Origin: Deltaproteobacteria bacterium
GTDB lineage: Bacteria; Lernaellota; Lernaellaia; JACKCT01
NCBI GenBank assembly: GCA_020845895.1
Contig: JADLEX010000095.1
Span: 1-62,074 of the forward strand
DNA: 62,074 bases
Reading direction: 5' to 3'
Positions 1-62,074 of the stretch are shown here, in pieces (position 1 is the stretch's first letter; each line of letters begins with the position of its first letter). The notes under the pieces were generated by a model. That model did not search any database. It saw nothing but the letters and a program-made list of their open reading frames with translations, and was not told where the DNA came from. Made by a program: the position numbers and the translations under genes.

Positions 1-94
1 AAGGACGGTTTGCGCGATCATGGAATCACCTCGTTGGTGAAATCTGCGGAGCGTCTCAGCAACGCCATCCTACCGGATTCAACGAGGTTTTTTA

Positions 95-361
95 TTGCCG
101 ATCAAAATCAATCGCGGATTTGGGGCGATCCGTTCGATCTTCTCCGTCGGTGGCGCGACCTTCGGTGGCGCGGTTTTCATCCTTAGCTTCTTCAGCCGGG
201 AACTCGTCGACTCCCGCACGCCGCGAAGCTTCATGCCGCTCGTGAATTACATCAAGAGCTTCATGATGGCGCGCTGTTCCATGTCCCGCGTCTTCCGACG
301 GGAGAACGCCGTGGCCACCCGGGCCGACGCGGACGCGGTGGCCGCCTCGGCGGGGGCCTAG
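95..361 (+). CDS. small hypothetical protein, possibly membrane-associated
   Basis: An 88-residue frame with a TTG start ends four bases before the ATG of the histidine kinase, so it could be the first gene of that array. Codons in the second half end mostly in G or C, as in neighbouring genes, which argues for real coding. A hydrophobic stretch (about residues 13-33) is followed by a basic, Ala-rich tail. I recognise no family. The start is unsure: another frame is open from base 1 to 186, so this may be the tail of a gene entering from the left through a frameshift. Confidence 0.3.
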   Translation: MPIKINRGFGAIRSIFSVGGATFGGAVFILSFFSRELVDSRTPRSFMPLVNYIKSFMMARCSMSRVFRRENAVATRADADAVAASAGA

Positions 362-364
362 ACG

Positions 365-2260
365 ATGGTGCCGGACGACACCAACGACCTGCGGGCGATC
401 AAATCGGTGATCGACCTGACATTGCAGGGTTTACTTCGCGATGCGCAGGTCGCTCTCAACGAGATGGTGGCGTCGAGCGGCTCTCCCCTCGCTGGTTTGA
501 AGAAAAGCCTGTCGCTGCTCCTCGAAGACCTGGTCACCTCGTTTTCCTCGAAGGAGTCAGCCCTCGCCTCGGTGCAAATCTCGATCATGGAGATGGAGGC
601 GGCGCAGGAGGAACTGAGCAATCGGGAGGCGCGTTTTCGCACGACCCTCATCAGCATCGGCGACGGACTGATCTCCACCGACGCGGAGGGACGCGTCGAC
701 TTCATGAACCCGGCGGCGGAGCAACTCACGGGATGGAACATGCAGGATGCCGTGGGCCGGCCGATCACCGACGTCTTCGACATCTTCAACGCGATCACGG
801 GAGATGCGGTTGAGAACCCCACGGAGCGCTCCCTGCGCGAAGGCGTGGTCGTCGATCTCGCCAACCATACTGTCCTGATCGCGCGGGACGGCACCGAGCG
901 GCAGATCGCCGACAGTTGCGCCCCGATCCGCGACGAAAAGGGTCTGATCATCGGTTCGGTGCTCGTGTTCCGTGATGTCACGGAGGAATACCGCCGCCGC
1001 GAACAACTGCGGGAGAGCGAGGAACGATATCGCGTTCTGTTTCACAACTCCCGCGACGCCATGATGACCCTCGCGCCCCCGTCCTGGAGATTTTCTTCAG
1101 GTAATCCGGCGGCGCTCGCGATGTTCGGCGCGACGGCCGAAATCGAATTCACGTCCCTCGGACCCATGGAGGTGTCGCCGGAATTTCAGCCCGATGGCGG
1201 CGCATCCTCGGAAAGAGCGCAGGAGCGGATCGGCGAAGCGCTTCGGACGGGGTCCGCTTTTTTTCCGTGGACGCACCGGAAACTCGATGGAAACGTTTTC
1301 CACACGACCGTGTTGCTGACGAAAAGCGACCTGAACGGGGAAACGATCGTTCAGGCCACCGTTCGCGACGTCACCCAGCAACAGCGCCTCGAGGCCGAGC
1401 TGCACCAGGCGCGCAAGCTCGAGGCTGTGGGCCAGCTCGCAGCGGGCATCGCTCACGAAATCAACACCCCCGCCCAGTTCGTGAGTGACAGCCTTCATTT
1501 CCTGGGCGATTCCTGCCGATCCGTTCACGGCCTGCTCGAACGATATCGGGAGATTCTGGCGCCGCTGTTTTCGCGGCCGGGGTTCGAACCGTTTCTGAAG
1601 CGGCTCCGGGACGCGGAGGAGGAAGCCGACCTGGAGTACGTCGCGGAGAACACGCCGGCGGCGTTTGCCCGGGCTCTGGACGGGGTCGGTCGCATCTCCT
1701 CGATCGTGAGCGCCATGAAGGAGTTCGCCCATCCGGACCAGCGCGAGAAGAGTCCCGCCGACCTCAACCGGGCCCTGCAGGCCACGCTGACGATCGCGCG
1801 CAACGAATACAAGTACGTGGCGGATGTGGAGACCGACTTCGGGGAGTTGCCGTCGGTCCTGTGCCACGCGGGAGACCTGAACCAGGTTTTCCTGAACCTG
1901 TTCATCAACGCGGCGCACGCCATCGCCGGCGTCGTCGGCGACAGCGGGGACCGGGGGTGCATCCACGTGCGCACGCGATGTGACGACGGCCGCGTCGTCC
2001 GGATCGACATCCGGGACACCGGCTGCGGAATCCCCGACGGCGTCCGCGCGCGGATCTTTGAGCCGTTTTTCACGACCAAGGAGGTCGGCCGGGGCAGCGG
2101 ACAGGGGCTGGCCATCGCGCGGAACATCGTCGAAAGCAAGCACCGCGGATCGCTGACCTTCCGGAGCGAATGCGGTCGGGGAACGACATTCACGGTCCAA
2201 CTGCCCGTGGACGGGGATTCGCCGGTCGTCGCCGCGTGGCTCCAGGGGCCGCCGTCATGA
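365..2260 (+). CDS. PAS-domain sensor histidine kinase
   Basis: A 631-residue soluble sensor kinase. No transmembrane segment is visible, so it probably senses a cytoplasmic signal. An N-terminal helical region is followed by two PAS-type domains (about residues 95-215 and 220-335), a short coiled coil, and a phosphoacceptor domain with H364 in the motif AAGIAHEINTPAQ. The HATPase domain shows the N box (NLFINAAHAI, Asn511/515) and G boxes (DTGCGIP, then GSGQGLAIA). The FFTTK and GxGxGLA pattern is typical of the NtrB/HWE-like kinases that pair with stand-alone receivers. It carries no receiver of its own. The next gene, a receiver-HDOD protein, starts inside its stop codon (ATGA), so the two are translationally coupled and probably phosphotransfer partners. 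Confidence 0.93.
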   Translation: MVPDDTNDLRAIKSVIDLTLQGLLRDAQVALNEMVASSGSPLAGLKKSLSLLLEDLVTSFSSKESALASVQISIMEMEAAQEELSNREARFRTTLISIGDGLISTDAEGRVDFMNPAAEQLTGWNMQDAVGRPITDVFDIFNAITGDAVENPTERSLREGVVVDLANHTVLIARDGTERQIADSCAPIRDEKGLIIGSVLVFRDVTEEYRRREQLRESEERYRVLFHNSRDAMMTLAPPSWRFSSGNPAALAMFGATAEIEFTSLGPMEVSPEFQPDGGASSERAQERIGEALRTGSAFFPWTHRKLDGNVFHTTVLLTKSDLNGETIVQATVRDVTQQQRLEAELHQARKLEAVGQLAAGIAHEINTPAQFVSDSLHFLGDSCRSVHGLLERYREILAPLFSRPGFEPFLKRLRDAEEEADLEYVAENTPAAFARALDGVGRISSIVSAMKEFAHPDQREKSPADLNRALQATLTIARNEYKYVADVETDFGELPSVLCHAGDLNQVFLNLFINAAHAIAGVVGDSGDRGCIHVRTRCDDGRVVRIDIRDTGCGIPDGVRARIFEPFFTTKEVGRGSGQGLAIARNIVESKHRGSLTFRSECGRGTTFTVQLPVDGDSPVVAAWLQGPPS

Positions 2261-3474
2261 ACGCCCGCGTCCTGTTTGTCGACGACGAATGCAACATTCT
2301 GGAGGGCCTGCGACATCGACTGCGCACCCGGCGCCACCAGTGGGACATGATCTTCGTCGACAACGGGCCGGAGGCTCTTCAGATTCTCGCGCAGTCGCCC
2401 TGCACCGTTATCGTGTCCGACATGCGCATGCCGGGAATGGACGGCGCCGCGCTGCTGCGTCGGGTGCAGCGGGAGTTTCCGGCCGTGTCGCGCATCATCC
2501 TCACCGGCTATGCGGACGAGAGCGCCATGCTGCGGGTCCTGGCCGTGGCGCACCAGTGCATCGCCAAACCATGCGACCCCGGCCTGCTCGAACGTGTCAT
2601 TGAACGCGTCTGCGACCTGCATGCGTTGATCAACGACGACGCCCTTCGGCACGCCGTCGGAAAGGTCACGAGCCTGCCGTCCGCGCCCCGAATCTACGGG
2701 CAACTGATGTCGGTTCTCTCGGACGAACGCGCCTCGGCGGACGACGTGTCGCGCCTCCTGCAACAGGACGGTTCCCTGTGCGCGAAGATTCTCCACATCG
2801 TCAATTCCGCTTATTTCCGGCTGGTGCGGCCGATCGTCCGGGTGGAAGAGGCCGTTTCCTATCTCGGATTCAACTCGATTCGACAGTTGGCCCTGGTTGC
2901 CGAGGTCTTCGGAACGGCGAAAGACGTCTCCGAATGGGAAGGCCGATACGTCGCCGAACTGCAAACGCATGCGCTGCTGTCGGCCGGCATCGCCGCGGCG
3001 ATGTTTTCCCCGGCAGAGAAAAAAGCCACGGCGTTCGTCGCCGCGCTGCTTCACGACATCGGCAAACTGGCGCTGGCGACCGAGCTTCCGGATCGCGCCC
3101 GGCGCATCGCCGGGGCGGCGCAGGTCGGCCGCGTTTCCGCGCACGTCGCGGAGAAGGTCCTGTACGGCGTGACGCACGCGGACATCGGGGCCTTCCTGCT
3201 CGGGCTGTGGCAGATCCCGTTTCCCATCATCGAGGCGGTCGCCCACCATCACGCGCCGGCCCGCGTGACGTCGGACGAGTTCGACGTGCCGGTCGCCGTC
3301 CACATCGCCGACGCGCTGGCGCACGAGCACCAGGAATTGTCCGCCGAAGCGGTGGCGCCCGCTCCCGAGATGGACTCCGGTCTGCTGGACCGGCTGGGGG
3401 TTTCGACCCGGCTCCCGGAATGGCGTCGCATGGCCGGGGAGCTGGCCCGAACGCAATGCGAGGCGTCGCCATGA
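2257..3474 (+). CDS. response regulator with HDOD output domain
   Basis: A 405-residue protein starting at the ATG that overlaps the kinase stop. Residues 1-120 form a CheY-like receiver: acidic pair D9/D10, phosphoacceptor D55 in SDMRMPGMDG, T83 and K104. Residues about 135-330 form an HDOD domain (metal-independent HD-related output domain), beginning near VTSLPSAPRIY and containing the typical ILHIVNSAYF segment. A local HDIGK sequence is retained. HDOD domains in regulators are linked to signalling and c-di-GMP networks, but their biochemical activity is not established. It ends in another ATGA overlap with the next regulator. Confidence 0.9.
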   Translation: MNARVLFVDDECNILEGLRHRLRTRRHQWDMIFVDNGPEALQILAQSPCTVIVSDMRMPGMDGAALLRRVQREFPAVSRIILTGYADESAMLRVLAVAHQCIAKPCDPGLLERVIERVCDLHALINDDALRHAVGKVTSLPSAPRIYGQLMSVLSDERASADDVSRLLQQDGSLCAKILHIVNSAYFRLVRPIVRVEEAVSYLGFNSIRQLALVAEVFGTAKDVSEWEGRYVAELQTHALLSAGIAAAMFSPAEKKATAFVAALLHDIGKLALATELPDRARRIAGAAQVGRVSAHVAEKVLYGVTHADIGAFLLGLWQIPFPIIEAVAHHHAPARVTSDEFDVPVAVHIADALAHEHQELSAEAVAPAPEMDSGLLDRLGVSTRLPEWRRMAGELARTQCEASP

Positions 3475-4613
3475 AACAGGAAACAACGATGGACCGACCG
3501 AAGGTGCTGTGCGTTGACGACGAAAAAAGCCTGCTGGAGGGACTGGTCCTCCACCTGCACCGCTCCTATGAGGCGGTCACCGCCACCAGCGGTGAAGAGG
3601 GGCTGGAACTGCTGAAAACCCACGGCCCGTTCGCGGTCGTAATGTCCGACATGCGGATGCCCGGCATGGACGGCGCCGCATTTCTTTCCCGGGTCCGCCA
3701 GGCGGCGCCGAACACCGTTCGCCTGCTGCTGACCGGCTACGCGGACCTCAATTCGGCCGTTGCCGCGGTGAACGAAGGACAGATCTTCCGCTTCCTGACC
3801 AAACCCTGTCCTCCCGATCAGTTGTTGTCGGTGTTCCAGGCCGCTGCCGAACAATACCGCCTGATCACCGCCGAACGCGTCCTGCTGGAAGAGACGCTGC
3901 GCGGGAGCATCCGGATCCTCGTCGATGTCCTTTCGCTCGCCAGCCCTCTCGCTTTCGGTCGCGCGAACCGCGTTCGGCGGCACGCGAACGAACTCGCGGA
4001 GGCGCTGAAGGCGCCGAATCGATGGCAGATCGAGGTGAGCGCCATGCTCTCGCAGCTCGGCAGCATTGCGGTCCCGGAGTACATCATCCGGAAACACGAC
4101 GACGGGGAGGATTTGACCGACGACGAACGGGCCATGATGCGCCGGATCCCCGCGGTGGCGGAAGGGCTGGTGGCGAATATTCCCCGCCTGGAGCCGATCC
4201 GGGACATCCTGTCGCAATATGTGAAACTGAGTACCGCCGGCGCTGCGGACGCCGCCAAGCCCGGTCTCGGCGCGGCAATCCTGAGCGTCGCGATCGATTA
4301 CGACGTGTTGGAATCGCGGGGATTTTCCACGGCCCGCGCCCTGGCGGCCCTGTGTGCCCGCCCCCGGCAATACGACCCGACGGTCCTCGAGACCTTCATG
4401 CGCCTGAAGAGTCGGTCGGCTGATCGGCCAAAAAAAGCGGTTTCCCTGTGGGATCTGCCCGTGGGGGCGGTTTTCGCGGAAGACGTGCGCACAAGACAGG
4501 GATTGCTGGTCGTCTCCCGGGGATTTCAGGTCACCGCCAGCTTTCTGGAGCGCGTGAGGAACTACGACCTGCAGGAACCTCTGTACGTTCACGACGCTCC
4601 GGATGAAGGGTGA
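3471..4613 (+). CDS. response regulator with degenerate HD-GYP-like domain
   Basis: A 380-residue protein whose ATG overlaps the previous stop. The receiver is intact (D16/D17, phosphoacceptor D60 in SDMRMPGMDG, conserved TGYAD and KPC segments). The C-terminal region is laid out like an RpfG-type HD-GYP domain, but where an active enzyme has HDIGK it reads MLSQLGSIAVPEYI, so the HD metal ligands are absent. I see no intact GYP motif either. By family knowledge such a protein should not hydrolyse c-di-GMP and may act as a scaffold or signal-responsive adaptor. A PilZ-like or S1-like small beta segment (about residues 320-375, VGAVFAEDVRTRQGLLVVS) closes the protein, as in many RpfG relatives. 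Confidence 0.85.
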   Translation: MKQETTMDRPKVLCVDDEKSLLEGLVLHLHRSYEAVTATSGEEGLELLKTHGPFAVVMSDMRMPGMDGAAFLSRVRQAAPNTVRLLLTGYADLNSAVAAVNEGQIFRFLTKPCPPDQLLSVFQAAAEQYRLITAERVLLEETLRGSIRILVDVLSLASPLAFGRANRVRRHANELAEALKAPNRWQIEVSAMLSQLGSIAVPEYIIRKHDDGEDLTDDERAMMRRIPAVAEGLVANIPRLEPIRDILSQYVKLSTAGAADAAKPGLGAAILSVAIDYDVLESRGFSTARALAALCARPRQYDPTVLETFMRLKSRSADRPKKAVSLWDLPVGAVFAEDVRTRQGLLVVSRGFQVTASFLERVRNYDLQEPLYVHDAPDEG

Positions 4614-5785
4614 TGCGAATGGCCGGCAACGTCCGACACACCGACCTGCCCGAGGTGCTGTGCGTGGACGACGAGCCGCAGGTGCTGGCCGGGCTCGCCG
4701 TGACGCTCGGAAAAGACTACTCGGTGACCACCGCGAACAGCGCCAGCGATGCGCTTGCGCTGCTGCGGGCCGGGAGGCTTTATGCGGCGCTGGTGACCGA
4801 TTTTCGGATGCCGGGGACCGACGGGATTGCCCTGCTGTGACACGCATGCGAGATCGCGCCCGACACGATTCGGATTCTGCTTTCCGGCGTCGCGGACGTC
4901 GGCACGGCCGTTTCCGCGGTCAACGAAGGGCACATCTTTCGGATTCTCCACAAGCCGTGCCCGACCGAGGCTCTTCTCGGAGCCCTGGAGGACGCGGTCG
5001 AACATGATCGTCTCGTCACCGCCGACCGGGCACTCACCGAACGACGGATCGAGCGAATCACCGGGCAACTGCTCCACGCCGAACGTCTGGCGACGTTGGG
5101 AACTCTCGCCGCGGGCATCGGCCATGAACTGAACAACATCACCACCGCCTATCTGGGGCTGCTGGACGAAGTCCGCGAGCAGGCGGCGACGGGCCGGCCG
5201 CCATCGCCCGACACCCTCGCGAACTTGGAGCAGATCGGCCGGCACTACCGGATGCACGGCACCCATATGCTGGGAATCGGGCGGCCGGGGCTCGATCAAC
5301 CGATGCGACTGGACCCGTGCGACGTCACGCGGGACACCTTGTCGATGCTCGGAACCGTGGGCAAGACAAAACGGCTCGATGTGCGAACCGACTTTTCCGT
5401 GGCGTCGTCGTTTGTCTTCGCCGATCGGCGGCGCATCGAACAGGTTCTGGTCAACTTCGTGTCGAACGCCTCGGACGCCACGGCCGGCAACGCCGACGGT
5501 CAACGGCGCCTGACGGTGACCGTCGGTCGCGGCGCCGACGGATTTGTCTTCTGCGACATCGAAGACAACGGGTGCGGGATTCCGGAACAGGATCTCGACA
5601 CGATCTTCGATCCGTATTTCACCACGAAAGTCCCCGGACAGGGGACCGGCCTGGGCCTGTCCGTCGTCAAGCAAATTGTGGAGTCCTGCCGGGGAAAAGT
5701 GACCGTCCGCAGCCGTGTTGCCGTCGGAACGGTTTTCACATTCGCCCTCCCCGCGTCGCCCGACGAGACCGGTCCGGTGGACTAG
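4610..5785 (+). pseudogene. receiver-histidine kinase interrupted by an in-frame TGA
   Basis: One continuous frame from an ATG overlapping the previous stop to 5785, interrupted by a single TGA at 4838-4840. Before the stop lies the first two-thirds of a receiver (VLCVDDEPQ, TDFRMPGTDG). Immediately after it, in the same frame, the receiver resumes (TIRILLSGVADVGTA, ILHKPCP) and leads to a histidine kinase core with H box AAGIGHELNN, N box VNFVSNASDA and G boxes DNGCGIP and GTGLGLSV. Alignment with the two preceding receivers puts Arg or Ser at the stop, so a CGA to TGA change is the simplest explanation. A TTG at 5096 could start the kinase core alone. It may be a recent pseudogene, a readthrough product, two separate proteins, or a sequencing error. 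Confidence 0.75.
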
Positions 5786-6010
5786 CGTTTCGGCCGCCCC
5801 GCCGGTCGGAACGCCGCCGTAATCCGGCTCGTTAACGCCTCGGACCCGTTCGCGTAAAATCTATCGCCGGTTCGGCGAATCGGGCGTACAATGAGGGCGA
5901 TCGGATAACGCGTCGGATCATGCGTCGCTGGTGTGCGGGCCGCATTCCACGGGCGTTTTCGCGCCGGTGCGAGTGTGGCCCATTTTGCTGAAGACGCGGG
6001 GAGTGCTGTC

Positions 6011-7549
6011 ATGTCGAAAGTGGTTTTTCTGGAGCCCCGGGCCGCGAACCCGCACATCTTTTCGGGATTTGGGATCCCCCGGCTGGGCTCCGTCCTGCTG
6101 GCGACCATCCTGCGCGGGCTTGGGCACGACGCGGGGGTCTTCGTCGAGGATATCCGCGAGGTCGATTTCGAGCGCGTCCTTTCGGCCGATCTCGCGGCGA
6201 TTTCCGTTCTCACCCCCACCGCGCCGCGCGGTTACGAAATGGCGCGCCAGATCCATGCGCGCGGCGTCCCCGTCATCATGGGCGGTCCGCACGTCACGTT
6301 TCTGGCCGACGAGGCGCTGGAGCACTGCGACTTTGTGATCCGCGGCGAGGCGGAACGCTCGATGCCGGCGTTCATGAATGCCTGGTCGACCGGCGCGGAT
6401 CTCGCCTCGGTGCCGGGTCTGTCCTATCGCCGGGGCCGCGAGGTCGTACACAATCCCGTCGATCCCGCCCCGGTCGACATCCGGGCGAACCCCATCCCCG
6501 ACATGAGCCTTGTCGATGGCTACGACAGCCGCCGGGGCGTCACGCGATGGCGCATCGTACCGATCCAGACCTCGCGCGGCTGCCCCTTCGCCTGTTCGTT
6601 CTGCTCGGTGACACAGATGTTCGGTCGCGGCATGCGCTATCGGGAAACGTCCGATGTGCTCGATGAGCTCGATCGGTGCGATCCCCGGCGCGATTTCGTG
6701 TTTTTCTACGACGACAACTTCTGCGTGAACCTTCCGCGCACGCGCCGAATTCTCGAGGGAATGATCGATCGGCGTCCGGGATGGCGGTGGTCGGCGCAGG
6801 TGCGTATCGATGTCGCGCGCGACGAGGAATTTCTTCGGCTGATGTGCGACTCCGGCTGCCGTCACATCTACATCGGGTTCGAGTCCATTTCCGACGAAAC
6901 GCTCGCGCTCATGAAAAAGGCGCAGACGAGCCTTCAGGCCACGAAGGCCATCGAGGCGATCCACCGGCACGGAATCGGCATCCACGGCATGTTCGTCTTC
7001 GGGTTCGACACCGACACGAAAAAGGATCTCAAACGCACCTGGCGTTATGCCATGAAACAAAAGCTTCGCACCGCGCAGTTCATGATTCTCACGCCGATGC
7101 CCGGCACGGACACCTACCGTGTTCTCGAAGGCGAGAACCGGATCGAGGTGCGCGACTGGAGTTTCTACGACGGCCAGCATGTGGTGTTCCGCCCCAAGCA
7201 TCTCAGCCCGGCGGAGTTGCAGTGGTGCCAGATCCGCGCGCACCGCTGTTACTATTCGTGGCGCGAGCGCATCAAATCGATTTTCCGGCTGGATCTTTAT
7301 CGCGCGACGATCCAGGTCTACGCCAAGGGCATCGGACAACGCTGGATCCGCCAGAATCGCTATTATCTGAAGGCGATCAAACTCGCGCGACGCGCCGAGC
7401 AGGCCATCGCGGGAAAGGGCTCGCACATCGCCATCCGGTTTCATCCGCTCGCCACGTACCGCGATGTTCACGAGCAGGTGGAACATGCGGTGGAACGCAT
7501 GCGCGCACGGGGCGAGAAGAGCTTTGCCGATTCCCCAACTTCCATTTGA
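6011..7549 (+). CDS. radical SAM protein with B12-binding-like N-terminal domain
   Basis: A 512-residue protein. I chose the ATG at 6011 because GGGGAG lies seven bases upstream; the frame is open further 5'. Residues about 1-140 resemble the cobalamin-binding-like Rossmann domain found in front of many radical SAM enzymes (VIMGGPHVTFLADEAL, GEAERSMPAF), but I do not see the DxHxxG motif needed for base-off B12. The radical SAM core has the cluster motif C191-x3-C195-x2-C198 (SRGCPFACSFCS), then FFYDDNF and the ESISDETLALMKK segment. This architecture occurs in methyltransferases, BchE-like cyclases and HpnP-type enzymes. The substrate cannot be told here. It is monocistronic, with 225 bases to the kinase array and 133 to the next gene. 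Confidence 0.85.
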   Translation: MSKVVFLEPRAANPHIFSGFGIPRLGSVLLATILRGLGHDAGVFVEDIREVDFERVLSADLAAISVLTPTAPRGYEMARQIHARGVPVIMGGPHVTFLADEALEHCDFVIRGEAERSMPAFMNAWSTGADLASVPGLSYRRGREVVHNPVDPAPVDIRANPIPDMSLVDGYDSRRGVTRWRIVPIQTSRGCPFACSFCSVTQMFGRGMRYRETSDVLDELDRCDPRRDFVFFYDDNFCVNLPRTRRILEGMIDRRPGWRWSAQVRIDVARDEEFLRLMCDSGCRHIYIGFESISDETLALMKKAQTSLQATKAIEAIHRHGIGIHGMFVFGFDTDTKKDLKRTWRYAMKQKLRTAQFMILTPMPGTDTYRVLEGENRIEVRDWSFYDGQHVVFRPKHLSPAELQWCQIRAHRCYYSWRERIKSIFRLDLYRATIQVYAKGIGQRWIRQNRYYLKAIKLARRAEQAIAGKGSHIAIRFHPLATYRDVHEQVEHAVERMRARGEKSFADSPTSI

Positions 7550-7682
7550 ACAACCTTTCAAAACCGTCTTGCGGCACACCCCGTCGCGGCGGTACACTTT
7601 CGCCCCTGTAGCGACCCGCGCGCGGTGGGCATCGGCTAAGGTGCGTGCGCGTGCGGCGCGCGCATCGGCTTGGGGGACGGCG

Positions 7683-10466
7683 GTGAAAGCGTATTTGTCG
7701 TGGGCATGGATGGCGGTGCTGGCTCTCGGACTCGTGATGGCCGGGGGTTGCACCCGTGGCGAATCGGACGACGAGCGGCCCGAGGGCTACGACTTCGAGA
7801 ACCCCGGCGGCGACGGCCCGGAGGTGCTTTTCGAACCCGGCGCGAAACCAATTTCACTGATCCCGCAGCCCAACAATATCCTCGCCAAGGATGACCCGAC
7901 GACGCGCACGGGGCTTCGCGTCAACATCCCGCAGGAAGCCGAGACGCAGCTCGGGCGCGACCTGCGCAGCCGGCTGCGTCAGCTCGACGGCTTCGCGAAT
8001 TTCTCGAACATCGCCGTGTCGTTTTCGATGCCGATCAACCTGTTCACGATCCGCGACGAGACCATCTACCTCGTCAACGTGCAGCGCGACTCCAAATATT
8101 ACGGCGACATCGTCGAGGTGGATCTCGGCAAGGGCTACTACCCCAAGAACATGGTGGATCCCGAGGCGTTTTTCCCGAACGACGAAAACGCGGAAAACCC
8201 GACGGTCATCTACGCCGCGGACAACCGCGTCGACTGGTACGAGGACGCGACGAACACCCTGCTGATCCGCCCGCTCGTGCCGCTCAAGCAAAGCAGCAAA
8301 TACGCCGTGGTGCTCACGACCGGACTGCGCGGCGAGAACGGCTTCCCGGTGCGTCCGCCGGATTACTTCGAAAAGGTCACGTTCCCCGAGCAGTTCGATT
8401 CGCTCACCGACGCCGCCGAGATTCTGGCGACGAAGAAGGGTGTGAACCCCAAGGACATCGCGTTTTCGTGGGAGTTCACGACTGCGACGATCACCGATCA
8501 TCTGCAGGAGCTTCGGCGCGGCCTGCATGGCGAGGGACCCTTCGATTACCTCGCCGACGAACTCGTCCCCAGCATCACGCAGCTTCATCCGTTCTCGATG
8601 GGCACCGAGACCGACGGCAACGACTACGTGATGGACGCACGGGCCTTCGGCAGCTTCATGGACCTGATCGGCGGGTTCATCGAGGGCGGGCAGAACGTGC
8701 CGCTCGACGTCATGTTCGGAACGGACAGCGTGGACTACATCGTCTCGGGCTCGTTCACGACGGCGAGTTTTCTCGAGACGCACGACCGCGTCTTTCACGT
8801 GGACTACGACACGGGCGAGGCCGAGTGGGCGCCCGAAGAAGTGCCGTTCTACATCGCGGTGCCGCGCCCGTGCGCTAAGAACAACTACGCGCAGCCGCCA
8901 TACCCCATCACCTTTCACCAGCACGCCAACATCCGCAATCGGCTCGACATGCTCGCGCTCGCGAATCACATGGCCGAGCAGGGTATCGCGACGATCGGCA
9001 TCGACGCCGCGGAGCACGGCCCCGAGACGTACGTGAGCGCGATCTATTACGCGCTCGACAGCTTCAACGATCTCAATATCGGCCCGATCGGCGACGTGCC
9101 GGCGAGCCTGCTCGTCAAGATCATCATGGGGATCTTTTACCCGAACATCGACATCAGCGGCCTCGATTCGAAGGAACTGGTGCAGGTGCTGAAGGACAAG
9201 ACCTTCCTCGGCGCGATGCTGCACGGACGCACGCCGGACTTCGACGGCGACGGGCTCATCATCTCGGGCCAGAGCTTCTATTCGGCGGATATCTTCCGCA
9301 CCGTGGCGATCTCCCACCAGACCGTGTTCGATCTGTTTCAGGCCGTGCGCGTGCTGCGCGCCATGGGCACCGATTGGAACGCCAACGGCAAGCTCGATCT
9401 GGAGGAAGGCGACTTCAATCAGGACGGCGTGCTCGACGTGGCCGGACCCGACCTCGAGATTTCGTTCGTCGGCATGAGCCTCGGCTCGTTGATCGGAATC
9501 CCATTCGTGTCGCTGGAACCGGAAATCAGGTCGGCCGTGTTCAACGTGCCCGGCGGCGGCCTCACCGACATTCTGCAGCGCACGACGATTCCCAACGTCA
9601 ATTACGGCGTGCGTGCCGACCTGCTGGGGCCGATGATCATCGGCACGCCGGACGCGGCCAAGGGCGTGACGCATCTGAACTATCATGCCGAGGCGCTGGA
9701 TCTCGAATTCGGCAGCGAGGTGTTCAACACGTTCATCGGCGACGTGCCGCTCGCGGCGGGCAGGCGCATCAGCATGGAGAACACCAAAACCGGCGTCATC
9801 AAACACAAGACCGTGGATGCGACGGGGAATTTCGCCATCGCGGTCGGCGCGGACAAGGGCGACTGGCTGCGGTTGACCGTCACCGACCCGATCACGGAAA
9901 GGCCCGTCGGCAAGTTCGAGTTCGCCACCGAATACCGGGGCCTGGGCGTGGACCGCAACACCCCCGAAGCGCGCTCGTTCATCGACAACGCGCAGTGGGC
10001 CGTGGGCCTGTCCGATCCCATCAGCTTCGCGCCGCATCTGGCGCAGGACCCCGTGACGGAGGCTGGGCCGAAGAACTTCATCATGCAGGTCTGTTCGCCC
10101 GACTCCGCGATTCCGCTGCAGGCGGGCACGGCGATCATCCGCGCGGCGGGCATCATCGACGACTGGCACATGGACAATCTGCTCGACCGCGGCGCGCTGA
10201 ACGAAATCCGCGTGTCGTTCGCCAACGGCAACCTGCCGCTGCAGAGCGTGGCGCATCAGGCATGGCGCGTGCATCCTGGCTACAACCACGAGTACATGCT
10301 CGCGCCGCGTTTCGATCCGTACTCGATCATGTATTCCATCGCCGCACGCCGGCAGGCGGCGCTGTTCCTCAAGAGCCACGGCGAGATCATCGAGGACAAC
10401 CTCTACATGCTCGTCGATCCCGAATGGCTGGCCGACCCGCTCGATCCCGATGTGCTGGAGGAGTAG
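7683..10466 (+). CDS. VolA-like alpha/beta-hydrolase (lipase family) surface lipoprotein
   Basis: A 927-residue lipoprotein starting at GTG 7683, five bases after GGGGGA; the frame is open further upstream but without a signal peptide. The hydrophobic leader ends in a lipobox at C23 (MAGGC). The N-terminal part resembles the bacterial virulence-factor lipase N-terminal domain (LIPQPNNIL, then LDGFANFSNIAVSFSMPIN). The hydrolase part has FHQHANIRNR and the nucleophile elbow G597-M-S599-L-G601, with GIDAAEHG upstream. Two EF-hand or dockerin-like calcium loops (from D564 and D577, with the DxNxDGxxD pattern) are inserted just before the elbow. VolA-type proteins release fatty acids from phospholipids at the cell surface; that role here is inference. 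It lies four bases upstream of the next lipoprotein gene. Confidence 0.75.
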   Translation: MKAYLSWAWMAVLALGLVMAGGCTRGESDDERPEGYDFENPGGDGPEVLFEPGAKPISLIPQPNNILAKDDPTTRTGLRVNIPQEAETQLGRDLRSRLRQLDGFANFSNIAVSFSMPINLFTIRDETIYLVNVQRDSKYYGDIVEVDLGKGYYPKNMVDPEAFFPNDENAENPTVIYAADNRVDWYEDATNTLLIRPLVPLKQSSKYAVVLTTGLRGENGFPVRPPDYFEKVTFPEQFDSLTDAAEILATKKGVNPKDIAFSWEFTTATITDHLQELRRGLHGEGPFDYLADELVPSITQLHPFSMGTETDGNDYVMDARAFGSFMDLIGGFIEGGQNVPLDVMFGTDSVDYIVSGSFTTASFLETHDRVFHVDYDTGEAEWAPEEVPFYIAVPRPCAKNNYAQPPYPITFHQHANIRNRLDMLALANHMAEQGIATIGIDAAEHGPETYVSAIYYALDSFNDLNIGPIGDVPASLLVKIIMGIFYPNIDISGLDSKELVQVLKDKTFLGAMLHGRTPDFDGDGLIISGQSFYSADIFRTVAISHQTVFDLFQAVRVLRAMGTDWNANGKLDLEEGDFNQDGVLDVAGPDLEISFVGMSLGSLIGIPFVSLEPEIRSAVFNVPGGGLTDILQRTTIPNVNYGVRADLLGPMIIGTPDAAKGVTHLNYHAEALDLEFGSEVFNTFIGDVPLAAGRRISMENTKTGVIKHKTVDATGNFAIAVGADKGDWLRLTVTDPITERPVGKFEFATEYRGLGVDRNTPEARSFIDNAQWAVGLSDPISFAPHLAQDPVTEAGPKNFIMQVCSPDSAIPLQAGTAIIRAAGIIDDWHMDNLLDRGALNEIRVSFANGNLPLQSVAHQAWRVHPGYNHEYMLAPRFDPYSIMYSIAARRQAALFLKSHGEIIEDNLYMLVDPEWLADPLDPDVLEE

Positions 10467-10470
10467 ATCG

Positions 10471-12702
10471 ATGACGAAAGACCTGTTCACCGCGCGAACG
10501 GCCGCGGTTCGGACTTGGTGCGCGGCGTGCCTCGTCCTGTTGATGACGTTCGCGGTTTCGGCGTGCGCCGGCGACGATGATGATGACGACGACGAATCCG
10601 GCGGCGAGCTCGTGTGGTCGCTCGACTTCGAGAGCGCGGAAGATCTCGCCGCGAAGGGCGCCACGCTCGTCGCGGACGACACCGACGCGGCGTTCGTGCC
10701 GGGTCTGACCGGAAACGCGATCGCGCTCGGCGAGGGCGTGCAGCTCGTCGCGCCGGCCATCGGCCGCGTGCCGAGCACGGACGGCACACTCGAAATGTGG
10801 GTGCTGCCCAAGACCGTCTGGCACGACGGCATCAAGCGCCACCTGCTCGCCATCGGCGACGAAACGAACTTCGCGATCCTCAAGGACGGCCTGAAGAACA
10901 AACCCGTCTTCGCCATCGGCGGCGCGGGCGTGACGCCCGAGGACGACCGGCCCGTGCTCGACTACTACGGCTTCGAGATCCGCAAACCATGGATCTGGCG
11001 CAGCGGTTGGACGCACATCGCCGTCACGTGGAAGGGCGTGGGCGACCGCGATCACGACGCCGTGCGTCGCCTGTACATCGACGGCACGCTCGTGGCCGAA
11101 ATGCGCGGCCCCGTCTCGGGCTTCGACGCCGACGTGCCGATTCTGCTCGGCGGCCTGCAAACCGGCACCGCGCCCGACGCGCTGGTGGACGATCTGCGCG
11201 TGTGGAATCGCGCCATGAGCGAAAGCGAAATCTACGAACGCGGCTTCCGCGCCGATACGCAGAATCCCTACAAGCTCGAGATTGTGCCCGAGCCGCACCC
11301 CGCGGGCTTTCGACCCGAGGCGGGCTTTGTGCCGAACACCGAGACCGTGATCGCGCTGCCGCCCGACCAGATGTCGCGGTACGCGGACGTCGCGACGTTT
11401 TTGCAGGACGCCATCGAGCGCATGACCGGCACGCGGCCCGCGCTGTTGGGATCGAGCGAAGTGGCCGGCATTGAGAATGTCATCGCCATCGGCACGCTCG
11501 CCGACAATGGCGCGTTGCGCGCCATGAACGACGCGCGCTTTGTGCCCACGGGCGACGTGCCGGGCTCGTATCTGCTCGAAGTGTCATCAGGCGGCATCGC
11601 GGTGGCGGGCGCGGATTTCGCGGGCGCGATCTACGGAGCGGGCAGCCTGCTGCGCGTCGTGAACCAACACGAGGGCGCCGACGCGATCCCCGCAATCACC
11701 GTGGCCGACCGACCCGATTTCCCGATCCGCGGCACCGTCGTCGAAAACCTGATGCCGCTCACCGACGAAGCGAAGCGCCGCATCCGCTACCTCGGCGAAC
11801 TCAAGCTCACGCACCTCGTCATCCCCGGCGACTGGTACTTTGATCTCGACAACGAGTTCGTGCGCGAGGACGGCGCCGAGCTGTTCGCGTTCGTGCGCGC
11901 CCACGGCATGGAACCCGTGCCCGCGTTTTCGTGGTACGGCCATGCGGATCGCGTGATCGCGGAGTGCGTGGAACACGGCTACGACTGCGCCGAGGGCACG
12001 AGCGACGACACCTGCCCGCTCGTCGACGGCATGTACGCCGACATTCTGGAGCCGATGCTCGCCAACATCCGCGACGCGCTCGCGCCGACGGCGATCCACA
12101 TCGGCCACACCGACATCGCGGCCTTCAACATCAACCCCGTCTGCGCGGCGGCGGCGAAATCGCCCGCCGAGCTGTTCGGCTATTCCGTCTCCGAGGTCAC
12201 GCGACGGGTGCGTTCGCAGTTGCCCGGTACGCATGTGTTCGTGTGGGCCGACATGATCGCCTCGATGCAGCACGGCTCGCGCCTCGCGGTCCCGGCGCCG
12301 GGCGAAAATCCGCCTGAACCGCCGAGCGTGTACGACCTGATTCCCAAGGACGACGGCGTGACGTGGTGCGCGTGGCTCTCGAATGGATCGGCGATTCTCA
12401 ACTATGTCTACGCGTTCACCACGTTCAACGAGATGTCCGCCGCGGGCATCGCGTCGTTCGTCGGCGGGCCGGGCGGCGAGACCGTGAGCCAGAGTTTCAT
12501 GTGGATGAAGAACGCGAGCGACTTCGGCGGCGCGGGCTTCATCGGCAAGCCGACGTCCGCGACGAGCGACGACTTCGCCGATCCACTCTGGGATTGGTTG
12601 CCCGCGACGGAAGAACTCGCGTGGAGCCTGTGGACGCCCGACGGCGTCGAGGATCTGTTCTACGACTTCGGGGAACTCAACGCCGCCTATGGCAGCTACT
12701 GA
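10471..12702 (+). CDS. LamG-like and GH20-like lipoprotein, catalytic residues apparently lost
   Basis: A 743-residue lipoprotein with a strong GGAGGAG site six bases before its ATG. The lipobox Cys is C32 (VSAC), directly followed by a run of seven Asp. Residues about 45-270 look like a concanavalin/LamG sandwich (LEMWVLPKTVW, WTHIAVTWKG, DLRVWNRAMSESEI). Then comes a GH20 N-terminal-type domain and a barrel beginning near RPDFPIRG. In active beta-hexosaminidases the catalytic pair sits in HxGGDE; here the matching site reads HIGHTD (543-548), so Asp-Glu is replaced. It is therefore probably a carbohydrate-binding pseudo-enzyme or has a different specificity. It is the second gene of a two-gene operon with the VolA-like lipoprotein. 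Confidence 0.65.
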   Translation: MTKDLFTARTAAVRTWCAACLVLLMTFAVSACAGDDDDDDDESGGELVWSLDFESAEDLAAKGATLVADDTDAAFVPGLTGNAIALGEGVQLVAPAIGRVPSTDGTLEMWVLPKTVWHDGIKRHLLAIGDETNFAILKDGLKNKPVFAIGGAGVTPEDDRPVLDYYGFEIRKPWIWRSGWTHIAVTWKGVGDRDHDAVRRLYIDGTLVAEMRGPVSGFDADVPILLGGLQTGTAPDALVDDLRVWNRAMSESEIYERGFRADTQNPYKLEIVPEPHPAGFRPEAGFVPNTETVIALPPDQMSRYADVATFLQDAIERMTGTRPALLGSSEVAGIENVIAIGTLADNGALRAMNDARFVPTGDVPGSYLLEVSSGGIAVAGADFAGAIYGAGSLLRVVNQHEGADAIPAITVADRPDFPIRGTVVENLMPLTDEAKRRIRYLGELKLTHLVIPGDWYFDLDNEFVREDGAELFAFVRAHGMEPVPAFSWYGHADRVIAECVEHGYDCAEGTSDDTCPLVDGMYADILEPMLANIRDALAPTAIHIGHTDIAAFNINPVCAAAAKSPAELFGYSVSEVTRRVRSQLPGTHVFVWADMIASMQHGSRLAVPAPGENPPEPPSVYDLIPKDDGVTWCAWLSNGSAILNYVYAFTTFNEMSAAGIASFVGGPGGETVSQSFMWMKNASDFGGAGFIGKPTSATSDDFADPLWDWLPATEELAWSLWTPDGVEDLFYDFGELNAAYGSY

Positions 12703-12745
12703 GCAGGCGAAAGCAGACTTGAGACTGGAGAGTGGGGAGCGGCCG

Positions 12746-12770
12746 CAACGCAATCGATTTGGTTGCGTTG
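12746..12770. other. stem-loop in the gap between convergent genes
   Basis: Perfect 8-base arms CAACGCAA and TTGCGTTG enclose a 9-base loop in the 200-base gap between the GH20-like gene and the convergent SGNH gene. No T-run follows, so intrinsic termination is uncertain. The rest of the gap, toward 12900, is unusually AT-rich for this genome and shows no gene. Confidence 0.35.
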
Positions 12771-12902
12771 ACCCGGATCATTCGACGCATCAATTCGATG
12801 TGTTGACAGCCATCCTGACCGCATTCGTTCTTTAAGCGTCGTCATCGTGGAACCGAGAGGTGTTGGAAATTTTCGCCATTCAGCATTCTGTATTCACAAT
12901 TC

Positions 12903-14210
12903 TCAATTTTGGCTTCTCGCCACCTCCCGCAGCCGCTGCCAGCCATTGGCGTCGATGATCTCGTCGATCGACGGATTTGGAAGCGGTTCTCCCGTGGCGT
13001 GCGGGATCAGGCCGCGTTCCCACAGCACGCGCAGGATCTCGCGCGCCATCAAATAGTATCCGCGCCATGTCATGTGGCAGAAGTCGATGAACAGATCCGG
13101 CGACGTGACTCCCGTCGGCGAGAGATCCTGTGCGTATCGTTCGAGATCGACGAGCACGACATCTTCCTCGGCGGCGAGACGGCGCACGAAGTCGTTCATC
13201 GACGGGCGGATGCGGTTTTGCGGCATGTTTTCGACGTACACGCGCAGCATCTCCCGCGCGTCTTCGATGCGGTTCATGCGCTCAAGACACTCGCCCATGT
13301 ACCGCGCGGCCCACGCCTCGTTCGGGCTGCGCAAATAGGCTTCGATCGCGCCCGGGCAGTCGCCGTTCTGATACTGGCGCCATTGTCCCTCGACGATCGC
13401 GGCGTCGTCCGAGGGCCACGGCGCGCCCGTTGGCCGCGCCGTTCCCTCGCGCGGATACTTCTCATTGATCGGCAGCGTGGCGAGCACCGGCGTGACGCCC
13501 GCCTCGCGCGCGGCAGCCACCATGTCTCGGATGTTGCGTTCGTAGTGGTCGCGGATTCGCTGCGCGTCCGCGTCCTGCGGCGTGAAGTACGGCCGCTCCG
13601 ATCGGCGCGGTTCCGGCAGGATTCCTTTTTTGAGCGCGCGGTAAAGCGCCCACTCCTGCAGCGCGTCGCCGAGCCGCGTCCGGTCGACGAAGCCCTCGTT
13701 GTTGCCGCACATCACGATCATCAGATCCGGTGACGTGACCATCAGGTCGCGCGCGATGCCGAGCACAACGCCGGAATTCGCCGCGCCGGAACCCGCGTTG
13801 ATCATCTGCACGTTCATCGACGGGCAACGCATCGCCGTTTCCGCCGCGATCCAATCGGGGATTCCGCCATGACCCTGTCCGAGTTTTTCGTAATAGTCCG
13901 CCCACGGAGACCCCTTGGCGAACGACTCCCCCACCACCAGCACGCGCCAGTCGCCGGGCTTTTTTTCCACGGGCACGCGGCTTTCGTTGATCGAGCCGGA
14001 TCGGGTCACGACCCATATGGGCCCGTTCAATGTCGTTTCGCGAGTCAGCAAGTCGACGGGCGGATACTTCGCCCGGTCGTCGGCGCGCGTGGTGTCGATG
14101 GTTTTTTCCTTTTCGAGAACACGCATGGCCACCGTCGCGGCGGCCAGCAACAGCGTCACCGGGATCAGCGCAAAAATCACGCGCTTGAACGGCGAAATAT
14201 GGACTCGCAC
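12903..14210 (-). CDS. membrane-anchored SGNH/GDSL-like hydrolase
   Basis: A 435-residue protein. The frame is open 17 codons further up, but the GTG at 14210 is preceded by GGAGG ten bases away, so I start there. One N-terminal transmembrane segment (about residues 11-30) acts as a signal anchor and puts the rest in the periplasm. The SGNH blocks are recognisable: block I VVGESFAKG with Ser96 (Glu in place of the usual Asp), block II Gly in NAGSGAANSG, block III Asn in VMCGNNEG, and block V D-x2-H in DFCHMTWRG. A TPR-like helical insertion (GAIEAYLRSPNEAWAARYMG) lies between blocks III and V. The substrate is unknown; acetyl esterase action on glycans is a family-based possibility. Confidence 0.75.
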   Translation of the reverse strand: MRVHISPFKRVIFALIPVTLLLAAATVAMRVLEKEKTIDTTRADDRAKYPPVDLLTRETTLNGPIWVVTRSGSINESRVPVEKKPGDWRVLVVGESFAKGSPWADYYEKLGQGHGGIPDWIAAETAMRCPSMNVQMINAGSGAANSGVVLGIARDLMVTSPDLMIVMCGNNEGFVDRTRLGDALQEWALYRALKKGILPEPRRSERPYFTPQDADAQRIRDHYERNIRDMVAAAREAGVTPVLATLPINEKYPREGTARPTGAPWPSDDAAIVEGQWRQYQNGDCPGAIEAYLRSPNEAWAARYMGECLERMNRIEDAREMLRVYVENMPQNRIRPSMNDFVRRLAAEEDVVLVDLERYAQDLSPTGVTSPDLFIDFCHMTWRGYYLMAREILRVLWERGLIPHATGEPLPNPSIDEIIDANGWQRLREVARSQN

Positions 14211-14377
14211 CCCGTGGTTTCCTCCGCGTCGAATTCGTCCGATCGATGTGTCGGCTATCATACATGCCGCGCGATCGCCGAAAAGCGCCTTGTCTACGGC
14301 TCCGTCCGTACCAACTTCGCGCCGCGTTCGGTTCCGAGTATGATGCGCGCCGCGGCGGAGGCCGGACGGAGGTCGTC

Positions 14378-15655
14378 ATGACGTTGTTCTCCGAAGACGT
14401 GTTGGCGGGGCGCGCGCGACGCGCGGCGGAAGCGACCGGCGACACGGCGGATTTGGTACTCGTCGGCGCGGGCGAACCCATCGGCAAACCCGGCGGGCTC
14501 GATCAGACCTATCCCTTTATTCCGCATCCCGAATACTTCTGGCTCACCGGTTCGCGGCGACCCGGCGGCGTGATGGCGTTCGACGCGAATGAGGGATGGA
14601 AGCATTTCGTGCGCCCCGCGTCGCCGGACGAGCGGCTGTGGGAAGGCGAGCCCGACGTGCCGCCCGGAGAGGATGTCGCCGGTCTCGACGCGTGGATACG
14701 CGAGCGCGCCCTGCGGCGCGTGGCGACGCTCGGCGCGCGGATTCCCGGCGCCCCGTTCGATGGTGAGGTCACGGCGAGCGTTCAGGAGCGATTCGACGCG
14801 GCGCGGCGCCCGAAGGACGCGGCCGAGATCGCGCTGATCACGCGTGCCGTCGCCGCGACGGCGGCAGGTTACGCCAAGGCGCGCGAGGTGATTCGCCCGG
14901 GACGCACCGAGCGCGAAGTCGCCATTGAGATCGAGGCGGAGTTCTTCCGCCATGGAGCGACGGGCGTGGGCTACGGAACCATCGTCGGCGCGGGCTCGAA
15001 CGCGGCGGTGCTGCACTTCGAGCCCGGCGCGCGCGTCATCGGCGAGCACGACGTGGTGCTGGTGGATGCGGGCGGCGAGATCGACGGCTACACGGCCGAC
15101 GTGACGCGCACCTTCGCGGCGAGCGGACGATTCACGGCGCGGCAGCAGGCGATCTACGACATCGTGCTCGCGGCGCAGCTCGCGGCGATCGGTCGTTGCC
15201 GCGTCGGCGTCGAGTGGCACGACGTGCACCGCACCGCCGCGCGCGTGATGGCGGCGGGACTGCGCGACGCGGACCTCATGCGCGGAAGTGACGACGAGTT
15301 GCTGGAGACGGGAGCGATCGCGCTGTTCTTTCCGCACGGCGTCGGTCACATGGTGGGCCTCGGCGTTCGCGATGTGGGCGGGCGCGCGGCGGGACGTCCG
15401 GAGGGGCGCATGTGCTGCGGCGCGCGGGTGCGTGTCGATCTGCCGCTCGCCGAAAACTACCTGATGACGGTGGAGCCCGGCATCTACTTCGTGCCCGCGA
15501 TCCTCGACGACCCCGCCCGGCGCGCGGCGCACCGTGACCGCGTGAACTGGGCCGCTCTCGATGATTGGCGCGAGGTGGCCGGCGTGCGCATCGAGGACGA
15601 CATCTTCGTCACGCCGGGCGAGCCGCGCGTGCTGACGGCCTCGATTGCGAAGTAG
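14378..15655 (+). CDS. M24 metallopeptidase, Xaa-Pro aminopeptidase type
   Basis: A 425-residue protein starting five bases after GGAGG. Residues 1-150 form the aminopeptidase P N-terminal domain (FIPHPEYFWLTGSRRPGGV). The pita-bread catalytic domain has five expected metal ligands: D230, D241, H324 (in HGVGH), E366 (MTVEPGIYF) and E406 (GVRIEDDIFV). It would remove an N-terminal residue before proline using two Mn or similar metals in the cytoplasm. The second conserved His after the HGxxH motif, usually in the context DVHD, is Arg here (GVRDVGG), so substrate preference or activity may differ from classic PepP. The upstream gap holds no other gene. Confidence 0.88.
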   Translation: MTLFSEDVLAGRARRAAEATGDTADLVLVGAGEPIGKPGGLDQTYPFIPHPEYFWLTGSRRPGGVMAFDANEGWKHFVRPASPDERLWEGEPDVPPGEDVAGLDAWIRERALRRVATLGARIPGAPFDGEVTASVQERFDAARRPKDAAEIALITRAVAATAAGYAKAREVIRPGRTEREVAIEIEAEFFRHGATGVGYGTIVGAGSNAAVLHFEPGARVIGEHDVVLVDAGGEIDGYTADVTRTFAASGRFTARQQAIYDIVLAAQLAAIGRCRVGVEWHDVHRTAARVMAAGLRDADLMRGSDDELLETGAIALFFPHGVGHMVGLGVRDVGGRAAGRPEGRMCCGARVRVDLPLAENYLMTVEPGIYFVPAILDDPARRAAHRDRVNWAALDDWREVAGVRIEDDIFVTPGEPRVLTASIAK

Positions 15656-15730
15656 GCTCTGAGCGCGATATTCGCGTCAATCCGAACGCCGTTTTTGGTT
15701 GTTCTCCCGGACGCTGTCTGCTGCGGTCAT

Positions 15731-15788
15731 CCTGAGCGAAGCGAAGGATCTTTTCCCGATTCACACCAGACCCTTCGCTTCGCTCAGG
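15731..15788. repeat. intergenic inverted repeat, 17-base perfect arms
   Basis: Left arm CCTGAGCGAAGCGAAGG (15731-15747) and its exact complement (15772-15788) enclose a 24-base loop, 76 bases after the peptidase stop and 42 bases before the convergent DUF4202 gene end. Nearly identical palindromes recur in intergenic DNA of many bacteria as REP-like elements. It could also serve as a transcript end for both convergent genes. Confidence 0.7.
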
Positions 15789-15829
15789 GCGACATTATTC
15801 CGTTCGGCGTGTCGAACTCTGATGCCGGA

Positions 15830-16447
15830 TCAAATGTCGCACAGCGCCCGCTCGACGAGTGCGCGAAGCGCGGGATCGAGACGCGGCACGATCTCCCGCG
15901 CGGCGGCGTGACCACGTTCGCTCATCTTGCCCCAGGTCTTGCGCACGATCTCGACGATCTTCGCCTCGTCGTGGCGCGGCGCGAATTCGGCGAATTCGTA
16001 TTCGAGAAACACGAGACACGCCGCATCCTCGAGGGTCTGCGTCTCCGGGTCCGTGCGCAGCCGTTCCTTTTTCAGCAGCGACGACACGCGCGCGATCGTC
16101 TCCTCGTCGTACCCCACGTCGCGTAGAATCGCCGCCGTCGTCTCGGCGTGGAAACGCTTGAGGGCTTCGCGCCAGCGCAGATAACCCGCGCGGTCCATCG
16201 GATACTCGTCGCGCCCGATCGTCCACCGGCGGATGTGCTGCGCGCGCACCGCGAGACGCAGCGCGACCGATGCGTCGCGGTCGAGCCGCCCCAGCGCCTC
16301 GCTCATGCGTCGCGAGTAAAGCCGCTCGCGCGCCATCTCCTCGCCGATCCGGTCGTCCACCACACGGCGGGGATCGTCGGCGTTTGCCGCGTCGATGCGG
16401 TCGATCGCGTGCCGAAACCGAAGGATGTCGTGCGGCCGTTCGTCCAT
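15830..16447 (-). CDS. DUF4202 family protein
   Basis: A 205-residue all-helical cytoplasmic protein. I start at ATG 16447, preceded by AGGA nine bases upstream, rather than the GTG at 16465. The N-terminal half matches the DUF4202 pattern closely (AIDRIDAANADDP, RRMSEAL, LRLAVRAQHIRRWTIGR, YPMDRAGYLRWREALKRFH), with conserved His and Arg residues that look like a ligand or metal site. The length is normal for the family. In other genomes relatives sit near sulfur-assimilation genes, but nothing of that kind is adjacent here. Function unknown. Confidence 0.8.
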   Translation of the reverse strand: MDERPHDILRFRHAIDRIDAANADDPRRVVDDRIGEEMARERLYSRRMSEALGRLDRDASVALRLAVRAQHIRRWTIGRDEYPMDRAGYLRWREALKRFHAETTAAILRDVGYDEETIARVSSLLKKERLRTDPETQTLEDAACLVFLEYEFAEFAPRHDEAKIVEIVRKTWGKMSERGHAAAREIVPRLDPALRALVERALCDI

Positions 16448-16582
16448 GCGGAATTCCTGCCGCACAGAAGATCGCGCCGCGCGTTCGGGATGTCAAACGC
16501 GCCGCGCCGCAGAGGGAGGCGCAGACGCGCAAGTGGATGCGCAGACACTCCACGTCGTCAGCGGGAAAGGTCGTGTGCGCAA

Positions 16583-16602
16583 ATAACCGTTCAAACGGTT
16601 AT
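16583..16602. promoter_or_regulatory. operator-like palindrome
   Basis: ATAACCGT and ACGGTTAT form a perfect inverted repeat around TCAA, and ACGGTTA is repeated directly just downstream. It lies in the divergent 287-base gap between the DUF4202 gene (minus) and the small membrane protein (plus), a suitable place for a regulator site. No bound regulator can be named. Confidence 0.35.
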
Positions 16603-16734
16603 ACGGTTACATCAATTTTCGGGCGATCTCGAATGGTTCACGATGCTCGGCGATCGAAGGCGTGCGCGCGCGGCCTTGACGCTCCGGGGGGGCTTCCCTA
16701 AAGTTTCGCGGCGTTGGGGGACGCGCGAACCACG

Positions 16735-17160
16735 ATGATGTCGGACGAATCGGATGGGCCCGCCCTCGAATGGCGAAGCTGGCCCGCGGCCGAGCGCCCG
16801 CGCACGTGGCTCGTCGCCGCGCCGGTGTGCGCCGGGGCGGTCGGCGCCGTATGGCTCCTGACGCGCGACGTCTGGTGGGTCGCCGGCGCGGCGACGCTGC
16901 TGGCGATCGGGCTGCGCGAATACCTCGCGCCGGTGCGTTACCGGCTCGACGCGAAGGGAGCGACCGTCACCTACTGGCTGTGGTCGCGGCACCTGGGATG
17001 GAACCGCGTCCGACGCGTGAGCCTGGAACGCACCGGCGTGTTTCTGTCGCCCTTTGCCGCGCCGAGCCGGATCGAAAACCACCGGGGGATGCACCTGCGT
17101 TATTCCGGAAACCGTGACGCGGTCGCCGCGGCGATCAATCGATTCCGGCCCAGCGCGTGA
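16735..17160 (+). CDS. small two-helix membrane protein with PH-like domain
   Basis: A 141-residue protein (start at ATG 16735; ATG 16738 or an upstream TTG are possible). Two close transmembrane segments (about residues 30-48 and 52-70) are followed by a beta-rich domain (VRYRLDAKGATVTYWLW, NRVRRVSLERTGVFLSP) that resembles bacterial PH-like membrane proteins. Its GTGA stop/start overlap with the next gene indicates co-translation. Function unknown. Confidence 0.6.
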   Translation: MMSDESDGPALEWRSWPAAERPRTWLVAAPVCAGAVGAVWLLTRDVWWVAGAATLLAIGLREYLAPVRYRLDAKGATVTYWLWSRHLGWNRVRRVSLERTGVFLSPFAAPSRIENHRGMHLRYSGNRDAVAAAINRFRPSA

Positions 17161-17555
17161 AGCCGGGATTCTGGAAAAACGCCTTCGCGGTGGAAGGCGC
17201 CGACGAGGCGGAATTCACGGACGAGGAGCGCGACCTCGCCGGGCGCGTGGCGCGAAAAATTGTGGACCGGGGGCTCGGGCTGCCGGGCGTGCTCTTCATC
17301 GAGTCGGCCCGGCCGCTGAATTTCGTGGGGTCGCAGGCGCTCGCGTATTTCGAGCCGATCGTGCGGGGCCTCGTGGACTGGGACGACTACACGCGGTTTC
17401 GCGTGATGCTCGAACGGCGCGGCAGCGTGGAACTGATCCTCGGCGCGATCGAGGCCGCCGAAGCCGAGCGCACGATCGAGATCGCGCGGGCGCGGCGTGA
17501 GCGCGAGCCCGGTTGGTTTGTGCGGCACTGGCGCAGGTGGCGAAGCGGGAAATGA
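17157..17555 (+). CDS. hypothetical protein, partner of the PH-like protein
   Basis: A 132-residue hydrophilic protein starting at the GTG that overlaps the upstream stop. It has an acidic first third, a central segment (LPGVLFIESARPLNFVGSQAL) and an Arg-rich helical C-terminus; no signal peptide or membrane segment. No family recognised. The tight overlap suggests it works with, or is produced in a fixed ratio to, the membrane protein before it. Confidence 0.65.
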   Translation: MKPGFWKNAFAVEGADEAEFTDEERDLAGRVARKIVDRGLGLPGVLFIESARPLNFVGSQALAYFEPIVRGLVDWDDYTRFRVMLERRGSVELILGAIEAAEAERTIEIARARREREPGWFVRHWRRWRSGK

Positions 17556-17574
17556 GCAAGGATTAGCGTGGGGC

Positions 17575-17640
17575 GTGTGGAACAGGCGCCCCCGCCTGTT
17601 CGGCATTTGCACAGTCCCGCATCGGCGGGACTGTGCCACA
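17575..17640. repeat. three-way-junction palindromic repeat, family A, copy 1
   Basis: TGTGG (17576-17580) pairs with CCACA (17636-17640) around two hairpins: an 8-base stem AACAGGCG/CGCCTGTT (17581-17600) and a 12-base stem GCACAGTCCCGC/GCGGGACTGTGC (17609-17636). It fills the gap before the mutL-like gene. A related element with the same CTGTGCCACA end lies at 40584-40620. Confidence 0.7.
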
Positions 17641-17670
17641 TGACGAAAACACGAGGATGAAGGCGGCGAC

Positions 17671-19491
17671 ATGGCCATCGACCCGGAAAAGATCAACGTG
17701 ATACTCGCGACGGACTGCGGTTCGACGACGACGAAGGCGATCCTGATCCAGAAGATCAACGGCGAATACCGGCAGACGCACCGCGGCGAAGCGCCGACGA
17801 CCGTCGAAGCGCCCTTCGAGGACGTGACGATGGGCGTGCTGAATTCCGTCACCGAGGTCGGCGAGCTCGCGGGCCGTCGGCTGATCGACGAGAACGGCAA
17901 AATCATCCGCCCGGCCACGGCGACCGAAGGCTGCGACATCTACATCTCGACGTCCAGCGCGGGCGGCGGATTGCAGATGATGGTCGCGGGGGTCGTGCGC
18001 AAGATGACGGCGGAATCCGCGGAGCGCGCGGCGCTGGGCGCGGGGTCGATCGTCATGGACGTGATCTGCGCCAACGACAACCGCCTGCCCCACGAACAAA
18101 TCGAACGCATCCGCCAGCTTCGCCCCGACATGATTCTTCTCTCGGGCGGCATCGATGGCGGCACCAAGAGCCACGTGGTGGAACTCGCGCAGGTCATCGC
18201 CGCCGCGAACCCGCGACCACGCCTGGGGTCGGACTACAAACTGCCTGTGATCTACGCGGGGAACAAAGACGCCCGCGAACACATCGAGGAAGAGCTCGCG
18301 CACAAGACTGAGCTGTTCGTGGTGGACAATCTGCGCCCTGTGCTCGAGCGCGAAAACCTCGCACCCGCCCGCGAAAAGATCCACGACCTGTTCATGGAAC
18401 ACGTCATGGCGCAGGCGCCGGGGTACTCGAAGCTGATGGCGATGACCGACGCGCCGATCATGCCCACGCCCGCCGCCGTCGGCGACATTTTGCAGGAAAT
18501 CGCCCGCCAGCAGGGCATCAACGCGGTGGCGGTGGACATCGGCGGCGCGACGACCGACGTCTTCTCCGTCTTCGACGGCGAGTTCAACCGCACCGTGTCG
18601 GCGAACCTGGGCATGAGCTATTCGATCTCCAACGTCTTCGCCGAGGCGGGTCTCGACAACGTCATGCGCTGGGTGCCCTTCGACATGGACGAGGTCGAGC
18701 TGCGCAACAGCGTGAAGAACAAGATGATCCGCCCGACGACGATTCCGCAGGACATGGAATCGCTGATCTTCGAGCAGGCGATCGCGAAAGAGGCCCTGCG
18801 CCTCGCGTTCATCCAGCACAAGTCGTTCGCGACACGGCTCAAGGGCGTGCAGCAGCAACGCACGATCGGCGACACCTTCGACCAGTCGTCGTCGGGCGAA
18901 ACGCTCGTCAACATGCTCAAGCTCGATCTGCTCGTCGCGTCGGGCGGTGTTCTCTCCCACGCGCCGCGCATGAGCCAGACCGCGCTGATGCTGATCGACG
19001 CCTTCGCGCCCGAGGGCTTCACGCGCCTCGCCAAGGACTCGATCTTCATGATGCCGCATCTGGGCGTGACCGCGCAGGTGCATCCCAAGGCCGCGACCGA
19101 GGTGTTCGAAAAAGACTGCCTGATTTATCTGGGCACCGTGGTCGCTCCGACGGGCGCACCCAAGGCGGGCAAGGAAACGGGTTCATTCGAGATCACGTTC
19201 GCCGATGGTCGCGTGGAAAAAGGTGCGCTGATGGCGGGCGAGATCAAGTTCTTCCCACTGGGCGCGGGCGAAACGGCGAAGATGACTTTCAGTCCGGCCC
19301 GCGGTCTTGACGTGGGCGGCGGCAAGGGCGCGGCGGTGACGCGCGAGGTCCACGGCGGAACCGTCGGGTTGTTTCTCGACGGACGCGGTCGGCCGCTCGA
19401 ACTGCCGACCGCCGTCGCCGACCGCGTGCGTTCGCTGACCGCCGGTATGACCACCCTCGACGTTTATCCCGCGTCCGCGTTGACGCGATAG
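17671..19491 (+). CDS. glmL: MutL/GlmL-family ATPase (glutamate mutase-associated)
   Basis: A 606-residue cytoplasmic ASKHA-fold protein of the MutL family of clostridial glutamate mutase operons (unrelated to mismatch repair MutL). Phosphate loop 1 is ATDCGSTTTKAIL (D15); phosphate loop 2 is VDIGGATTDVF (D289). Further family segments are STSSAGGGLQMMVAG and LLSGGIDGGTKSHVVELAQ. Such proteins are thought to act as chaperone-like reactivases of B12-dependent mutases. No glutamate mutase S or E subunit lies in this window, so the client is unknown; the symbol denotes family only. The next gene starts ten bases after the stop and is its usual partner. Confidence 0.85.
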   Translation: MAIDPEKINVILATDCGSTTTKAILIQKINGEYRQTHRGEAPTTVEAPFEDVTMGVLNSVTEVGELAGRRLIDENGKIIRPATATEGCDIYISTSSAGGGLQMMVAGVVRKMTAESAERAALGAGSIVMDVICANDNRLPHEQIERIRQLRPDMILLSGGIDGGTKSHVVELAQVIAAANPRPRLGSDYKLPVIYAGNKDAREHIEEELAHKTELFVVDNLRPVLERENLAPAREKIHDLFMEHVMAQAPGYSKLMAMTDAPIMPTPAAVGDILQEIARQQGINAVAVDIGGATTDVFSVFDGEFNRTVSANLGMSYSISNVFAEAGLDNVMRWVPFDMDEVELRNSVKNKMIRPTTIPQDMESLIFEQAIAKEALRLAFIQHKSFATRLKGVQQQRTIGDTFDQSSSGETLVNMLKLDLLVASGGVLSHAPRMSQTALMLIDAFAPEGFTRLAKDSIFMMPHLGVTAQVHPKAATEVFEKDCLIYLGTVVAPTGAPKAGKETGSFEITFADGRVEKGALMAGEIKFFPLGAGETAKMTFSPARGLDVGGGKGAAVTREVHGGTVGLFLDGRGRPLELPTAVADRVRSLTAGMTTLDVYPASALTR

Positions 19492-19501
19492 GGGCGAAAC
19501 C

Positions 19502-20626
19502 ATGGCCCACGCATACACACCGGGACTCAAGGTTTCCACCGGCTACCTGCTACGCAAGCGGCGCATCCTGCCTCTGCGGGGCGATGTATCGGTGACCGTC
19601 GGCCAAACCGTCCTGCCCGACGACGTGGTCGCGCGCACGGCGTTGCCCGGCAATGCCAAGCTCGTCAACGTCGCGGGGCTGCTGTCGATCTCGCCCGAAG
19701 AAGTGAAGGACGCGATGCTCAAGAAGCCCGGCGATCCCGTGACCGAGGGCGACGTGATCGCGACAGCCAAGAGCTTTTTCGGCCTGTTCAAATCGGTCGC
19801 CAAGGCCGACATGACGGGCACCATCGAAGACGTCAACGCCGTGACCGGACAGGTGCTGCTGCGCGGTGCGCCGATCCCCGTCGAGGTGCGCGCCTACGTG
19901 CGCGGAACGGTCACGGAGATCGTGCCGTCGGAAGGGTGCGTGGTCGAGACCTTCGGCACCTTCGTGCAGGGCATCTTCGGCATCGGCGGCGAGACGCACG
20001 GTCGCGTCGCCATGGCGTGTTCGTCGCCGTCGCAGCATCTCACCGACGACCTGATCAAACCCGAGCACAAAGGGTGCGTGGTTGTCGGCGGAAATCTCGT
20101 CACGGCCAAGGCGCTGAAAAAGGCGATCCAGATCGGGGTCAAGGCGGTGGTGTCGGGCGGGTTCCACGATCAGGATCTCAAGGAATTTCTGGGCTACGAC
20201 CTGGGCGTCGCCATCACGGGCCACGAAAAACTCGGCGTCACGCTGGTGGTGACCGAAGGTTTCGGCGAGATCGACATGGCGCGCAAGACCTTCGATCTGC
20301 TCGCGGCGCACGTCGGCGAGGAGTGCAGCGTCAACGGCGCGACGCAGATCCGCGCGGGCGTCATCCGGCCCGAGGTCGTCATTCCCGCGCCGTCCGCCAA
20401 GGTCGCCGCGACGGGCGACACCGGGCCCAAGCCGCTCGAAATCGGCTCGGTCATCCGCATCATCCGCTCGCCGTATTTCGGACGCATCGGCAAGGTGGCG
20501 CTGCTGCCGTCAGAGCCGACGGTGCTCGGCTCCGAAAGCCGCGCGCGCATCTTGCACGTGCGCTTGGAAAACGACACCGAGGACCGGGTCGTGCCCCGCG
20601 CCAACGTCGAGATGATCGAGGATTAA
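19502..20626 (+). CDS. conserved partner of the MutL-like ATPase, KOW-like C-terminus
   Basis: A 374-residue cytoplasmic protein ten bases downstream of the mutL-like gene, in an arrangement I recall from other anaerobe and deltaproteobacterial genomes. The N-terminal region (GYLLRKRRILPLRGDVSV, DDVVARTALPGN) looks like a barrel-sandwich hybrid; the middle has glycine-rich Rossmann-like strands (GCVVVGGNLVTAKALKKA, AVVSGGFHDQDLK); the last 60 residues (SPYFGRIGKVALLPSEP, NVEMIE) look like a KOW-type beta barrel. No catalytic motif is clear. It is probably a partner in assembling or repairing a metallo- or B12 enzyme. Function is inference from linkage. Confidence 0.7.
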   Translation: MAHAYTPGLKVSTGYLLRKRRILPLRGDVSVTVGQTVLPDDVVARTALPGNAKLVNVAGLLSISPEEVKDAMLKKPGDPVTEGDVIATAKSFFGLFKSVAKADMTGTIEDVNAVTGQVLLRGAPIPVEVRAYVRGTVTEIVPSEGCVVETFGTFVQGIFGIGGETHGRVAMACSSPSQHLTDDLIKPEHKGCVVVGGNLVTAKALKKAIQIGVKAVVSGGFHDQDLKEFLGYDLGVAITGHEKLGVTLVVTEGFGEIDMARKTFDLLAAHVGEECSVNGATQIRAGVIRPEVVIPAPSAKVAATGDTGPKPLEIGSVIRIIRSPYFGRIGKVALLPSEPTVLGSESRARILHVRLENDTEDRVVPRANVEMIED

Positions 20627-20647
20627 CGGGGCCGCGCCGCCCGCGCG

Positions 20648-21673
20648 TCAGAACCCGCAGCCCGAGCTGCCGTTGTTGCCGGATGAAGACGGCTCGCTGT
20701 CGTCGTCGTTCGCGGAAGCTTCGTCATCACCCGCGTCATCGTCGATGGTCCCGTCGTCATCGTCCGGAAACCAGTCGTCGTCGGCATCGTCATCCTGATC
20801 GTCATCGACGTCGTCGTCGCCGGAATCGTCGTCCGCGTCATCGTCCGAATCGTCGTCCGCGGGCTGCGTCGATGTGGTCGTCGTCGTCGTGGTTGTGGTC
20901 GTCGTGGTCGTCGTGGGATTCAGACTCGGATCGAAGAACCCTTCCCAGGTTCGCTCCTGCAAATAGCGGTAGCCGTCGTTCTGCCCCGGGTGGATGCAAT
21001 CGCCCGAGGGGAAGTACCGCGCGGGCGAGGGACGCGAGTAGTTCGGCGCGCCGGGCACGTCGTCCACCTCCTGCAACGTGCCGAGCAGATCGACCGCGTA
21101 CACCTGATCGTAGTCCGTGGCGATGTCCTGCGTGATCTGCGTGATCTCGGCGAAAAGCTGGTTTTTCGAATACGTGTTTCCGCCGAGCGCGAGTTGCCCC
21201 AACACGATGCACTCGGTGTCGTGCTCGAAGTTCGGGAAGTCGTAGGCGTTCACGGCGATCTTCATCTGCGGGCGGATGGCGAGGATCGCGTCGATCACCG
21301 TGCGCAGGCTGTCGTCGATCACCGGGAACACGCCGTCGCCGTAGCCGCCGAGCAAATAGCCGTCGAGCAGGTCGTTGCCCCCGAGGCTGATGACGACCCA
21401 CTGCACCTCGGGATGGCCGAGCAGGTACGCGAGCGCGTTGATGAGCCAGGGCGAATTCGGCATCGCCCATAGCGTGGCCGTGGTGCCCGGCTCGCCGAAA
21501 TTATAGACGGTGGCGAGCTGGCCGTGGGAAACGAGCACCGATTGCATGTCGTCGGACCAGCCGTCGGCCCAACTGTCGCCCAGAGACATCACGTGGATCG
21601 GCGCGCCGAACGCGGACGTTCCCACGACCGCGCTGACCAGAACGAATATCGATGCCACAGCCCAATGACGCAT
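20648..21673 (-). CDS. secreted SGNH/GDSL hydrolase with Thr/Asp-rich tail ending in Cys-Gly-Phe
   Basis: A 341-residue exported protein; ATG 21673 has GAGGTGA seven bases upstream. The signal peptide (residues 1-23, cleavage near AFG) is followed by a complete SGNH domain: S34 in LGDSWADG, Gly in GEPGTTATL, Asn in LGGNDLL, and the D-x2-H pair in GDCIHPG. From about residue 245 comes a run of 14 Thr, then about 70 residues dominated by Asp, interrupted by DDDWFPDDDDG, and a Ser/Gly end GNNGSSGCGF. There is no C-terminal membrane helix. The tail resembles those of the FG-GAP and Kelch proteins in this window and may attach the enzyme to the surface. The substrate is unknown. Confidence 0.85.
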   Translation of the reverse strand: MRHWAVASIFVLVSAVVGTSAFGAPIHVMSLGDSWADGWSDDMQSVLVSHGQLATVYNFGEPGTTATLWAMPNSPWLINALAYLLGHPEVQWVVISLGGNDLLDGYLLGGYGDGVFPVIDDSLRTVIDAILAIRPQMKIAVNAYDFPNFEHDTECIVLGQLALGGNTYSKNQLFAEITQITQDIATDYDQVYAVDLLGTLQEVDDVPGAPNYSRPSPARYFPSGDCIHPGQNDGYRYLQERTWEGFFDPSLNPTTTTTTTTTTTTTTSTQPADDDSDDDADDDSGDDDVDDDQDDDADDDWFPDDDDGTIDDDAGDDEASANDDDSEPSSSGNNGSSGCGF

Positions 21674-21751
21674 GGGGCTCACCTCAAGGAATCTCGAATG
21701 TCGCCGAAACGCGCGAACAAATCCAGTCGGTCGCGGCCGCGTCGCCGAACG

Positions 21752-22195
21752 TCACAATCCGGCGATCAGCATGAGCGCGCCGATGGGGAAGAAAACCAGA
21801 CCCGCGCCGATCGCGATCCACGCCGCGAAAGTGGAGCCGGGGTCGAGGTAGCTGACCGACGGGTCGTTCGGGTCGTAGCGAATATCCGTTTCATCGGGGA
21901 TCGCCGCCGCGCGCTTTTCGGCGTCGGCGCGTGAGCGCCCCGTCACGTAAGGCGCATAGCGATCGCTCTCGTACTCCACGCCGTTCACCGCGTAGCGATA
22001 CTTGACGGCCACGTTCCACCGGTAGCCCGGCTCCGACGGAACCGCCGCCGTCTGCGCGGCTGCGCCCTTGTGGAGCACCCGCGCCCGCGCGACGGGCCAC
22101 CGGTGCACGGCAGCGACCTTGACGTGCAGGCGCGCGCCCGCGATTCCGGCGACGAGGCCAATCAGGCACATCATCACCCAGCCGAAGGTTTCCAT
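21752..22195 (-). CDS. DUF3592 membrane protein
   Basis: A 147-residue protein starting at ATG 22195, six bases after GGAG. Two transmembrane segments (about residues 3-22 and 124-145) flank an extracytoplasmic beta domain with the DUF3592 signature (NVAVKYRYAVNGVEYESDR, then IRYDPNDPSVSYLDPG). The length is normal for the family. DUF3592 proteins occur widely; their role is unknown. Confidence 0.8.
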   Translation of the reverse strand: METFGWVMMCLIGLVAGIAGARLHVKVAAVHRWPVARARVLHKGAAAQTAAVPSEPGYRWNVAVKYRYAVNGVEYESDRYAPYVTGRSRADAEKRAAAIPDETDIRYDPNDPSVSYLDPGSTFAAWIAIGAGLVFFPIGALMLIAGL

Positions 22196-22308
22196 GATCG
22201 ACTCCGATTGCGTCCGCGATAAATCACGAACCCACGTCATAGACGATCGGACGGCGCGTGGATTAAGTTGAGATCAAAGATTTCACCATCACGCATTCGG
22301 AGACGATC

Positions 22309-22860
22309 ATGGCCCTCACCCCGTCCAACATGCTGCCCCTCGGCACGCCCGCGCCCGACTTTCACCTGCCCGATCCGGCCGGCAAAACGCACGCCCTCGC
22401 CGATTTCGCCCCCGCCCCCGCGCTGCTGGTGGCGTTCATCTGCAACCACTGTCCGTACGTGAAGCACATCAAGACCGATTTCGCCCGGCTCGTGCGCGAG
22501 TATCAGGCAAAGGGCGTGGCCGTCGTCGCGATCAACGCCAACGACTGGACGAAGTACCCCGACGACAGCCCGCCAGCGATGGCGAAGGACGCGGCCGATT
22601 TCGGATACACCTTTCCTTATCTCGTGGACGAGACGCAGTCTGTCGCCCGCGCCTACGACGCCGCCTGCACGCCGGATTTCTATCTTTTCGACGGCGATCG
22701 TCGGCTCGTGTATCGCGGCCAGATCGACGACAGTCGCCCCGGCAACGGCCTGCCGGTCACCGGCGCGGACCTGACGACGGCGGTCGACGCCGTGCTCACG
22801 GGCCGGGCCGTCGCCGCGCCGCAGAAACCGAGCATCGGCTGCAACATCAAGTGGCGCTGA
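22309..22860 (+). CDS. thioredoxin-fold AhpC/TSA-type thiol oxidoreductase
   Basis: A 183-residue cytoplasmic protein with GGAG six bases upstream of its ATG. It has the thioredoxin-like fold of the ResA/peroxiredoxin-like group: GTPAPDFHLPD at the start, a redox CxxC at C45/C48 (FICNHCPYV), then VAINANDWTKYPDDSP and CTPDFYLFD before the cis-Pro region. The NHCPY form of the CxxC is typical of a subgroup of thioredoxin-family proteins seen next to biosynthetic or redox genes. It probably reduces a disulfide or peroxide. PlsC follows after 72 bases. Confidence 0.85.
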   Translation: MALTPSNMLPLGTPAPDFHLPDPAGKTHALADFAPAPALLVAFICNHCPYVKHIKTDFARLVREYQAKGVAVVAINANDWTKYPDDSPPAMAKDAADFGYTFPYLVDETQSVARAYDAACTPDFYLFDGDRRLVYRGQIDDSRPGNGLPVTGADLTTAVDAVLTGRAVAAPQKPSIGCNIKWR

Positions 22861-22932
22861 CGAAACATCAGGTGGCGCTGAAGCCCGTGTGGACGGCTTG
22901 TCGCTGCTCGACGCACTCCGCAAAATGACGCG

Positions 22933-23634
22933 ATGCTCAAATTGACCCCGCGCTCGCTGGTCGCGCTGCCGGTCGTGTACGCGGCGACGCCCGTCGCGGC
23001 CGCGGCGGCCATCGTCGGCGAGTTCACGACGGGCGGAGACTCCGCGGACCGCGTCGCACGGGTGTGGGCGCGCGCGGTGGCTGCGTCGATGGGCATGACG
23101 CTCACTGCCGTGGGCACGGATCGCATCGACCCGTCGCGCTCGTACGTCGTGGTCAGCAACCACCAGAGCCACCTCGACACCATCGCGCTCGTGCTCAGCT
23201 CGCCCGTGCCGCTGCGCATGCTGGCGAAAAAAAGCCTCTTCTACATTCCCGTCTTCGGCCAAGCCATGCGCGTCGTCGGCCACATCCCCATCGATCGGCA
23301 AAAGGGCAAGACCGATTTCGCGGCGCTGGCCCGCCACTGCGAGCGACTGCGTGCGCGCGGCCGGTCGATCATGGTCTTCCCCGAGGGCACGCGGCAAAAC
23401 GACGGCACGCTGCACGAGTTCAAGTCCGGCGCGTTCCGTATCGCCACGTCGCTCGGCCTGCCAGTCGTCCCCGTCGCGATCCGCGGCACGGGCGCCGTCC
23501 TGCCGCCGCATTCGCTGGCCGTGACGCCGGGGGAGGTGCGGATCGAATGGCTCGACCCGATTCCCTCCGAAGGCGCGGACCCGGACGAACTCATGGCGGT
23601 CGTGCACGACGTGATCGCCGGGAGTTTGAGTTGA
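22933..23634 (+). CDS. plsC: 1-acyl-sn-glycerol-3-phosphate acyltransferase
   Basis: A 233-residue PlsC-family enzyme that transfers a fatty acyl group to lysophosphatidate at the inner membrane. The catalytic HX4D motif is NHQSHLD (H77, D82) and the substrate motif is FPEGTRQ (from F149). One hydrophobic N-terminal segment (about residues 8-28) anchors it. VPVAIRGTGAVLP marks the family's fourth block. The length is typical. It is the last gene before the strong promoter of the outer-membrane barrel gene. Confidence 0.9.
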   Translation: MLKLTPRSLVALPVVYAATPVAAAAAIVGEFTTGGDSADRVARVWARAVAASMGMTLTAVGTDRIDPSRSYVVVSNHQSHLDTIALVLSSPVPLRMLAKKSLFYIPVFGQAMRVVGHIPIDRQKGKTDFAALARHCERLRARGRSIMVFPEGTRQNDGTLHEFKSGAFRIATSLGLPVVPVAIRGTGAVLPPHSLAVTPGEVRIEWLDPIPSEGADPDELMAVVHDVIAGSLS

Positions 23635-23700
23635 CATTGGGTCCGATGGGTTCGTCCTCCGGATGCCGCACAAAAACGCCCAAAAATCGCAATCTTCGGC

Positions 23701-23755
23701 CCGAAATTTCGTTGACGGGCCTTGCGCGGGCACGCTATAAATAACCGAAATTTCG
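23701..23755 (+). promoter_or_regulatory. sigma70-type promoter bracketed by two CCGAAATTTCG elements
   Basis: TTGACG (23712-23717), an 18-base spacer and TATAAA (23736-23741) form the best -35/-10 pair I found in the window, about 105 bases upstream of the barrel gene. The 11-base element CCGAAATTTCG, whose last ten bases are a perfect palindrome, occurs just before the -35 (23701-23711) and just after the -10 (23745-23755), 44 bases apart, i.e. about four helical turns. This looks like a paired operator. Confidence 0.65.
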
Positions 23756-23847
23756 AACACGCTCGCATTCGTCCCAAATCCGGCCCTATTTCGCGCCATC
23801 GGCGCGGTGCATGTTTTCTGTGCGAAGTCACGGAGGAAGGAGAGACC

Positions 23848-25122
23848 ATGACCATGAGACGGACCCTAATGTGGTCGCTCGTCGCGGTGCTCTGCGCGAC
23901 GGGCGCATACGCGGGCGATTTCGAGTACAGCCCTCGCCATCTGGCCCTCGCGGACACGGGCAACGCGATTTTCAACCCGGCGATCCTGCCGCCGGTGCTG
24001 GAGAACATCGCCGGCGCGTGCGATTCGAACCAGTTCTACGTCGGCGGTAGCACGCGCAACACGGTGCTCGCGGGCGTCGGGTCGGACAGCGACGCCGACT
24101 ACAACTTCCTGGACATCGAGAGCGGATCGTACATCCAGGGCGTTTTCCCCGTGGGTGAAACCAAGGACGACGACTGGACCGACCGAGCGGGGATCGTGTT
24201 CCAGCCCGGTATGCAGGCGCAGTACCTGCGCGTCAAGACGAACCGCGAAGACTCGAACCTGGAACTCGCCGACTCGCTGCTCGCGGTTTCGCCGACGATT
24301 CGCTTCGGCGCGGCGTACGGGTTCCATGAGATCTTCGCCATGGGGATCGGCTTCACGATGATCCCGACGACGATCTTCAACTCGGCGATCACCGGTACGC
24401 AGGACACGCCCGACGGCACGACGAACAAGGACATCGAGGACAAGTTCACGATGGCCGGATCGTTCATGATCCTGCCCGAGGTCGGATTCCTCTTCCGCAC
24501 CCCCGAACGCATGCAGTTCGGCCTCACCTACGAGATGGGCTACGCGGCCAAGGCCAAGCGCGAAATCGAGCACTCGCAGGTGCCGGGCGACATCGACTAC
24601 GAGACCGAGGTCGCGTACATCAAGCCGCACAACATCGGCCTTGGCTGGGCGTACGAGATTCCGAAAGAAGACAACTTCTACGTGTCGATCGATTTCGACG
24701 TGTACTTCCGGCAGCAGTACGAGGGCGACACGTGGGTGATGCGCGGTCGCGAATCGTACACGCAGAACGATGAGGACGAGGACGGCAACGCGATCGAGGA
24801 AGAGACGGTGGATCCGAACGAGGACCGCCTGGGCGAGGAATTCTACGCCTCCACCAACGGTCGCTATGTGTTCTCGACGGCGGTCGAGAAGGCGTGGGAG
24901 ACGGTCGGCATCCGCGGTGGCCTCGGCTACTCCGCCGAGACCGGCCTCGATCGCGACCGGCCGGTTTCGACGTTCTTCGCCACCGTCGGCCCGACGCTCT
25001 ACTTCGACGAGACGATCTTCATGAGCGCCGGCGGACGGCTCGACCTGGGCTTCGCACGCGCCGAGACGACTTACGCCGCGGCGGGCGGCGGCGCCTCGTT
25101 GTCGCTGGGCGGCACGTTCTAG
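23848..25122 (+). CDS. outer-membrane beta-barrel protein, FadL/OmpP1-like
   Basis: A 424-residue exported protein with a very strong ribosome site (GGAGGAAGGAGAG). The signal peptide ends at about residue 23 (AYAG). The mature protein alternates short amphipathic strands with acidic loops, has a FadL-like middle (SPTIRFGAAYGFHEIFAMGIGF, described here as a strand pair) and ends in ...SLSLGGTF with the C-terminal Phe required by the BAM machinery. An acidic loop near residue 310 (EDEDGN) is unusually charged. It probably forms a channel for hydrophobic compounds, but substrate is inference. A strong promoter precedes it and an intrinsic terminator follows 41 bases after the stop, so it is monocistronic and likely abundant. 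Confidence 0.8.
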   Translation: MTMRRTLMWSLVAVLCATGAYAGDFEYSPRHLALADTGNAIFNPAILPPVLENIAGACDSNQFYVGGSTRNTVLAGVGSDSDADYNFLDIESGSYIQGVFPVGETKDDDWTDRAGIVFQPGMQAQYLRVKTNREDSNLELADSLLAVSPTIRFGAAYGFHEIFAMGIGFTMIPTTIFNSAITGTQDTPDGTTNKDIEDKFTMAGSFMILPEVGFLFRTPERMQFGLTYEMGYAAKAKREIEHSQVPGDIDYETEVAYIKPHNIGLGWAYEIPKEDNFYVSIDFDVYFRQQYEGDTWVMRGRESYTQNDEDEDGNAIEEETVDPNEDRLGEEFYASTNGRYVFSTAVEKAWETVGIRGGLGYSAETGLDRDRPVSTFFATVGPTLYFDETIFMSAGGRLDLGFARAETTYAAAGGGASLSLGGTF

Positions 25123-25162
25123 TTCCGTTTTCGACGCAAGACTCCATCGAAGAAGCATCGCG

Positions 25163-25191
25163 AACCCCGGGGCGACCCGGGGTTTGTTTTT
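25163..25191 (+). terminator. intrinsic terminator of the barrel gene
   Basis: Arms AACCCCGG (25163-25170) and CCGGGGTT (25177-25184) with a 6-base loop are followed by a T-rich run TTTGTTTTT. It lies 41 bases after the barrel gene's stop. Confidence 0.85.
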
Positions 25192-25319
25192 GAGTCGTGC
25201 GCGCGGAGCGGGGGAAACACTTCGGTGGCGACGCGGAATCGTCACGAAGGGGAATGCGCCGCGTCACGCCGATTCTGTAATAACGCGCCGCAATGTCGCC
25301 ACATCAAGAGGTCCCCGTC

Positions 25320-27671
25320 ATGATGCGAGCGGATTTGCATTGCCACTCCCGTTTCTCGAATCACCCCAGCGAATGGTTTCTCAAGCGTCTCGGTTCCGCC
25401 GAGTCGTATACGGACCCCGACTTCGTGTATTCGTCCGCGAAGGCGCGCGGAATGCGTTTCGTCACCGTAACCGATCACAACCGGATCGAAGCCTCGGTGT
25501 ACCTGCGCGACCGATTTCCCGGCGAGGCGTTCACCGGCGTCGAATCCACGGTCTATTTCCCGGACAACCGCGCCAAGGTGCACATCCTTCTTTGGGGATT
25601 TACCGAAGAGGATTTTGCGGAGATTGAGCGCATCCGCACGGACATCTTCGTCTTTCGCGATTTCGTACTGGAGCGCGGCATCGCGCATTCCGTCGCCCAC
25701 GCGGCGTTTTCCGTCGACAATCGGCTGCGTCCCGACCAACTCGAAAAACTCGTCCTGATGTTCAACGTGTTCGAGGGACTCAACGGTTCCCGAACGCGCT
25801 CGAACAACGCGAATCTTCTGAAGGCGCTACGGGATTTGACGCCGGAGCGCATCGAGGATCTGCGTCGCGCGCATGGCATCGAGCCCACGGGGGACGAGCC
25901 GTGGATCAAGGGATTCACCGGCGGCTCCGACGATCATGCGGGGCTGTTCATCGGCCAGACCTACACCGAGGCGGAAGGGGAAAGTGTCGAGGAGTTCCTG
26001 GACTCGATCCGCCGAAAGGCGTCTTGCCCCGGCGGTCGAACCGACGACTACAAAACCTTCGCCTTCGCGGTCTACAAGATCGCCTACGACTTCTCCGAGT
26101 CGCGCGGCGGCCTGTTGTCGCGCTCGCTGCTGCCGCAGATTTCGACCTACCTGCTCGACCGCGGCCGGCGCGACGCGGGCCACACCGAGAGCGCGGCGGA
26201 AATGCTGTCGCGCACGGAGACGAACCTGCGGACGCTGCGGTCGATCTCCGCGGGCTTCACCGGCGAGGGAAGCTGGGACATGACGGAGAAACTCGATGCC
26301 GCCTACGAGATGATCTCGGGCGTGCTCGATGATTTGTCGCGCGAGCTGATCGGTCAGGTGGCCGTCGATCTGGAACGCCTCGACATCGGTTCGCTGCTGC
26401 GCAACGTGGCTTCGGCGCTTCCCGCGGCATTTCTCACAGCGCCGTTTTTCTCGACCTTCCGCCACATGCAGCGCGAACGGCGTCTGGTGCAGCATCTGCT
26501 CGAAAAATTCAGCGACGGTCGCCCCAGCGCGGGGCGCAAGATCCTGTGGTTCACCGACACCTTCGCCGATCTCAACGGCGTCTCGGCGACACTGCGCACG
26601 ATCGCCCGGGTCGCCGAGGAGCGCGAGCTCAATATCCGCGTCGCGACTTGCCTGAATGACCACGAACGGCGGCGTGTCCACACGGGCGGCGTGGTGGATC
26701 TGCCGCACATCTTCGAGTTCCCGATCCCGCATTACCCGAACATCACCCTCAAGGCGCCTTCGGTGCTCGGGGCGATGAAGCGGATCGAACGCGAAGCCCC
26801 GGACGAGATCTACATCTCGACGCCCGGTCCGGTCGGGCTCCTGGCGCTGGCGCTGGGCAAGCTGCTGGGCGTGCGGACAGTCGGCGTGTTCCACACCGAT
26901 TTCACGATGTTCGCCGAAAAAATCACGCTCGACGAATCGCTGGCCGAGGTCGTGGACACGTTCATGCGGTGGTTCTACAGCGCATGCGACAGCGTGAGCG
27001 TGCCGACTCGTGAGTATCAGTCGATTCTGGAACGGCGCGGCATCGATCCGGCGCGCATGACGCTTTTCCATCGCGGGATCGAAGCCGACCTGTTTTCCCC
27101 GACGCCCGACGGCCGCGAATATTTGCGCGACCGGTTCCACGTCAAGGACGGCGTCAATCTGCTTTTCGCTGGCCGCGTGTCGCGCGAAAAGAACGTGGAC
27201 GTCCTCGCCGACGTGTATCACCGGCTTTCGGCGACGCGTTCCGACATCAACCTGCTCATCGCGGGCGACGGGCCGTATCTCGGGGAACTCAAGGAGCGCG
27301 TCCGCCCCAACGGTCGTGTAATCTTCACGGGCGCGCTGGACCGGACGGAACTCCCGCGCGTCTATTCCGGATCGGACCTCTTCGTATTTCCCAGCACCGC
27401 CGACACTTTCGGCATGGCCGTTCTCGAAGCGCAGGCGTGTGGTCTTCCCGCGCTGGTTTCCAACGAAGGCGGCCCGCAGGAGATCATCTCCCACGGCGAA
27501 ACCGGCTGGGTCGTCGACGGCGCGGGCGCGGATGAGTGGACGCACAGCGTCGCCGGTGCGATCGAGTTCATGGATGCCGACCGAGACCGTTACGACCGCA
27601 TGCGAACCCGATGCCGCGAACGCGTCGTCCAGGATCGCGATTGGTCGCGGATCCTCGGGGCGTTGTTGTGA
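25320..27671 (+). CDS. fusion of PHP phosphoesterase-like domain and GT4 glycosyltransferase
   Basis: A 783-residue cytoplasmic protein starting at ATG 25320, eight bases after AAGAGG. Residues 1-270 form a PHP domain with the expected metal ligands: H7/H9 (DLHCHSRFS), D52/H53 (TDHN), E75, H127 and a late GGSDDHAG. A helical linker (about 270-400) leads to a GT-B fold glycosyltransferase of family 4 (from residue 407, ILWFTDTFADLNGVSATLRT; donor site FAGRVSREKNVDVL; TFGMAVLEAQACGLP; NEGGPQEI). The C-terminal half resembles the Bacillus-type diglucosyl/mannosyl lipid transferases. The fused PHP may remove a phosphate from, or sense, the same lipid or sugar substrate. That coupling is inference. 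Confidence 0.88.
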   Translation: MMRADLHCHSRFSNHPSEWFLKRLGSAESYTDPDFVYSSAKARGMRFVTVTDHNRIEASVYLRDRFPGEAFTGVESTVYFPDNRAKVHILLWGFTEEDFAEIERIRTDIFVFRDFVLERGIAHSVAHAAFSVDNRLRPDQLEKLVLMFNVFEGLNGSRTRSNNANLLKALRDLTPERIEDLRRAHGIEPTGDEPWIKGFTGGSDDHAGLFIGQTYTEAEGESVEEFLDSIRRKASCPGGRTDDYKTFAFAVYKIAYDFSESRGGLLSRSLLPQISTYLLDRGRRDAGHTESAAEMLSRTETNLRTLRSISAGFTGEGSWDMTEKLDAAYEMISGVLDDLSRELIGQVAVDLERLDIGSLLRNVASALPAAFLTAPFFSTFRHMQRERRLVQHLLEKFSDGRPSAGRKILWFTDTFADLNGVSATLRTIARVAEERELNIRVATCLNDHERRRVHTGGVVDLPHIFEFPIPHYPNITLKAPSVLGAMKRIEREAPDEIYISTPGPVGLLALALGKLLGVRTVGVFHTDFTMFAEKITLDESLAEVVDTFMRWFYSACDSVSVPTREYQSILERRGIDPARMTLFHRGIEADLFSPTPDGREYLRDRFHVKDGVNLLFAGRVSREKNVDVLADVYHRLSATRSDINLLIAGDGPYLGELKERVRPNGRVIFTGALDRTELPRVYSGSDLFVFPSTADTFGMAVLEAQACGLPALVSNEGGPQEIISHGETGWVVDGAGADEWTHSVAGAIEFMDADRDRYDRMRTRCRERVVQDRDWSRILGALL

Positions 27672-27701
27672 TCGCGCGCGGAAATCCGGTCGATTATTCC
27701 T

Positions 27702-28124
27702 CTACCCGTCCGGCGCATCTCCCTCGAAACCGTCGGGCGATTCGGGCGGCGGTTCGTCCATTTTGTTCGTCGAACCCGCGCCGCGCGCGATCCGTGCGAT
27801 GTTCTCCAAAATTTTCTCCATGGCCGCGATCCGCTGCTTTGTCGGCGCGAGCCGCGTCTTGTCGATGAGTGCGAGCGCGAGCAGGACGTCGAGATCCATC
27901 GACAACACGCGCAGCGCGTCCCTTGCCGCGTGCAACCGCCGTCCGGCGCGGACGGGATCGCCGCCGGGTCCGACCACCGCGGCCGCGCGGCCGAACGCGA
28001 TCACCGAACGACGCGTGGACTCGACATAGATCGGGCTCGAATCGCCGGCGTCGCGCAGGAGTCGTTCGATCCCCGCGAGCGCGCCAAGGAACTCCTCCTT
28101 CAGACGCAGCACCTGAAAACGCAT
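27702..28124 (-). CDS. hypothetical helical protein
   Basis: A 140-residue protein from ATG 28124 (GGAG four bases upstream). It is predicted by eye to be a bundle of long amphipathic helices (FLGALAGIERLLRDAG, ALRVLSMDLDVLLALALIDK, MEKILENIARIARG) with a disordered, acidic Pro-rich tail. No signal peptide and no family recognised. It converges on the PHP-glycosyltransferase gene with a 30-base gap. Confidence 0.6.
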   Translation of the reverse strand: MRFQVLRLKEEFLGALAGIERLLRDAGDSSPIYVESTRRSVIAFGRAAAVVGPGGDPVRAGRRLHAARDALRVLSMDLDVLLALALIDKTRLAPTKQRIAAMEKILENIARIARGAGSTNKMDEPPPESPDGFEGDAPDG

Positions 28125-28289
28125 GCCACTCCGCCGCGATGGTGGACGCGGGCACAAGCTTCAATTTTCGCGCCAACAAACCCGAAGGGAAAACTCCGCG
28201 AATTGTCGAGGTTCGACTCGCGAAGGCGCCGCGGTTGAGGATTCGCCCAGTCCGATTTTCGGCGATGGGGCTCCGGGAATCGGAGTGCG

Positions 28290-28784
28290 TCAGGCGGGGC
28301 GCACGCGGCGGAACATGGTGACCTTGTTGAGTTCGAATCCCATGTGCCGCCAAAACTCCTCGGACGAGCGGTTGGCCGGGATGACGTTGACGTACACGTC
28401 GTCGACGCGGGAGTTCTGGAAAAAGTGCACCGAGCGTTCCACGAGCGCACGGCCGATTCCCGCCAGCCGATGCTCGTCGGTCACGTAGATGTTCTCGATG
28501 ACGCCGATGGATTCCTGCTCGAAGACCTGCGCGGGTTTGGTGACGTAGAGATTGACGAAACCGGCCACCTCGCCGCGCACCCGTGCGACGAAAATGGCGG
28601 CGGCCGGCGACTCGAAGAACCCCATCAGGTAGCTGCGCTGGATCGACCGCGCGCCGGGCGCGAGCATGTAGCGCGCGTTGAACTCCGAGGTGAGACGCAT
28701 GAGCTTCGCCCAGAGCGTCAGGATCGCCTCCATGTCGGAGGGGACGGCGTGCTCAATGATCGGTTCGTCGTGCAGCAGTTGCAT
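28290..28784 (-). CDS. GNAT-family N-acetyltransferase
   Basis: A 164-residue GNAT protein. The acetyl-CoA site follows the family pattern: beta strand ENIYVTDEHR then the pyrophosphate loop RLAGIGRAL (R/QxxGxG/A), and a last segment NRSSEEFWRHMGFEL with the usual E/F-x2-GF motif. The substrate (protein N-terminus, amine or antibiotic) cannot be read from sequence. It stands alone, with an intrinsic terminator of the peroxiredoxin gene upstream of it. Confidence 0.85.
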   Translation of the reverse strand: MQLLHDEPIIEHAVPSDMEAILTLWAKLMRLTSEFNARYMLAPGARSIQRSYLMGFFESPAAAIFVARVRGEVAGFVNLYVTKPAQVFEQESIGVIENIYVTDEHRLAGIGRALVERSVHFFQNSRVDDVYVNVIPANRSSEEFWRHMGFELNKVTMFRRVRPA

Positions 28785-28875
28785 CGTGATCTCGGTGACG
28801 CCTCATCGTACCGGAGGTCCCGGCGGAGGACAACGACGATCTCATTCGGCACGAGCGGTTCGGGCGCCAAATTAT

Positions 28876-28900
28876 AACCCCCGGCGCAAGGCCGGGGGTT
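28876..28900 (-). terminator. intrinsic terminator of the peroxiredoxin gene
   Basis: Perfect 10-base arms AACCCCCGGC and GCCGGGGGTT around a 5-base loop. Read on the minus strand the hairpin is followed by ATAATTTGG, a moderate T-run, 26 bases after the ahpC stop. Confidence 0.75.
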
Positions 28901-28925
28901 CGAAGGATTCGCAGGCTTGCGTCGG

Positions 28926-29498
28926 TCAGTGCTTGGACGCGTAGTCCTTGAGGCCGTCGGGGTCCGGCACCATCGTGTCGCCGCCCTCGTCCCAGTTCGC
29001 CGGGCAGACCTCGCCGTGCGACTTGGTGTACTGGAACGCCTTGAGCAGACGCAGCGTCTCGGCGACGGAGCGACCCACCGACAGGTTGTTGATGATCGCC
29101 GACTGCACGACGCCCTCGTCATCGATGATGAACAGGCCGCGCAGGGCGACTCCGCCGGACTCGACGCGGTAGGCCTTGGCCACCTCTTTGTTCAGGTCGG
29201 CCAGCAGCGGGTAGTTGATGTCGCCCACGCCGCCCTGCTTCTCGGGCGAGTTGGTCCAAGCCAGGTGCGCGTACTTGCTGTCCACGGAGACGCCGTAGAC
29301 GACCGCACCCAGCTTTTCGAACTCCGCGTAGTGCTTCGAGAACGCGATCACCTCGGTGGGGCACACGAAGGTGAAGTCCAGGGGGTAGAAGAGCAGGATG
29401 TTCCACTTGCCCTTCACCAGCGAATACCTGTCGAATTTGCCGTGAAGGACGCCTTCGAGCGCGAAATCCGGGGCGGGTTTGCCGACGAGTTCACTCAT
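28926..29498 (-). CDS. ahpC: 2-Cys peroxiredoxin, AhpC/Prx1 type
   Basis: A 190-residue peroxidase that reduces H2O2 and organic hydroperoxides. The peroxidatic Cys is C46 in DFTFVCPTEV and the resolving Cys is C165 in HGEVCPANW, as in typical 2-Cys enzymes. The full-length C-terminal arm is present. No AhpF or dedicated reductase is adjacent, so electrons probably come from thioredoxin or another reductase elsewhere. A promoter-like element lies 61-89 bases upstream and an intrinsic terminator follows, so it is monocistronic. Confidence 0.93.
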   Translation of the reverse strand: MSELVGKPAPDFALEGVLHGKFDRYSLVKGKWNILLFYPLDFTFVCPTEVIAFSKHYAEFEKLGAVVYGVSVDSKYAHLAWTNSPEKQGGVGDINYPLLADLNKEVAKAYRVESGGVALRGLFIIDDEGVVQSAIINNLSVGRSVAETLRLLKAFQYTKSHGEVCPANWDEGGDTMVPDPDGLKDYASKH

Positions 29499-29558
29499 GT
29501 CGATACTCCTGTCGATTCCGTTGTGAGGAATGAAAATGCGTTGCGTTCGAACTCTTTA

Positions 29559-29587
29559 TCGATAACACCTTCGTCGCGGCGCGTCAA
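29559..29587 (-). promoter_or_regulatory. promoter of the peroxiredoxin gene
   Basis: On the minus strand TTGACG (29587-29582), a 17-base spacer and TATCGA (29564-29559). The -35 is near consensus, the -10 only half. It lies about 60 bases upstream of the ahpC start in a divergent gap that otherwise holds AT-rich sequence toward the plus-strand lipoprotein. Confidence 0.5.
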
Positions 29588-29775
29588 ATTGAGCCGTCCG
29601 GTTTTTCGTGAAATCCATGACGAATATCGGGTTTGGCCCTTTTCAGGCGACCGAAAATGGCCGACAGTATATGACAAATCAACGGGATTGCACGTTCGGC
29701 GCGTCGTCGCGCGCCCGCGTTCGCAGGCATGTCGCGTGCGGCGCGGCGGTCCCGCATCTTGATCCGGAGGGCTGC

Positions 29776-30267
29776 ATGAAACGTGAATGGTGGCTGGTGC
29801 TGACGGCGGTGCTGTTCCTGATGTCGGCGAGCGGCGCGATCGTGGCGTGCGGTGGCGGTGGCGATGACGACGACGACGATGACACGACGGACGATGACGC
29901 CGCGGATGACGATTCCGCCGATGACGACGCCGACGACGACATGGATGACGACATGGACGACGACATGGATGACGACATGGATGACGACGTCGATGACGAT
30001 TCCGGCGACGACGACGAGTGCGAGACATCCGAGGTCGACATCTGCGAATGGCTCGTGAACGACTGCGACGACATGTACGCTCTCGGCACGACCGACTTCT
30101 GCGAAAGCGTTTACGAGGAAGACTGCGCGTTGGGCGACATCGGCGACGTGGACGGATTCCTCACGTGCGTGTGCAACTGCATGGCGAACGATCCGACCTG
30201 CGATGACACCGCCGCGGCCGCGAGCGCCGAATCCTGGTGCTTCGACACGTACTGCGGCACGCTCTGA
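29776..30267 (+). CDS. Asp-repeat lipoprotein with Cys-rich C-terminal domain
   Basis: A 163-residue lipoprotein starting five bases after GGAGG. Lipobox Cys is C25 (IVAC), followed by GGGG and about 55 residues that are almost all Asp, including four MDDD units encoded by a 12-base tandem repeat (about 29934-29990). The last 85 residues form a small domain with about nine Cys (DECETSEVDICEWLVNDCDD; CVCNCMANDPTC; WCFDTYCGTL), likely disulfide-bonded. No family recognised. The acidic run would hold the Cys-rich head away from the membrane and could bind cations. A very strong terminator follows 19 bases after the stop. Confidence 0.8.
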   Translation: MKREWWLVLTAVLFLMSASGAIVACGGGGDDDDDDDTTDDDAADDDSADDDADDDMDDDMDDDMDDDMDDDVDDDSGDDDECETSEVDICEWLVNDCDDMYALGTTDFCESVYEEDCALGDIGDVDGFLTCVCNCMANDPTCDDTAAAASAESWCFDTYCGTL

Positions 30268-30285
30268 TCCAACGAAGCGAATGGG

Positions 30286-30322
30286 CGCGGCGGCCGGCTC
30301 ACGGGCCGGCCGCCGCGTTTTT
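30286..30322 (+). terminator. strong intrinsic terminator between convergent lipoprotein genes
   Basis: 13-base perfect arms CGCGGCGGCCGGC and GCCGGCCGCCGCG with a 6-base loop and a TTTTT run. It ends the plus-strand Asp-repeat lipoprotein transcript, 16 bases before the end of the convergent gene. Confidence 0.9.
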
Positions 30323-30338
30323 CGTCGGTGCGCGCCGT

Positions 30339-32465
30339 CTAGTCGTTTTCGGTGAAGACGCCGAAGTGTCGCCCGAGCCAGTAGGCGTGAAGGAAGTCCG
30401 CACCGCCGCCGCTCATCCAGTCCGACTCGCCCATCGCGAAATCCGACGGCGCACAGATCACCATGTTCTCGTGCATGCGCTGCCACAGCGGCACGCCCCA
30501 CAGGCCCTGCCAACGGCCACCTTCGAGCCAGTCGAACTTCCAGAACAGCGAGGGCAGCGGCGAAGGGCACCACGACGGGTCGATGTGCTTGTCGATCGCG
30601 AACGACTGCTTGGGATAGGGCAGCTCGCGCATGTTCCAGATCGCGGTTTCGAGCGCGGGCTCGGCCGCGGGCTCCGGGTCGCCGAGCGCGAAGGCGCTGA
30701 TGGGGAAGAGCGTCTGCGTGAGCGTCTGAAAGACCGATCCGTTCGTCCAGCCTTCTTCGAGCAGCCCCAGCGCGTCCTGATCGTCGGTCGCCTCGGCGAG
30801 AAACGCGAGCACGAGCTGGCCGATCGTGTCGAGGTGCTGACCCGACCAGTCGGAAATGCCCCACAGATAGAACAACCCGCCGCCCATGCGCGTGTAGAAG
30901 CGCAACAGCGGATTCGCGTAGAGCGTCTGGTAGCGCGTTTTGTAGGCTTCGTCGCCGGTGGTCAGGTACGCGAGCCAGGCCGCCTTGATCTCGTTGAACT
31001 CGCCGTCGAGGGAGATGTCGGCGTTGTCCGCGAGACGCACCGCGCGCTCGGCGATGCCGTCGCGGTAGTCGTCATACTCCGGCTCGTCGGGCAGGTAGAG
31101 CCACGAGAGGGTGTAACCGTAGTACAGGCCCTGAATCATGTCGTTGTTGCCGCCCTCGAGCCAGTCGACATCTTCGTAGGGCGCGTCGCCCTGAACCCAT
31201 CCGCGTCCCGCCTGATGCGGACGCACGGCGCGGGCGAAGGTCGTCGGGTCCTGCGGAATGTCGTGGGAGAGGAATAGTCCGTCGAGGGCGCGCAGCCAGT
31301 TGTCGAGCGCCTCCTCCTCGCCGGTTTCGAGGTAGCGGAACACCTGGCTCGCGAGGTAGCAGCCGGTCCACAGCAGTCCGTCGCCCGATTCGCTTTGCAC
31401 CAGCGGGTCGGAACCCCACAACGCCTGGCTGAAGATGCCCAGCGGGTTCAGGTAGTACTCCGGCATGTCGGCGTCGAACATCTCGGCTTTTTCGGCGAGC
31501 GTCGGCCCGAAGGCGCGGGCGCGCAGCATGGTCTCGGCCATGCTCACCTCGTCGAGCCAGCGATTCGCGACGCGCAGCGAGGACGGGTGCGCGCGGTACC
31601 AGTCGAAGTCGGTGTGGAATCGCGCGATGTAGTGGACGCCCGCCTGAAAGTCCTCGCGGTCGCGGTAACCGTCGAACCACGTCAGCGAGTGGTAGTGATC
31701 GAGCAGGCCGTAGATCAGGTTGTGGACCAACGGCGGCATGGGATTGTGCCCGGGGATGAACGTGTCCTCGTCCGCGAAGATCGGCTCGGCGTCGCTCGTA
31801 CCGTCGTACGTCCACGTCTCGGTCGCGGTGAACGCGTGGACCGATTCGCCGGTCGTCGCGTACGACACGTCGAACGCGCCCGCGCCGGTCTCCGTCACAA
31901 TGCCCGTCACCTCCACGGGGATCGCGTCGTCGCCCGTGCGCGTCACCGCGCCGTAGTGCGTGATCGCGTCGGCGACCTTCAGGCTCACGTCGGTCACGAT
32001 GCCGCGTTCCTCGCGGATCTCGCCCAGCCACGCGGTGTGCACGTCGTAGGTCACGTCCTTGAAGGGATCCTCGAAGGTCACGTCGTCGAAACGCACCGAG
32101 CGGATGAAATCCCACCGTCCGTCGCCGGCGCGGATCTCGACCTCGCCCTCATAGTCGCCGTAGCGCGAGTCGGTGCCTTCGACGGCGTACACGCCCGGCT
32201 CGATCGGCGGATCGGGCAGCGTCGTGTCGTCGTCGCCCGTATCGTCGTCGTCGGTGTCGTCGTCGGGCAGCGGCGGCCAGGTGTCGTCGTCGCCCGCGTC
32301 GTCGTCGTCGGCATCGTCGTCGGTTGCGTCGTCGTCCGCGGTGTCGTCGTCGACGGGGGCCGCGTCATCGTCCGCGCCGGAATCGTCGTCGTCGGATGAC
32401 CCGCCGCAGGAAATGGTGAAGGCAAACGCGACGATGGCGATAACCACATAAGGCAGGCGCGACAT
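30339..32465 (-). CDS. large lipoprotein with Asp-rich tether, unknown function
   Basis: A 708-residue lipoprotein. The frame continues upstream, but ATG 32465 follows GGGAG and begins a clear lipoprotein signal with C20 (TISC). About 55 Asp/Thr/Ala-rich residues follow, broken by DDDTWPPLPDDD. A beta domain (about 85-220, GVYAVEGTDSRYGDYEG, TETWTYDGT) precedes an alpha-helical region of about 450 residues with many Trp and Tyr (WLDEVSMAETML, NNDMIQGLYYGYTLSWLYL, FYTRMGGGLFYLWG). The latter resembles an alpha/alpha-toroid, as in glycan-active or terpene-type barrels, but I see no diagnostic catalytic motif. Function unknown; it is likely a surface protein. Confidence 0.8.
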   Translation of the reverse strand: MSRLPYVVIAIVAFAFTISCGGSSDDDDSGADDDAAPVDDDTADDDATDDDADDDDAGDDDTWPPLPDDDTDDDDTGDDDTTLPDPPIEPGVYAVEGTDSRYGDYEGEVEIRAGDGRWDFIRSVRFDDVTFEDPFKDVTYDVHTAWLGEIREERGIVTDVSLKVADAITHYGAVTRTGDDAIPVEVTGIVTETGAGAFDVSYATTGESVHAFTATETWTYDGTSDAEPIFADEDTFIPGHNPMPPLVHNLIYGLLDHYHSLTWFDGYRDREDFQAGVHYIARFHTDFDWYRAHPSSLRVANRWLDEVSMAETMLRARAFGPTLAEKAEMFDADMPEYYLNPLGIFSQALWGSDPLVQSESGDGLLWTGCYLASQVFRYLETGEEEALDNWLRALDGLFLSHDIPQDPTTFARAVRPHQAGRGWVQGDAPYEDVDWLEGGNNDMIQGLYYGYTLSWLYLPDEPEYDDYRDGIAERAVRLADNADISLDGEFNEIKAAWLAYLTTGDEAYKTRYQTLYANPLLRFYTRMGGGLFYLWGISDWSGQHLDTIGQLVLAFLAEATDDQDALGLLEEGWTNGSVFQTLTQTLFPISAFALGDPEPAAEPALETAIWNMRELPYPKQSFAIDKHIDPSWCPSPLPSLFWKFDWLEGGRWQGLWGVPLWQRMHENMVICAPSDFAMGESDWMSGGGADFLHAYWLGRHFGVFTEND

Positions 32466-32540
32466 GGCGATTCTCCCGCGACGGTGCGTGACCTGACTCA
32501 TCATGTGGCACAGCGCGCGGGGCCGCGCAAGCCGGGCGGG

Positions 32541-32615
32541 GCCCTCACCCCCGTCCCCTCTCCCGTCATGACGGGAGAGGGGTGCCCCGAGCCTCTCGAG
32601 GGGCGGGGTGAGGGC
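32541..32615. repeat. three-way-junction palindromic repeat, family B
   Basis: Outer arms GCCCTCACCCC (32541-32551) and GGGGTGAGGGC (32605-32615) enclose a perfect 28-base palindrome (32555-32582, centred on TCATGA) and a weaker second hairpin around CCTCTCGAGG. It sits in the divergent gap between two lipoprotein genes. Similar CCCTCACCCC elements are common intergenic repeats in many bacterial genomes. Confidence 0.7.
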
Positions 32616-32671
32616 TAACGGCGTCAACATGGTTGTTGACACCCGCTTGGGCCGCACCGGAAACTGACGCG

Positions 32672-35146
32672 ATGTTTGGTCGCCGCATGTTCATCGCGTG
32701 CGTACTGGCCGTGTGCGCGCTCGCCGCGTGCGGGCCGCCCGCGCCGCCGCCGGGATCGTGCCACACCCAGATCCTTTTATCTTCGAACGTCACCGCGCAC
32801 GGGGCATTCTGGTGGCGCGCCGACTGCACGCTGCCGGACGGCGCTGCCGGCCCGGTGATCCTCGCGTTTCCCTCGCTGCGCGACGGCGCGCGATCGTGGA
32901 GCGTTGCCGATTTCATCACGGAACCGAAATCGATTGGCGCCTTGCGGGTGGAAGTCAACGGCACACCGCGCGACTATGAACCGATAACCCTCGGCGAAAC
33001 CGCGGGCGCGGCTCGCATCGACTCCCCGGCGACCGGCTGGCGCAAGGGCGAGCGCGTGGAATTCCTGATCACCTTCGCGAAAGAGGGGACCCCGCAAGCC
33101 CCGACGATCGCGACGAAGAACTACGCTCCCGTCGTCCTCGTGCGCGGCGCGTCGGGATTCGCGGCGCTCGCGGGCATCGAGCCGTTCGACATCGCGCCCG
33201 GTCCCGCGTCGCGCGTGGAGCTTGTCGCGCCGCCCGCGGTCGAGATGAAAAAGCCATTCGAGGTCGCGATACGCGTCATGGATCGCCTCGGAAACCTCGC
33301 GACGCCCGCCGCGCCGGTACGCGTGTTTTTCAAGGAGCGCGACGATGTCGGCATCGACCTGAGCTACAACGCGCCGAAATCGGCCATGATCGACGCGGCG
33401 GTGACGCATCTCGACGCGGGCAGCTTCGACCTCGCCGGGTTTCGCTGGATCGTCGCCGACACCGGCGGCGCGTTCGCGCCGGCGATGTCGAACCCCATCG
33501 CCGTCAGCGCGCCCGGCGACGCGCGGCCCATCGCGTTCGGCGATCTCGACGCCACGGACGGCGCGGACGTCACCGGCCTCGGCTTCGCGGCGATCGCCGA
33601 TCCGGCCCACGCCGCGGACGACGCACTCGCGAAAACGCGCGGCGACACGTGCACCGAACGCGAACAGCTCGGGCGCTTCGTGTCCCTCGTCGCGCGCGAA
33701 TTCTCCGGTTCCGGGCGAGCGCTCGCCCTCTTTGATCGCTGCTCGGTGAAGGCGGTCATCGGTAAACCGGCCGCGTGGTGGGAAGCGGCGCTCGCGCGAA
33801 CGCCGCCGCTCGCGGTGAGCCCGAGCGCGGGGCGTTTCGGTGCGGCGGCGTGGTCGGATGCGCTGGACGCCACCGGCGGCGTGCTCGCTCCCGTCGTCGG
33901 CGTGGACGCGTTCGACGACCTTGCCGCGCAGGTGGATCGCGTTCACGCCATCGCCCTGACGCCCGGAGCCGTCGCGGCGGACGCCGACAACCCCGACGCA
34001 CCGGCCCAAATCGCCGCGCGGCTTGGCGCGGCGGGGCGACGTTTCGGGTTCGTCGGCGCGCGCGGCGCGCTCACCGGCTTGCTCTCCGGCGCGCTCACCA
34101 GGCGCACCGTTTACGATGCCGTCGCGTCGGGTCGCACGTACATCACCAGCGGAGCGCGGATGCTGCTCTACGCGGACGTGGACGGCAAACCGCCGGGCCG
34201 CGAATACGCGCCGGGCGGACCGCCGGTCTTTCACCTCGAAGCCGCGGGCACCGCGCCGCTTAAATCCGTCGATCTGTTTCAGGACGGTCGCGCGATCTTC
34301 TCGCATGGCTTCGAGGCTCCGACGTGGGTGACGAACGAGGACGTGAAGATCCCGGACCTGAAACGCAGCGCCGTTTTCGTCTGGCGCGTCGAGCAGGAAG
34401 ACGGCCACGTCGCGTGGTCGAGCCCGTTCTTCGCGCGTCATCCGAACTGGTCGCGCATCGCGGACCTCGCGGCCGAGTCGATGGGCGACGCCATCGAGAT
34501 TCGGTTCGACTTCGCGCCGGGGCTGAACACGATCGACATCGAGCTGCGCCGCCGCGCGGGCGACGACGGAGGCGGCGATCCGAATCTCTACACGCGCATC
34601 AGCGGGCGCTGGCCCGCCGGGCCGGTGGTTGTGCGCGACAGTCCCGCGAACGCCTACGGCGAGGCCGTGCATTACCTGCTGCTCGAACGCAATGCCGAGG
34701 CCGACGTGGTGATCGCGCGTGCCGTCGCCGCGCCGGCGTTTCCCGCGCACGCCGAGGGCGAGGGCGCGTGGCGCATCGGCGGACGCGTGAACGAATTGTG
34801 CGCCGCGCGCTTCGAGGTGATCGACACCGAGGGCGCGATCGTGCGCGCGATCGATATGGGCGAGCGCGAGCCGGGCACGGTCGAGGCCGTGTGGGATGGC
34901 CGCGACGATGCCGGGCGCGAAATCTTCGGCCCGACATTCTACCGCTTCGCGTGCGGCGAGCGCGTGGGGCCGCGCGTGCCGATCGTCGATCTGGGCATGT
35001 CCCCCGCGGGGCCGATGCCGGGCGAACCCGAACCGGCCGTCGAAGAGTCGCCACCGCCCGAGCCGAAACCCGAGTCGACACCCGAGTCGACACCCGAGCC
35101 GACACCCGAGCCGACACCCGAGCCGACACTCGAGCCGATACCATGA
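32672..35146 (+). CDS. DUF3604-like lipoprotein lacking the expected metal ligands
   Basis: An 824-residue lipoprotein with lipobox C20 (LAAC). The middle and C-terminal parts follow the DUF3604 (PHP-related) layout: GDLDATDGADVTGLGFAAI where relatives have GDLHxHT...SDG, then GRFVSLVAREFSG, and later TVYDAVASGRTYITSGARM, the family's most recognisable segment. The His ligands of the first motif are replaced by Asp and Ala, and the usual TDH is ADP. It is therefore probably catalytically dead and retained for binding or structure. A FlgD-like Ig segment (DGRDDAGREIFGPTFYRF) and a Pro/Glu/Thr repeat tail encoded by 12-base tandem repeats end the protein. The next gene starts inside its stop codon. 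Confidence 0.65.
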   Translation: MFGRRMFIACVLAVCALAACGPPAPPPGSCHTQILLSSNVTAHGAFWWRADCTLPDGAAGPVILAFPSLRDGARSWSVADFITEPKSIGALRVEVNGTPRDYEPITLGETAGAARIDSPATGWRKGERVEFLITFAKEGTPQAPTIATKNYAPVVLVRGASGFAALAGIEPFDIAPGPASRVELVAPPAVEMKKPFEVAIRVMDRLGNLATPAAPVRVFFKERDDVGIDLSYNAPKSAMIDAAVTHLDAGSFDLAGFRWIVADTGGAFAPAMSNPIAVSAPGDARPIAFGDLDATDGADVTGLGFAAIADPAHAADDALAKTRGDTCTEREQLGRFVSLVAREFSGSGRALALFDRCSVKAVIGKPAAWWEAALARTPPLAVSPSAGRFGAAAWSDALDATGGVLAPVVGVDAFDDLAAQVDRVHAIALTPGAVAADADNPDAPAQIAARLGAAGRRFGFVGARGALTGLLSGALTRRTVYDAVASGRTYITSGARMLLYADVDGKPPGREYAPGGPPVFHLEAAGTAPLKSVDLFQDGRAIFSHGFEAPTWVTNEDVKIPDLKRSAVFVWRVEQEDGHVAWSSPFFARHPNWSRIADLAAESMGDAIEIRFDFAPGLNTIDIELRRRAGDDGGGDPNLYTRISGRWPAGPVVVRDSPANAYGEAVHYLLLERNAEADVVIARAVAAPAFPAHAEGEGAWRIGGRVNELCAARFEVIDTEGAIVRAIDMGEREPGTVEAVWDGRDDAGREIFGPTFYRFACGERVGPRVPIVDLGMSPAGPMPGEPEPAVEESPPPEPKPESTPESTPEPTPEPTPEPTLEPIP

Positions 35147-35760
35147 GACGCGCGCTCGCCGTCCTGCTGGCCGTGCTTGCCGCGGGGTGCGCCGCGCATG
35201 CGCCGGTCGCGGAGGCGCCGCCGCCGGTATCCGATGAGGAACTCGATCTTCCCGTCGCGCCGGGGGTGACGAAAAAGATCGTGCTGCCCGACCCGGTGAT
35301 CCGCGCGAACCTCGCCGAGGGCTACGCCGCGACGCGTTCGGTGCACCCGGGGACGGTCGTGGCCGACGTGGACGGCGGCGTGGTCACGCTGCGCGGCACG
35401 GTGGCGTCGATTTCCGAACGCAATCTCGCCATCGCCGTCGCCGCGACGAGCCCGGGGGTGCGTCGCGTGAAGCCCAAGCTGATCGTGAAACCGGCGACGC
35501 GCGCCGAGTGGCCCGCGCATGACGCGCGCGGCATCGCCGACGTGGCAACCGACCAGCAGCTTCTCGCGGAGGTGCGCCGCCGGATTTCGGCGACGAACCA
35601 GGTGCGCGTCGCCGAGCTCGACGTACAGGTTTGCATGGGCGTCGTGATTCTGTCGGGGCCGGTGGAATCGGCGGCGGTGCGCGCGCGGCTGCGCGAAACG
35701 GCGCTCTACATCCCGCGCGTGCGTGGCGTGGTCAACAACCTGTGGGTGCCGGGCGAGTGA
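35143..35760 (+). CDS. BON-domain lipoprotein
   Basis: A 205-residue lipoprotein with ATGA overlap to the previous gene. Lipobox C16 (LAAGC). Two BON domains follow (about residues 50-115 with GGVVTLRGTVAS, and about 130-205 with MGVVILSGPVESAAVRARL), as in OsmY/DolP-type proteins that bind phospholipid or stabilise the outer membrane. Coupling to the DUF3604-like lipoprotein suggests a shared envelope role. Its stop codon lies within the first unit of a 21-base tandem repeat. Confidence 0.88.
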   Translation: MRRALAVLLAVLAAGCAAHAPVAEAPPPVSDEELDLPVAPGVTKKIVLPDPVIRANLAEGYAATRSVHPGTVVADVDGGVVTLRGTVASISERNLAIAVAATSPGVRRVKPKLIVKPATRAEWPAHDARGIADVATDQQLLAEVRRRISATNQVRVAELDVQVCMGVVILSGPVESAAVRARLRETALYIPRVRGVVNNLWVPGE

Positions 35761-35861
35761 CCGACACCCGTGAGAGCGTGACCGACACCGGTGCGAGCGC
35801 GACCGACGCCCGTGCGAGCGTGACCGACACCGGTGCGAGCGTGACCGTCACAGGTGCCGGT
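35757..35861. repeat. 21-base minisatellite, five units, at convergent gene ends
   Basis: Five head-to-tail 21-base units (35757, 35778, 35799, 35820, 35841); units 2 and 4 are identical, unit 5 is the most diverged. The array begins at the BON-gene stop and contains the stop codon of the convergent creatininase-family gene at 35848. Read in the plus direction it could encode a VTDTGAS-like heptapeptide repeat. Confidence 0.9.
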
Positions 35862-36708
35862 TGCGCCAGATGCTGCGCAGCGTGAACGTGACGACCTCCC
35901 ACGCGGAATCCGTTCCGTACGCGATCTTGCCTGCCGCGATCGGCGGGCGCAGCGCGGCGGCGTGGCGCGCGTAGATCTCTTCCGCGGCGTCGGTGTTCCC
36001 CTCGCGCAGCAGGCGCGTCGCCGCCTCGGCGAGGCGCGGCACGATCAGCTCGAGCGCGCGGCGGCCCTCGTCGGCGCTCGCGTGCGTGCGCGGATCGATG
36101 CCGAAGATGCCCAGTCGCGCGGCGCGCCCGTCGAGCGTCATCGGCTCGGTTGGAAGCGCGCCGAGATCCACCAGTTCGGGCGTGATCGCCATCAGAATCG
36201 ACGTCTCCCACTTCGCGGCGTGATCGCCGAGGTAGCCGATGTCCGTCGCGAGCATCGCCTCCGAAATTCCCATCGCCGCCACGCCCCGGCGCGCCGACAC
36301 GCGGCGGCACTCGGCGCGCAGCATCGTAAGCTGCGCGAGCGGGTAATGCCCCGTGAGAAACACGATGGCGTGAAAACCAAAATCGGCGAGTTGATTCAAT
36401 GCTCCGCGCACCTGACGGCGCAGCGCGCGTTTGCCGAAACGGAACGTGAACGGAAAACGCAGCGTGTGAAACGCGCCCCAGCTCATCGCGGGAAACACCA
36501 CGCCGCCCGCGCGCGCGGCGGCCTGCTCGCAGATCCACGCGGCCTTGATGGAGTCGAGTCCCAGCGGCGCGTGCTCGCCGTGCCACTCCAGCGCACCCAG
36601 CGGCACCCACGCGATCGGCGTTCGCGCGAGCATGTCGCGCACCGCGGCGGGCCGGGCGCGTTCGAAACGCTCAAAGACGGGATCGCCGTCGATTATGTCG
36701 TTCGGCAT
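35848..36708 (-). CDS. creatininase-family amidohydrolase
   Basis: A 286-residue cytoplasmic protein; ATG 36708 follows GGAG by six bases (the frame is open further up without a ribosome site). It shows the creatininase metal motif VPLGALEWHGEHAPLGLDS (Glu, His, Asp) and LTGHYPLAQ with a second His. Relatives include creatinine amidohydrolase, FAPy deformylase and MftE-type peptidases, so the reaction is uncertain: hydrolysis of an amide or small peptide with two divalent metals. Its last residues are encoded in a minisatellite, so repeat change could alter the C-terminus. Confidence 0.85.
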   Translation of the reverse strand: MPNDIIDGDPVFERFERARPAAVRDMLARTPIAWVPLGALEWHGEHAPLGLDSIKAAWICEQAAARAGGVVFPAMSWGAFHTLRFPFTFRFGKRALRRQVRGALNQLADFGFHAIVFLTGHYPLAQLTMLRAECRRVSARRGVAAMGISEAMLATDIGYLGDHAAKWETSILMAITPELVDLGALPTEPMTLDGRAARLGIFGIDPRTHASADEGRRALELIVPRLAEAATRLLREGNTDAAEEIYARHAAALRPPIAAGKIAYGTDSAWEVVTFTLRSIWRNRHL

Positions 36709-36744
36709 ACGTGTCTCCAAGATTCGGCTACGACGCGACCTCCT

Positions 36745-36769
36745 CATTCTATTCGGGGTAATAAGAATG
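36745..36769. promoter_or_regulatory. imperfect palindrome in divergent gap
   Basis: CATTCTATT and AATAAGAATG form an inverted repeat with a one-base bulge around CGGGGT, 37 bases upstream of the creatininase-family start and in the AT-richer part of this 238-base divergent gap. It could be an operator. Confidence 0.25.
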
Positions 36770-36946
36770 TCGAATACGCCCACCTCCCCGACTCCACTTG
36801 TGCCAAACAGTCCAGCCGGAGGGAATCGACAGACCGATGCCGGCCAGGGTGACGCAAGCTGAAGAAATTCCTTGCATTCGGTTCGGCTGCGTGAGACAAT
36901 TCCCTCGTCGCTCGGCATCTTTCCAAAATTGTGGCGGAAGTTTCCC

Positions 36947-37539
36947 ATGAAGTCGTTCGTGGCAACGATGTGTGTCTTCGTGTTGGCAATCGTATCTTTT
37001 GGAACGGCCTTGGCCGGTGTCGTGGAGGATTCTGGCAACACCGATCCCGACACGTTCTATGACTCTTTGGACGAGTCGGGAGACGAGATTTATCTGGAAA
37101 ACGGCAGCACCACACTCATTTTCGACAAGGCGACGGGAAATCTCACGTATTGGTCCGATGCATCCGGCGCGGTCCTCGCGGATACTCCGTCCGACGATTC
37201 GAAGAGTGCCACCGATACTGCGACCGATTCCCCCGAGTCCTTGCTGCTGGATGCCGGCACGAACCGCAGCGAGTGCGACATCTGGAGCGAGCAGAACATC
37301 CTGATCGACGTGATCAACTGGAACGGCGACTGCAACCCTCAGTCCTCTGCTGGGCGCGGAGTGAAGACGGTTTGTGGCGAAAGGAAAAAATCGACGAAGA
37401 GGACATTGGCGGAGTTGCCATCACGTGGATATATGGATTTGCTGTAAGCCCGAGCGGAGTGGTGGGAATCCTCTACGAATGGCGCGACGACGACCTCAAC
37501 TACCTGAAAGTCGCGCTGCGTGTGCCGGTGGAGGAGTGA
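36947..37539 (+). pseudogene. frameshifted secreted protein of unknown function
   Basis: ATG 36947 begins a clear signal peptide (MKSFVATMCVFVLAIVSFG, cleavage near ALA-G), an acidic mature part (SLDESGDEIYLENGSTTLIF, DKATGNLTYWSD) and a Cys-containing region, then the frame ends at 37447. Another frame open through the same interval continues the protein naturally to 37539 (EEDIGGVAITWIYGFAVSP, VVGILYEWRDDD), so one frameshift lies at about 37335-37395. A run of six A at about 37384-37390 is a candidate place for an indel. It is either a recent pseudogene or an assembly/sequencing error. No domain recognised. Confidence 0.65.
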
Positions 37540-37599
37540 ACCGGCGGAGGGATTCGACTCCGGTGCCGCATTTCCCGCCACTCCACGCAATTTCCGTAA

Positions 37600-38967
37600 T
37601 CATCGCGCGCACAGTCGTCGACCGTGCTCGGCGGCGATGTGCTCCGCGTCGGGGTACGCGAGGCTCGGGATCAGAAAGTCGGTGTCGGGAAACTCGAACT
37701 TCGACCACACGGGAAGCTCGGGCACGCAGTCGTTCTCGAGCGCACGGCGCACCCGTTCGGCACGATCGGGAAAGTACGCGGCGAGCGGCATTCCGGGGCC
37801 CATCGTGATCGAGAGCCGCCCGGGCGCGGCGTGGCGATGGAACTGCGCCGCGAGCACGAGCAGCGCGCCGACCGCGACGAGCGCGGCGATCCGCCCCGCC
37901 CGGCCCAGTCCTCCCCGCGAGCACGCCGCCCACGCCCCCGCCGATGCCGCGAGCGATGGCGCGTAATAGCGATAGTCGAACAGGTCGTTGACCAGCCCCG
38001 ACAGGTAGCCCGCGAAGAGCCCCCCCGCGAAGAGCAGCGGTGCGAGCGCCTCCGCGCGCGGTCGGCGCACGAACGCGAACGCGGCGAGCGCGAGCATCAC
38101 GAGCGAGGGCGCGACCGCCCACAGCCGGAACATCACGATGCGCCGCACGCCGCCGTCCGCGAGATCGAAGGGCGCGGTTCGAGCGCCGCCCAGAATCACC
38201 GCCGAATTCGTCAGGTGATTCGCAAAGTTTTCGGGATTCGCGAGATAGCCCGCGACGAGGCCGCTGATCGCGCCGATCGCCGCCGCCGCCGCGAGCGGAA
38301 TACGCGGCGCGCTTTCCGTCTTTCGCACGAGCGCCCATAACGACGCCGCACCCGCCGCGACGAGATACACCACGCACCACTCGGGCCGCGCGAGACCGAC
38401 CAGCAGTCCGCCCGCGGCGGCCGACGCGCCGCGCACGCGCGCGCTCCACGCGTCGTGCGTCGCCGCGACGAGCGCGAGAGCCGCGAGGCCGGTGACGAGC
38501 GCGCCGATGCTGCCGTCGAGGTAGAGTTGCACCGACGACGCGATCGCGAGTGGGCTCGCCGCGAGGGCGAGGATCACGCCGACGCGCACGCCGATGTCGT
38601 CTCGCTCGCGCGTTAAGAAGGCCAGCGCGCCCGCGAGCACGAGAAACAGGTAGAGCGCGAAGTGCAGGCGAATTGCGCCGACGAGGTCCGTCGCGCGGGT
38701 CCCCTCGGCGATCGCCGTGCGCAGCCCCGAGCCCGCCGCGCGCAGCCACAGGTATGGGGCGATCGGGTGATTGAAATTCAGGAGGATCGGATCGCCCGCG
38801 ACGTAACCCGCGAGAATGAAGCGCGGAAAGGCCGGCGGATCGAGCAGCAGGTTCGCGAAGAGGCCCTCTTCGCCGATGATGGGGTGCTCGAAGTACGGCG
38901 CGCGCGAAACGAAATACACGAGCGCGAGCAGCGCGAACGCGATCAGGAAACGGCGCGTCGCGGTCAT
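37600..38967 (-). CDS. GT-C-type membrane glycosyltransferase-like protein
   Basis: A 455-residue polytopic membrane protein (about 10 hydrophobic segments). The N-terminus follows the GT39/ArnT pattern, with an acidic pair in the first external loop (FEHPIIGEEGLFANLLL), where these enzymes bind polyprenyl-phosphate sugar donors. Its ATG overlaps the stop of the GT2 gene upstream (ATGA). By family knowledge the GT2 enzyme would make a polyprenyl-phosphate sugar and this protein would transfer it to a lipid or protein at the periplasmic face. The acceptor is unknown. Confidence 0.75.
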   Translation of the reverse strand: MTATRRFLIAFALLALVYFVSRAPYFEHPIIGEEGLFANLLLDPPAFPRFILAGYVAGDPILLNFNHPIAPYLWLRAAGSGLRTAIAEGTRATDLVGAIRLHFALYLFLVLAGALAFLTRERDDIGVRVGVILALAASPLAIASSVQLYLDGSIGALVTGLAALALVAATHDAWSARVRGASAAAGGLLVGLARPEWCVVYLVAAGAASLWALVRKTESAPRIPLAAAAAIGAISGLVAGYLANPENFANHLTNSAVILGGARTAPFDLADGGVRRIVMFRLWAVAPSLVMLALAAFAFVRRPRAEALAPLLFAGGLFAGYLSGLVNDLFDYRYYAPSLAASAGAWAACSRGGLGRAGRIAALVAVGALLVLAAQFHRHAAPGRLSITMGPGMPLAAYFPDRAERVRRALENDCVPELPVWSKFEFPDTDFLIPSLAYPDAEHIAAEHGRRLCAR

Positions 38968-39752
38968 CGCGTCGAAACGTGAACGCCGCGCGAGCGTTCT
39001 TCGCGCAGCCGCCACAGCAGCGAGAGAAAATCGCCCGTCGTCGGGCCGAGCCGCATGTGCGACAGGCCGTGTTTTTGGTCGTAACGCAGTCGGATGGGGA
39101 TCTCGGCGACCTTCGCGCCCGACCACGCGAGCTTGGTGATGAGTTCGACCATCACGCCGAAGCTCTGCGTGGTGACGACGTCGTCGCCCCAGGTGTCGAA
39201 CGCGCGCCGCACGCACGCCGCGCGATACCAGCGATAGCCGCACGACAGATCGCGTGCGGGCAGCGGCCCGACGAGGAGCCGGTAAAACCACCGCGACGCC
39301 GCCGTGAATCCGCCGCGCCACCACGGCACGCCCACGACCGACGCGCCCGGCACGAAGCGGCTGCACACCACGACGTCCGCGCCCGTGCGCGCCGCCATGT
39401 CCATCTGCTCGATCACCTGCCGGGGGTCGTGCGTGGCGTCGGCGTCCATCACCGCGAACCAGCCGTCCGCCGACACGCGCGCGACGGATTCGCGCAGGAT
39501 GGTGCGAACGGCGGCGGAGAGACCGCGATTGCGCCCGTGACGCACGAGCACGACGGGAAATTTCGCGGCGGCGCGCTCCGCGATGGCGGCGGTGTCGTCG
39601 GCGCTGCCGTCGTCGACGACGAGGATCGCGCAGCGCGGCGGCAGCATCGCGGCGATGGCTTCGATCAGGCCGGGGAGCGCAGCGGCCTCGTTATACGCGG
39701 GCAGCGCGACGATGCCGTCGAAGGCGTCCGGTTCACCGGCGGGGGAGGACAT
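38964..39752 (-). CDS. GT2 glycosyltransferase, polyprenyl-phosphate sugar synthase type
   Basis: A 262-residue GT-A fold enzyme without C-terminal membrane helices. DPM1/Ppm-like motifs are clear: VALPAYNEAAALPGLI, VVDDGSADDT, NRGLSAAVR, the metal site MDADATHDP, and SRFVPGAS with an SCGYRWYRA block. Such enzymes transfer mannose, glucose or an amino sugar from an NDP donor to a polyprenyl phosphate. It is co-translated with the downstream GT-C-like membrane gene through a four-base overlap, which fits a two-step lipid-linked glycosylation module. Confidence 0.88.
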   Translation of the reverse strand: MSSPAGEPDAFDGIVALPAYNEAAALPGLIEAIAAMLPPRCAILVVDDGSADDTAAIAERAAAKFPVVLVRHGRNRGLSAAVRTILRESVARVSADGWFAVMDADATHDPRQVIEQMDMAARTGADVVVCSRFVPGASVVGVPWWRGGFTAASRWFYRLLVGPLPARDLSCGYRWYRAACVRRAFDTWGDDVVTTQSFGVMVELITKLAWSGAKVAEIPIRLRYDQKHGLSHMRLGPTTGDFLSLLWRLREERSRGVHVSTR

Positions 39753-39838
39753 GCGCGCATGTTATCCGCCGCCGCCGCGCTTGGGTAGCGGGGCTGAGGT
39801 GGCTCGGGACCGCCGAGCGCCAGCTCGGCATTTCTTGG

Positions 39839-40195
39839 TCAGGCCTGCGCGCGCCCCCGCGGATTCGAACGCCCACGGTGGGACGATCGCGACGGTGACT
39901 TGATCGGCTCGAAGTCGATCGACAATCGAGTTCCCAGCGCCGCGGCGATCCGACGAAGCATTCTGATGGAATACCCCGCGTACTCCGGATTCTCCATGCG
40001 CGCGATGACCGACTGCGTCGTGCCGATTCGCGCGGCGAGGTCCTTTTGCGATAAGCCGGCCGCTTGGCGAACCTTCAAGATCTTGATCGCCAGATCGATT
40101 TTGCCTTTCTCCTCCTCGAAAACCGCCGCGAACTCGGGGTCCTTGAGTTGGTCCGTCAGATAGTCGCGAAATTCATCGCTTGGTCGGGTCTTCAT
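39839..40195 (-). CDS. XRE-family antitoxin (HigA-like)
   Basis: A 118-residue protein with an N-terminal helical region and a Cro/C1-type helix-turn-helix (GLSQKDLAARIGTTQSVIAR, about residues 47-66). The C-terminus is basic and Arg/Ser-rich. It overlaps the toxin gene by 23 bases, downstream of it, the toxin-first order typical of higBA. It should bind the toxin and repress the shared promoter. Confidence 0.85.
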   Translation of the reverse strand: MKTRPSDEFRDYLTDQLKDPEFAAVFEEEKGKIDLAIKILKVRQAAGLSQKDLAARIGTTQSVIARMENPEYAGYSIRMLRRIAAALGTRLSIDFEPIKSPSRSSHRGRSNPRGRAQA

Positions 40196-40541
40196 GGTCC
40201 TTCTCCAGGAATTGCCGCAATCGTTTGTCGGCGATCAGGATTTCGCCCGACGGCGTCTTGGAGGTCTTCTTCACGAATCCGTGAAGGAGCACGATTCGCC
40301 GACCGGATACGAGGCTGTAGAACACGCGATAGATGTTTCCGTCGAATCCCACGCGGAGTTCACGGAGTTTTCGGCTTCCCGAGATGGCCTTTGAAAATGG
40401 CTCGGGAAGGAAACCCTCTTCGCCCAATCGTTGGATCGCCCGTAAAAGCCGCGCTTTGGCGCGGATATCGGGTAAGGCGTCCAGAAAGTCCCGAACGGGA
40501 CACCGACCGCTATCCGCGACGTGGAAAACGATCCTGAACAC
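40173..40541 (-). CDS. RelE/HigB-superfamily toxin (phage Gp49-like)
   Basis: A 122-residue protein starting at GTG 40541. The frame extends further upstream, but the promoter and operator lie there. The core matches the Gp49/HigB-type family: VRDFLDALPDIRAKA, LRELRVGFDGNIYRVFYS, RRIVLLHGFVKKTSKTP, with the basic KKT and Arg residues used for mRNA cleavage in relatives. It probably cuts ribosome-bound mRNA when free. The -10 box lies seven bases upstream of the GTG, so the transcript may be leaderless. Confidence 0.85.
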   Translation of the reverse strand: MFRIVFHVADSGRCPVRDFLDALPDIRAKARLLRAIQRLGEEGFLPEPFSKAISGSRKLRELRVGFDGNIYRVFYSLVSGRRIVLLHGFVKKTSKTPSGEILIADKRLRQFLEKDHEDPTKR

Positions 40542-40547
40542 GCTCGA

Positions 40548-40576
40548 AGTATCGCAATATTGCGATCGTCCGTCAA
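40548..40576 (-). promoter_or_regulatory. toxin-antitoxin promoter with operator between -35 and -10
   Basis: Minus strand: TTGACG (40576-40571), 17-base spacer, GATACT (40553-40548). A perfect 16-base palindrome ATCGCAATATTGCGAT (40551-40566) fills the spacer and enters the -10, so antitoxin binding there would block RNA polymerase. Transcription would start at about 40541, the toxin's GTG. Confidence 0.65.
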
Positions 40577-40583
40577 GAGAGTA

Positions 40584-40620
40584 GCGGGCGTGCCCGCACA
40601 GCCGTGGGCGGCTGTGCCAC
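40584..40620. repeat. palindromic repeat, family A, copy 2
   Basis: Two adjoining hairpins, GCGGGC/GCCCGC (40584-40597) and GCACAGCCG/CGGCTGTGC (40596-40617), end in CCACA, like the copy at 17575-17640. A fragment with the same end in reverse orientation (ATGTGGCACAG) lies at 32503-32513. It separates the S46 peptidase gene end from the toxin-antitoxin promoter. Confidence 0.6.
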
Positions 40621-40635
40621 ATTCCGACTTGTGAG

Positions 40636-42714
40636 CTACTTTGCCGCGCCGGACAGCATCTCGCGGGCCAGATCGCCGCGTCCATACACCACGCGCAGCG
40701 CCTCGAGCACCGCCTCGATGTCCACGGCGATCGAGCGCGCGATGCGTTCGTCGTAAACGAACTGGATCGAGAGGCCGGGCAGGTTGCCGTCGAAAAGCAG
40801 GCCGACGAGGTCGCCCGAGCCGTTGACGATGGGGCTACCCGAGTTGCCGGGGAAGGTGTCGAGCGTGGCGACGAAGTTGTACGTGGTGGACAGGTCGAGC
40901 AGGCCGCGCGCCTTGTCGAAGCCCGGCGCGACGTCGTAGGGCGGCTTGTTGCCGAAGCTCTCGGCGCGCTCGAACAGCCCGTAGAACGTCGTGCGCGGGC
41001 CGTTCATGTAGCCGTGATCCTCGTAACCCGAAACGCGTCCGTACGACAGGCGCAGCGTGAACGTGGTGTCGGGGTAGATCTCGCGCCCGCGGATCGCGAA
41101 ACGCGCGCGGGCGATGCGGTCGCCCGCCTGCGCCTCGACCTCCTCGACCTCGTGCTCGTAGCGCGTGCGCAGCGCGCGATATTCCGGTTCGAGCGCGAGC
41201 GCAAGGCGAATCAGCGGGTCCTTCGATTTCTCCACGCCGGCGCGGCCCTGCTCCACCAGCGCCTTGCGGGCGTCGGCGTCGAAGATCTTTGTTTTCGCGA
41301 TCGCGTCGGCGGCGACCTTCGCGGGCGTGCGTCCGCCGAGCGCGGCTTTGACCGCCGGGTCGTCCTCACCGAGGTTCTCGGCGAGCTGCGCGAGCCGGTC
41401 GGCGAGCACCACCTCTTCCATGTCGGCGTAGAGCGGAGCCTTGGAATACAGGCGCGAATAGAGGCTCGGCAGGGCTGAGTCGCGGAACTCCTCGAAGCGC
41501 TCCTCATTGGGCTTTTGCAATTCCGCCGTGAGCAGCACGATCTGCCGCGCCTTGTCGAACGCGTCGCTGCCGCGCATGCGCACGTATCGGAAGCGCTTGA
41601 AATACGCGCGGTGCAGTTCCTGCGCCTTGGCGATTTCGCCCCACGGATCGCCGATCTCTTCCGCGAGCTTGGGGTCGGCGGCGACCTTGGCGCGAAGTTC
41701 GTCCTCCGCGTCCTTCGCGCGCTTCATCAATTCCCCATCACGAAGGCCCTGCATGTAACCGATCGCGACCTTGATGAAGTTTTCGTCCATACCGATTTCA
41801 AAAAGTGCGCGACGTTTCTGCTCCTCGCCGCGCTTCGTGTATTCACGGAAGACGTCGCGGCTGCGCTCCATGCTGGTGAGCCACAGCGGATAAAGGGAGT
41901 CCCGTAGAAATTCGAGCTGGGCGTAGGTGTAAAAGCGCCCCGAGCTGGTGGGGTGGCCGGACACGAAGACCGGATCGCCGTCGCGATACGCACCCGGCGC
42001 GACGCGCAGGTGGTGCGTCACTGTGACGGGATTTCCCGCTTCGTCGTATGCACGCATCAGGGCCGCGTCGAGACTGTAGCGCGGGAAATTGAAGTTGTCG
42101 GGATCGCCGCCGAACATCGCCGCCTGGCCCTCGGGCGCCCACACGAGGCGCACGTCCTTGTACGTGCGGTAGATGTGCAGCCAATACTCGCTGCCCTGAT
42201 AGAGCGACACGACTTCGCACAGGTCGCTGGTCGCGTTCGCGCACTCCGATTCGATGCGCGCGGTTTCGGCCTTGCGCGCCTCGAACGCCGCCGCGCCGGC
42301 CTGGCCGGCGGGCACTGCATCCTGCACCCGTCTGGTCACGTCGCGCGTCTCGACCAGCACCTGGGCCTCGGAGCCGGGGCAGCGCAGCGGCGCTTCGCCG
42401 TTCGCGCCGTAGCCGTTTTTCATCAGGTCGTTTTCTTCGGTGGAAATTTGCTGGATGCAGTCCGCCGCGACGTGGTGATTGGTGAGGATCAGGCCGTCTT
42501 TCGACACGAACGACGCCGAGCCGATACCCGCAAGGCGCACCGACGACAGGCGCAGATGGTCGAGCCATTCCTTCGACATTTTCATGCCGAACGCCTTCTC
42601 GATTTTGTCGAGCGGCGGATTGTCGAAGGTCCACATGCCCTCGTCGGCCGCGGCGTGTACGGCGACGAACGCACCCACGAACAAAACGACCATCGCTGCG
42701 AAACGCGAACGCAT
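40636..42714 (-). CDS. S46-family dipeptidyl peptidase
   Basis: A 692-residue exported serine peptidase starting at ATG 42714. The signal peptide (about residues 1-23) precedes the chymotrypsin-fold N-terminal part with GIGSASFVSKDGLILTNHH (His of the triad near 80-81). The nucleophile is S625 in TFPGNSGSPIVNG. A helical insertion of about 300 residues lies between, as in DPP7 and DPP11, which release dipeptides from peptide N-termini in the periplasm. DPP11 enzymes prefer Asp/Glu and carry a basic residue shortly after the nucleophile; here that region reads GDLVGLLFDGN, so DPP7-like hydrophobic preference is more likely (inference). Confidence 0.9.
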   Translation of the reverse strand: MRSRFAAMVVLFVGAFVAVHAAADEGMWTFDNPPLDKIEKAFGMKMSKEWLDHLRLSSVRLAGIGSASFVSKDGLILTNHHVAADCIQQISTEENDLMKNGYGANGEAPLRCPGSEAQVLVETRDVTRRVQDAVPAGQAGAAAFEARKAETARIESECANATSDLCEVVSLYQGSEYWLHIYRTYKDVRLVWAPEGQAAMFGGDPDNFNFPRYSLDAALMRAYDEAGNPVTVTHHLRVAPGAYRDGDPVFVSGHPTSSGRFYTYAQLEFLRDSLYPLWLTSMERSRDVFREYTKRGEEQKRRALFEIGMDENFIKVAIGYMQGLRDGELMKRAKDAEDELRAKVAADPKLAEEIGDPWGEIAKAQELHRAYFKRFRYVRMRGSDAFDKARQIVLLTAELQKPNEERFEEFRDSALPSLYSRLYSKAPLYADMEEVVLADRLAQLAENLGEDDPAVKAALGGRTPAKVAADAIAKTKIFDADARKALVEQGRAGVEKSKDPLIRLALALEPEYRALRTRYEHEVEEVEAQAGDRIARARFAIRGREIYPDTTFTLRLSYGRVSGYEDHGYMNGPRTTFYGLFERAESFGNKPPYDVAPGFDKARGLLDLSTTYNFVATLDTFPGNSGSPIVNGSGDLVGLLFDGNLPGLSIQFVYDERIARSIAVDIEAVLEALRVVYGRGDLAREMLSGAAK

Positions 42715-42844
42715 CCCGGATCCCCCGAACGCTGGTGAAATGGCGACCGACAACCGGTCCGAGCCTCTAACAGGAAGCGGCAGGGGAGTCCAGTGCCGGG
42801 GAGTTAGCGCGCGGAACACGCCCCCGCGACGGGGCGTCGCGACG

Positions 42845-44545
42845 TTACGGGGTCGCCGAGTCCGGCCCGTCGCAAAGGTTCGCCGCGCCGGGGGCCCTCG
42901 GCGTCGCCGTCCAGCATCGGTCCCGCAGTGTCACCCGCCACGCGCGTCCCGCGTGAGCGCTCCACGATGGGACGAGGCTCGCGATCGCTCGATCATCGAT
43001 GAGCGCGTCGTGGACGTCGGACTCGCCGAGCGCTCGCAGGAGCGCGGCGTCGACGTCGGGCGAGAACGCCGGAGCGCACGGCCCCCAGACCGATTCACTC
43101 CCCCGGACCGCGAAATCACGGACGCGCAGCGACGTTCGATCGAGACGAGCGCCGACGAGATCCGCGCCCGTCAGCTCGGCGTCGTCGAGGTTCGCGCAGG
43201 TCAGGTCGGCCTTTCGCAGATTCGCGTCGCGAAGGACGGCTTCGACGAGCGTCGCACCGGCAAGATCCGACCGATTGAGGCTCGCGCCGGTCAGGTCGAT
43301 GCGGCGCATCTTCGCCCCGGCGAGCCGAGCGCAGCCGAAACGCGCGTTCGAGGCGACGGCGTTTGCGAGGCGCGCGCCGTCCAGTGTCGCAGGAACATTC
43401 AAAGTCCGCCCGACGCCCGACCGATTTTTTGCGGATTCACCTTCCGACTCGGAACACCGGGCGCTCGCGGCGTCTGCACGAGTCTTCCGGCGTCGAAACT
43501 CGGGACTCAGCCGCTGGCCCAACCGGTCGAAGGGTCCGTCCGAGACGTTGATTTGTCGGCGCGTGAACACCGCGTCGCGCAGATCCGCGCCTTCCAGCAT
43601 CGCACCCGTCAGATCGGAACCCGCGAAGTCCACGCCGCGCAGATCAGCACCCCGGAAATCGGCGGACTGGAGCTCGGCGGACGACAGATCAATTCCGATG
43701 AAACGCGGTGTCCCCGCGCCCGCTTCCGAAGTCGTCCGCACGGAACCGGCCTCGGGTTTGGCGCCGCGATCCAGCGTCTCAAAGCCGGCACGTTCCGCCT
43801 CCAGATTGAGCGGCTCGCTGACGCGTGTGAAGAAGGACGCGAAGCGGCCCTCCGCATACGGCGTGAACTCGCCGCGCGCGGCGGCAAACATGTAACCGGC
43901 CGCGAGATCGATCGGCACGAGCGCCATCACCGCGCGCAGGATGTAGACGAGGGCCTTCGTGCGGGGCTTCTGCGTGTCCACCCAGACATCGCTCCGCGCG
44001 CCGGAAGCGAACGCCGCGGCCGTCATCACGACGACCACGAGTGCGTGATAGGCCGACGACGCGAAGCGATGCAGCGCCGAGAACTCCCACGCGAAGAGCC
44101 ACACGGTGAAAACCGGCACCAGCCAGATCACCGAGCCCGTCAGCACGGACAGCACGAGCCGGTCGGTGCTTTTCATTTCGCGGTCCAGCACGAGCGCGCT
44201 GAAGATCGACGGTTCGACGACCACGCTCCAGTCGCGCGCGGTCTCGCAGCGCGTTTTGGACAAATCGCCGAACCAGCGGTACAGGCGTCGCAGCTCGAAG
44301 AACAGGCAAAGGGCGGTGGCGACGACCATCCACGGCCCGATAGCCGAAAACGCGCGGAAGTGAATGGGGAAGTCGATGATCGGCAGGCGCACGTCCTTGC
44401 CCGCGCCGAGATACCCGCGCGCGCCGTTGCCCGCCAGCATGACGCACACGTACAGGCAAAGGCTGAGTTGGACGTAGAGCAGCGACATCGTGCGTTTCGT
44501 GGATTTCGCGATCGATTCGAGCAGTTGCTTCTGAAGGTCGGTCAT
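42845..44545 (-). CDS. membrane protein with C-terminal pentapeptide repeats
   Basis: A 566-residue protein. About five transmembrane helices in residues 20-220 are followed by two blocks of pentapeptide repeats, A(D/N)LxX type: about 285-335 (SADFRGADLRGVDFAGSDL) and about 395-465 (RIDLTGASLNRSDLAGATL), separated by a charged Arg/Ser insert. A last segment contains three Cys. Pentapeptide blocks fold as right-handed quadrilateral beta helices; the fusion with a membrane domain occurs in sensor- or scaffold-like proteins of unknown role. A long antisense frame over it is a shadow. Confidence 0.85.
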   Translation of the reverse strand: MTDLQKQLLESIAKSTKRTMSLLYVQLSLCLYVCVMLAGNGARGYLGAGKDVRLPIIDFPIHFRAFSAIGPWMVVATALCLFFELRRLYRWFGDLSKTRCETARDWSVVVEPSIFSALVLDREMKSTDRLVLSVLTGSVIWLVPVFTVWLFAWEFSALHRFASSAYHALVVVVMTAAAFASGARSDVWVDTQKPRTKALVYILRAVMALVPIDLAAGYMFAAARGEFTPYAEGRFASFFTRVSEPLNLEAERAGFETLDRGAKPEAGSVRTTSEAGAGTPRFIGIDLSSAELQSADFRGADLRGVDFAGSDLTGAMLEGADLRDAVFTRRQINVSDGPFDRLGQRLSPEFRRRKTRADAASARCSESEGESAKNRSGVGRTLNVPATLDGARLANAVASNARFGCARLAGAKMRRIDLTGASLNRSDLAGATLVEAVLRDANLRKADLTCANLDDAELTGADLVGARLDRTSLRVRDFAVRGSESVWGPCAPAFSPDVDAALLRALGESDVHDALIDDRAIASLVPSWSAHAGRAWRVTLRDRCWTATPRAPGAANLCDGPDSATP

Positions 44546-44677
44546 GAAATCGTCCCTCGAATAAACGCAAATTGCGCTTTCGGCCGTTCATGGACGTCGG
44601 TCGGTTCGCTGAGATCATATTCCCATTTTCATCGCCGCAAAAGGTTGAGACTGACGTGCACCTCGCCGATTTTTTCC

Positions 44678-44706
44678 TTGCGGGATCGCGAGGCCGGTGG
44701 TAATTT
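44678..44706 (+). promoter_or_regulatory. promoter of the FG-GAP gene
   Basis: TTGCGG (44678-44683), 17-base spacer, TAATTT (44701-44706), 26 bases upstream of the ATG, in an AT-rich divergent gap. Confidence 0.5.
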
Positions 44707-44731
44707 TGATGCGTTATTGGGGGGCATTCCC

Positions 44732-46300
44732 ATGAAATCCTCATTTGGCGTTTTTCGGTCGTGTCTCATCATCATCGCCTTTTTCGCCGTTCCCCAAACT
44801 TTCGCCGACATTTACGAAAGTGTGCCGGACTGGGTTCGAATTGGAGACGGCGGGGACTTCGGGAAAAGCGTCGCGATGGTCGGGGACGTCAACGGCGACG
44901 GATATGACGACCTGCTCATCGGCGCGGAAACGAAGAAGGTCGACGTGGAGGACGAGGGGGAGGTGTATCTCTTTTTCGGGTCCGCGACCGGACCCACGAT
45001 CGCGTTCGCGTGGTCCGCGCGGGGCGGCGAACTGCGAACATTCTTCGGTAGCTCCGTAGCCGGCGCGGGCGATGTGAATGGGGACGGTTTCGCCGATATC
45101 GTCCTCGGCGCGAAAGGTGACTCCGATCTTGGCCATCTCACGACCGGGGAGATTCGGCTGTACACCGGTTCGGTGGAAGGCCCGGGTTCGACGGCAACGA
45201 GCACGTTGTTCGGAATGACCCAAGGCTCTTGGTTCGGTTCGTCCGTCGCGGGGGCGGGAGATGTCGACGGCGACGGATTCGACGATGTGGTGGTCGGCGC
45301 ACCCTTCGACAGCTCCATGAAGGGGAAGAATGGCGCCGCGTACATCTACCGCGGATTCGAAGGCGGTCTCCTCGGTGTGCCGACCGTCCTGACACATCCG
45401 ACGCCGTTGGGTGACTTCGGGTATTCGGTTGCGGGAGCGGGGGATGTGAACGGAGACGGGTATGCGGATGTCATCGTCGGACAACCAGAATATGACGGTT
45501 CCGGCGTCCAGGGTGGCGCGGTTCACATCTATTTCGGATCCGCCGACGTTTCGGGCGACGCTCCGGATTGGAGTTTTACTTCCGACCAGGGCCGCCAAGC
45601 CAAATTTGCCGATTGCGTGAGGAGCGCCGGCGATGTGAACGGCGACGGTTTCGACGATATCCTCGTCGGCGCGTGGAGATATCATGTGGAAGGTCAACCA
45701 CGGGGCGCGGCGTTTCTCTTCCTCGGGTCCGAGGACGGGCCTTCGACCGAGCCCGATTGGATCGGTTATCCGACGAACTTCGGCCCCGATTACGGGATTT
45801 CCGACAGTTTCTATGGCTTGTCCTTGGACTCCGCTGGCGATGTGGACGGGGACGGACTCGATGACGTGATCGTCGGTTCCGCGGGTTGGGCCTCGGCGGC
45901 GCATCCCGAGGTCTTTGGCGGCATCTTTTTGTATCGAGGCTCGGAACACGGATTAAAAACCACTCCGGAACTCATCGTCGAACCGCCCGACCAACCCTGG
46001 CACGAATTCGGGCGCGCGGTCGCCGGCGCGGGCGACATGAACGGGGACGGGCTTGTGGATATCGTCGGCGGCACCCCGTATCACAACGATGGGGACGTCA
46101 CCCACGGGGCCGTTGCGGTGTATTTCGGCGCGGAAAGCGACGACGACGATGACGGCGATGACGACGAGGACGACGACGACGATGCGGGTGGTAGCGGCGG
46201 CTCCGGCGACGACGAGGTTGCCGATGTGGACGTCGGAGACGAAGAGTCCGACGATTCGCTCCGCGCGCAGGACGACGATTCCTGCGGTTGCGGTTGCTGA
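44732..46300 (+). CDS. secreted seven-repeat FG-GAP (integrin-alpha-like) protein with acidic Cys-ending tail
   Basis: A 522-residue exported protein (signal peptide to about A25, TFA-D). Seven FG-GAP repeats, each with a calcium loop of the form GDVNGDGYDDLLIG, are spaced about 55-65 residues apart, enough for a complete seven-bladed propeller. From about residue 470 the protein becomes an Asp-dominated tail with a Gly/Ser patch and ends DSCGCGC. There is no C-terminal membrane helix. It probably binds a surface or matrix ligand. The frame is open far upstream on the antisense of the pentapeptide gene, but a ribosome site (GGGGGG) and signal peptide fix this start. The 149-base gap to the Kelch gene holds a separate promoter. 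Confidence 0.9.
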   Translation: MKSSFGVFRSCLIIIAFFAVPQTFADIYESVPDWVRIGDGGDFGKSVAMVGDVNGDGYDDLLIGAETKKVDVEDEGEVYLFFGSATGPTIAFAWSARGGELRTFFGSSVAGAGDVNGDGFADIVLGAKGDSDLGHLTTGEIRLYTGSVEGPGSTATSTLFGMTQGSWFGSSVAGAGDVDGDGFDDVVVGAPFDSSMKGKNGAAYIYRGFEGGLLGVPTVLTHPTPLGDFGYSVAGAGDVNGDGYADVIVGQPEYDGSGVQGGAVHIYFGSADVSGDAPDWSFTSDQGRQAKFADCVRSAGDVNGDGFDDILVGAWRYHVEGQPRGAAFLFLGSEDGPSTEPDWIGYPTNFGPDYGISDSFYGLSLDSAGDVDGDGLDDVIVGSAGWASAAHPEVFGGIFLYRGSEHGLKTTPELIVEPPDQPWHEFGRAVAGAGDMNGDGLVDIVGGTPYHNDGDVTHGAVAVYFGAESDDDDDGDDDEDDDDDAGGSGGSGDDEVADVDVGDEESDDSLRAQDDDSCGCGC

Positions 46301-46374
46301 GTCGTTCCAGCCCTCGACTGGACGAGTCGGAGAATTTGCGTTCGATTCGGCGAGATCGGTCCCCGGCTTGCCCG

Positions 46375-46404
46375 TTGAGAACCGCCGGTCAGTTGTGTTA
46401 GAAA
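46375..46404 (+). promoter_or_regulatory. promoter of the Kelch gene with flanking direct repeats
   Basis: TTGAGA (46375-46380), 18-base spacer, TAGAAA (46399-46404), 46 bases before the ATG. GCCGGTCAG occurs within the spacer (46384-46392) and again just after the -10 (46408-46416), 24 bases apart, a possible regulator pair. Confidence 0.45.
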
Positions 46405-46449
46405 ATAGCCGGTCAGCCACGCGTGATTTCGCCTTGGGGAGACGAAACG

Positions 46450-47700
46450 ATGCGCTCTCGCGCTTTCCTGTGTCTTTTGATCTGTGCGTCGGCGCTCGTC
46501 GCGGCCGGGCCGGCGGCGGCCCAATGGACGCAGATGTCCGGCATGGACACGGCTCGCTTCGACCCGATCATGGCCGCGGACGCCCAGAACATCTACGTGT
46601 TCGGCGGCGCGGATTGGCTGGGCTCATACCTGCGTTCGTCGGCCAAGTACAAGGTCTCGACGCTGACGTGGTCGAACGCGGCGAACCTGCCGGCGGCCCT
46701 CGCGCTGGGTCACGGCGCGGAACTGGGCGGCTGGATTTACATCCCGGGTGGATTCGACGGCACGAACGTGGTCGGTACGGTGTATCGCTACCAGACCACG
46801 TGGAACTACTTCGAGACAATGACCGAAACGGTGCCCGAGCCGCGCTATGCGTACACATTCGACAAAATCGGCACGCTTCTCTATTTGTGCGGCGGCGGCG
46901 ACGCAACCGACATCTCACAGGAAGAGTGCTGGTCGTACGACCCCGACAACGACGAGTGGCTTGCACTCACGCCCATGCCGATGGCGCGGCGATTCCACGG
47001 CAGCGGCGTCGCGGGCGGCAAGCTCTACGTCTTCGGCGGCGTGGATGCCACCGACCTGGAGACGAACACGTGCGACGTGTACACGCCGGGGACGGATTCG
47101 TGGGACACGTGCCCGAACCTGCCGACGATCTGGTGGGGCGGCGCGTCGGGCACGGCGAACGGCAAGCTGATCTTCTCGCACGGCGAAAACGGCAGCGGCG
47201 GCTGGGTGAACAAGGGCTACACCGCGACGCCGGGCGGATCGTGGACGCAGACCACCAATGTGGTGCAAAGCCGCTACCGCGTGGGCTGGGCGGTTTCGCA
47301 GAACGCGCTGTGGGTGGCTGGCGGCGATCCGATCGGTCCGCTGGGATTTCCATCGGACGTGATGGAGAAATACACGGTTGTCACGACGACGACATCCACC
47401 ACCACGACCACTCATGTGACCACCACGACGCACACGACGACGACCACGCACGCGACGACGACCACGACGAACCCGGGCACGACCACGACGACGAACCCGA
47501 CGACCACTTCGATTCCCGCCACGACCACCACGACGACGCAGCCAGGCGACGATGATGACGACGGCTGGTTCCCGGGCGACGACGATGACGACGATGACGA
47601 CGACGACGGCGACACGGGCTTGGGCGGCGTCGGCGGCGGAAGTGGCGGCGGCGACGACGACGGCGGCGGTTCGGACGGCGGCGGGGGCGGCTGCACCTGA
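46450..47700 (+). CDS. secreted Kelch-repeat protein with Thr/Asp tail ending in Cys-Thr
   Basis: A 416-residue exported protein (signal peptide cleaved near AAA-Q, residue 24). Five to six Kelch repeats (about residues 35-310; e.g. GGWIYIPGGFDGTNVVGTVY, GKLYVFGGVDATDLE) form a beta-propeller. From about 312 a Thr/Pro/Asn-rich segment of about 60 residues leads to an acidic run containing DDDDDGWFPGDDD, a Gly-rich patch and the end DGGGGGCT. The WFP motif within the Asp run matches that of the SGNH hydrolase tail. No C-terminal membrane helix. Confidence 0.9.
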   Translation: MRSRAFLCLLICASALVAAGPAAAQWTQMSGMDTARFDPIMAADAQNIYVFGGADWLGSYLRSSAKYKVSTLTWSNAANLPAALALGHGAELGGWIYIPGGFDGTNVVGTVYRYQTTWNYFETMTETVPEPRYAYTFDKIGTLLYLCGGGDATDISQEECWSYDPDNDEWLALTPMPMARRFHGSGVAGGKLYVFGGVDATDLETNTCDVYTPGTDSWDTCPNLPTIWWGGASGTANGKLIFSHGENGSGGWVNKGYTATPGGSWTQTTNVVQSRYRVGWAVSQNALWVAGGDPIGPLGFPSDVMEKYTVVTTTTSTTTTTHVTTTTHTTTTTHATTTTTNPGTTTTTNPTTTSIPATTTTTTQPGDDDDDGWFPGDDDDDDDDDDGDTGLGGVGGGSGGGDDDGGGSDGGGGGCT

Positions 47701-47817
47701 TCGGCGACGCGGACCTGATCCGCGACCTTGCGCCGTCGAGGTCGGTCCTTATAATCCGGCGGCTTTTTCGTCCCCCCTTCCGGGCCCTCGCCCTGGCCAT
47801 GTGCCGCCGGAGTCGTC

Positions 47818-49053
47818 ATGGTGTTCGTCGCGCCTTTTCGAGGCGATGTGGTCCGGTCTGATCTCGCGGCCGAGGTCTCGTGCCCGCCCTATGATGTCGT
47901 GAACGCCGACGAGGCGCGGCAGATCGCGGCGAAACACCCCGACAGCTTCATGCGCGTCATCCGTTCCGAGGCCGCCATGGCCGAGGGCGACGACCCCTAC
48001 GGCGACGCGGTGTACGAACGTGCGCGCGCCGAACTCGACCGCCTCGTGGCGGCGGGGGTTTTGTGCGAGCGCCCTCAGCCCGCCTTTTACGTGTACGAAC
48101 TCGAGCGCGAGGGGCGCACGCAGACGGGCCTCATCGCCGAGGTGAGTCTCGCCGAGTACGAAGCGGGCATTATCAAGCGCCACGAGCTCACGCGGCCCGA
48201 CAAGGAACTCGACCGCACGCGGCACATCGCGGCGACCGGCGCGAATACGGGTCAGGTGTACCTGGCGTACCGTTCCGATCCGTCGGTGGATGCGGCGATT
48301 CTCGGCCACACGCTACGCGATCCCGACATCGCGTTTCGCGCTCCCGACGGCGTGCGCCACCGGCTGTGGGTCGTGGACCGCGACGACGACGTGCGCAACC
48401 TGCTCGCGGCCTTGGCCGACGTGGAGTCGCTCTACGTCGCCGACGGCCACCACCGCATGGCCGCCTCGACGCGCGTGTGGCGCGAGGGTCGCGTGGGCGA
48501 CGGCTCGCCCGAATCGCCCGCCGCGCGCGTGATGGCGACGATCTTTCCGCACAATCAGCTTCGCATTCTGCCCTATCACCGGGTTGTGACGGATCTCGAG
48601 TCACGGTCCGTCGCCGACGTGATGGCGCGCGTCGAGTGGGTGTTCGACGTTCGACGCGGCGTCCCGCCCGCGCCCGAGCACCCGGGGGAATTCGGCCTGT
48701 TCATCGGCGGATCGTGGTATCGCATCGCGCCGAAGAAAAAGCCGAGCGGGGCATCGGTCGCCGCGCGCCTCGATGTGGCGGTGCTGCAGGACGAATTGCT
48801 GGGACCCATCCTTGGCATCGACAATCCGCGCACGAACCCGCGCATTGAATTCGTCGGCGGCATTCGCCCGCTCGCGGACCTGGAGCAGCGCGTGGCCGCG
48901 TCGCCCTCGGGTCTCGCGATCGCGTGCTTCGCCACCTCGATGGACGACCTGCTCGCAGTCGCCGACGCGGGCGAGATCATGCCGCCCAAGTCCACGTGGT
49001 TCGAGCCCAAGCTGCGATCCGGGCTCGTGGTGCGCCGCATCGCGCGCCAATAA
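47818..49053 (+). CDS. DUF1015 family protein
   Basis: A 411-residue cytoplasmic protein (GGAG six bases before ATG). It matches DUF1015 throughout: VAPFRGDVV, SCPPYDVVNADEAR, HPDSFMRVIRSE, IIKRHELTRPDKELDR, and the diagnostic VADGHHRMAAS. The DGHHR motif recalls the ParB/SbnI/SerK nucleotide-dependent kinases that phosphorylate free serine, so a serine-kinase-like role is possible but not shown. Length normal. No functional partner adjacent. Confidence 0.88.
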   Translation: MVFVAPFRGDVVRSDLAAEVSCPPYDVVNADEARQIAAKHPDSFMRVIRSEAAMAEGDDPYGDAVYERARAELDRLVAAGVLCERPQPAFYVYELEREGRTQTGLIAEVSLAEYEAGIIKRHELTRPDKELDRTRHIAATGANTGQVYLAYRSDPSVDAAILGHTLRDPDIAFRAPDGVRHRLWVVDRDDDVRNLLAALADVESLYVADGHHRMAASTRVWREGRVGDGSPESPAARVMATIFPHNQLRILPYHRVVTDLESRSVADVMARVEWVFDVRRGVPPAPEHPGEFGLFIGGSWYRIAPKKKPSGASVAARLDVAVLQDELLGPILGIDNPRTNPRIEFVGGIRPLADLEQRVAASPSGLAIACFATSMDDLLAVADAGEIMPPKSTWFEPKLRSGLVVRRIARQ

Positions 49054-49057
49054 GAAA

Positions 49058-49080
49058 GGGGACGGGCCCAACCCGTCCCC
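49058..49080 (-). terminator. intrinsic terminator of the chemoreceptor gene
   Basis: Arms GGGGACGGG and CCCGTCCCC around a 5-base loop. On the minus strand the hairpin is followed by TTTCTTATT, so it ends the chemoreceptor transcript 23 bases after its stop. It begins four bases after the DUF1015 stop. Confidence 0.8.
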
Positions 49081-49102
49081 GCATCGCAAACCTGCCGGGT
49101 GT

Positions 49103-51412
49103 TTACACGCGGAACTGATCGACCACGCGACCGAGCTCGTCCGCGAGCAGGGTCATCTGTTCCGAGACCTCGTTCGTGACCGCCGCGCCGCGCGCCGTTT
49201 CCTGCGCCGCGAGGTGCACGTTCTGAATATTGCGAGACACGCTGGTCACGGTCGTCGCCACGTCCTCGATGCCCCGCGCCACGTCGTTGCGAATGTGATC
49301 GCGCAGTTCCTGGACGCTGCGCGACATGCCCGCCACGCCGCCCGCCGCCGACGACATCGCCCGCGCGATCTCGTTCGTCGCCGCCGTCTGCTCCTCCACC
49401 GTCGCGGCGATCGTGTGCGTGATCTCGTCGATCTCGCCCACCACACCCACGACGGCCGTGATGCTTTCGACCGCCTTGCCGGTGCGCTGCTGCATTTCGC
49501 GGATCTGTTCGGCGATTTCGCCCGTGGCCGTCGCGGTCTGCTTCGCCAGTTCCTTCACTTCGTTCGCCACCACCGCGAAACCCTTGCCCGCGTCGCCCGC
49601 GCTCGCCGCCTCGATCGTCGCGTTGAGCGCCAGCAGGTTCGTCTGATCGGCGATGTCACTGATGGTCTCGACCACCACGTCGATGCGCTTCGACGCCTCG
49701 GCGAGCCGCTGAATCACGTCCGTCGCGTCCCGCGCGATGGTCGCGGCTTTGCCCGCGATCGTCGACGCATTCGCGCAGTTTCGCGCCACCTCGTTCAGGC
49801 TGCCCGACATTTCCTCGATCGACGCGACCACCGAGTTGACGCTCGATGCCACTTCCTCGGACGACGCCGCGATCGTATTGACGCCCGTGGTCATGTTTTG
49901 CGTGACGTCGTTGACATGCGACACGTTCGCCGTGATCTCCTCGGTCGCCGCGGCTACCGCGTTGGTCTGCGTGTTCGTTTCCTCCGCGCCGCTGGCGAGG
50001 CCCGAAGACACCGTCGAGAGCTTCGACACCGTTTGGCGAAGCGCACCCGTGTTTTCGAGCACGCTACGTACCGACTTCTGGAGTTTCTCGGCAAAGACGT
50101 TGAAGTTTTGAGCGAGCTCGCCCACTTCGTCGGCAGTCGTGACGTCGAGACGCCGCGTCAAATCGCCTTCGCCCTCGGCGATGTCCTTGAGCACCGTGTT
50201 CGTCACACGTACGGGCTTCGCGATGGCGTTGCCCACCACGAGTGTGAACACCACGCCCAGCAGCATCGTCAGCACGCCCGCCACGATGAAGCCATTTCGC
50301 ATCCGGCCGAATCCCGCCGCGAGTCGCTGGTTCACGTCGTGAAAGTCGTCTTCGTACGCGCCCGCGCCGATGACCCAATCCCACGGCTCGTAATAGGTGT
50401 ACGCGCTGATTTTCATGCGCGCTTTCGTTTCGTCCTTGTTCTTCCACGCGTAGCGGATCACGCCGAACTCGCCGGGCTTTTTCGTTTTGCCTTCGTTCAC
50501 CATCTCCTGGATGAACGTCTTGCCGTCGGCGTCTTTCGCGTCCCAGATGTTCTCGCCGTCGCGTTCGCCGTTTTTGGACACGACGTAGTGACCCATCTCG
50601 TCGCCCGAGCCGCCGATGACAAACACGTAGCCGGATTTGCCCACGACGGTCTCGTAGATCGCCTTGCGCAACGCGCCGTTGCCCTCGATGGGCACGCCGA
50701 TAAAGAGCGCGCCGATGGTCTTGCCCGCGCTGTCTTTGAGCGGCTCATAAACGGTGGACATCCAGGTATCGACGACCTTCGCGCGGCCCTCGTAACGTTC
50801 GCCGCGCGCGATGGCCGCCGCGACGGGGTTCGGCTTGCCGTCGGGGTTTGTCGAGGGAATGTACGTCCCTACCGCGCGCTTGCCGTCGGCCTTTTTCACG
50901 TTCGTCGCCACGCGCAGCAGGTCGCCCTGCTCGTTCATCTTCTGAAAGATCGTGCACGACGCCCCGATCAGGTCGCGGACGTCGTCGACTACGGGCGCTC
51001 GCTTCAAGAAATCGGTGAGCGGTTCGACGGGCGCGACGCCGAGCGTGAGCCGCGGCAGCTTCACGGCCTGAGCCTGCTTGGTGAACTGGTTTTCGGCCTG
51101 CCACTCGACCACCTGATCGACCGCGAGGCCGGCGCCGCCGCCGTCCTGCAACACCCGCTTCGCGACGGCGAATCCCGAGCCGAGCTCGTGCTGAACCGTG
51201 GCCGCGTGCGCGTCGATCATATGATTGACGCCCTGCAACACGGCGCCGAGGCTGGAGTTGGTCATCCCATCCATCTGTTCGGCGACCTCTCCCTGCATGC
51301 CGCCGCCGAGATAGAGGGCGATGAGCGTGAGTGCGACGACGGGCATGGCGACGAGCGCGACGCCCATCGCGAGCAGTTTGGACCTGATGGAACGGAAACG
51401 CAGAATCGACAT
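49103..51412 (-). CDS. methyl-accepting chemotaxis protein with periplasmic Cache domain
   Basis: A 769-residue chemoreceptor starting at ATG 51412 (GGGAG six bases upstream). TM1 (about 15-38) and TM2 (about 360-383) flank a periplasmic ligand domain of about 320 residues of the Cache3/Cache2 fusion type ([54 protein letters not shown]). A HAMP domain ([20 protein letters not shown]) and a full signalling helical hairpin follow, with the conserved tip EVARNC...[18 protein letters not shown] near its centre and an extra helical tail without a CheR pentapeptide. It senses a small organic molecule, identity unknown. No che genes are adjacent. Confidence 0.93.
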
Positions 51413-51483
51413 GAATTTCTCCCCCACGGCTCAATCCCCGAGCCGGTCGAAAGACCCACAAAGCGAACCCTTGATATCGAAAA

Positions 51484-51537
51484 AAGAACGACCACGCGCC
51501 CGGCGGTGGTCTTTTTCTTGGACTCGAAAATTTTCGA
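51484..51537. terminator. terminator-like hairpin and palindrome in a divergent gap
   Basis: Hairpin GACCAC/GTGGTC (51490-51511, with inner CGCC/GGCG) is followed by TTTTTCTT on the plus strand and preceded by AAAAAAG, so it would also end a minus transcript. Directly after it lies a perfect 14-base palindrome TCGAAAATTTTCGA (51524-51537). Both sit between the divergent chemoreceptor and NAD-binding genes, where no annotated transcript should end. Confidence 0.5.
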
Positions 51538-51688
51538 TCGAACTCGTTGCTCATGACAGGATTCGGCAGTGCACCACAGGTCCTTCATAAAAATCGTCAT
51601 TCTTTGCGAACGGCTCGTTCTCGAAAAACCTTCTATCTCCTCCAAATAACTCCCCCGGATCGCGAAAACGTGCTAATTTCTCTTCCGC

Positions 51689-52435
51689 ATGGCAAGGCAG
51701 GATAATCCTCTCTTCATCATCGGCGCGACGGGCTACACGGGCCGCGAGGTCGTTCGCGCGGCGCGGGACGCGGACATCGAGGCGGTCGCGCATGTTCGCC
51801 CGGACTCTCCGCGCCTCGCTGAATGGACGAGCCGTTTCGCGGGGATCGGCGCGCGTGTCGATACGACGCCGTGGAACCTGGGACCCCTCGCGGACGCCTT
51901 TCGGCGGGAGAAACCGGTCGCGATCGTCATCGCCATCGGCACGACCCGCGACCGCGCCAATCGCGTCGCCCGCGCCGGCGGCGATGCCGGGGGGCAGAGT
52001 TACACTGCGGTGGATTTTGGTCTGACGAAGATGGTCGCGGACGCGGCGGTCGCATCCGGCCGGCGTCCGCGGCTCGTGTATCTCTCCGCGATCGGTACGA
52101 CCGCGAGGTCGACGTCGCCCTACGGACGGGCGCGCTGGATGGCGGAGGAGGCTGTGCGCGGGTCGGGTCTGCCGTTCACCATTGTGCGCCCGGCGTTCAT
52201 CAGCGGCGCGGACCGCGACGAGCCACGTCCCGCCGAGCGCGTCGCCGCGGCATTCTTCGATACGATCTCGACCACGGCGGGAGCAATCGGATTCCGCAAC
52301 TTCGCGCGGCGCTGGCGAACGATCGACGGAGGGCAGCTCGGCCGCGCCCTCGTTCGCGTGGCGATGGACCCCCTGTTCGAAAACCGGATCGTGGAATCCG
52401 AGGATCTGACCGAAAAGCTGCCCGTGACGCTCTGA
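51689..52435 (+). CDS. NAD(P)-binding Rossmann protein, atypical SDR
   Basis: A 248-residue cytoplasmic protein with the atypical SDR nucleotide loop IIGATGYTGREVVRAA (GxxGxxG, residues 12-18), an RPD after the second strand suggesting NADP preference, LSAIGTTARSTSPYGRAR with a Ser/Tyr region, and LPFTIVRPAFISG. This group includes NmrA-like and NAD(P)H-binding quinone or isoflavone-type reductases and sensors. Substrate unknown. CapD follows 87 bases later. Confidence 0.8.
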   Translation: MARQDNPLFIIGATGYTGREVVRAARDADIEAVAHVRPDSPRLAEWTSRFAGIGARVDTTPWNLGPLADAFRREKPVAIVIAIGTTRDRANRVARAGGDAGGQSYTAVDFGLTKMVADAAVASGRRPRLVYLSAIGTTARSTSPYGRARWMAEEAVRGSGLPFTIVRPAFISGADRDEPRPAERVAAAFFDTISTTAGAIGFRNFARRWRTIDGGQLGRALVRVAMDPLFENRIVESEDLTEKLPVTL

Positions 52436-52522
52436 CCAGTTCGGCCATTCGGTCATTTTTCACGAGCCGGGTGTTGCCCTTATTTGCGGCTGTCGCTAAA
52501 CTCCCGAGGCTGTTGATTCGAT

Positions 52523-54499
52523 ATGAATAAGGATCGGGGCCGGAAAGGGACGACCACCCTCATGGGTCTTCGCGAGGATCTACGCGGCAGGAATTTTCTG
52601 GATACGCCGTTTGGACACAGCGTCCTGCGGTTTCGGCGCGTCTTTATCGTATCCAGCCAGATATTTCTTATCATTTTCGGCTATTTTCTCGCGTTTTCAC
52701 TGCGTTTCGACGCGTCCGAATCCGACTACGCGGGACGCCTCTTCTGGCGCAGCGCGCCGTGGATCATCCTCATCAAGATCGCGGTGTTCTACTACTTCGA
52801 CCTGTATCGGGGGTGGTGGCGCTACGTCGGCATGGACGACCTGACCGACATCATCCGCGCCAGCACGGTCTCGACGCTCGCCTTCATCGTCGTCGCGGTC
52901 TTTTTCTTCCCGGGCTTTCCTCGTTCGATCTTCATGATCGACTGGTTCATCACGATCACTTTCATCGGCGGCATCCGATTCTCCCTGCGCGCCTTCCGCG
53001 AGAAGCTGCTCAACGAACGCACGCCCGTGGGCTCCAACGTGCTGATCTACGGCAGCCGCCAGATCGGCGTCGAGCTGCTCAAGGAGATCCGCAACAACGA
53101 AGCCCTGCGCCTGAACGTCATCGGATTCATCGACGACTTCGCGCCGAAGAAGGGTTTCAAGATCCACGGCGTGTCGATCCTCGGCGGCCGCGAGGAAATC
53201 CCGCGCATTCTCGAGCGACACAAGGTGGACGAGATCATCATCACTTCGCCGGCGCTCAAGCCCAAGGAACTCAAGGACCTCATCAGCCGGTTCCGCGAGA
53301 CCAACGTGCGCTTCAAGATCGTTCCGCCCATGGCGGACATTCTCAACGAGCGTGTCTCGGTCAAACAGCTTCGCGAGGTGTCGGTCGAAGACCTGCTCGG
53401 ACGCAAGACCGTGCGTCTCGACCAGGACCTGATCCGCTCGCAACTCGAAGGACGCACGATCCTCATCACCGGAGCGGGCGGCTCGATCGGAAGCGAGCTG
53501 TGCCGTCAGATCGCGGGCGTCGATCCCGACACGATCGTGCTGTTCGAGCGTAACGAAAACGCGCTGTTCATGATCCAATGGGAACTCGTCCAACATTTTC
53601 CGCATGTGCGGACGCTGCCGATCATCGGCGACATTCTCGACCGCGCGAAGTTGCTGGCGGTGATGGCCGAGCACCGTCCGCAGGTCGTGTTCCACGCCGC
53701 GGCTTATAAGCACGTGCCGATGATGGAGCTGCACCCCATCGAGGCCCTGCGCAACAATGTCGAGGGCACGCTCAACGTCGCCCTCGCGGCGATCGAGCGC
53801 GATGTCGAGCGATTCGTCTTCATCTCCACCGACAAGGCCGTGCGCCCGACCAACGTCATGGGCATGACCAAGCGGATCGGCGAGATGATCCTTCAGTCGC
53901 TCGCGCAGAAAAAGCCGGCGACGAAATTCATCGCGGTGCGTTTCGGCAACGTGATGGGGTCGTCGGGCTCGGTGATTCCGCTGGTCCACCGGCAGATTTC
54001 CGAAGGCGGGCCGGTCACGGTGACGCACCCCAAGGCGCAACGGTACTTCATGACGGTGACCGAGGCGACGCAGCTCGTGATGCAGGCCGCGGCGATGGGA
54101 CAGGGCGGCGAGATCTTCGTGCTCGAAATGGGCGAGCAGATCAACATTCTGGAACTCGCGCGCAACCTGATCCGCCTGTCGGGGCTCGACGCGGACAAGG
54201 ACATCGAAATCAAGTTCGTGGGGCTTCGCCCGGGCGAAAAGCTCTCGGAAGAGCTGTTCACCGGCAAGGAAAAGATGGAGCGCACAGCGCACGACAAGAT
54301 CTACGCCGAACCCTCGGCGCAGCTCGGCGTGACGCGTGATTTCGATCAACGGGTCCGGCGGCTGATCGAGCTGTCCGGCGAGGAACGCGTGGACGAGACG
54401 ATTGTTTTGATGCGAGAATTGACGCGTCAGGGGATGTCCGAAACGGCGACGGACGAACATCCCCCGGCGGTTCTGCACACTCCGCGGAGAGACGGATGA
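52523..54499 (+). CDS. CapD/WbpM-type UDP-GlcNAc 4,6-dehydratase family membrane protein
   Basis: A 658-residue enzyme with four N-terminal transmembrane helices (about residues 38-160), a CoA-binding-like Rossmann domain (NVLIYGSRQIGVELLKEI) and a C-terminal SDR domain with T316-GAGGSIG323. The catalytic set is that of WbpM relatives: STDK (435-438) and M446-x3-K450 in place of YxxxK. It makes a 4-keto-6-deoxy nucleotide sugar for O-antigen, capsule or protein glycans. The last stretch of about 25 residues is variable. The next gene, an outer-membrane protein, starts inside its stop codon. Confidence 0.9.
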   Translation: MNKDRGRKGTTTLMGLREDLRGRNFLDTPFGHSVLRFRRVFIVSSQIFLIIFGYFLAFSLRFDASESDYAGRLFWRSAPWIILIKIAVFYYFDLYRGWWRYVGMDDLTDIIRASTVSTLAFIVVAVFFFPGFPRSIFMIDWFITITFIGGIRFSLRAFREKLLNERTPVGSNVLIYGSRQIGVELLKEIRNNEALRLNVIGFIDDFAPKKGFKIHGVSILGGREEIPRILERHKVDEIIITSPALKPKELKDLISRFRETNVRFKIVPPMADILNERVSVKQLREVSVEDLLGRKTVRLDQDLIRSQLEGRTILITGAGGSIGSELCRQIAGVDPDTIVLFERNENALFMIQWELVQHFPHVRTLPIIGDILDRAKLLAVMAEHRPQVVFHAAAYKHVPMMELHPIEALRNNVEGTLNVALAAIERDVERFVFISTDKAVRPTNVMGMTKRIGEMILQSLAQKKPATKFIAVRFGNVMGSSGSVIPLVHRQISEGGPVTVTHPKAQRYFMTVTEATQLVMQAAAMGQGGEIFVLEMGEQINILELARNLIRLSGLDADKDIEIKFVGLRPGEKLSEELFTGKEKMERTAHDKIYAEPSAQLGVTRDFDQRVRRLIELSGEERVDETIVLMRELTRQGMSETATDEHPPAVLHTPRRDG

Positions 54500-55512
54500 A
54501 ATCGGGAATGCGCATGGGGGCATGGAGCCGGGTCGCCGTCGTCGTTCTCGCGATCTTCGTGGTCGCCGGGCCTGCACTGGCGCAGGACGAGGATGAAGAA
54601 GAAGGCGCGGCGCCGGCGACAACCGAAGTCGAACCCGTCGCGCCGTCGGGTCCGCAGGTGCAGGATGCGAAGCCCAAGGTCAACAACCTGCCGCAGAACT
54701 TCAAGGGCATGTCGGGTCTGTTCTTCACGACGTCGTCGCGCACGCTCGACCCCGGCACCGTCGAGGTCGGCACGGCGTACCTGCAACAGTCCAATCCCGA
54801 TCCCGATTACACGCGCACCGAATACGTCTTCAACGCGGGTGTCGGCATTCCCGGCAACTTCGAGTTCGGCCTGCACGTCCCCTATGTCGAATCCAACCTG
54901 ACCGTCGGCGAGCACATCGACGAATTCGGCCGGCGCGAGCGGACATTCGGCCAGGAGAACCACGCGGGGATGGGCAGCGTCGAAGGCATGTTCAAGTGGG
55001 GCTACGCGCATCCGTCGCTCTTTCTGCCGCCGCTGGCCATCGGCCTCGGCGGAATCGCGCCGGGCATCGCTTACGACGACGGCGTCTCCGACGTGAAGAG
55101 CTGGGGCGCGCGCGTGCTCGTCGCGACCGGCGTCGAGATCAACGACCTGTTTTTCACCGAGTACGCCTTCGCGATCATGGCCGACGGACAGCTCGTGCTG
55201 CGCGACCTGGGCGTGAGCGGACGCGACTACGAGGAAAAGAGCGGCGAGGTCCACCTCGGGATGGTCTTCCCGCTGCATCCGCGCAACTTCGTCACCCTCA
55301 TCGTCGAGTACGACGGCGTTTTGATGCGCGGAACCACGAACGAAGAAGACCGCAACGGCATCGTCGGCGCGCTGCGTTTCACGACGCATCACATCAACGT
55401 CACGGCGGGCGCGGAACAGGTTTATCTCGAGGCGCGGGACATGGACGACGAGACGCGTTTCTTCGCGAACCTCAGCTACAAGCTCGGCAAGCCGTATCCG
55501 CTGTTCCCGTAA
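54496..55512 (+). CDS. outer-membrane beta-barrel protein, coupled to CapD
   Basis: A 338-residue exported protein whose ATG overlaps the capD stop. Signal peptide to about residue 29 (ALA-Q), then an acidic, Pro/Ala-rich segment (DEDEEEGAAPATTEVEP) of about 40 residues, and a barrel region of alternating strands (TVEVGTAYLQQSNPDPDYTR, FEFGLHVPYVESN, RFFANLSYKLGKPYPLF). It ends in Pro after Phe rather than Phe itself, which is unusual for a BAM signal. Translation coupling suggests a link to the surface glycan made by the CapD pathway. No porin subfamily recognised. Confidence 0.75.
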   Translation: MKSGMRMGAWSRVAVVVLAIFVVAGPALAQDEDEEEGAAPATTEVEPVAPSGPQVQDAKPKVNNLPQNFKGMSGLFFTTSSRTLDPGTVEVGTAYLQQSNPDPDYTRTEYVFNAGVGIPGNFEFGLHVPYVESNLTVGEHIDEFGRRERTFGQENHAGMGSVEGMFKWGYAHPSLFLPPLAIGLGGIAPGIAYDDGVSDVKSWGARVLVATGVEINDLFFTEYAFAIMADGQLVLRDLGVSGRDYEEKSGEVHLGMVFPLHPRNFVTLIVEYDGVLMRGTTNEEDRNGIVGALRFTTHHINVTAGAEQVYLEARDMDDETRFFANLSYKLGKPYPLFP

Positions 55513-55530
55513 GCGGATTCATCCGGTTCG

Positions 55531-56520
55531 TCAGAGAACGATTCCCGAAACAACGTCGATCACCGGCTTTTCCGACGCGGCCGATTTGAGGGCATGCGCG
55601 AATTCGAATGCATCGAACGCGCCCTTGAACCGCGCGGTGGGATTCGACGCCACGAAACGCAGGTCGAACGAACGCACGACGCCGATCGACGCGCACGCGC
55701 CCCGCAGCGCGCGCCACTCGCGCTCCTCGCAAAACACCTTCGTCGCGTCGTTGAGCAGCACGCGCCGCCCGCGCGCGATCCGGGCCAGATCCGCCGCCGC
55801 CTCGCCCAGCAGCGGCCCCCGCACCCGCACCCATCCGTCGGTAAAAACAATCGACGCACCCGGCACTCCGCCCGGCGTCTCGATGCCCGCCGCATCGTCG
55901 TCGGGCTCGGCGGCGCGCGGCAGGCTGAGCAACTCCACCCAGTAGCGAATCGCGGCGGTCACCTCGCCGGTCGTTGTTCCCAAATCGCCCGATACGATGA
56001 GCGCCAGCGGCGCTTCGTCGCGCATCGCCATCTGCGTGCGCCGCGAAAACGCGCCGTCCACCAACCCGATGCGCGCGCCCAGGCGCCGCATCCGGTCGCA
56101 CACCTCGGCGCAACGCGCGTTGGTTTCGGGGCCGAGAATCTCGACGTTCGCGGCGCGCCGCGCGCGGGCGATCTCAAGTGCGCCGATCGGCGTGACGAAG
56201 CCCGTGGGTGCGACGGGCTCCAGCGCGTCGCCCGCGTCGTCCAGCATCCGACGCGTGAGACAGACGAGGTTGCCGGCAAAGACCTCGACCGGCGGCTTTT
56301 CGGTGCCGAGGATCGCGTCGCGGCCCTCTCCGTCGTGGCCGATCGTCGTCACGCCCACGGCGGTGTCGCGTGTCGCCAGCATGCGATTCACCGCGTTCAT
56401 CGCGGTCGTCTTGCCGGCGTTCTTGCCGGACCCCACAAAAAAGAAGGGGCCCGATACGCTCGCGAGCGCGCCCTCCAGCGCACGGCGCACCGCCTCGCTC
56501 ATCGTCCACGTTTCCGACAT
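55531..56520 (-). CDS. P-loop NTPase, possibly KamB-type mutase reactivase
   Basis: A 329-residue cytoplasmic protein with Walker A VGSGKNAGKTTAMN (G30-T38). The layout (GKNAGKTT at the N-terminus, then long segments of mixed alpha/beta with EILGPETNARCAEVCDRMRR and GLVDGAFSRRTQMAM) resembles the small ATPase KamB of lysine 5,6-aminomutase reactivation operons as I recall them. I am not sure of this: there is no KamC, mutase or lysine degradation gene nearby. It starts with a one-base overlap (TGATG) after the GT-C gene, so the two are co-transcribed. Confidence 0.5.
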   Translation of the reverse strand: MSETWTMSEAVRRALEGALASVSGPFFFVGSGKNAGKTTAMNAVNRMLATRDTAVGVTTIGHDGEGRDAILGTEKPPVEVFAGNLVCLTRRMLDDAGDALEPVAPTGFVTPIGALEIARARRAANVEILGPETNARCAEVCDRMRRLGARIGLVDGAFSRRTQMAMRDEAPLALIVSGDLGTTTGEVTAAIRYWVELLSLPRAAEPDDDAAGIETPGGVPGASIVFTDGWVRVRGPLLGEAAADLARIARGRRVLLNDATKVFCEEREWRALRGACASIGVVRSFDLRFVASNPTARFKGAFDAFEFAHALKSAASEKPVIDVVSGIVL

Positions 56521-58529
56521 CACGGCATTGTCGGCGCGCGTCCCGGCGCTGTCCAGTCGGATTCGATGCGCGCGAGGCACATGCGCTCGCCGCGCCCGTC
56601 GAGACGCAGCCCCATGTCGGCGAGGCGCTCGGCGAGTTGCGGCGTCCGCAGCATCGGCAATTCGCGAGGCGCGCAGCGCCACTTGGCGATGAGGGCGAGC
56701 GCCGTACCCGACGCGTAGCCGTTTTCGAACTCGGCGACGCGCTCCGGCGTCGGCGCCAGCGGCGTGAAGCGCGAGAGGGTGGTGAACGGCGTGGAATCGA
56801 GCTCGAGTTCCGCGAGGAAACGCCCCATGCCGTTCGCGATCGCCGTCCCCGCGCACGCTTCGTCGCCCGTGTTCGCGAGCAGCGACGCGATCGCCGCGCG
56901 GGTCGGCGCGGCGTCTTCGATGCGAAAACGCGCGTGCGTACGAACCTCGTACTGCGCGAGAAATTCATACGCGAATCCCCGCGCGAGATCGGCGTCGGAG
57001 CGCGTGCAGACTTCGGTGAACGAGCGCCCGACGGTCTCGGCGTTCGGGTCCTCGAACATGCCGTTGAAGACGCCGCGCAGCTGCCGCCGCCCGAGTCCGA
57101 GCCGCCACGAGGCATCCGCCGTCGGCCCGCACGACGCGCGCACGAATTCGGGCGCCTGCTCGCCGCGATCCAGCGCGAGCGTTTCGCACGCCAGCGCGCG
57201 CCACTCCGAAGGCAGCCGTTCGATCTGACCGGCGATTTCGCGCCACGTCTCCTCACGGTCGCCGCGAAGTTCGAGCGCGTTCCCCCACGCGAAGGGCGCG
57301 TTTTGCTCCACGATCGGGCGCATGTTGTCGCCGCGCAGCTCCCACATCCATGCGCCGGGAATTCCATTTCGCCATTGCGTCGCGACCGACGCGACGGTTT
57401 GCGGCACGCGCGCATCGAACGCGCCGGCGACGATCAGCGGTATCAACGCGCATGCGGCCAGACGCGGCCGCGATGCGAACGTCCACGCGGCGAGGGCCAT
57501 GGCCGTGGGGAAAAGCGGCGTCACGTAGCGATATCGATAGACGGCAAGCGCGTACGGTTCGACCGCAAAGCTCGAGAGCACGTTGGCGGTGAAGAAGGCC
57601 GCGATGTGGAGCACGAGGGCGCGCAGCACCCAAGGACCGGCGCGGTCGGCGAATCGCCGCCGCGGGCGCAGGGTCTCGGACGCCGCGAGCAGGAGCGACA
57701 CGCAAACCACCGAGACGGCGAGCCAGGTCGCCGCGCGTCCATGATATTGCAACGCCTCCGGGACGACCTCGACGAACGCACGCGCGCGGGCGAGCAGATC
57801 GGGGTGTTCGGCTTCGAGGTTGAGCGAGCGGTACATCGCGTGCTGGTAGAGCCAGTGCGGGCTATAGGTCGCTACGAAAGCGGGCACGGCGGCGAGGAAC
57901 GGCCGAATCGCCGCGCGACGCCATCGCCAGATGGTGAGCAGCGCGAGCGGCGCGGCAACGAGCAGGCTCTGCAGGCAAAAGAAACTCGCGAATCCCGCGA
58001 GCGCGCCCAGCAGCGCGAATCGACCCGGCGAGGGCTCCGCGTCGTCCGCACCGGCGAAGACGAGCAGCATCGCGCCGATCCATGCGATGCTCTCCATGTG
58101 GTTTGCCCACGCGAGATGCTGCATTTGCACGAGCGCAGGCGGCGCAAACAGCCACCACGCCGCGAAGAACGCGGCCGCGCGCGGCCCGAAGGCTCGGCGC
58201 ACGAGCGCGATCCACAGCGCGGTTCCCGCCGCGGCGAAGAGAAGCCCGAGCGCCTTGACCCACAGGATCGACGAACCGCCGAGCGCGAAACCCGGCGCGA
58301 GCACAAGCCCGTAGATGAATGTGCCGTGCGTGTGATGGGCATATTGATAGTGCCACGCGGGCAGGGCGAGGCCCTCGACGAGCGCGCGGGCGAGGTTGCC
58401 GCTCATGGCCTCTTCGTGGTTCCAGATATGCAGACCGGTGTCGGGCGCGGACAGGAAGACGAGCAGATGCCAGACGCACCACGCCGCCCCGTAGATCGTC
58501 CACGCGCGGCGTTCGGTCATCGTCGGCAT
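56520..58529 (-). CDS. polytopic membrane protein, GT39/GT-C-like
   Basis: A 669-residue protein starting at ATG 58529 (ATG 58520 also possible). About 10-11 transmembrane helices fill residues 8-390, and a soluble C-terminal region of about 270 residues follows. The first external loop has LHIWNHEEAMSGNLARALVE, the acidic pair position of polyprenyl-sugar-dependent GT-C enzymes. The rest is too diverged to assign a substrate. The soluble C-terminal part is enriched in helices and short repeats and may be TPR- or HEAT-like. It is co-transcribed with the downstream P-loop NTPase. Confidence 0.65.
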   Translation of the reverse strand: MPTMTERRAWTIYGAAWCVWHLLVFLSAPDTGLHIWNHEEAMSGNLARALVEGLALPAWHYQYAHHTHGTFIYGLVLAPGFALGGSSILWVKALGLLFAAAGTALWIALVRRAFGPRAAAFFAAWWLFAPPALVQMQHLAWANHMESIAWIGAMLLVFAGADDAEPSPGRFALLGALAGFASFFCLQSLLVAAPLALLTIWRWRRAAIRPFLAAVPAFVATYSPHWLYQHAMYRSLNLEAEHPDLLARARAFVEVVPEALQYHGRAATWLAVSVVCVSLLLAASETLRPRRRFADRAGPWVLRALVLHIAAFFTANVLSSFAVEPYALAVYRYRYVTPLFPTAMALAAWTFASRPRLAACALIPLIVAGAFDARVPQTVASVATQWRNGIPGAWMWELRGDNMRPIVEQNAPFAWGNALELRGDREETWREIAGQIERLPSEWRALACETLALDRGEQAPEFVRASCGPTADASWRLGLGRRQLRGVFNGMFEDPNAETVGRSFTEVCTRSDADLARGFAYEFLAQYEVRTHARFRIEDAAPTRAAIASLLANTGDEACAGTAIANGMGRFLAELELDSTPFTTLSRFTPLAPTPERVAEFENGYASGTALALIAKWRCAPRELPMLRTPQLAERLADMGLRLDGRGERMCLARIESDWTAPGRAPTMP

Positions 58530-58669
58530 CTTCACCGCGTCATGATCGAGAAACGCGCGGCGACGCGCAACCGACCTTCGTGAACCGGCACGCAAAATCG
58601 TCGCGATCCCCTTTTGAACCCGCGCGCGCCTGGGGTATGGTATCGCCTCGCTTTCCCGGAGCCGGTTTC

Positions 58670-59368
58670 ATGGATCGACCGCGCGCGTTGTTCGCCGCAG
58701 CCCTGATGATCTTTTTCTTCGGCGCGTTCGCCGGCGCCGACGAGGACGTTCCGTCTTCGCCGCCGTCGTTCACCGCCGACGAGCGCGCGAAACTCGACGC
58801 GGGCGATCCCGTTATGCGCGAGGAACGGTTCAACGACGCCAAGGGCCAGCGCGCGGGCAAGGCCATCGCCTACATCCGCGTGAACGCACCGCCGACGAAG
58901 ATCTGGGATGTGATTCTGGACTTCGATCGCTACGCCGAATTTTACCCCAACCTCGGCGAGTCGGTGCTCACGAGCCACACCGGCCATGAATACCATGTGA
59001 AGTTTCTGCTCAACGTGCTGGGGCTGCTCAAACTGCGCTACCACGTCATCCACACGTACACGCCGGAACGCGGCGCAATGACGTGGAAGATGGATCAGAC
59101 GAAGAAGAACGATTTCCAGGAGACGACGGGCTTCTGGAAGATCTGGCCCGACGAGGGCGGCCGGTCGCTCGTGTGTTACTCCGTCTATATCGAGGCGGGG
59201 CGCGGCGTGCCGAAGTTCGCCGAGGACTTCGCGGACAAGCTCGGCCTCACGACGTGGGGCCTGAAAAAGGTCGTCGTCAGCCTGAAGAAGCGCGTGGAAC
59301 TCGGCGCGGCGTTCAAGGGCGACGGCGATCACCCCGAGGGGGCCAACATCGCCGAGCCGACGCCGTAG
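58670..59368 (+). CDS. exported START/SRPBCC-fold protein
   Basis: A 232-residue protein from ATG 58670 (GGAG eight bases upstream). A signal peptide (about residues 1-22, GADEDV) is followed by a polyketide-cyclase/SRPBCC domain: AIAYIRVNAPPTKIWDVI, LDFDRYAEFYPNL, then FQETTGFWKIWPDEGG and LVCYSVYIEAGRGVPKF. Such folds bind lipids or other hydrophobic ligands; an exported copy could carry lipid across the periplasm. No partner gene is evident. Confidence 0.8.
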   Translation: MDRPRALFAAALMIFFFGAFAGADEDVPSSPPSFTADERAKLDAGDPVMREERFNDAKGQRAGKAIAYIRVNAPPTKIWDVILDFDRYAEFYPNLGESVLTSHTGHEYHVKFLLNVLGLLKLRYHVIHTYTPERGAMTWKMDQTKKNDFQETTGFWKIWPDEGGRSLVCYSVYIEAGRGVPKFAEDFADKLGLTTWGLKKVVVSLKKRVELGAAFKGDGDHPEGANIAEPTP

Positions 59369-59384
59369 TCACGGCGCTCGTGCA

Positions 59385-59924
59385 TCACCACGGCGTCAGC
59401 AGGCACCGCGCGTAGCGGGGTGTTTCGGTGCTGCCGAAGGTCACCATCGCATCGCCGAAGAAGATGTACCCCATTAGTCCGTAACCCTCGAGCTGCGACG
59501 TGGACCAGAAGCTCCCGCAGACGTGGTCGAGCTCCGACGGAGCAAAGCAACCGCCCACGGGCCCTTCTTCCTCCCAACAGCCGTCACAGTCGAGGCTCTC
59601 GCATTCATCCGACAGGCAATCGGCGGCGATCTGACATGAGCCGCCCGTTTCGGTCGCCGGGCAGCCGCGGATCAACGTGCGAAGCTCGCCGATGTTGGGA
59701 AGCCGCCACAGGTCGCCGCCGCCGAGTTCGAGGCTGTCGCAATACGCCACGGCATCATCCCACGTGAGCTCCTCGGGCGAGCGCCCGACCTGCCACGTGA
59801 AGCCCGTCGCGGGATCGATCCACGTGTCGCCCTTGTCCTCTTCCTTATCGTCGTCTCCCGCGCACGCGCACGCCGCGCACATCGCCACGCAACCGAACAT
59901 CACCGCAATTCGGATGAGTCGCAT
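59385..59924 (-). CDS. DUF1566-type lipoprotein
   Basis: A 179-residue protein from ATG 59924 (GGAG seven bases upstream). The leader ends in several Cys (C16, C19, C21; C19 or C21 is the probable lipidated one) and is followed at once by AGDDDKEEDKGD, a short version of the acidic tether. The domain has the DUF1566 signature (ATGFTWQVG, LTWDDAVAYCDSL, DLWRLPNIGELRTLI), with an inserted Cys-rich loop (CLSDECESLDCDGCWEEEG). It converges on the START-fold gene with a 16-base gap. Confidence 0.8.
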   Translation of the reverse strand: MRLIRIAVMFGCVAMCAACACAGDDDKEEDKGDTWIDPATGFTWQVGRSPEELTWDDAVAYCDSLELGGGDLWRLPNIGELRTLIRGCPATETGGSCQIAADCLSDECESLDCDGCWEEEGPVGGCFAPSELDHVCGSFWSTSQLEGYGLMGYIFFGDAMVTFGSTETPRYARCLLTPW

Positions 59925-60059
59925 CGCCATACTCCGACGGAAATTCCGGAAGGACACATCTTACTCCCTCTCGCGAGGCGCGCCAATGAATTTTGGTGTC
60001 TTTTCGGCGGCGCGACGTTTGGGATACCCTGTGATGTCCTCAAAACCCGGAGCCCCACG

Positions 60060-61802
60060 ATGAACCAGCCGATTTCGGTGCGCGAACTCGATTTTTCTCC
60101 CAAGCCCGGCAAGACCTACTGGAACTGCGAGCGCGAGTGGCGCGAGGAGTTCATCTACTTCCTCATGGTCGACCGTTTTCACGACGGCAAAACCCGCAAG
60201 ACGCACTCCGGCGCGGCGCGCGCGAAGGGCTACGGCGATGCGGCGCGTTTGCGCCGGTTCTGCGGCGGCACGCTGCGCGGCATCACGCAAAAACTCGACT
60301 ACATCAACGGCCTGGGATGCACGGCGGTGTGGTTGTCGCCGATCTTCGAGAACGACGGCGCGCCCGACCCGGCGGGCGGCTCGTATCACGGTTACGCGAT
60401 CCGCAACTACCTGAACATCGATCCGCGCTTCGGCACGAAAGACGACCTGTGCGAGCTGGTGGAAGAAGCGCACCGGCGCGGCATGCGCGTGTTCCTCGAC
60501 GCGGTCGCCAACCACGCCGGCGACGTCTGGCGCTACCCGGGCGACTACCCCTACTTCTACAGCTCGGACCACCGGCAGTTTCCGCTCGAAGGCTTTCGGC
60601 ATCCGCCCGATCCCGGGAGCGGTTTCCCCGGCTATCCGCTGCCCGTCGAGCTGCAGAACCCCGATTACTACCACCGGCGCGGCCAGATTCGCGATGACGG
60701 GTGGGACCGTTACCCCGAGACGCAATGGGGCGATTTCTTCACGCTCAAGGGCTTCAACAACGACGAGGACCCGGCGGGCATCGAGCTTCAGAAGGTCATC
60801 ATCGACTGCCACAAATACTGGGTGCGCGAGGCGGACATCGACGGCTATCGCATGGACGCCGTGAAGCACATGGGCGAGACGGCCATCGCCAGGTTCTGCC
60901 AGGGGATTCGCGAATACGCCTACGCGCTCGGCAAGCGCGAGTTCATGCTCTTCGGCGAGCTCGTGGGCGGCGACGAGGTGATCCACCGCTACACCGGGCC
61001 CAACACCGCCGGGCAACTGGGCGACAAGACGGTGTATTACGGCCTGTCGAGCGTGCTCGATTTTCCGCTCTACTGGACGCTGCCGTCGGTGCTCAAGGGC
61101 TTCGAAGCGCCGTCGCGGCTCGGCGCGCGCTACGACGCCCTGCGCGGCCACGCCCTCAGCCGCGGCGAGCTCGGCCGTTACCTCGTCACATTCGTCGATA
61201 ACCACGATCAGATCGGTCAGAACTACAAGCGAAGGTTTGCCGCCGGCGCGACCGACGAGCAGGTCATCGCCGGGCTCGGCTGGCTGCTGTGCGCGCTGGG
61301 CACGCCGTGCGTGTATTACGGAACCGAGCAGGGGCTCGAAGGCGAGGGCCACGGCGACGAGTTCATCCGCGAGGCGCTCTTCGATCCCGACGATCCCGCG
61401 CGCGACATCCTCAATCCCGATTGCCGCATCTACCGCGAAACCGCCGCGATCGCGCGCGTGAACCGCGAGAACCCCGCGCTGCGCTTCGGTCGCATGTATA
61501 TGCGCGACGTGTCGGCGGACGGCCTCGATTTTCGCCCGCCCGACCGCCAGCCGTGCACGCTGGCGTTCTCGCGCGTGCTGGCCGACCGCGAGGTCGTCGT
61601 CGCGTACAACACCTCGACCACCGAGACGCACGAGGACTTCGTGATCGTCGATTCGGCGATGCACGCGCCGGGTTCGACGATGCGTTATCTGTACGGCGGC
61701 ACGGGGACGGTCGAGGTGCACAGACACCGCGACCACCCGGTGAACGACTCGCGGTTCGTGCGAATTCCGCTCGCGCCGATGCAGTTCGTGATTGTGGGGT
61801 GA
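60060..61802 (+). CDS. GH13 alpha-amylase family enzyme, cytoplasmic
   Basis: A 580-residue enzyme with no signal peptide. The four GH13 regions are intact: I DAVANHAGD, II DGYRMDAVKH with nucleophile D266, III FGELVGG with acid/base E300, IV FVDNHD with D383. An N-terminal segment (FIYFLMVDRFHDG) and CTAVWLSPIFEN match the GH13 barrel start; a short beta domain closes the protein. It hydrolyses or transfers alpha-1,4-glucosidic bonds, probably on internal maltodextrins or glycogen-derived sugars, since no export signal is seen. Its start is in a good AT-rich context. An insertion sequence begins about 20 bases after its stop. Confidence 0.92.
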   Translation: MNQPISVRELDFSPKPGKTYWNCEREWREEFIYFLMVDRFHDGKTRKTHSGAARAKGYGDAARLRRFCGGTLRGITQKLDYINGLGCTAVWLSPIFENDGAPDPAGGSYHGYAIRNYLNIDPRFGTKDDLCELVEEAHRRGMRVFLDAVANHAGDVWRYPGDYPYFYSSDHRQFPLEGFRHPPDPGSGFPGYPLPVELQNPDYYHRRGQIRDDGWDRYPETQWGDFFTLKGFNNDEDPAGIELQKVIIDCHKYWVREADIDGYRMDAVKHMGETAIARFCQGIREYAYALGKREFMLFGELVGGDEVIHRYTGPNTAGQLGDKTVYYGLSSVLDFPLYWTLPSVLKGFEAPSRLGARYDALRGHALSRGELGRYLVTFVDNHDQIGQNYKRRFAAGATDEQVIAGLGWLLCALGTPCVYYGTEQGLEGEGHGDEFIREALFDPDDPARDILNPDCRIYRETAAIARVNRENPALRFGRMYMRDVSADGLDFRPPDRQPCTLAFSRVLADREVVVAYNTSTTETHEDFVIVDSAMHAPGSTMRYLYGGTGTVEVHRHRDHPVNDSRFVRIPLAPMQFVIVG

Positions 61803-61821
61803 GGTGCGAAACCGGGTATTC

Positions 61822-62074
61822 TGTCCCCCTCTGAAGGCGAGACAAATGAATGTGGGTAGTATCGAGCCGCCGCGTCCGACGCGCCGGGCCGTCAGAGCCC
61901 AGGGCGCGTCCGGCAGGCGGCGTTCGCCCACGGGAGGTGTTCTTTGCCGAGACCGAGCAAGTTTACCGATGTGCGGAAGTACGAGATCGCGATGGAGCTG
62001 ATGTCCGGCAAGTCCTCGCCTGGGGGAGGTTTGCCGAAAGTGGGAGATCAGCTCGACTTACGCCTGCACGTTGA
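61822..62074 (+). mobile_element. left edge of an insertion sequence (IS3-like)
   Basis: TGTCCCCCT at 61822 could be an inverted-repeat end, and a transposase-like frame begins at 61944 and runs off the window. The element cannot be measured because the right end is outside. It lies directly downstream of the GH13 gene. Confidence 0.45.
61944..62074 (+). pseudogene. transposase N-terminus (IS3 OrfA-like), frameshifted and cut by the window edge
   Basis: A TTG start six bases after GGGAGG opens a frame reading LPRPSKFTDVRKYEIAMELM then SGKSSP, a close match to the N-terminal HTH of OrfA-type transposases. After that the familiar continuation EVCRKWEISSTYA appears in another frame, reached by dropping one G from the run of five G at about 62022-62026. 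The gene is therefore frameshifted, or the run was misread. Confidence 0.6.

Follow-up and report, generated by a model that had tools for sequence, protein, structure and literature searches.

The interrupted gene and its two-component cluster

The window, the whole stretch of 62,074 bases that was analysed, carries four tightly overlapping two-component genes on its forward strand, the last of which is interrupted by an in-frame stop codon. The first gene, at positions 365–2260, encodes a PAS-domain histidine kinase (Pfam PAS and HATPase_c). It is followed at 2257–3474 by a receiver-HDOD response regulator (Pfam Response_reg and HDOD), which overlaps its neighbours, and at 3471–4613 by a receiver-HD_5 response regulator with a degenerate HD-GYP-type domain, assigned by Pfam, which overlaps the interrupted gene. 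The fourth, at 4613–5785, is the gene for a receiver-histidine kinase (RR-HK), recognised by its reading frame and Pfam domains; its start overlaps the stop of the preceding gene in the sequence TGATG. A promoter-like consensus match lies downstream of RR-HK and before the next gene, at 5832–5860 (1 found, 0.2 expected). Among the literature matches listed, no title concerns this four-gene cluster.

The HD dipeptide is missing at the aligned place in all 18 of the cluster receiver-HD_5 regulators compared, those of the window and of 17 loci that score over 140 bits with near-full coverage. The window's copy is also without a recognisable GYP motif, which is partly kept in loci L024, L032 and L036. 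Judged from these alignments, the protein appears to be a conserved degenerate HD-GYP-type regulator encoded next to a receiver-HDOD protein.

The RR-HK frame runs from ATG 4613 to its final stop at 5783–5785, with the TGA at 4838–4840 as its sole interruption. Read through with a placeholder at this codon, it gives 390 residues, with Response_reg at residues 15–125 and HATPase_c at 271–381, which confirms the claim of the initial annotation that the stop is in frame and that the sequence on both sides of it is normal. The annotation had also treated the TGA as a divider between receiver and kinase. This proves incorrect, as the stop cuts the receiver itself: 61 of the 111 positions of the Response_reg profile precede it, while the remainder of the receiver and the kinase follow. 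The frame, the receiver alignment and an AlphaFold2 model place the TGA at residue 76, within predicted receiver helix 3 (residues 71–81). The model of the read-through protein is modest (mean pLDDT 74.3, pTM 0.48, seven sequences), with a pLDDT of about 80 in this helix. As terminated, the product is 75 residues long and ends in helix 3; the remainder of the receiver lies beyond the stop, as does the entire kinase. The 85 codons that follow the TGA (4841–5095), characterised by coding score and conservation, include no ATG, GTG or TTG and correspond to the second half of the receiver, the linker and the start of the DHp helix. The remaining kinase (5096–5785), with its His at residue 171 and the HATPase domain, is defined by frame, alignment and model.

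The residue at the stop was compared across 72 receivers, the matches with E ≤ 1e-4 that span residues 25 to 105 (3 of 75 matches were dropped). The residue-76 column is freely variable, with Ala in 15, Arg in 14, Ser in 10, Glu in 10 and others in the rest. An origin of the TGA from CGA had been proposed because the stop falls at an Arg/Ser position. By eye, the two receivers encoded upstream do bear out the Arg/Ser assignment, but the CGA origin does not follow from it, since a column this variable does not allow the original codon to be inferred.

Conservation around the stop and in relatives

The closest relative found is locus L032, from the Myxococcales bacterium SURF_8 metagenome-assembled genome (MAG; QZKR01000119.1), in which all four genes are present and RR-HK, at 379 amino acids, is intact. 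Residues 77–161 of the window's protein, those encoded directly after the stop, are identical to L032 at 43 of 85 positions, and the protein elsewhere at 112 of 288. In leave-one-out scoring against the receiver profile, ranked from the lowest score, the portion after the stop stands at 51 of 73 and the portion before it at 25 of 73. The read-through frame keeps the receiver and kinase catalytic residues expected of a receiver-histidine kinase. Its receiver Asp residues and Lys align with those of L032 and other receivers, and H171, N281, N285, D318, G320, G322, F332, P334 and F336 are invariant in a seven-sequence alignment that includes RR-HK. The single TGA is the only lesion seen in the gene. 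Codon bias is somewhat weak in the 85 codons after the stop: G+C at third positions is 0.741, compared with 0.784–0.853 in the other stretches measured, and the coding score of 0.20 ties with one antisense frame, while other stretches score 0.27–0.40. This weakness could reflect slight decay, or chance in a stretch of 85 codons.

L032 is the closest of the 32 loci found in a scan of GTDB contigs, a scan that may have omitted records from genomes very close to that of the window, and none of the 41 genomes listed is a relative from the same genus. L032 encodes one intact receiver-kinase rather than two separate genes. Identity between the two loci is 41.6% for RR-HK, 40.1% for the receiver-HDOD protein, 44.5% for the receiver-HD_5 protein and 56.3%, over 284 aligned positions, for the PAS-kinase. 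By these values RR-HK, where present, is kept about as well as both regulators. Homologues of the PAS-kinase, the HDOD protein and the HD_5 protein, assigned by best-scoring query, occur together in 16 of 63 loci, the window's own aside. Only L032 among these 16 has a receiver-kinase within the run, several loci being too short to judge; in L040 and L043 a receiver-kinase lies a few kilobases away on the opposite strand. Within the phylum, none of six other genomes has a full-length RR-HK match at E ≤ 1e-30, and one of them (G002) matches the receiver only. This patchy distribution marks RR-HK as an accessory part and suggests that it is dispensable.

The stop is unusual within its own genome. 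The window and a further 400 kb sampled from its genome amount to 462,074 bases with 308 called coding segments; among these, 26 pairs of same-frame neighbours are separated by one stop, and only TGA 4838 is followed directly by a clearly coding stretch devoid of starts (85 codons, score +16.7). L127 comes second and is weaker (93 codons, +4.6); the other 24 pairs, from −10.8 to +0.9, score as expected for ordinary neighbouring genes. The codon-usage scan depends on its settings, as a laxer model gives 28 candidates and a stricter six-frame version none, the target included. The read-through protein has 79 matches in its own genome, three of them flagged with an internal stop; besides that of RR-HK itself, the two other flags are ordinary gene ends.

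The L127 candidate (5037–8483 on the minus strand of G000:C23) is a DNA-methylase-like gene, named by eye, with a single in-frame TGA at 5781–5783. Three homologues, which come from a single other genome, have Leu at this site, and on present data the stop would be classed as an ordinary nonsense lesion. The assembly is thus not free of such lesions. L173 (G044:C18:10458-13061), a methylase homologue from a different genome, also has an in-frame TGA, at a different place near the C-terminus.

Rival readings: selenocysteine, readthrough, restart and assembly error

The genome that holds the window encodes the machinery for selenocysteine, namely tRNA-Sec (L067; 75.2 bits, with ARAGORN in agreement), SelA, SelB and a SelD whose own gene contains an in-frame TGA. 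TGA 4838 could on this basis specify selenocysteine in a receiver that uses U-x-x-C (residues 76–79) as a redox switch. The site would read U-H-A-C, with the Cys three residues past the TGA, and a histidine kinase appears once among the predicted selenoproteins of a deltaproteobacterial MAG, according to an excerpt of PMC8318568. The alignment argues otherwise: none of the 72 receivers has Cys at column 76 and none at column 79. The receiver fold is not known to contain a redox active site. In addition, the best hairpin after the TGA reaches −6.6 kcal/mol against the limit of −7.5 kcal/mol in the bacterial SECIS constraints excerpted from PMC13188914, which place the apical loop 16–37 nt after the TGA, and a stricter loop rule leaves no hairpin. 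The hairpin result carries modest weight. SelD served as a control, in which 20 of 22 TGAs pass and 19 of 22 pass the strict rule; the 22 are the unambiguous sites of 30 loci, from which three loci with two candidate sites and five with none were dropped (four of these five have no internal TGA, and L096 has one that the pattern missed). Among random codons of the window, 427 of 800 pass and 224 of 800 pass strictly, a low specificity in this G+C-rich genome, so that passing means little and failing counts modestly against selenocysteine. The same excerpt of PMC13188914 acknowledges that some true SECIS elements break the published model. The fold at TGA 4838 is no more stable than its shuffles (z from 0.28 to 1.44); a stretch of Escherichia coli fdhF is not clearly better (z −0.34), and the shuffle comparison therefore has little power. 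An Rfam search of 4700–5100 returned one chance match only (Histone3, scoring 13 bits where the cut-off is 34), and no title among the literature matches listed concerns a selenocysteine receiver domain. The Cys column is a stronger argument than the hairpin, and selenocysteine at this site, its chance close to negligible, was rejected despite the machinery, for want of Cys homologues and of a hairpin fitting the SECIS model.

Two further observations concern this machinery. SelD (L084, G000:C17:65379-66293) is a predicted selenoprotein whose in-frame TGA stands in the context GAG-U-ACK, with a hairpin of −17.1 kcal/mol that fits the SECIS model. A 93-base tRNA with the Cys anticodon GCA and discriminator U (L068:1500-1592, minus strand; G000:C124:15461-15552) scores as tRNA-Sec at 48 bits, with a cut-off of 47. 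It fits the description of a selC* tRNA-Cys in the excerpted text of PMC7609411, as far as sequence features go. The genome with this tRNA also has an ordinary tRNA-Cys (L148) in addition to tRNA-Sec (L067).

Readthrough of the stop by ordinary tRNAs and a restart beyond it could each provide some kinase. UGA followed by C is a leaky stop context, and the base after TGA 4838 is C; the sequence is moreover conserved on both sides. Near-cognate tRNAs could on these grounds read the codon at a useful level and yield a truncated receiver together with some full-length receiver-kinase. Against this, L032 has no stop at the equivalent site, and all three upstream genes of the cluster terminate in TGA, which marks TGA as a working stop here. 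No TGA-reading anticodon other than that of tRNA-Sec, the sole UCA anticodon seen, occurs among the 40 RF00005 matches, tRNA-Sec and the L068 tRNA. No opal-suppressor tRNA was found among these matches, all 40 typed by ARAGORN; the set is incomplete, tRNA-Ile and tRNA-Tyr being among the types missing, so that a suppressor could have been missed and its absence is no proof. Excerpts of Belinky et al. (PMC7918605) point both ways: in-frame stops and their readthrough are inferred to be frequent in bacteria, yet functional recoding is assumed to account for only a small minority of these events. Basal readthrough is possible, but nothing points to the readthrough offered as an option by the initial annotation, and at a useful level it has only a slim chance. 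Decoding of the TGA by either route, readthrough or selenocysteine, is improbable taken as a whole; it would give a small amount of full-length receiver-kinase alongside the short receiver fragment, and helix 3 of the receiver might then carry a Se/S redox switch. Alternatively, re-initiation at TTG 5096, or at a start of a rarer type, might yield a separate kinase that acts as a free partner. The earliest conventional start beyond the TGA is TTG 5096, which opens a 229-codon frame containing the phospho-His and the ATPase domain. This start has no Shine-Dalgarno match, a 4-base match being found only at one CTG (4985), and it lies 25 residues into the 56-residue predicted DHp helix 1 (137–192), 9 residues before His171, in a low-confidence part of the model (pLDDT about 44–64). 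A separate second gene needs a start signal of its own at the domain boundary, and none is seen there. The position within a predicted helix and the lack of a Shine-Dalgarno sequence make a free kinase unlikely, and likewise a long-established split into two genes. The 85 codons that such a start would skip are coding and conserved, and because residues 77–161 cannot be reached from a conventional start, their conservation speaks against a two-gene layout of long standing. L032, with one gene instead of a receiver and a separate kinase, agrees. The stand-alone kinase suggested earlier is thus very improbable.

The main rival to a genuine lesion is an error of assembly or sequencing, or a minority allele in the draft consensus, in which case the gene would be whole in the organism. 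The genome is a draft of 171 contigs, 99.51% complete and 2.42% contaminated. The lesion is single in an otherwise conserved gene, and the missing second lesion fits an assembly error equally well. Noisy long reads typically err by insertions and deletions; TGA 4838 is a substitution, not an indel, and there is no positive sign of an assembly error. Cases of TGA in a single sequence are treated as candidates only, given possible sequencing error, in an excerpt of the Sargasso Sea selenoproteome paper (PMC1088965). This explanation is rather unlikely, while readthrough, a free kinase and selenocysteine are each unlikely to a greater degree. A recent nonsense lesion in the dispensable last gene of the four-gene two-component operon is the probable explanation. 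Recent inactivation, one of the options raised by the initial annotation, is the best supported of them: the L032 gene is intact, there is one lesion, and both flanks are conserved and coding, with codon bias somewhat weaker after the stop.

Consequences and comparison with known systems

In the model favoured here, one recent nonsense substitution would knock out the last gene of the operon. Translation would stop after 75 residues and leave half a receiver, with strands 4–5, the switch Ser and the conserved Lys lost. Such a half receiver should neither fold nor signal, and the kinase would not be produced in useful amounts, although low-level readthrough or restart could still give some. The PAS-kinase, the receiver-HDOD protein and the receiver-HD_5 protein would remain intact, and because their genes lie upstream of the lesion they need not be affected. 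We infer a genuine base that has become fixed in the population, a lesion of recent date, a single transcript for all four genes and the absence of any functional kinase. L032 is the only intact syntenic relative, and a distant one at 41.6% identity, which counts against the model in so far as it takes the lesion to be young and fixed.

The loss of RR-HK is most likely a common kind of gene decay, with no sign of special decoding, and alone its stop changes little. PAS-kinase/HDOD/HD_5 signalling clusters recur, and the case documents the likely recent decay of the accessory kinase in one of them. For a genome that decodes selenocysteine, it also illustrates how sequence alone allows a single in-frame stop to be weighed between nonsense, selenocysteine, readthrough and a split gene.

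A comparison with systems that share some of these features places RR-HK among them. Like the gene for SelD (L084), it has an in-frame TGA in a genome with selenocysteine machinery; unlike bacterial selenoprotein genes, it has neither Cys homologues nor a hairpin fitting the SECIS model. It resembles the readthrough candidates in the excerpted text of Belinky et al. (PMC7918605) in its isolated in-frame stop and conserved flanks, and differs from them in having no group of near relatives in which constraint since the stop arose could be seen. The L032 cluster has the same adjacent genes for PAS-kinase, receiver-kinase, receiver-HDOD and receiver-HD_5 proteins, but its receiver-kinase is intact (379 amino acids) and second in order, whereas that of the window is last. 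The closest likeness in kind is to a bacterial pseudogene interrupted by a nonsense codon, with one in-frame stop, an otherwise normal frame and an intact relative. RR-HK has a premature stop relative to an intact homologue, and parts essential to its function are lost from the product, as in a nonsense pseudogene. It departs from the usual nonsense pseudogene in combining one lesion with full conservation, and this combination suggests that the lesion, if real, is very young.
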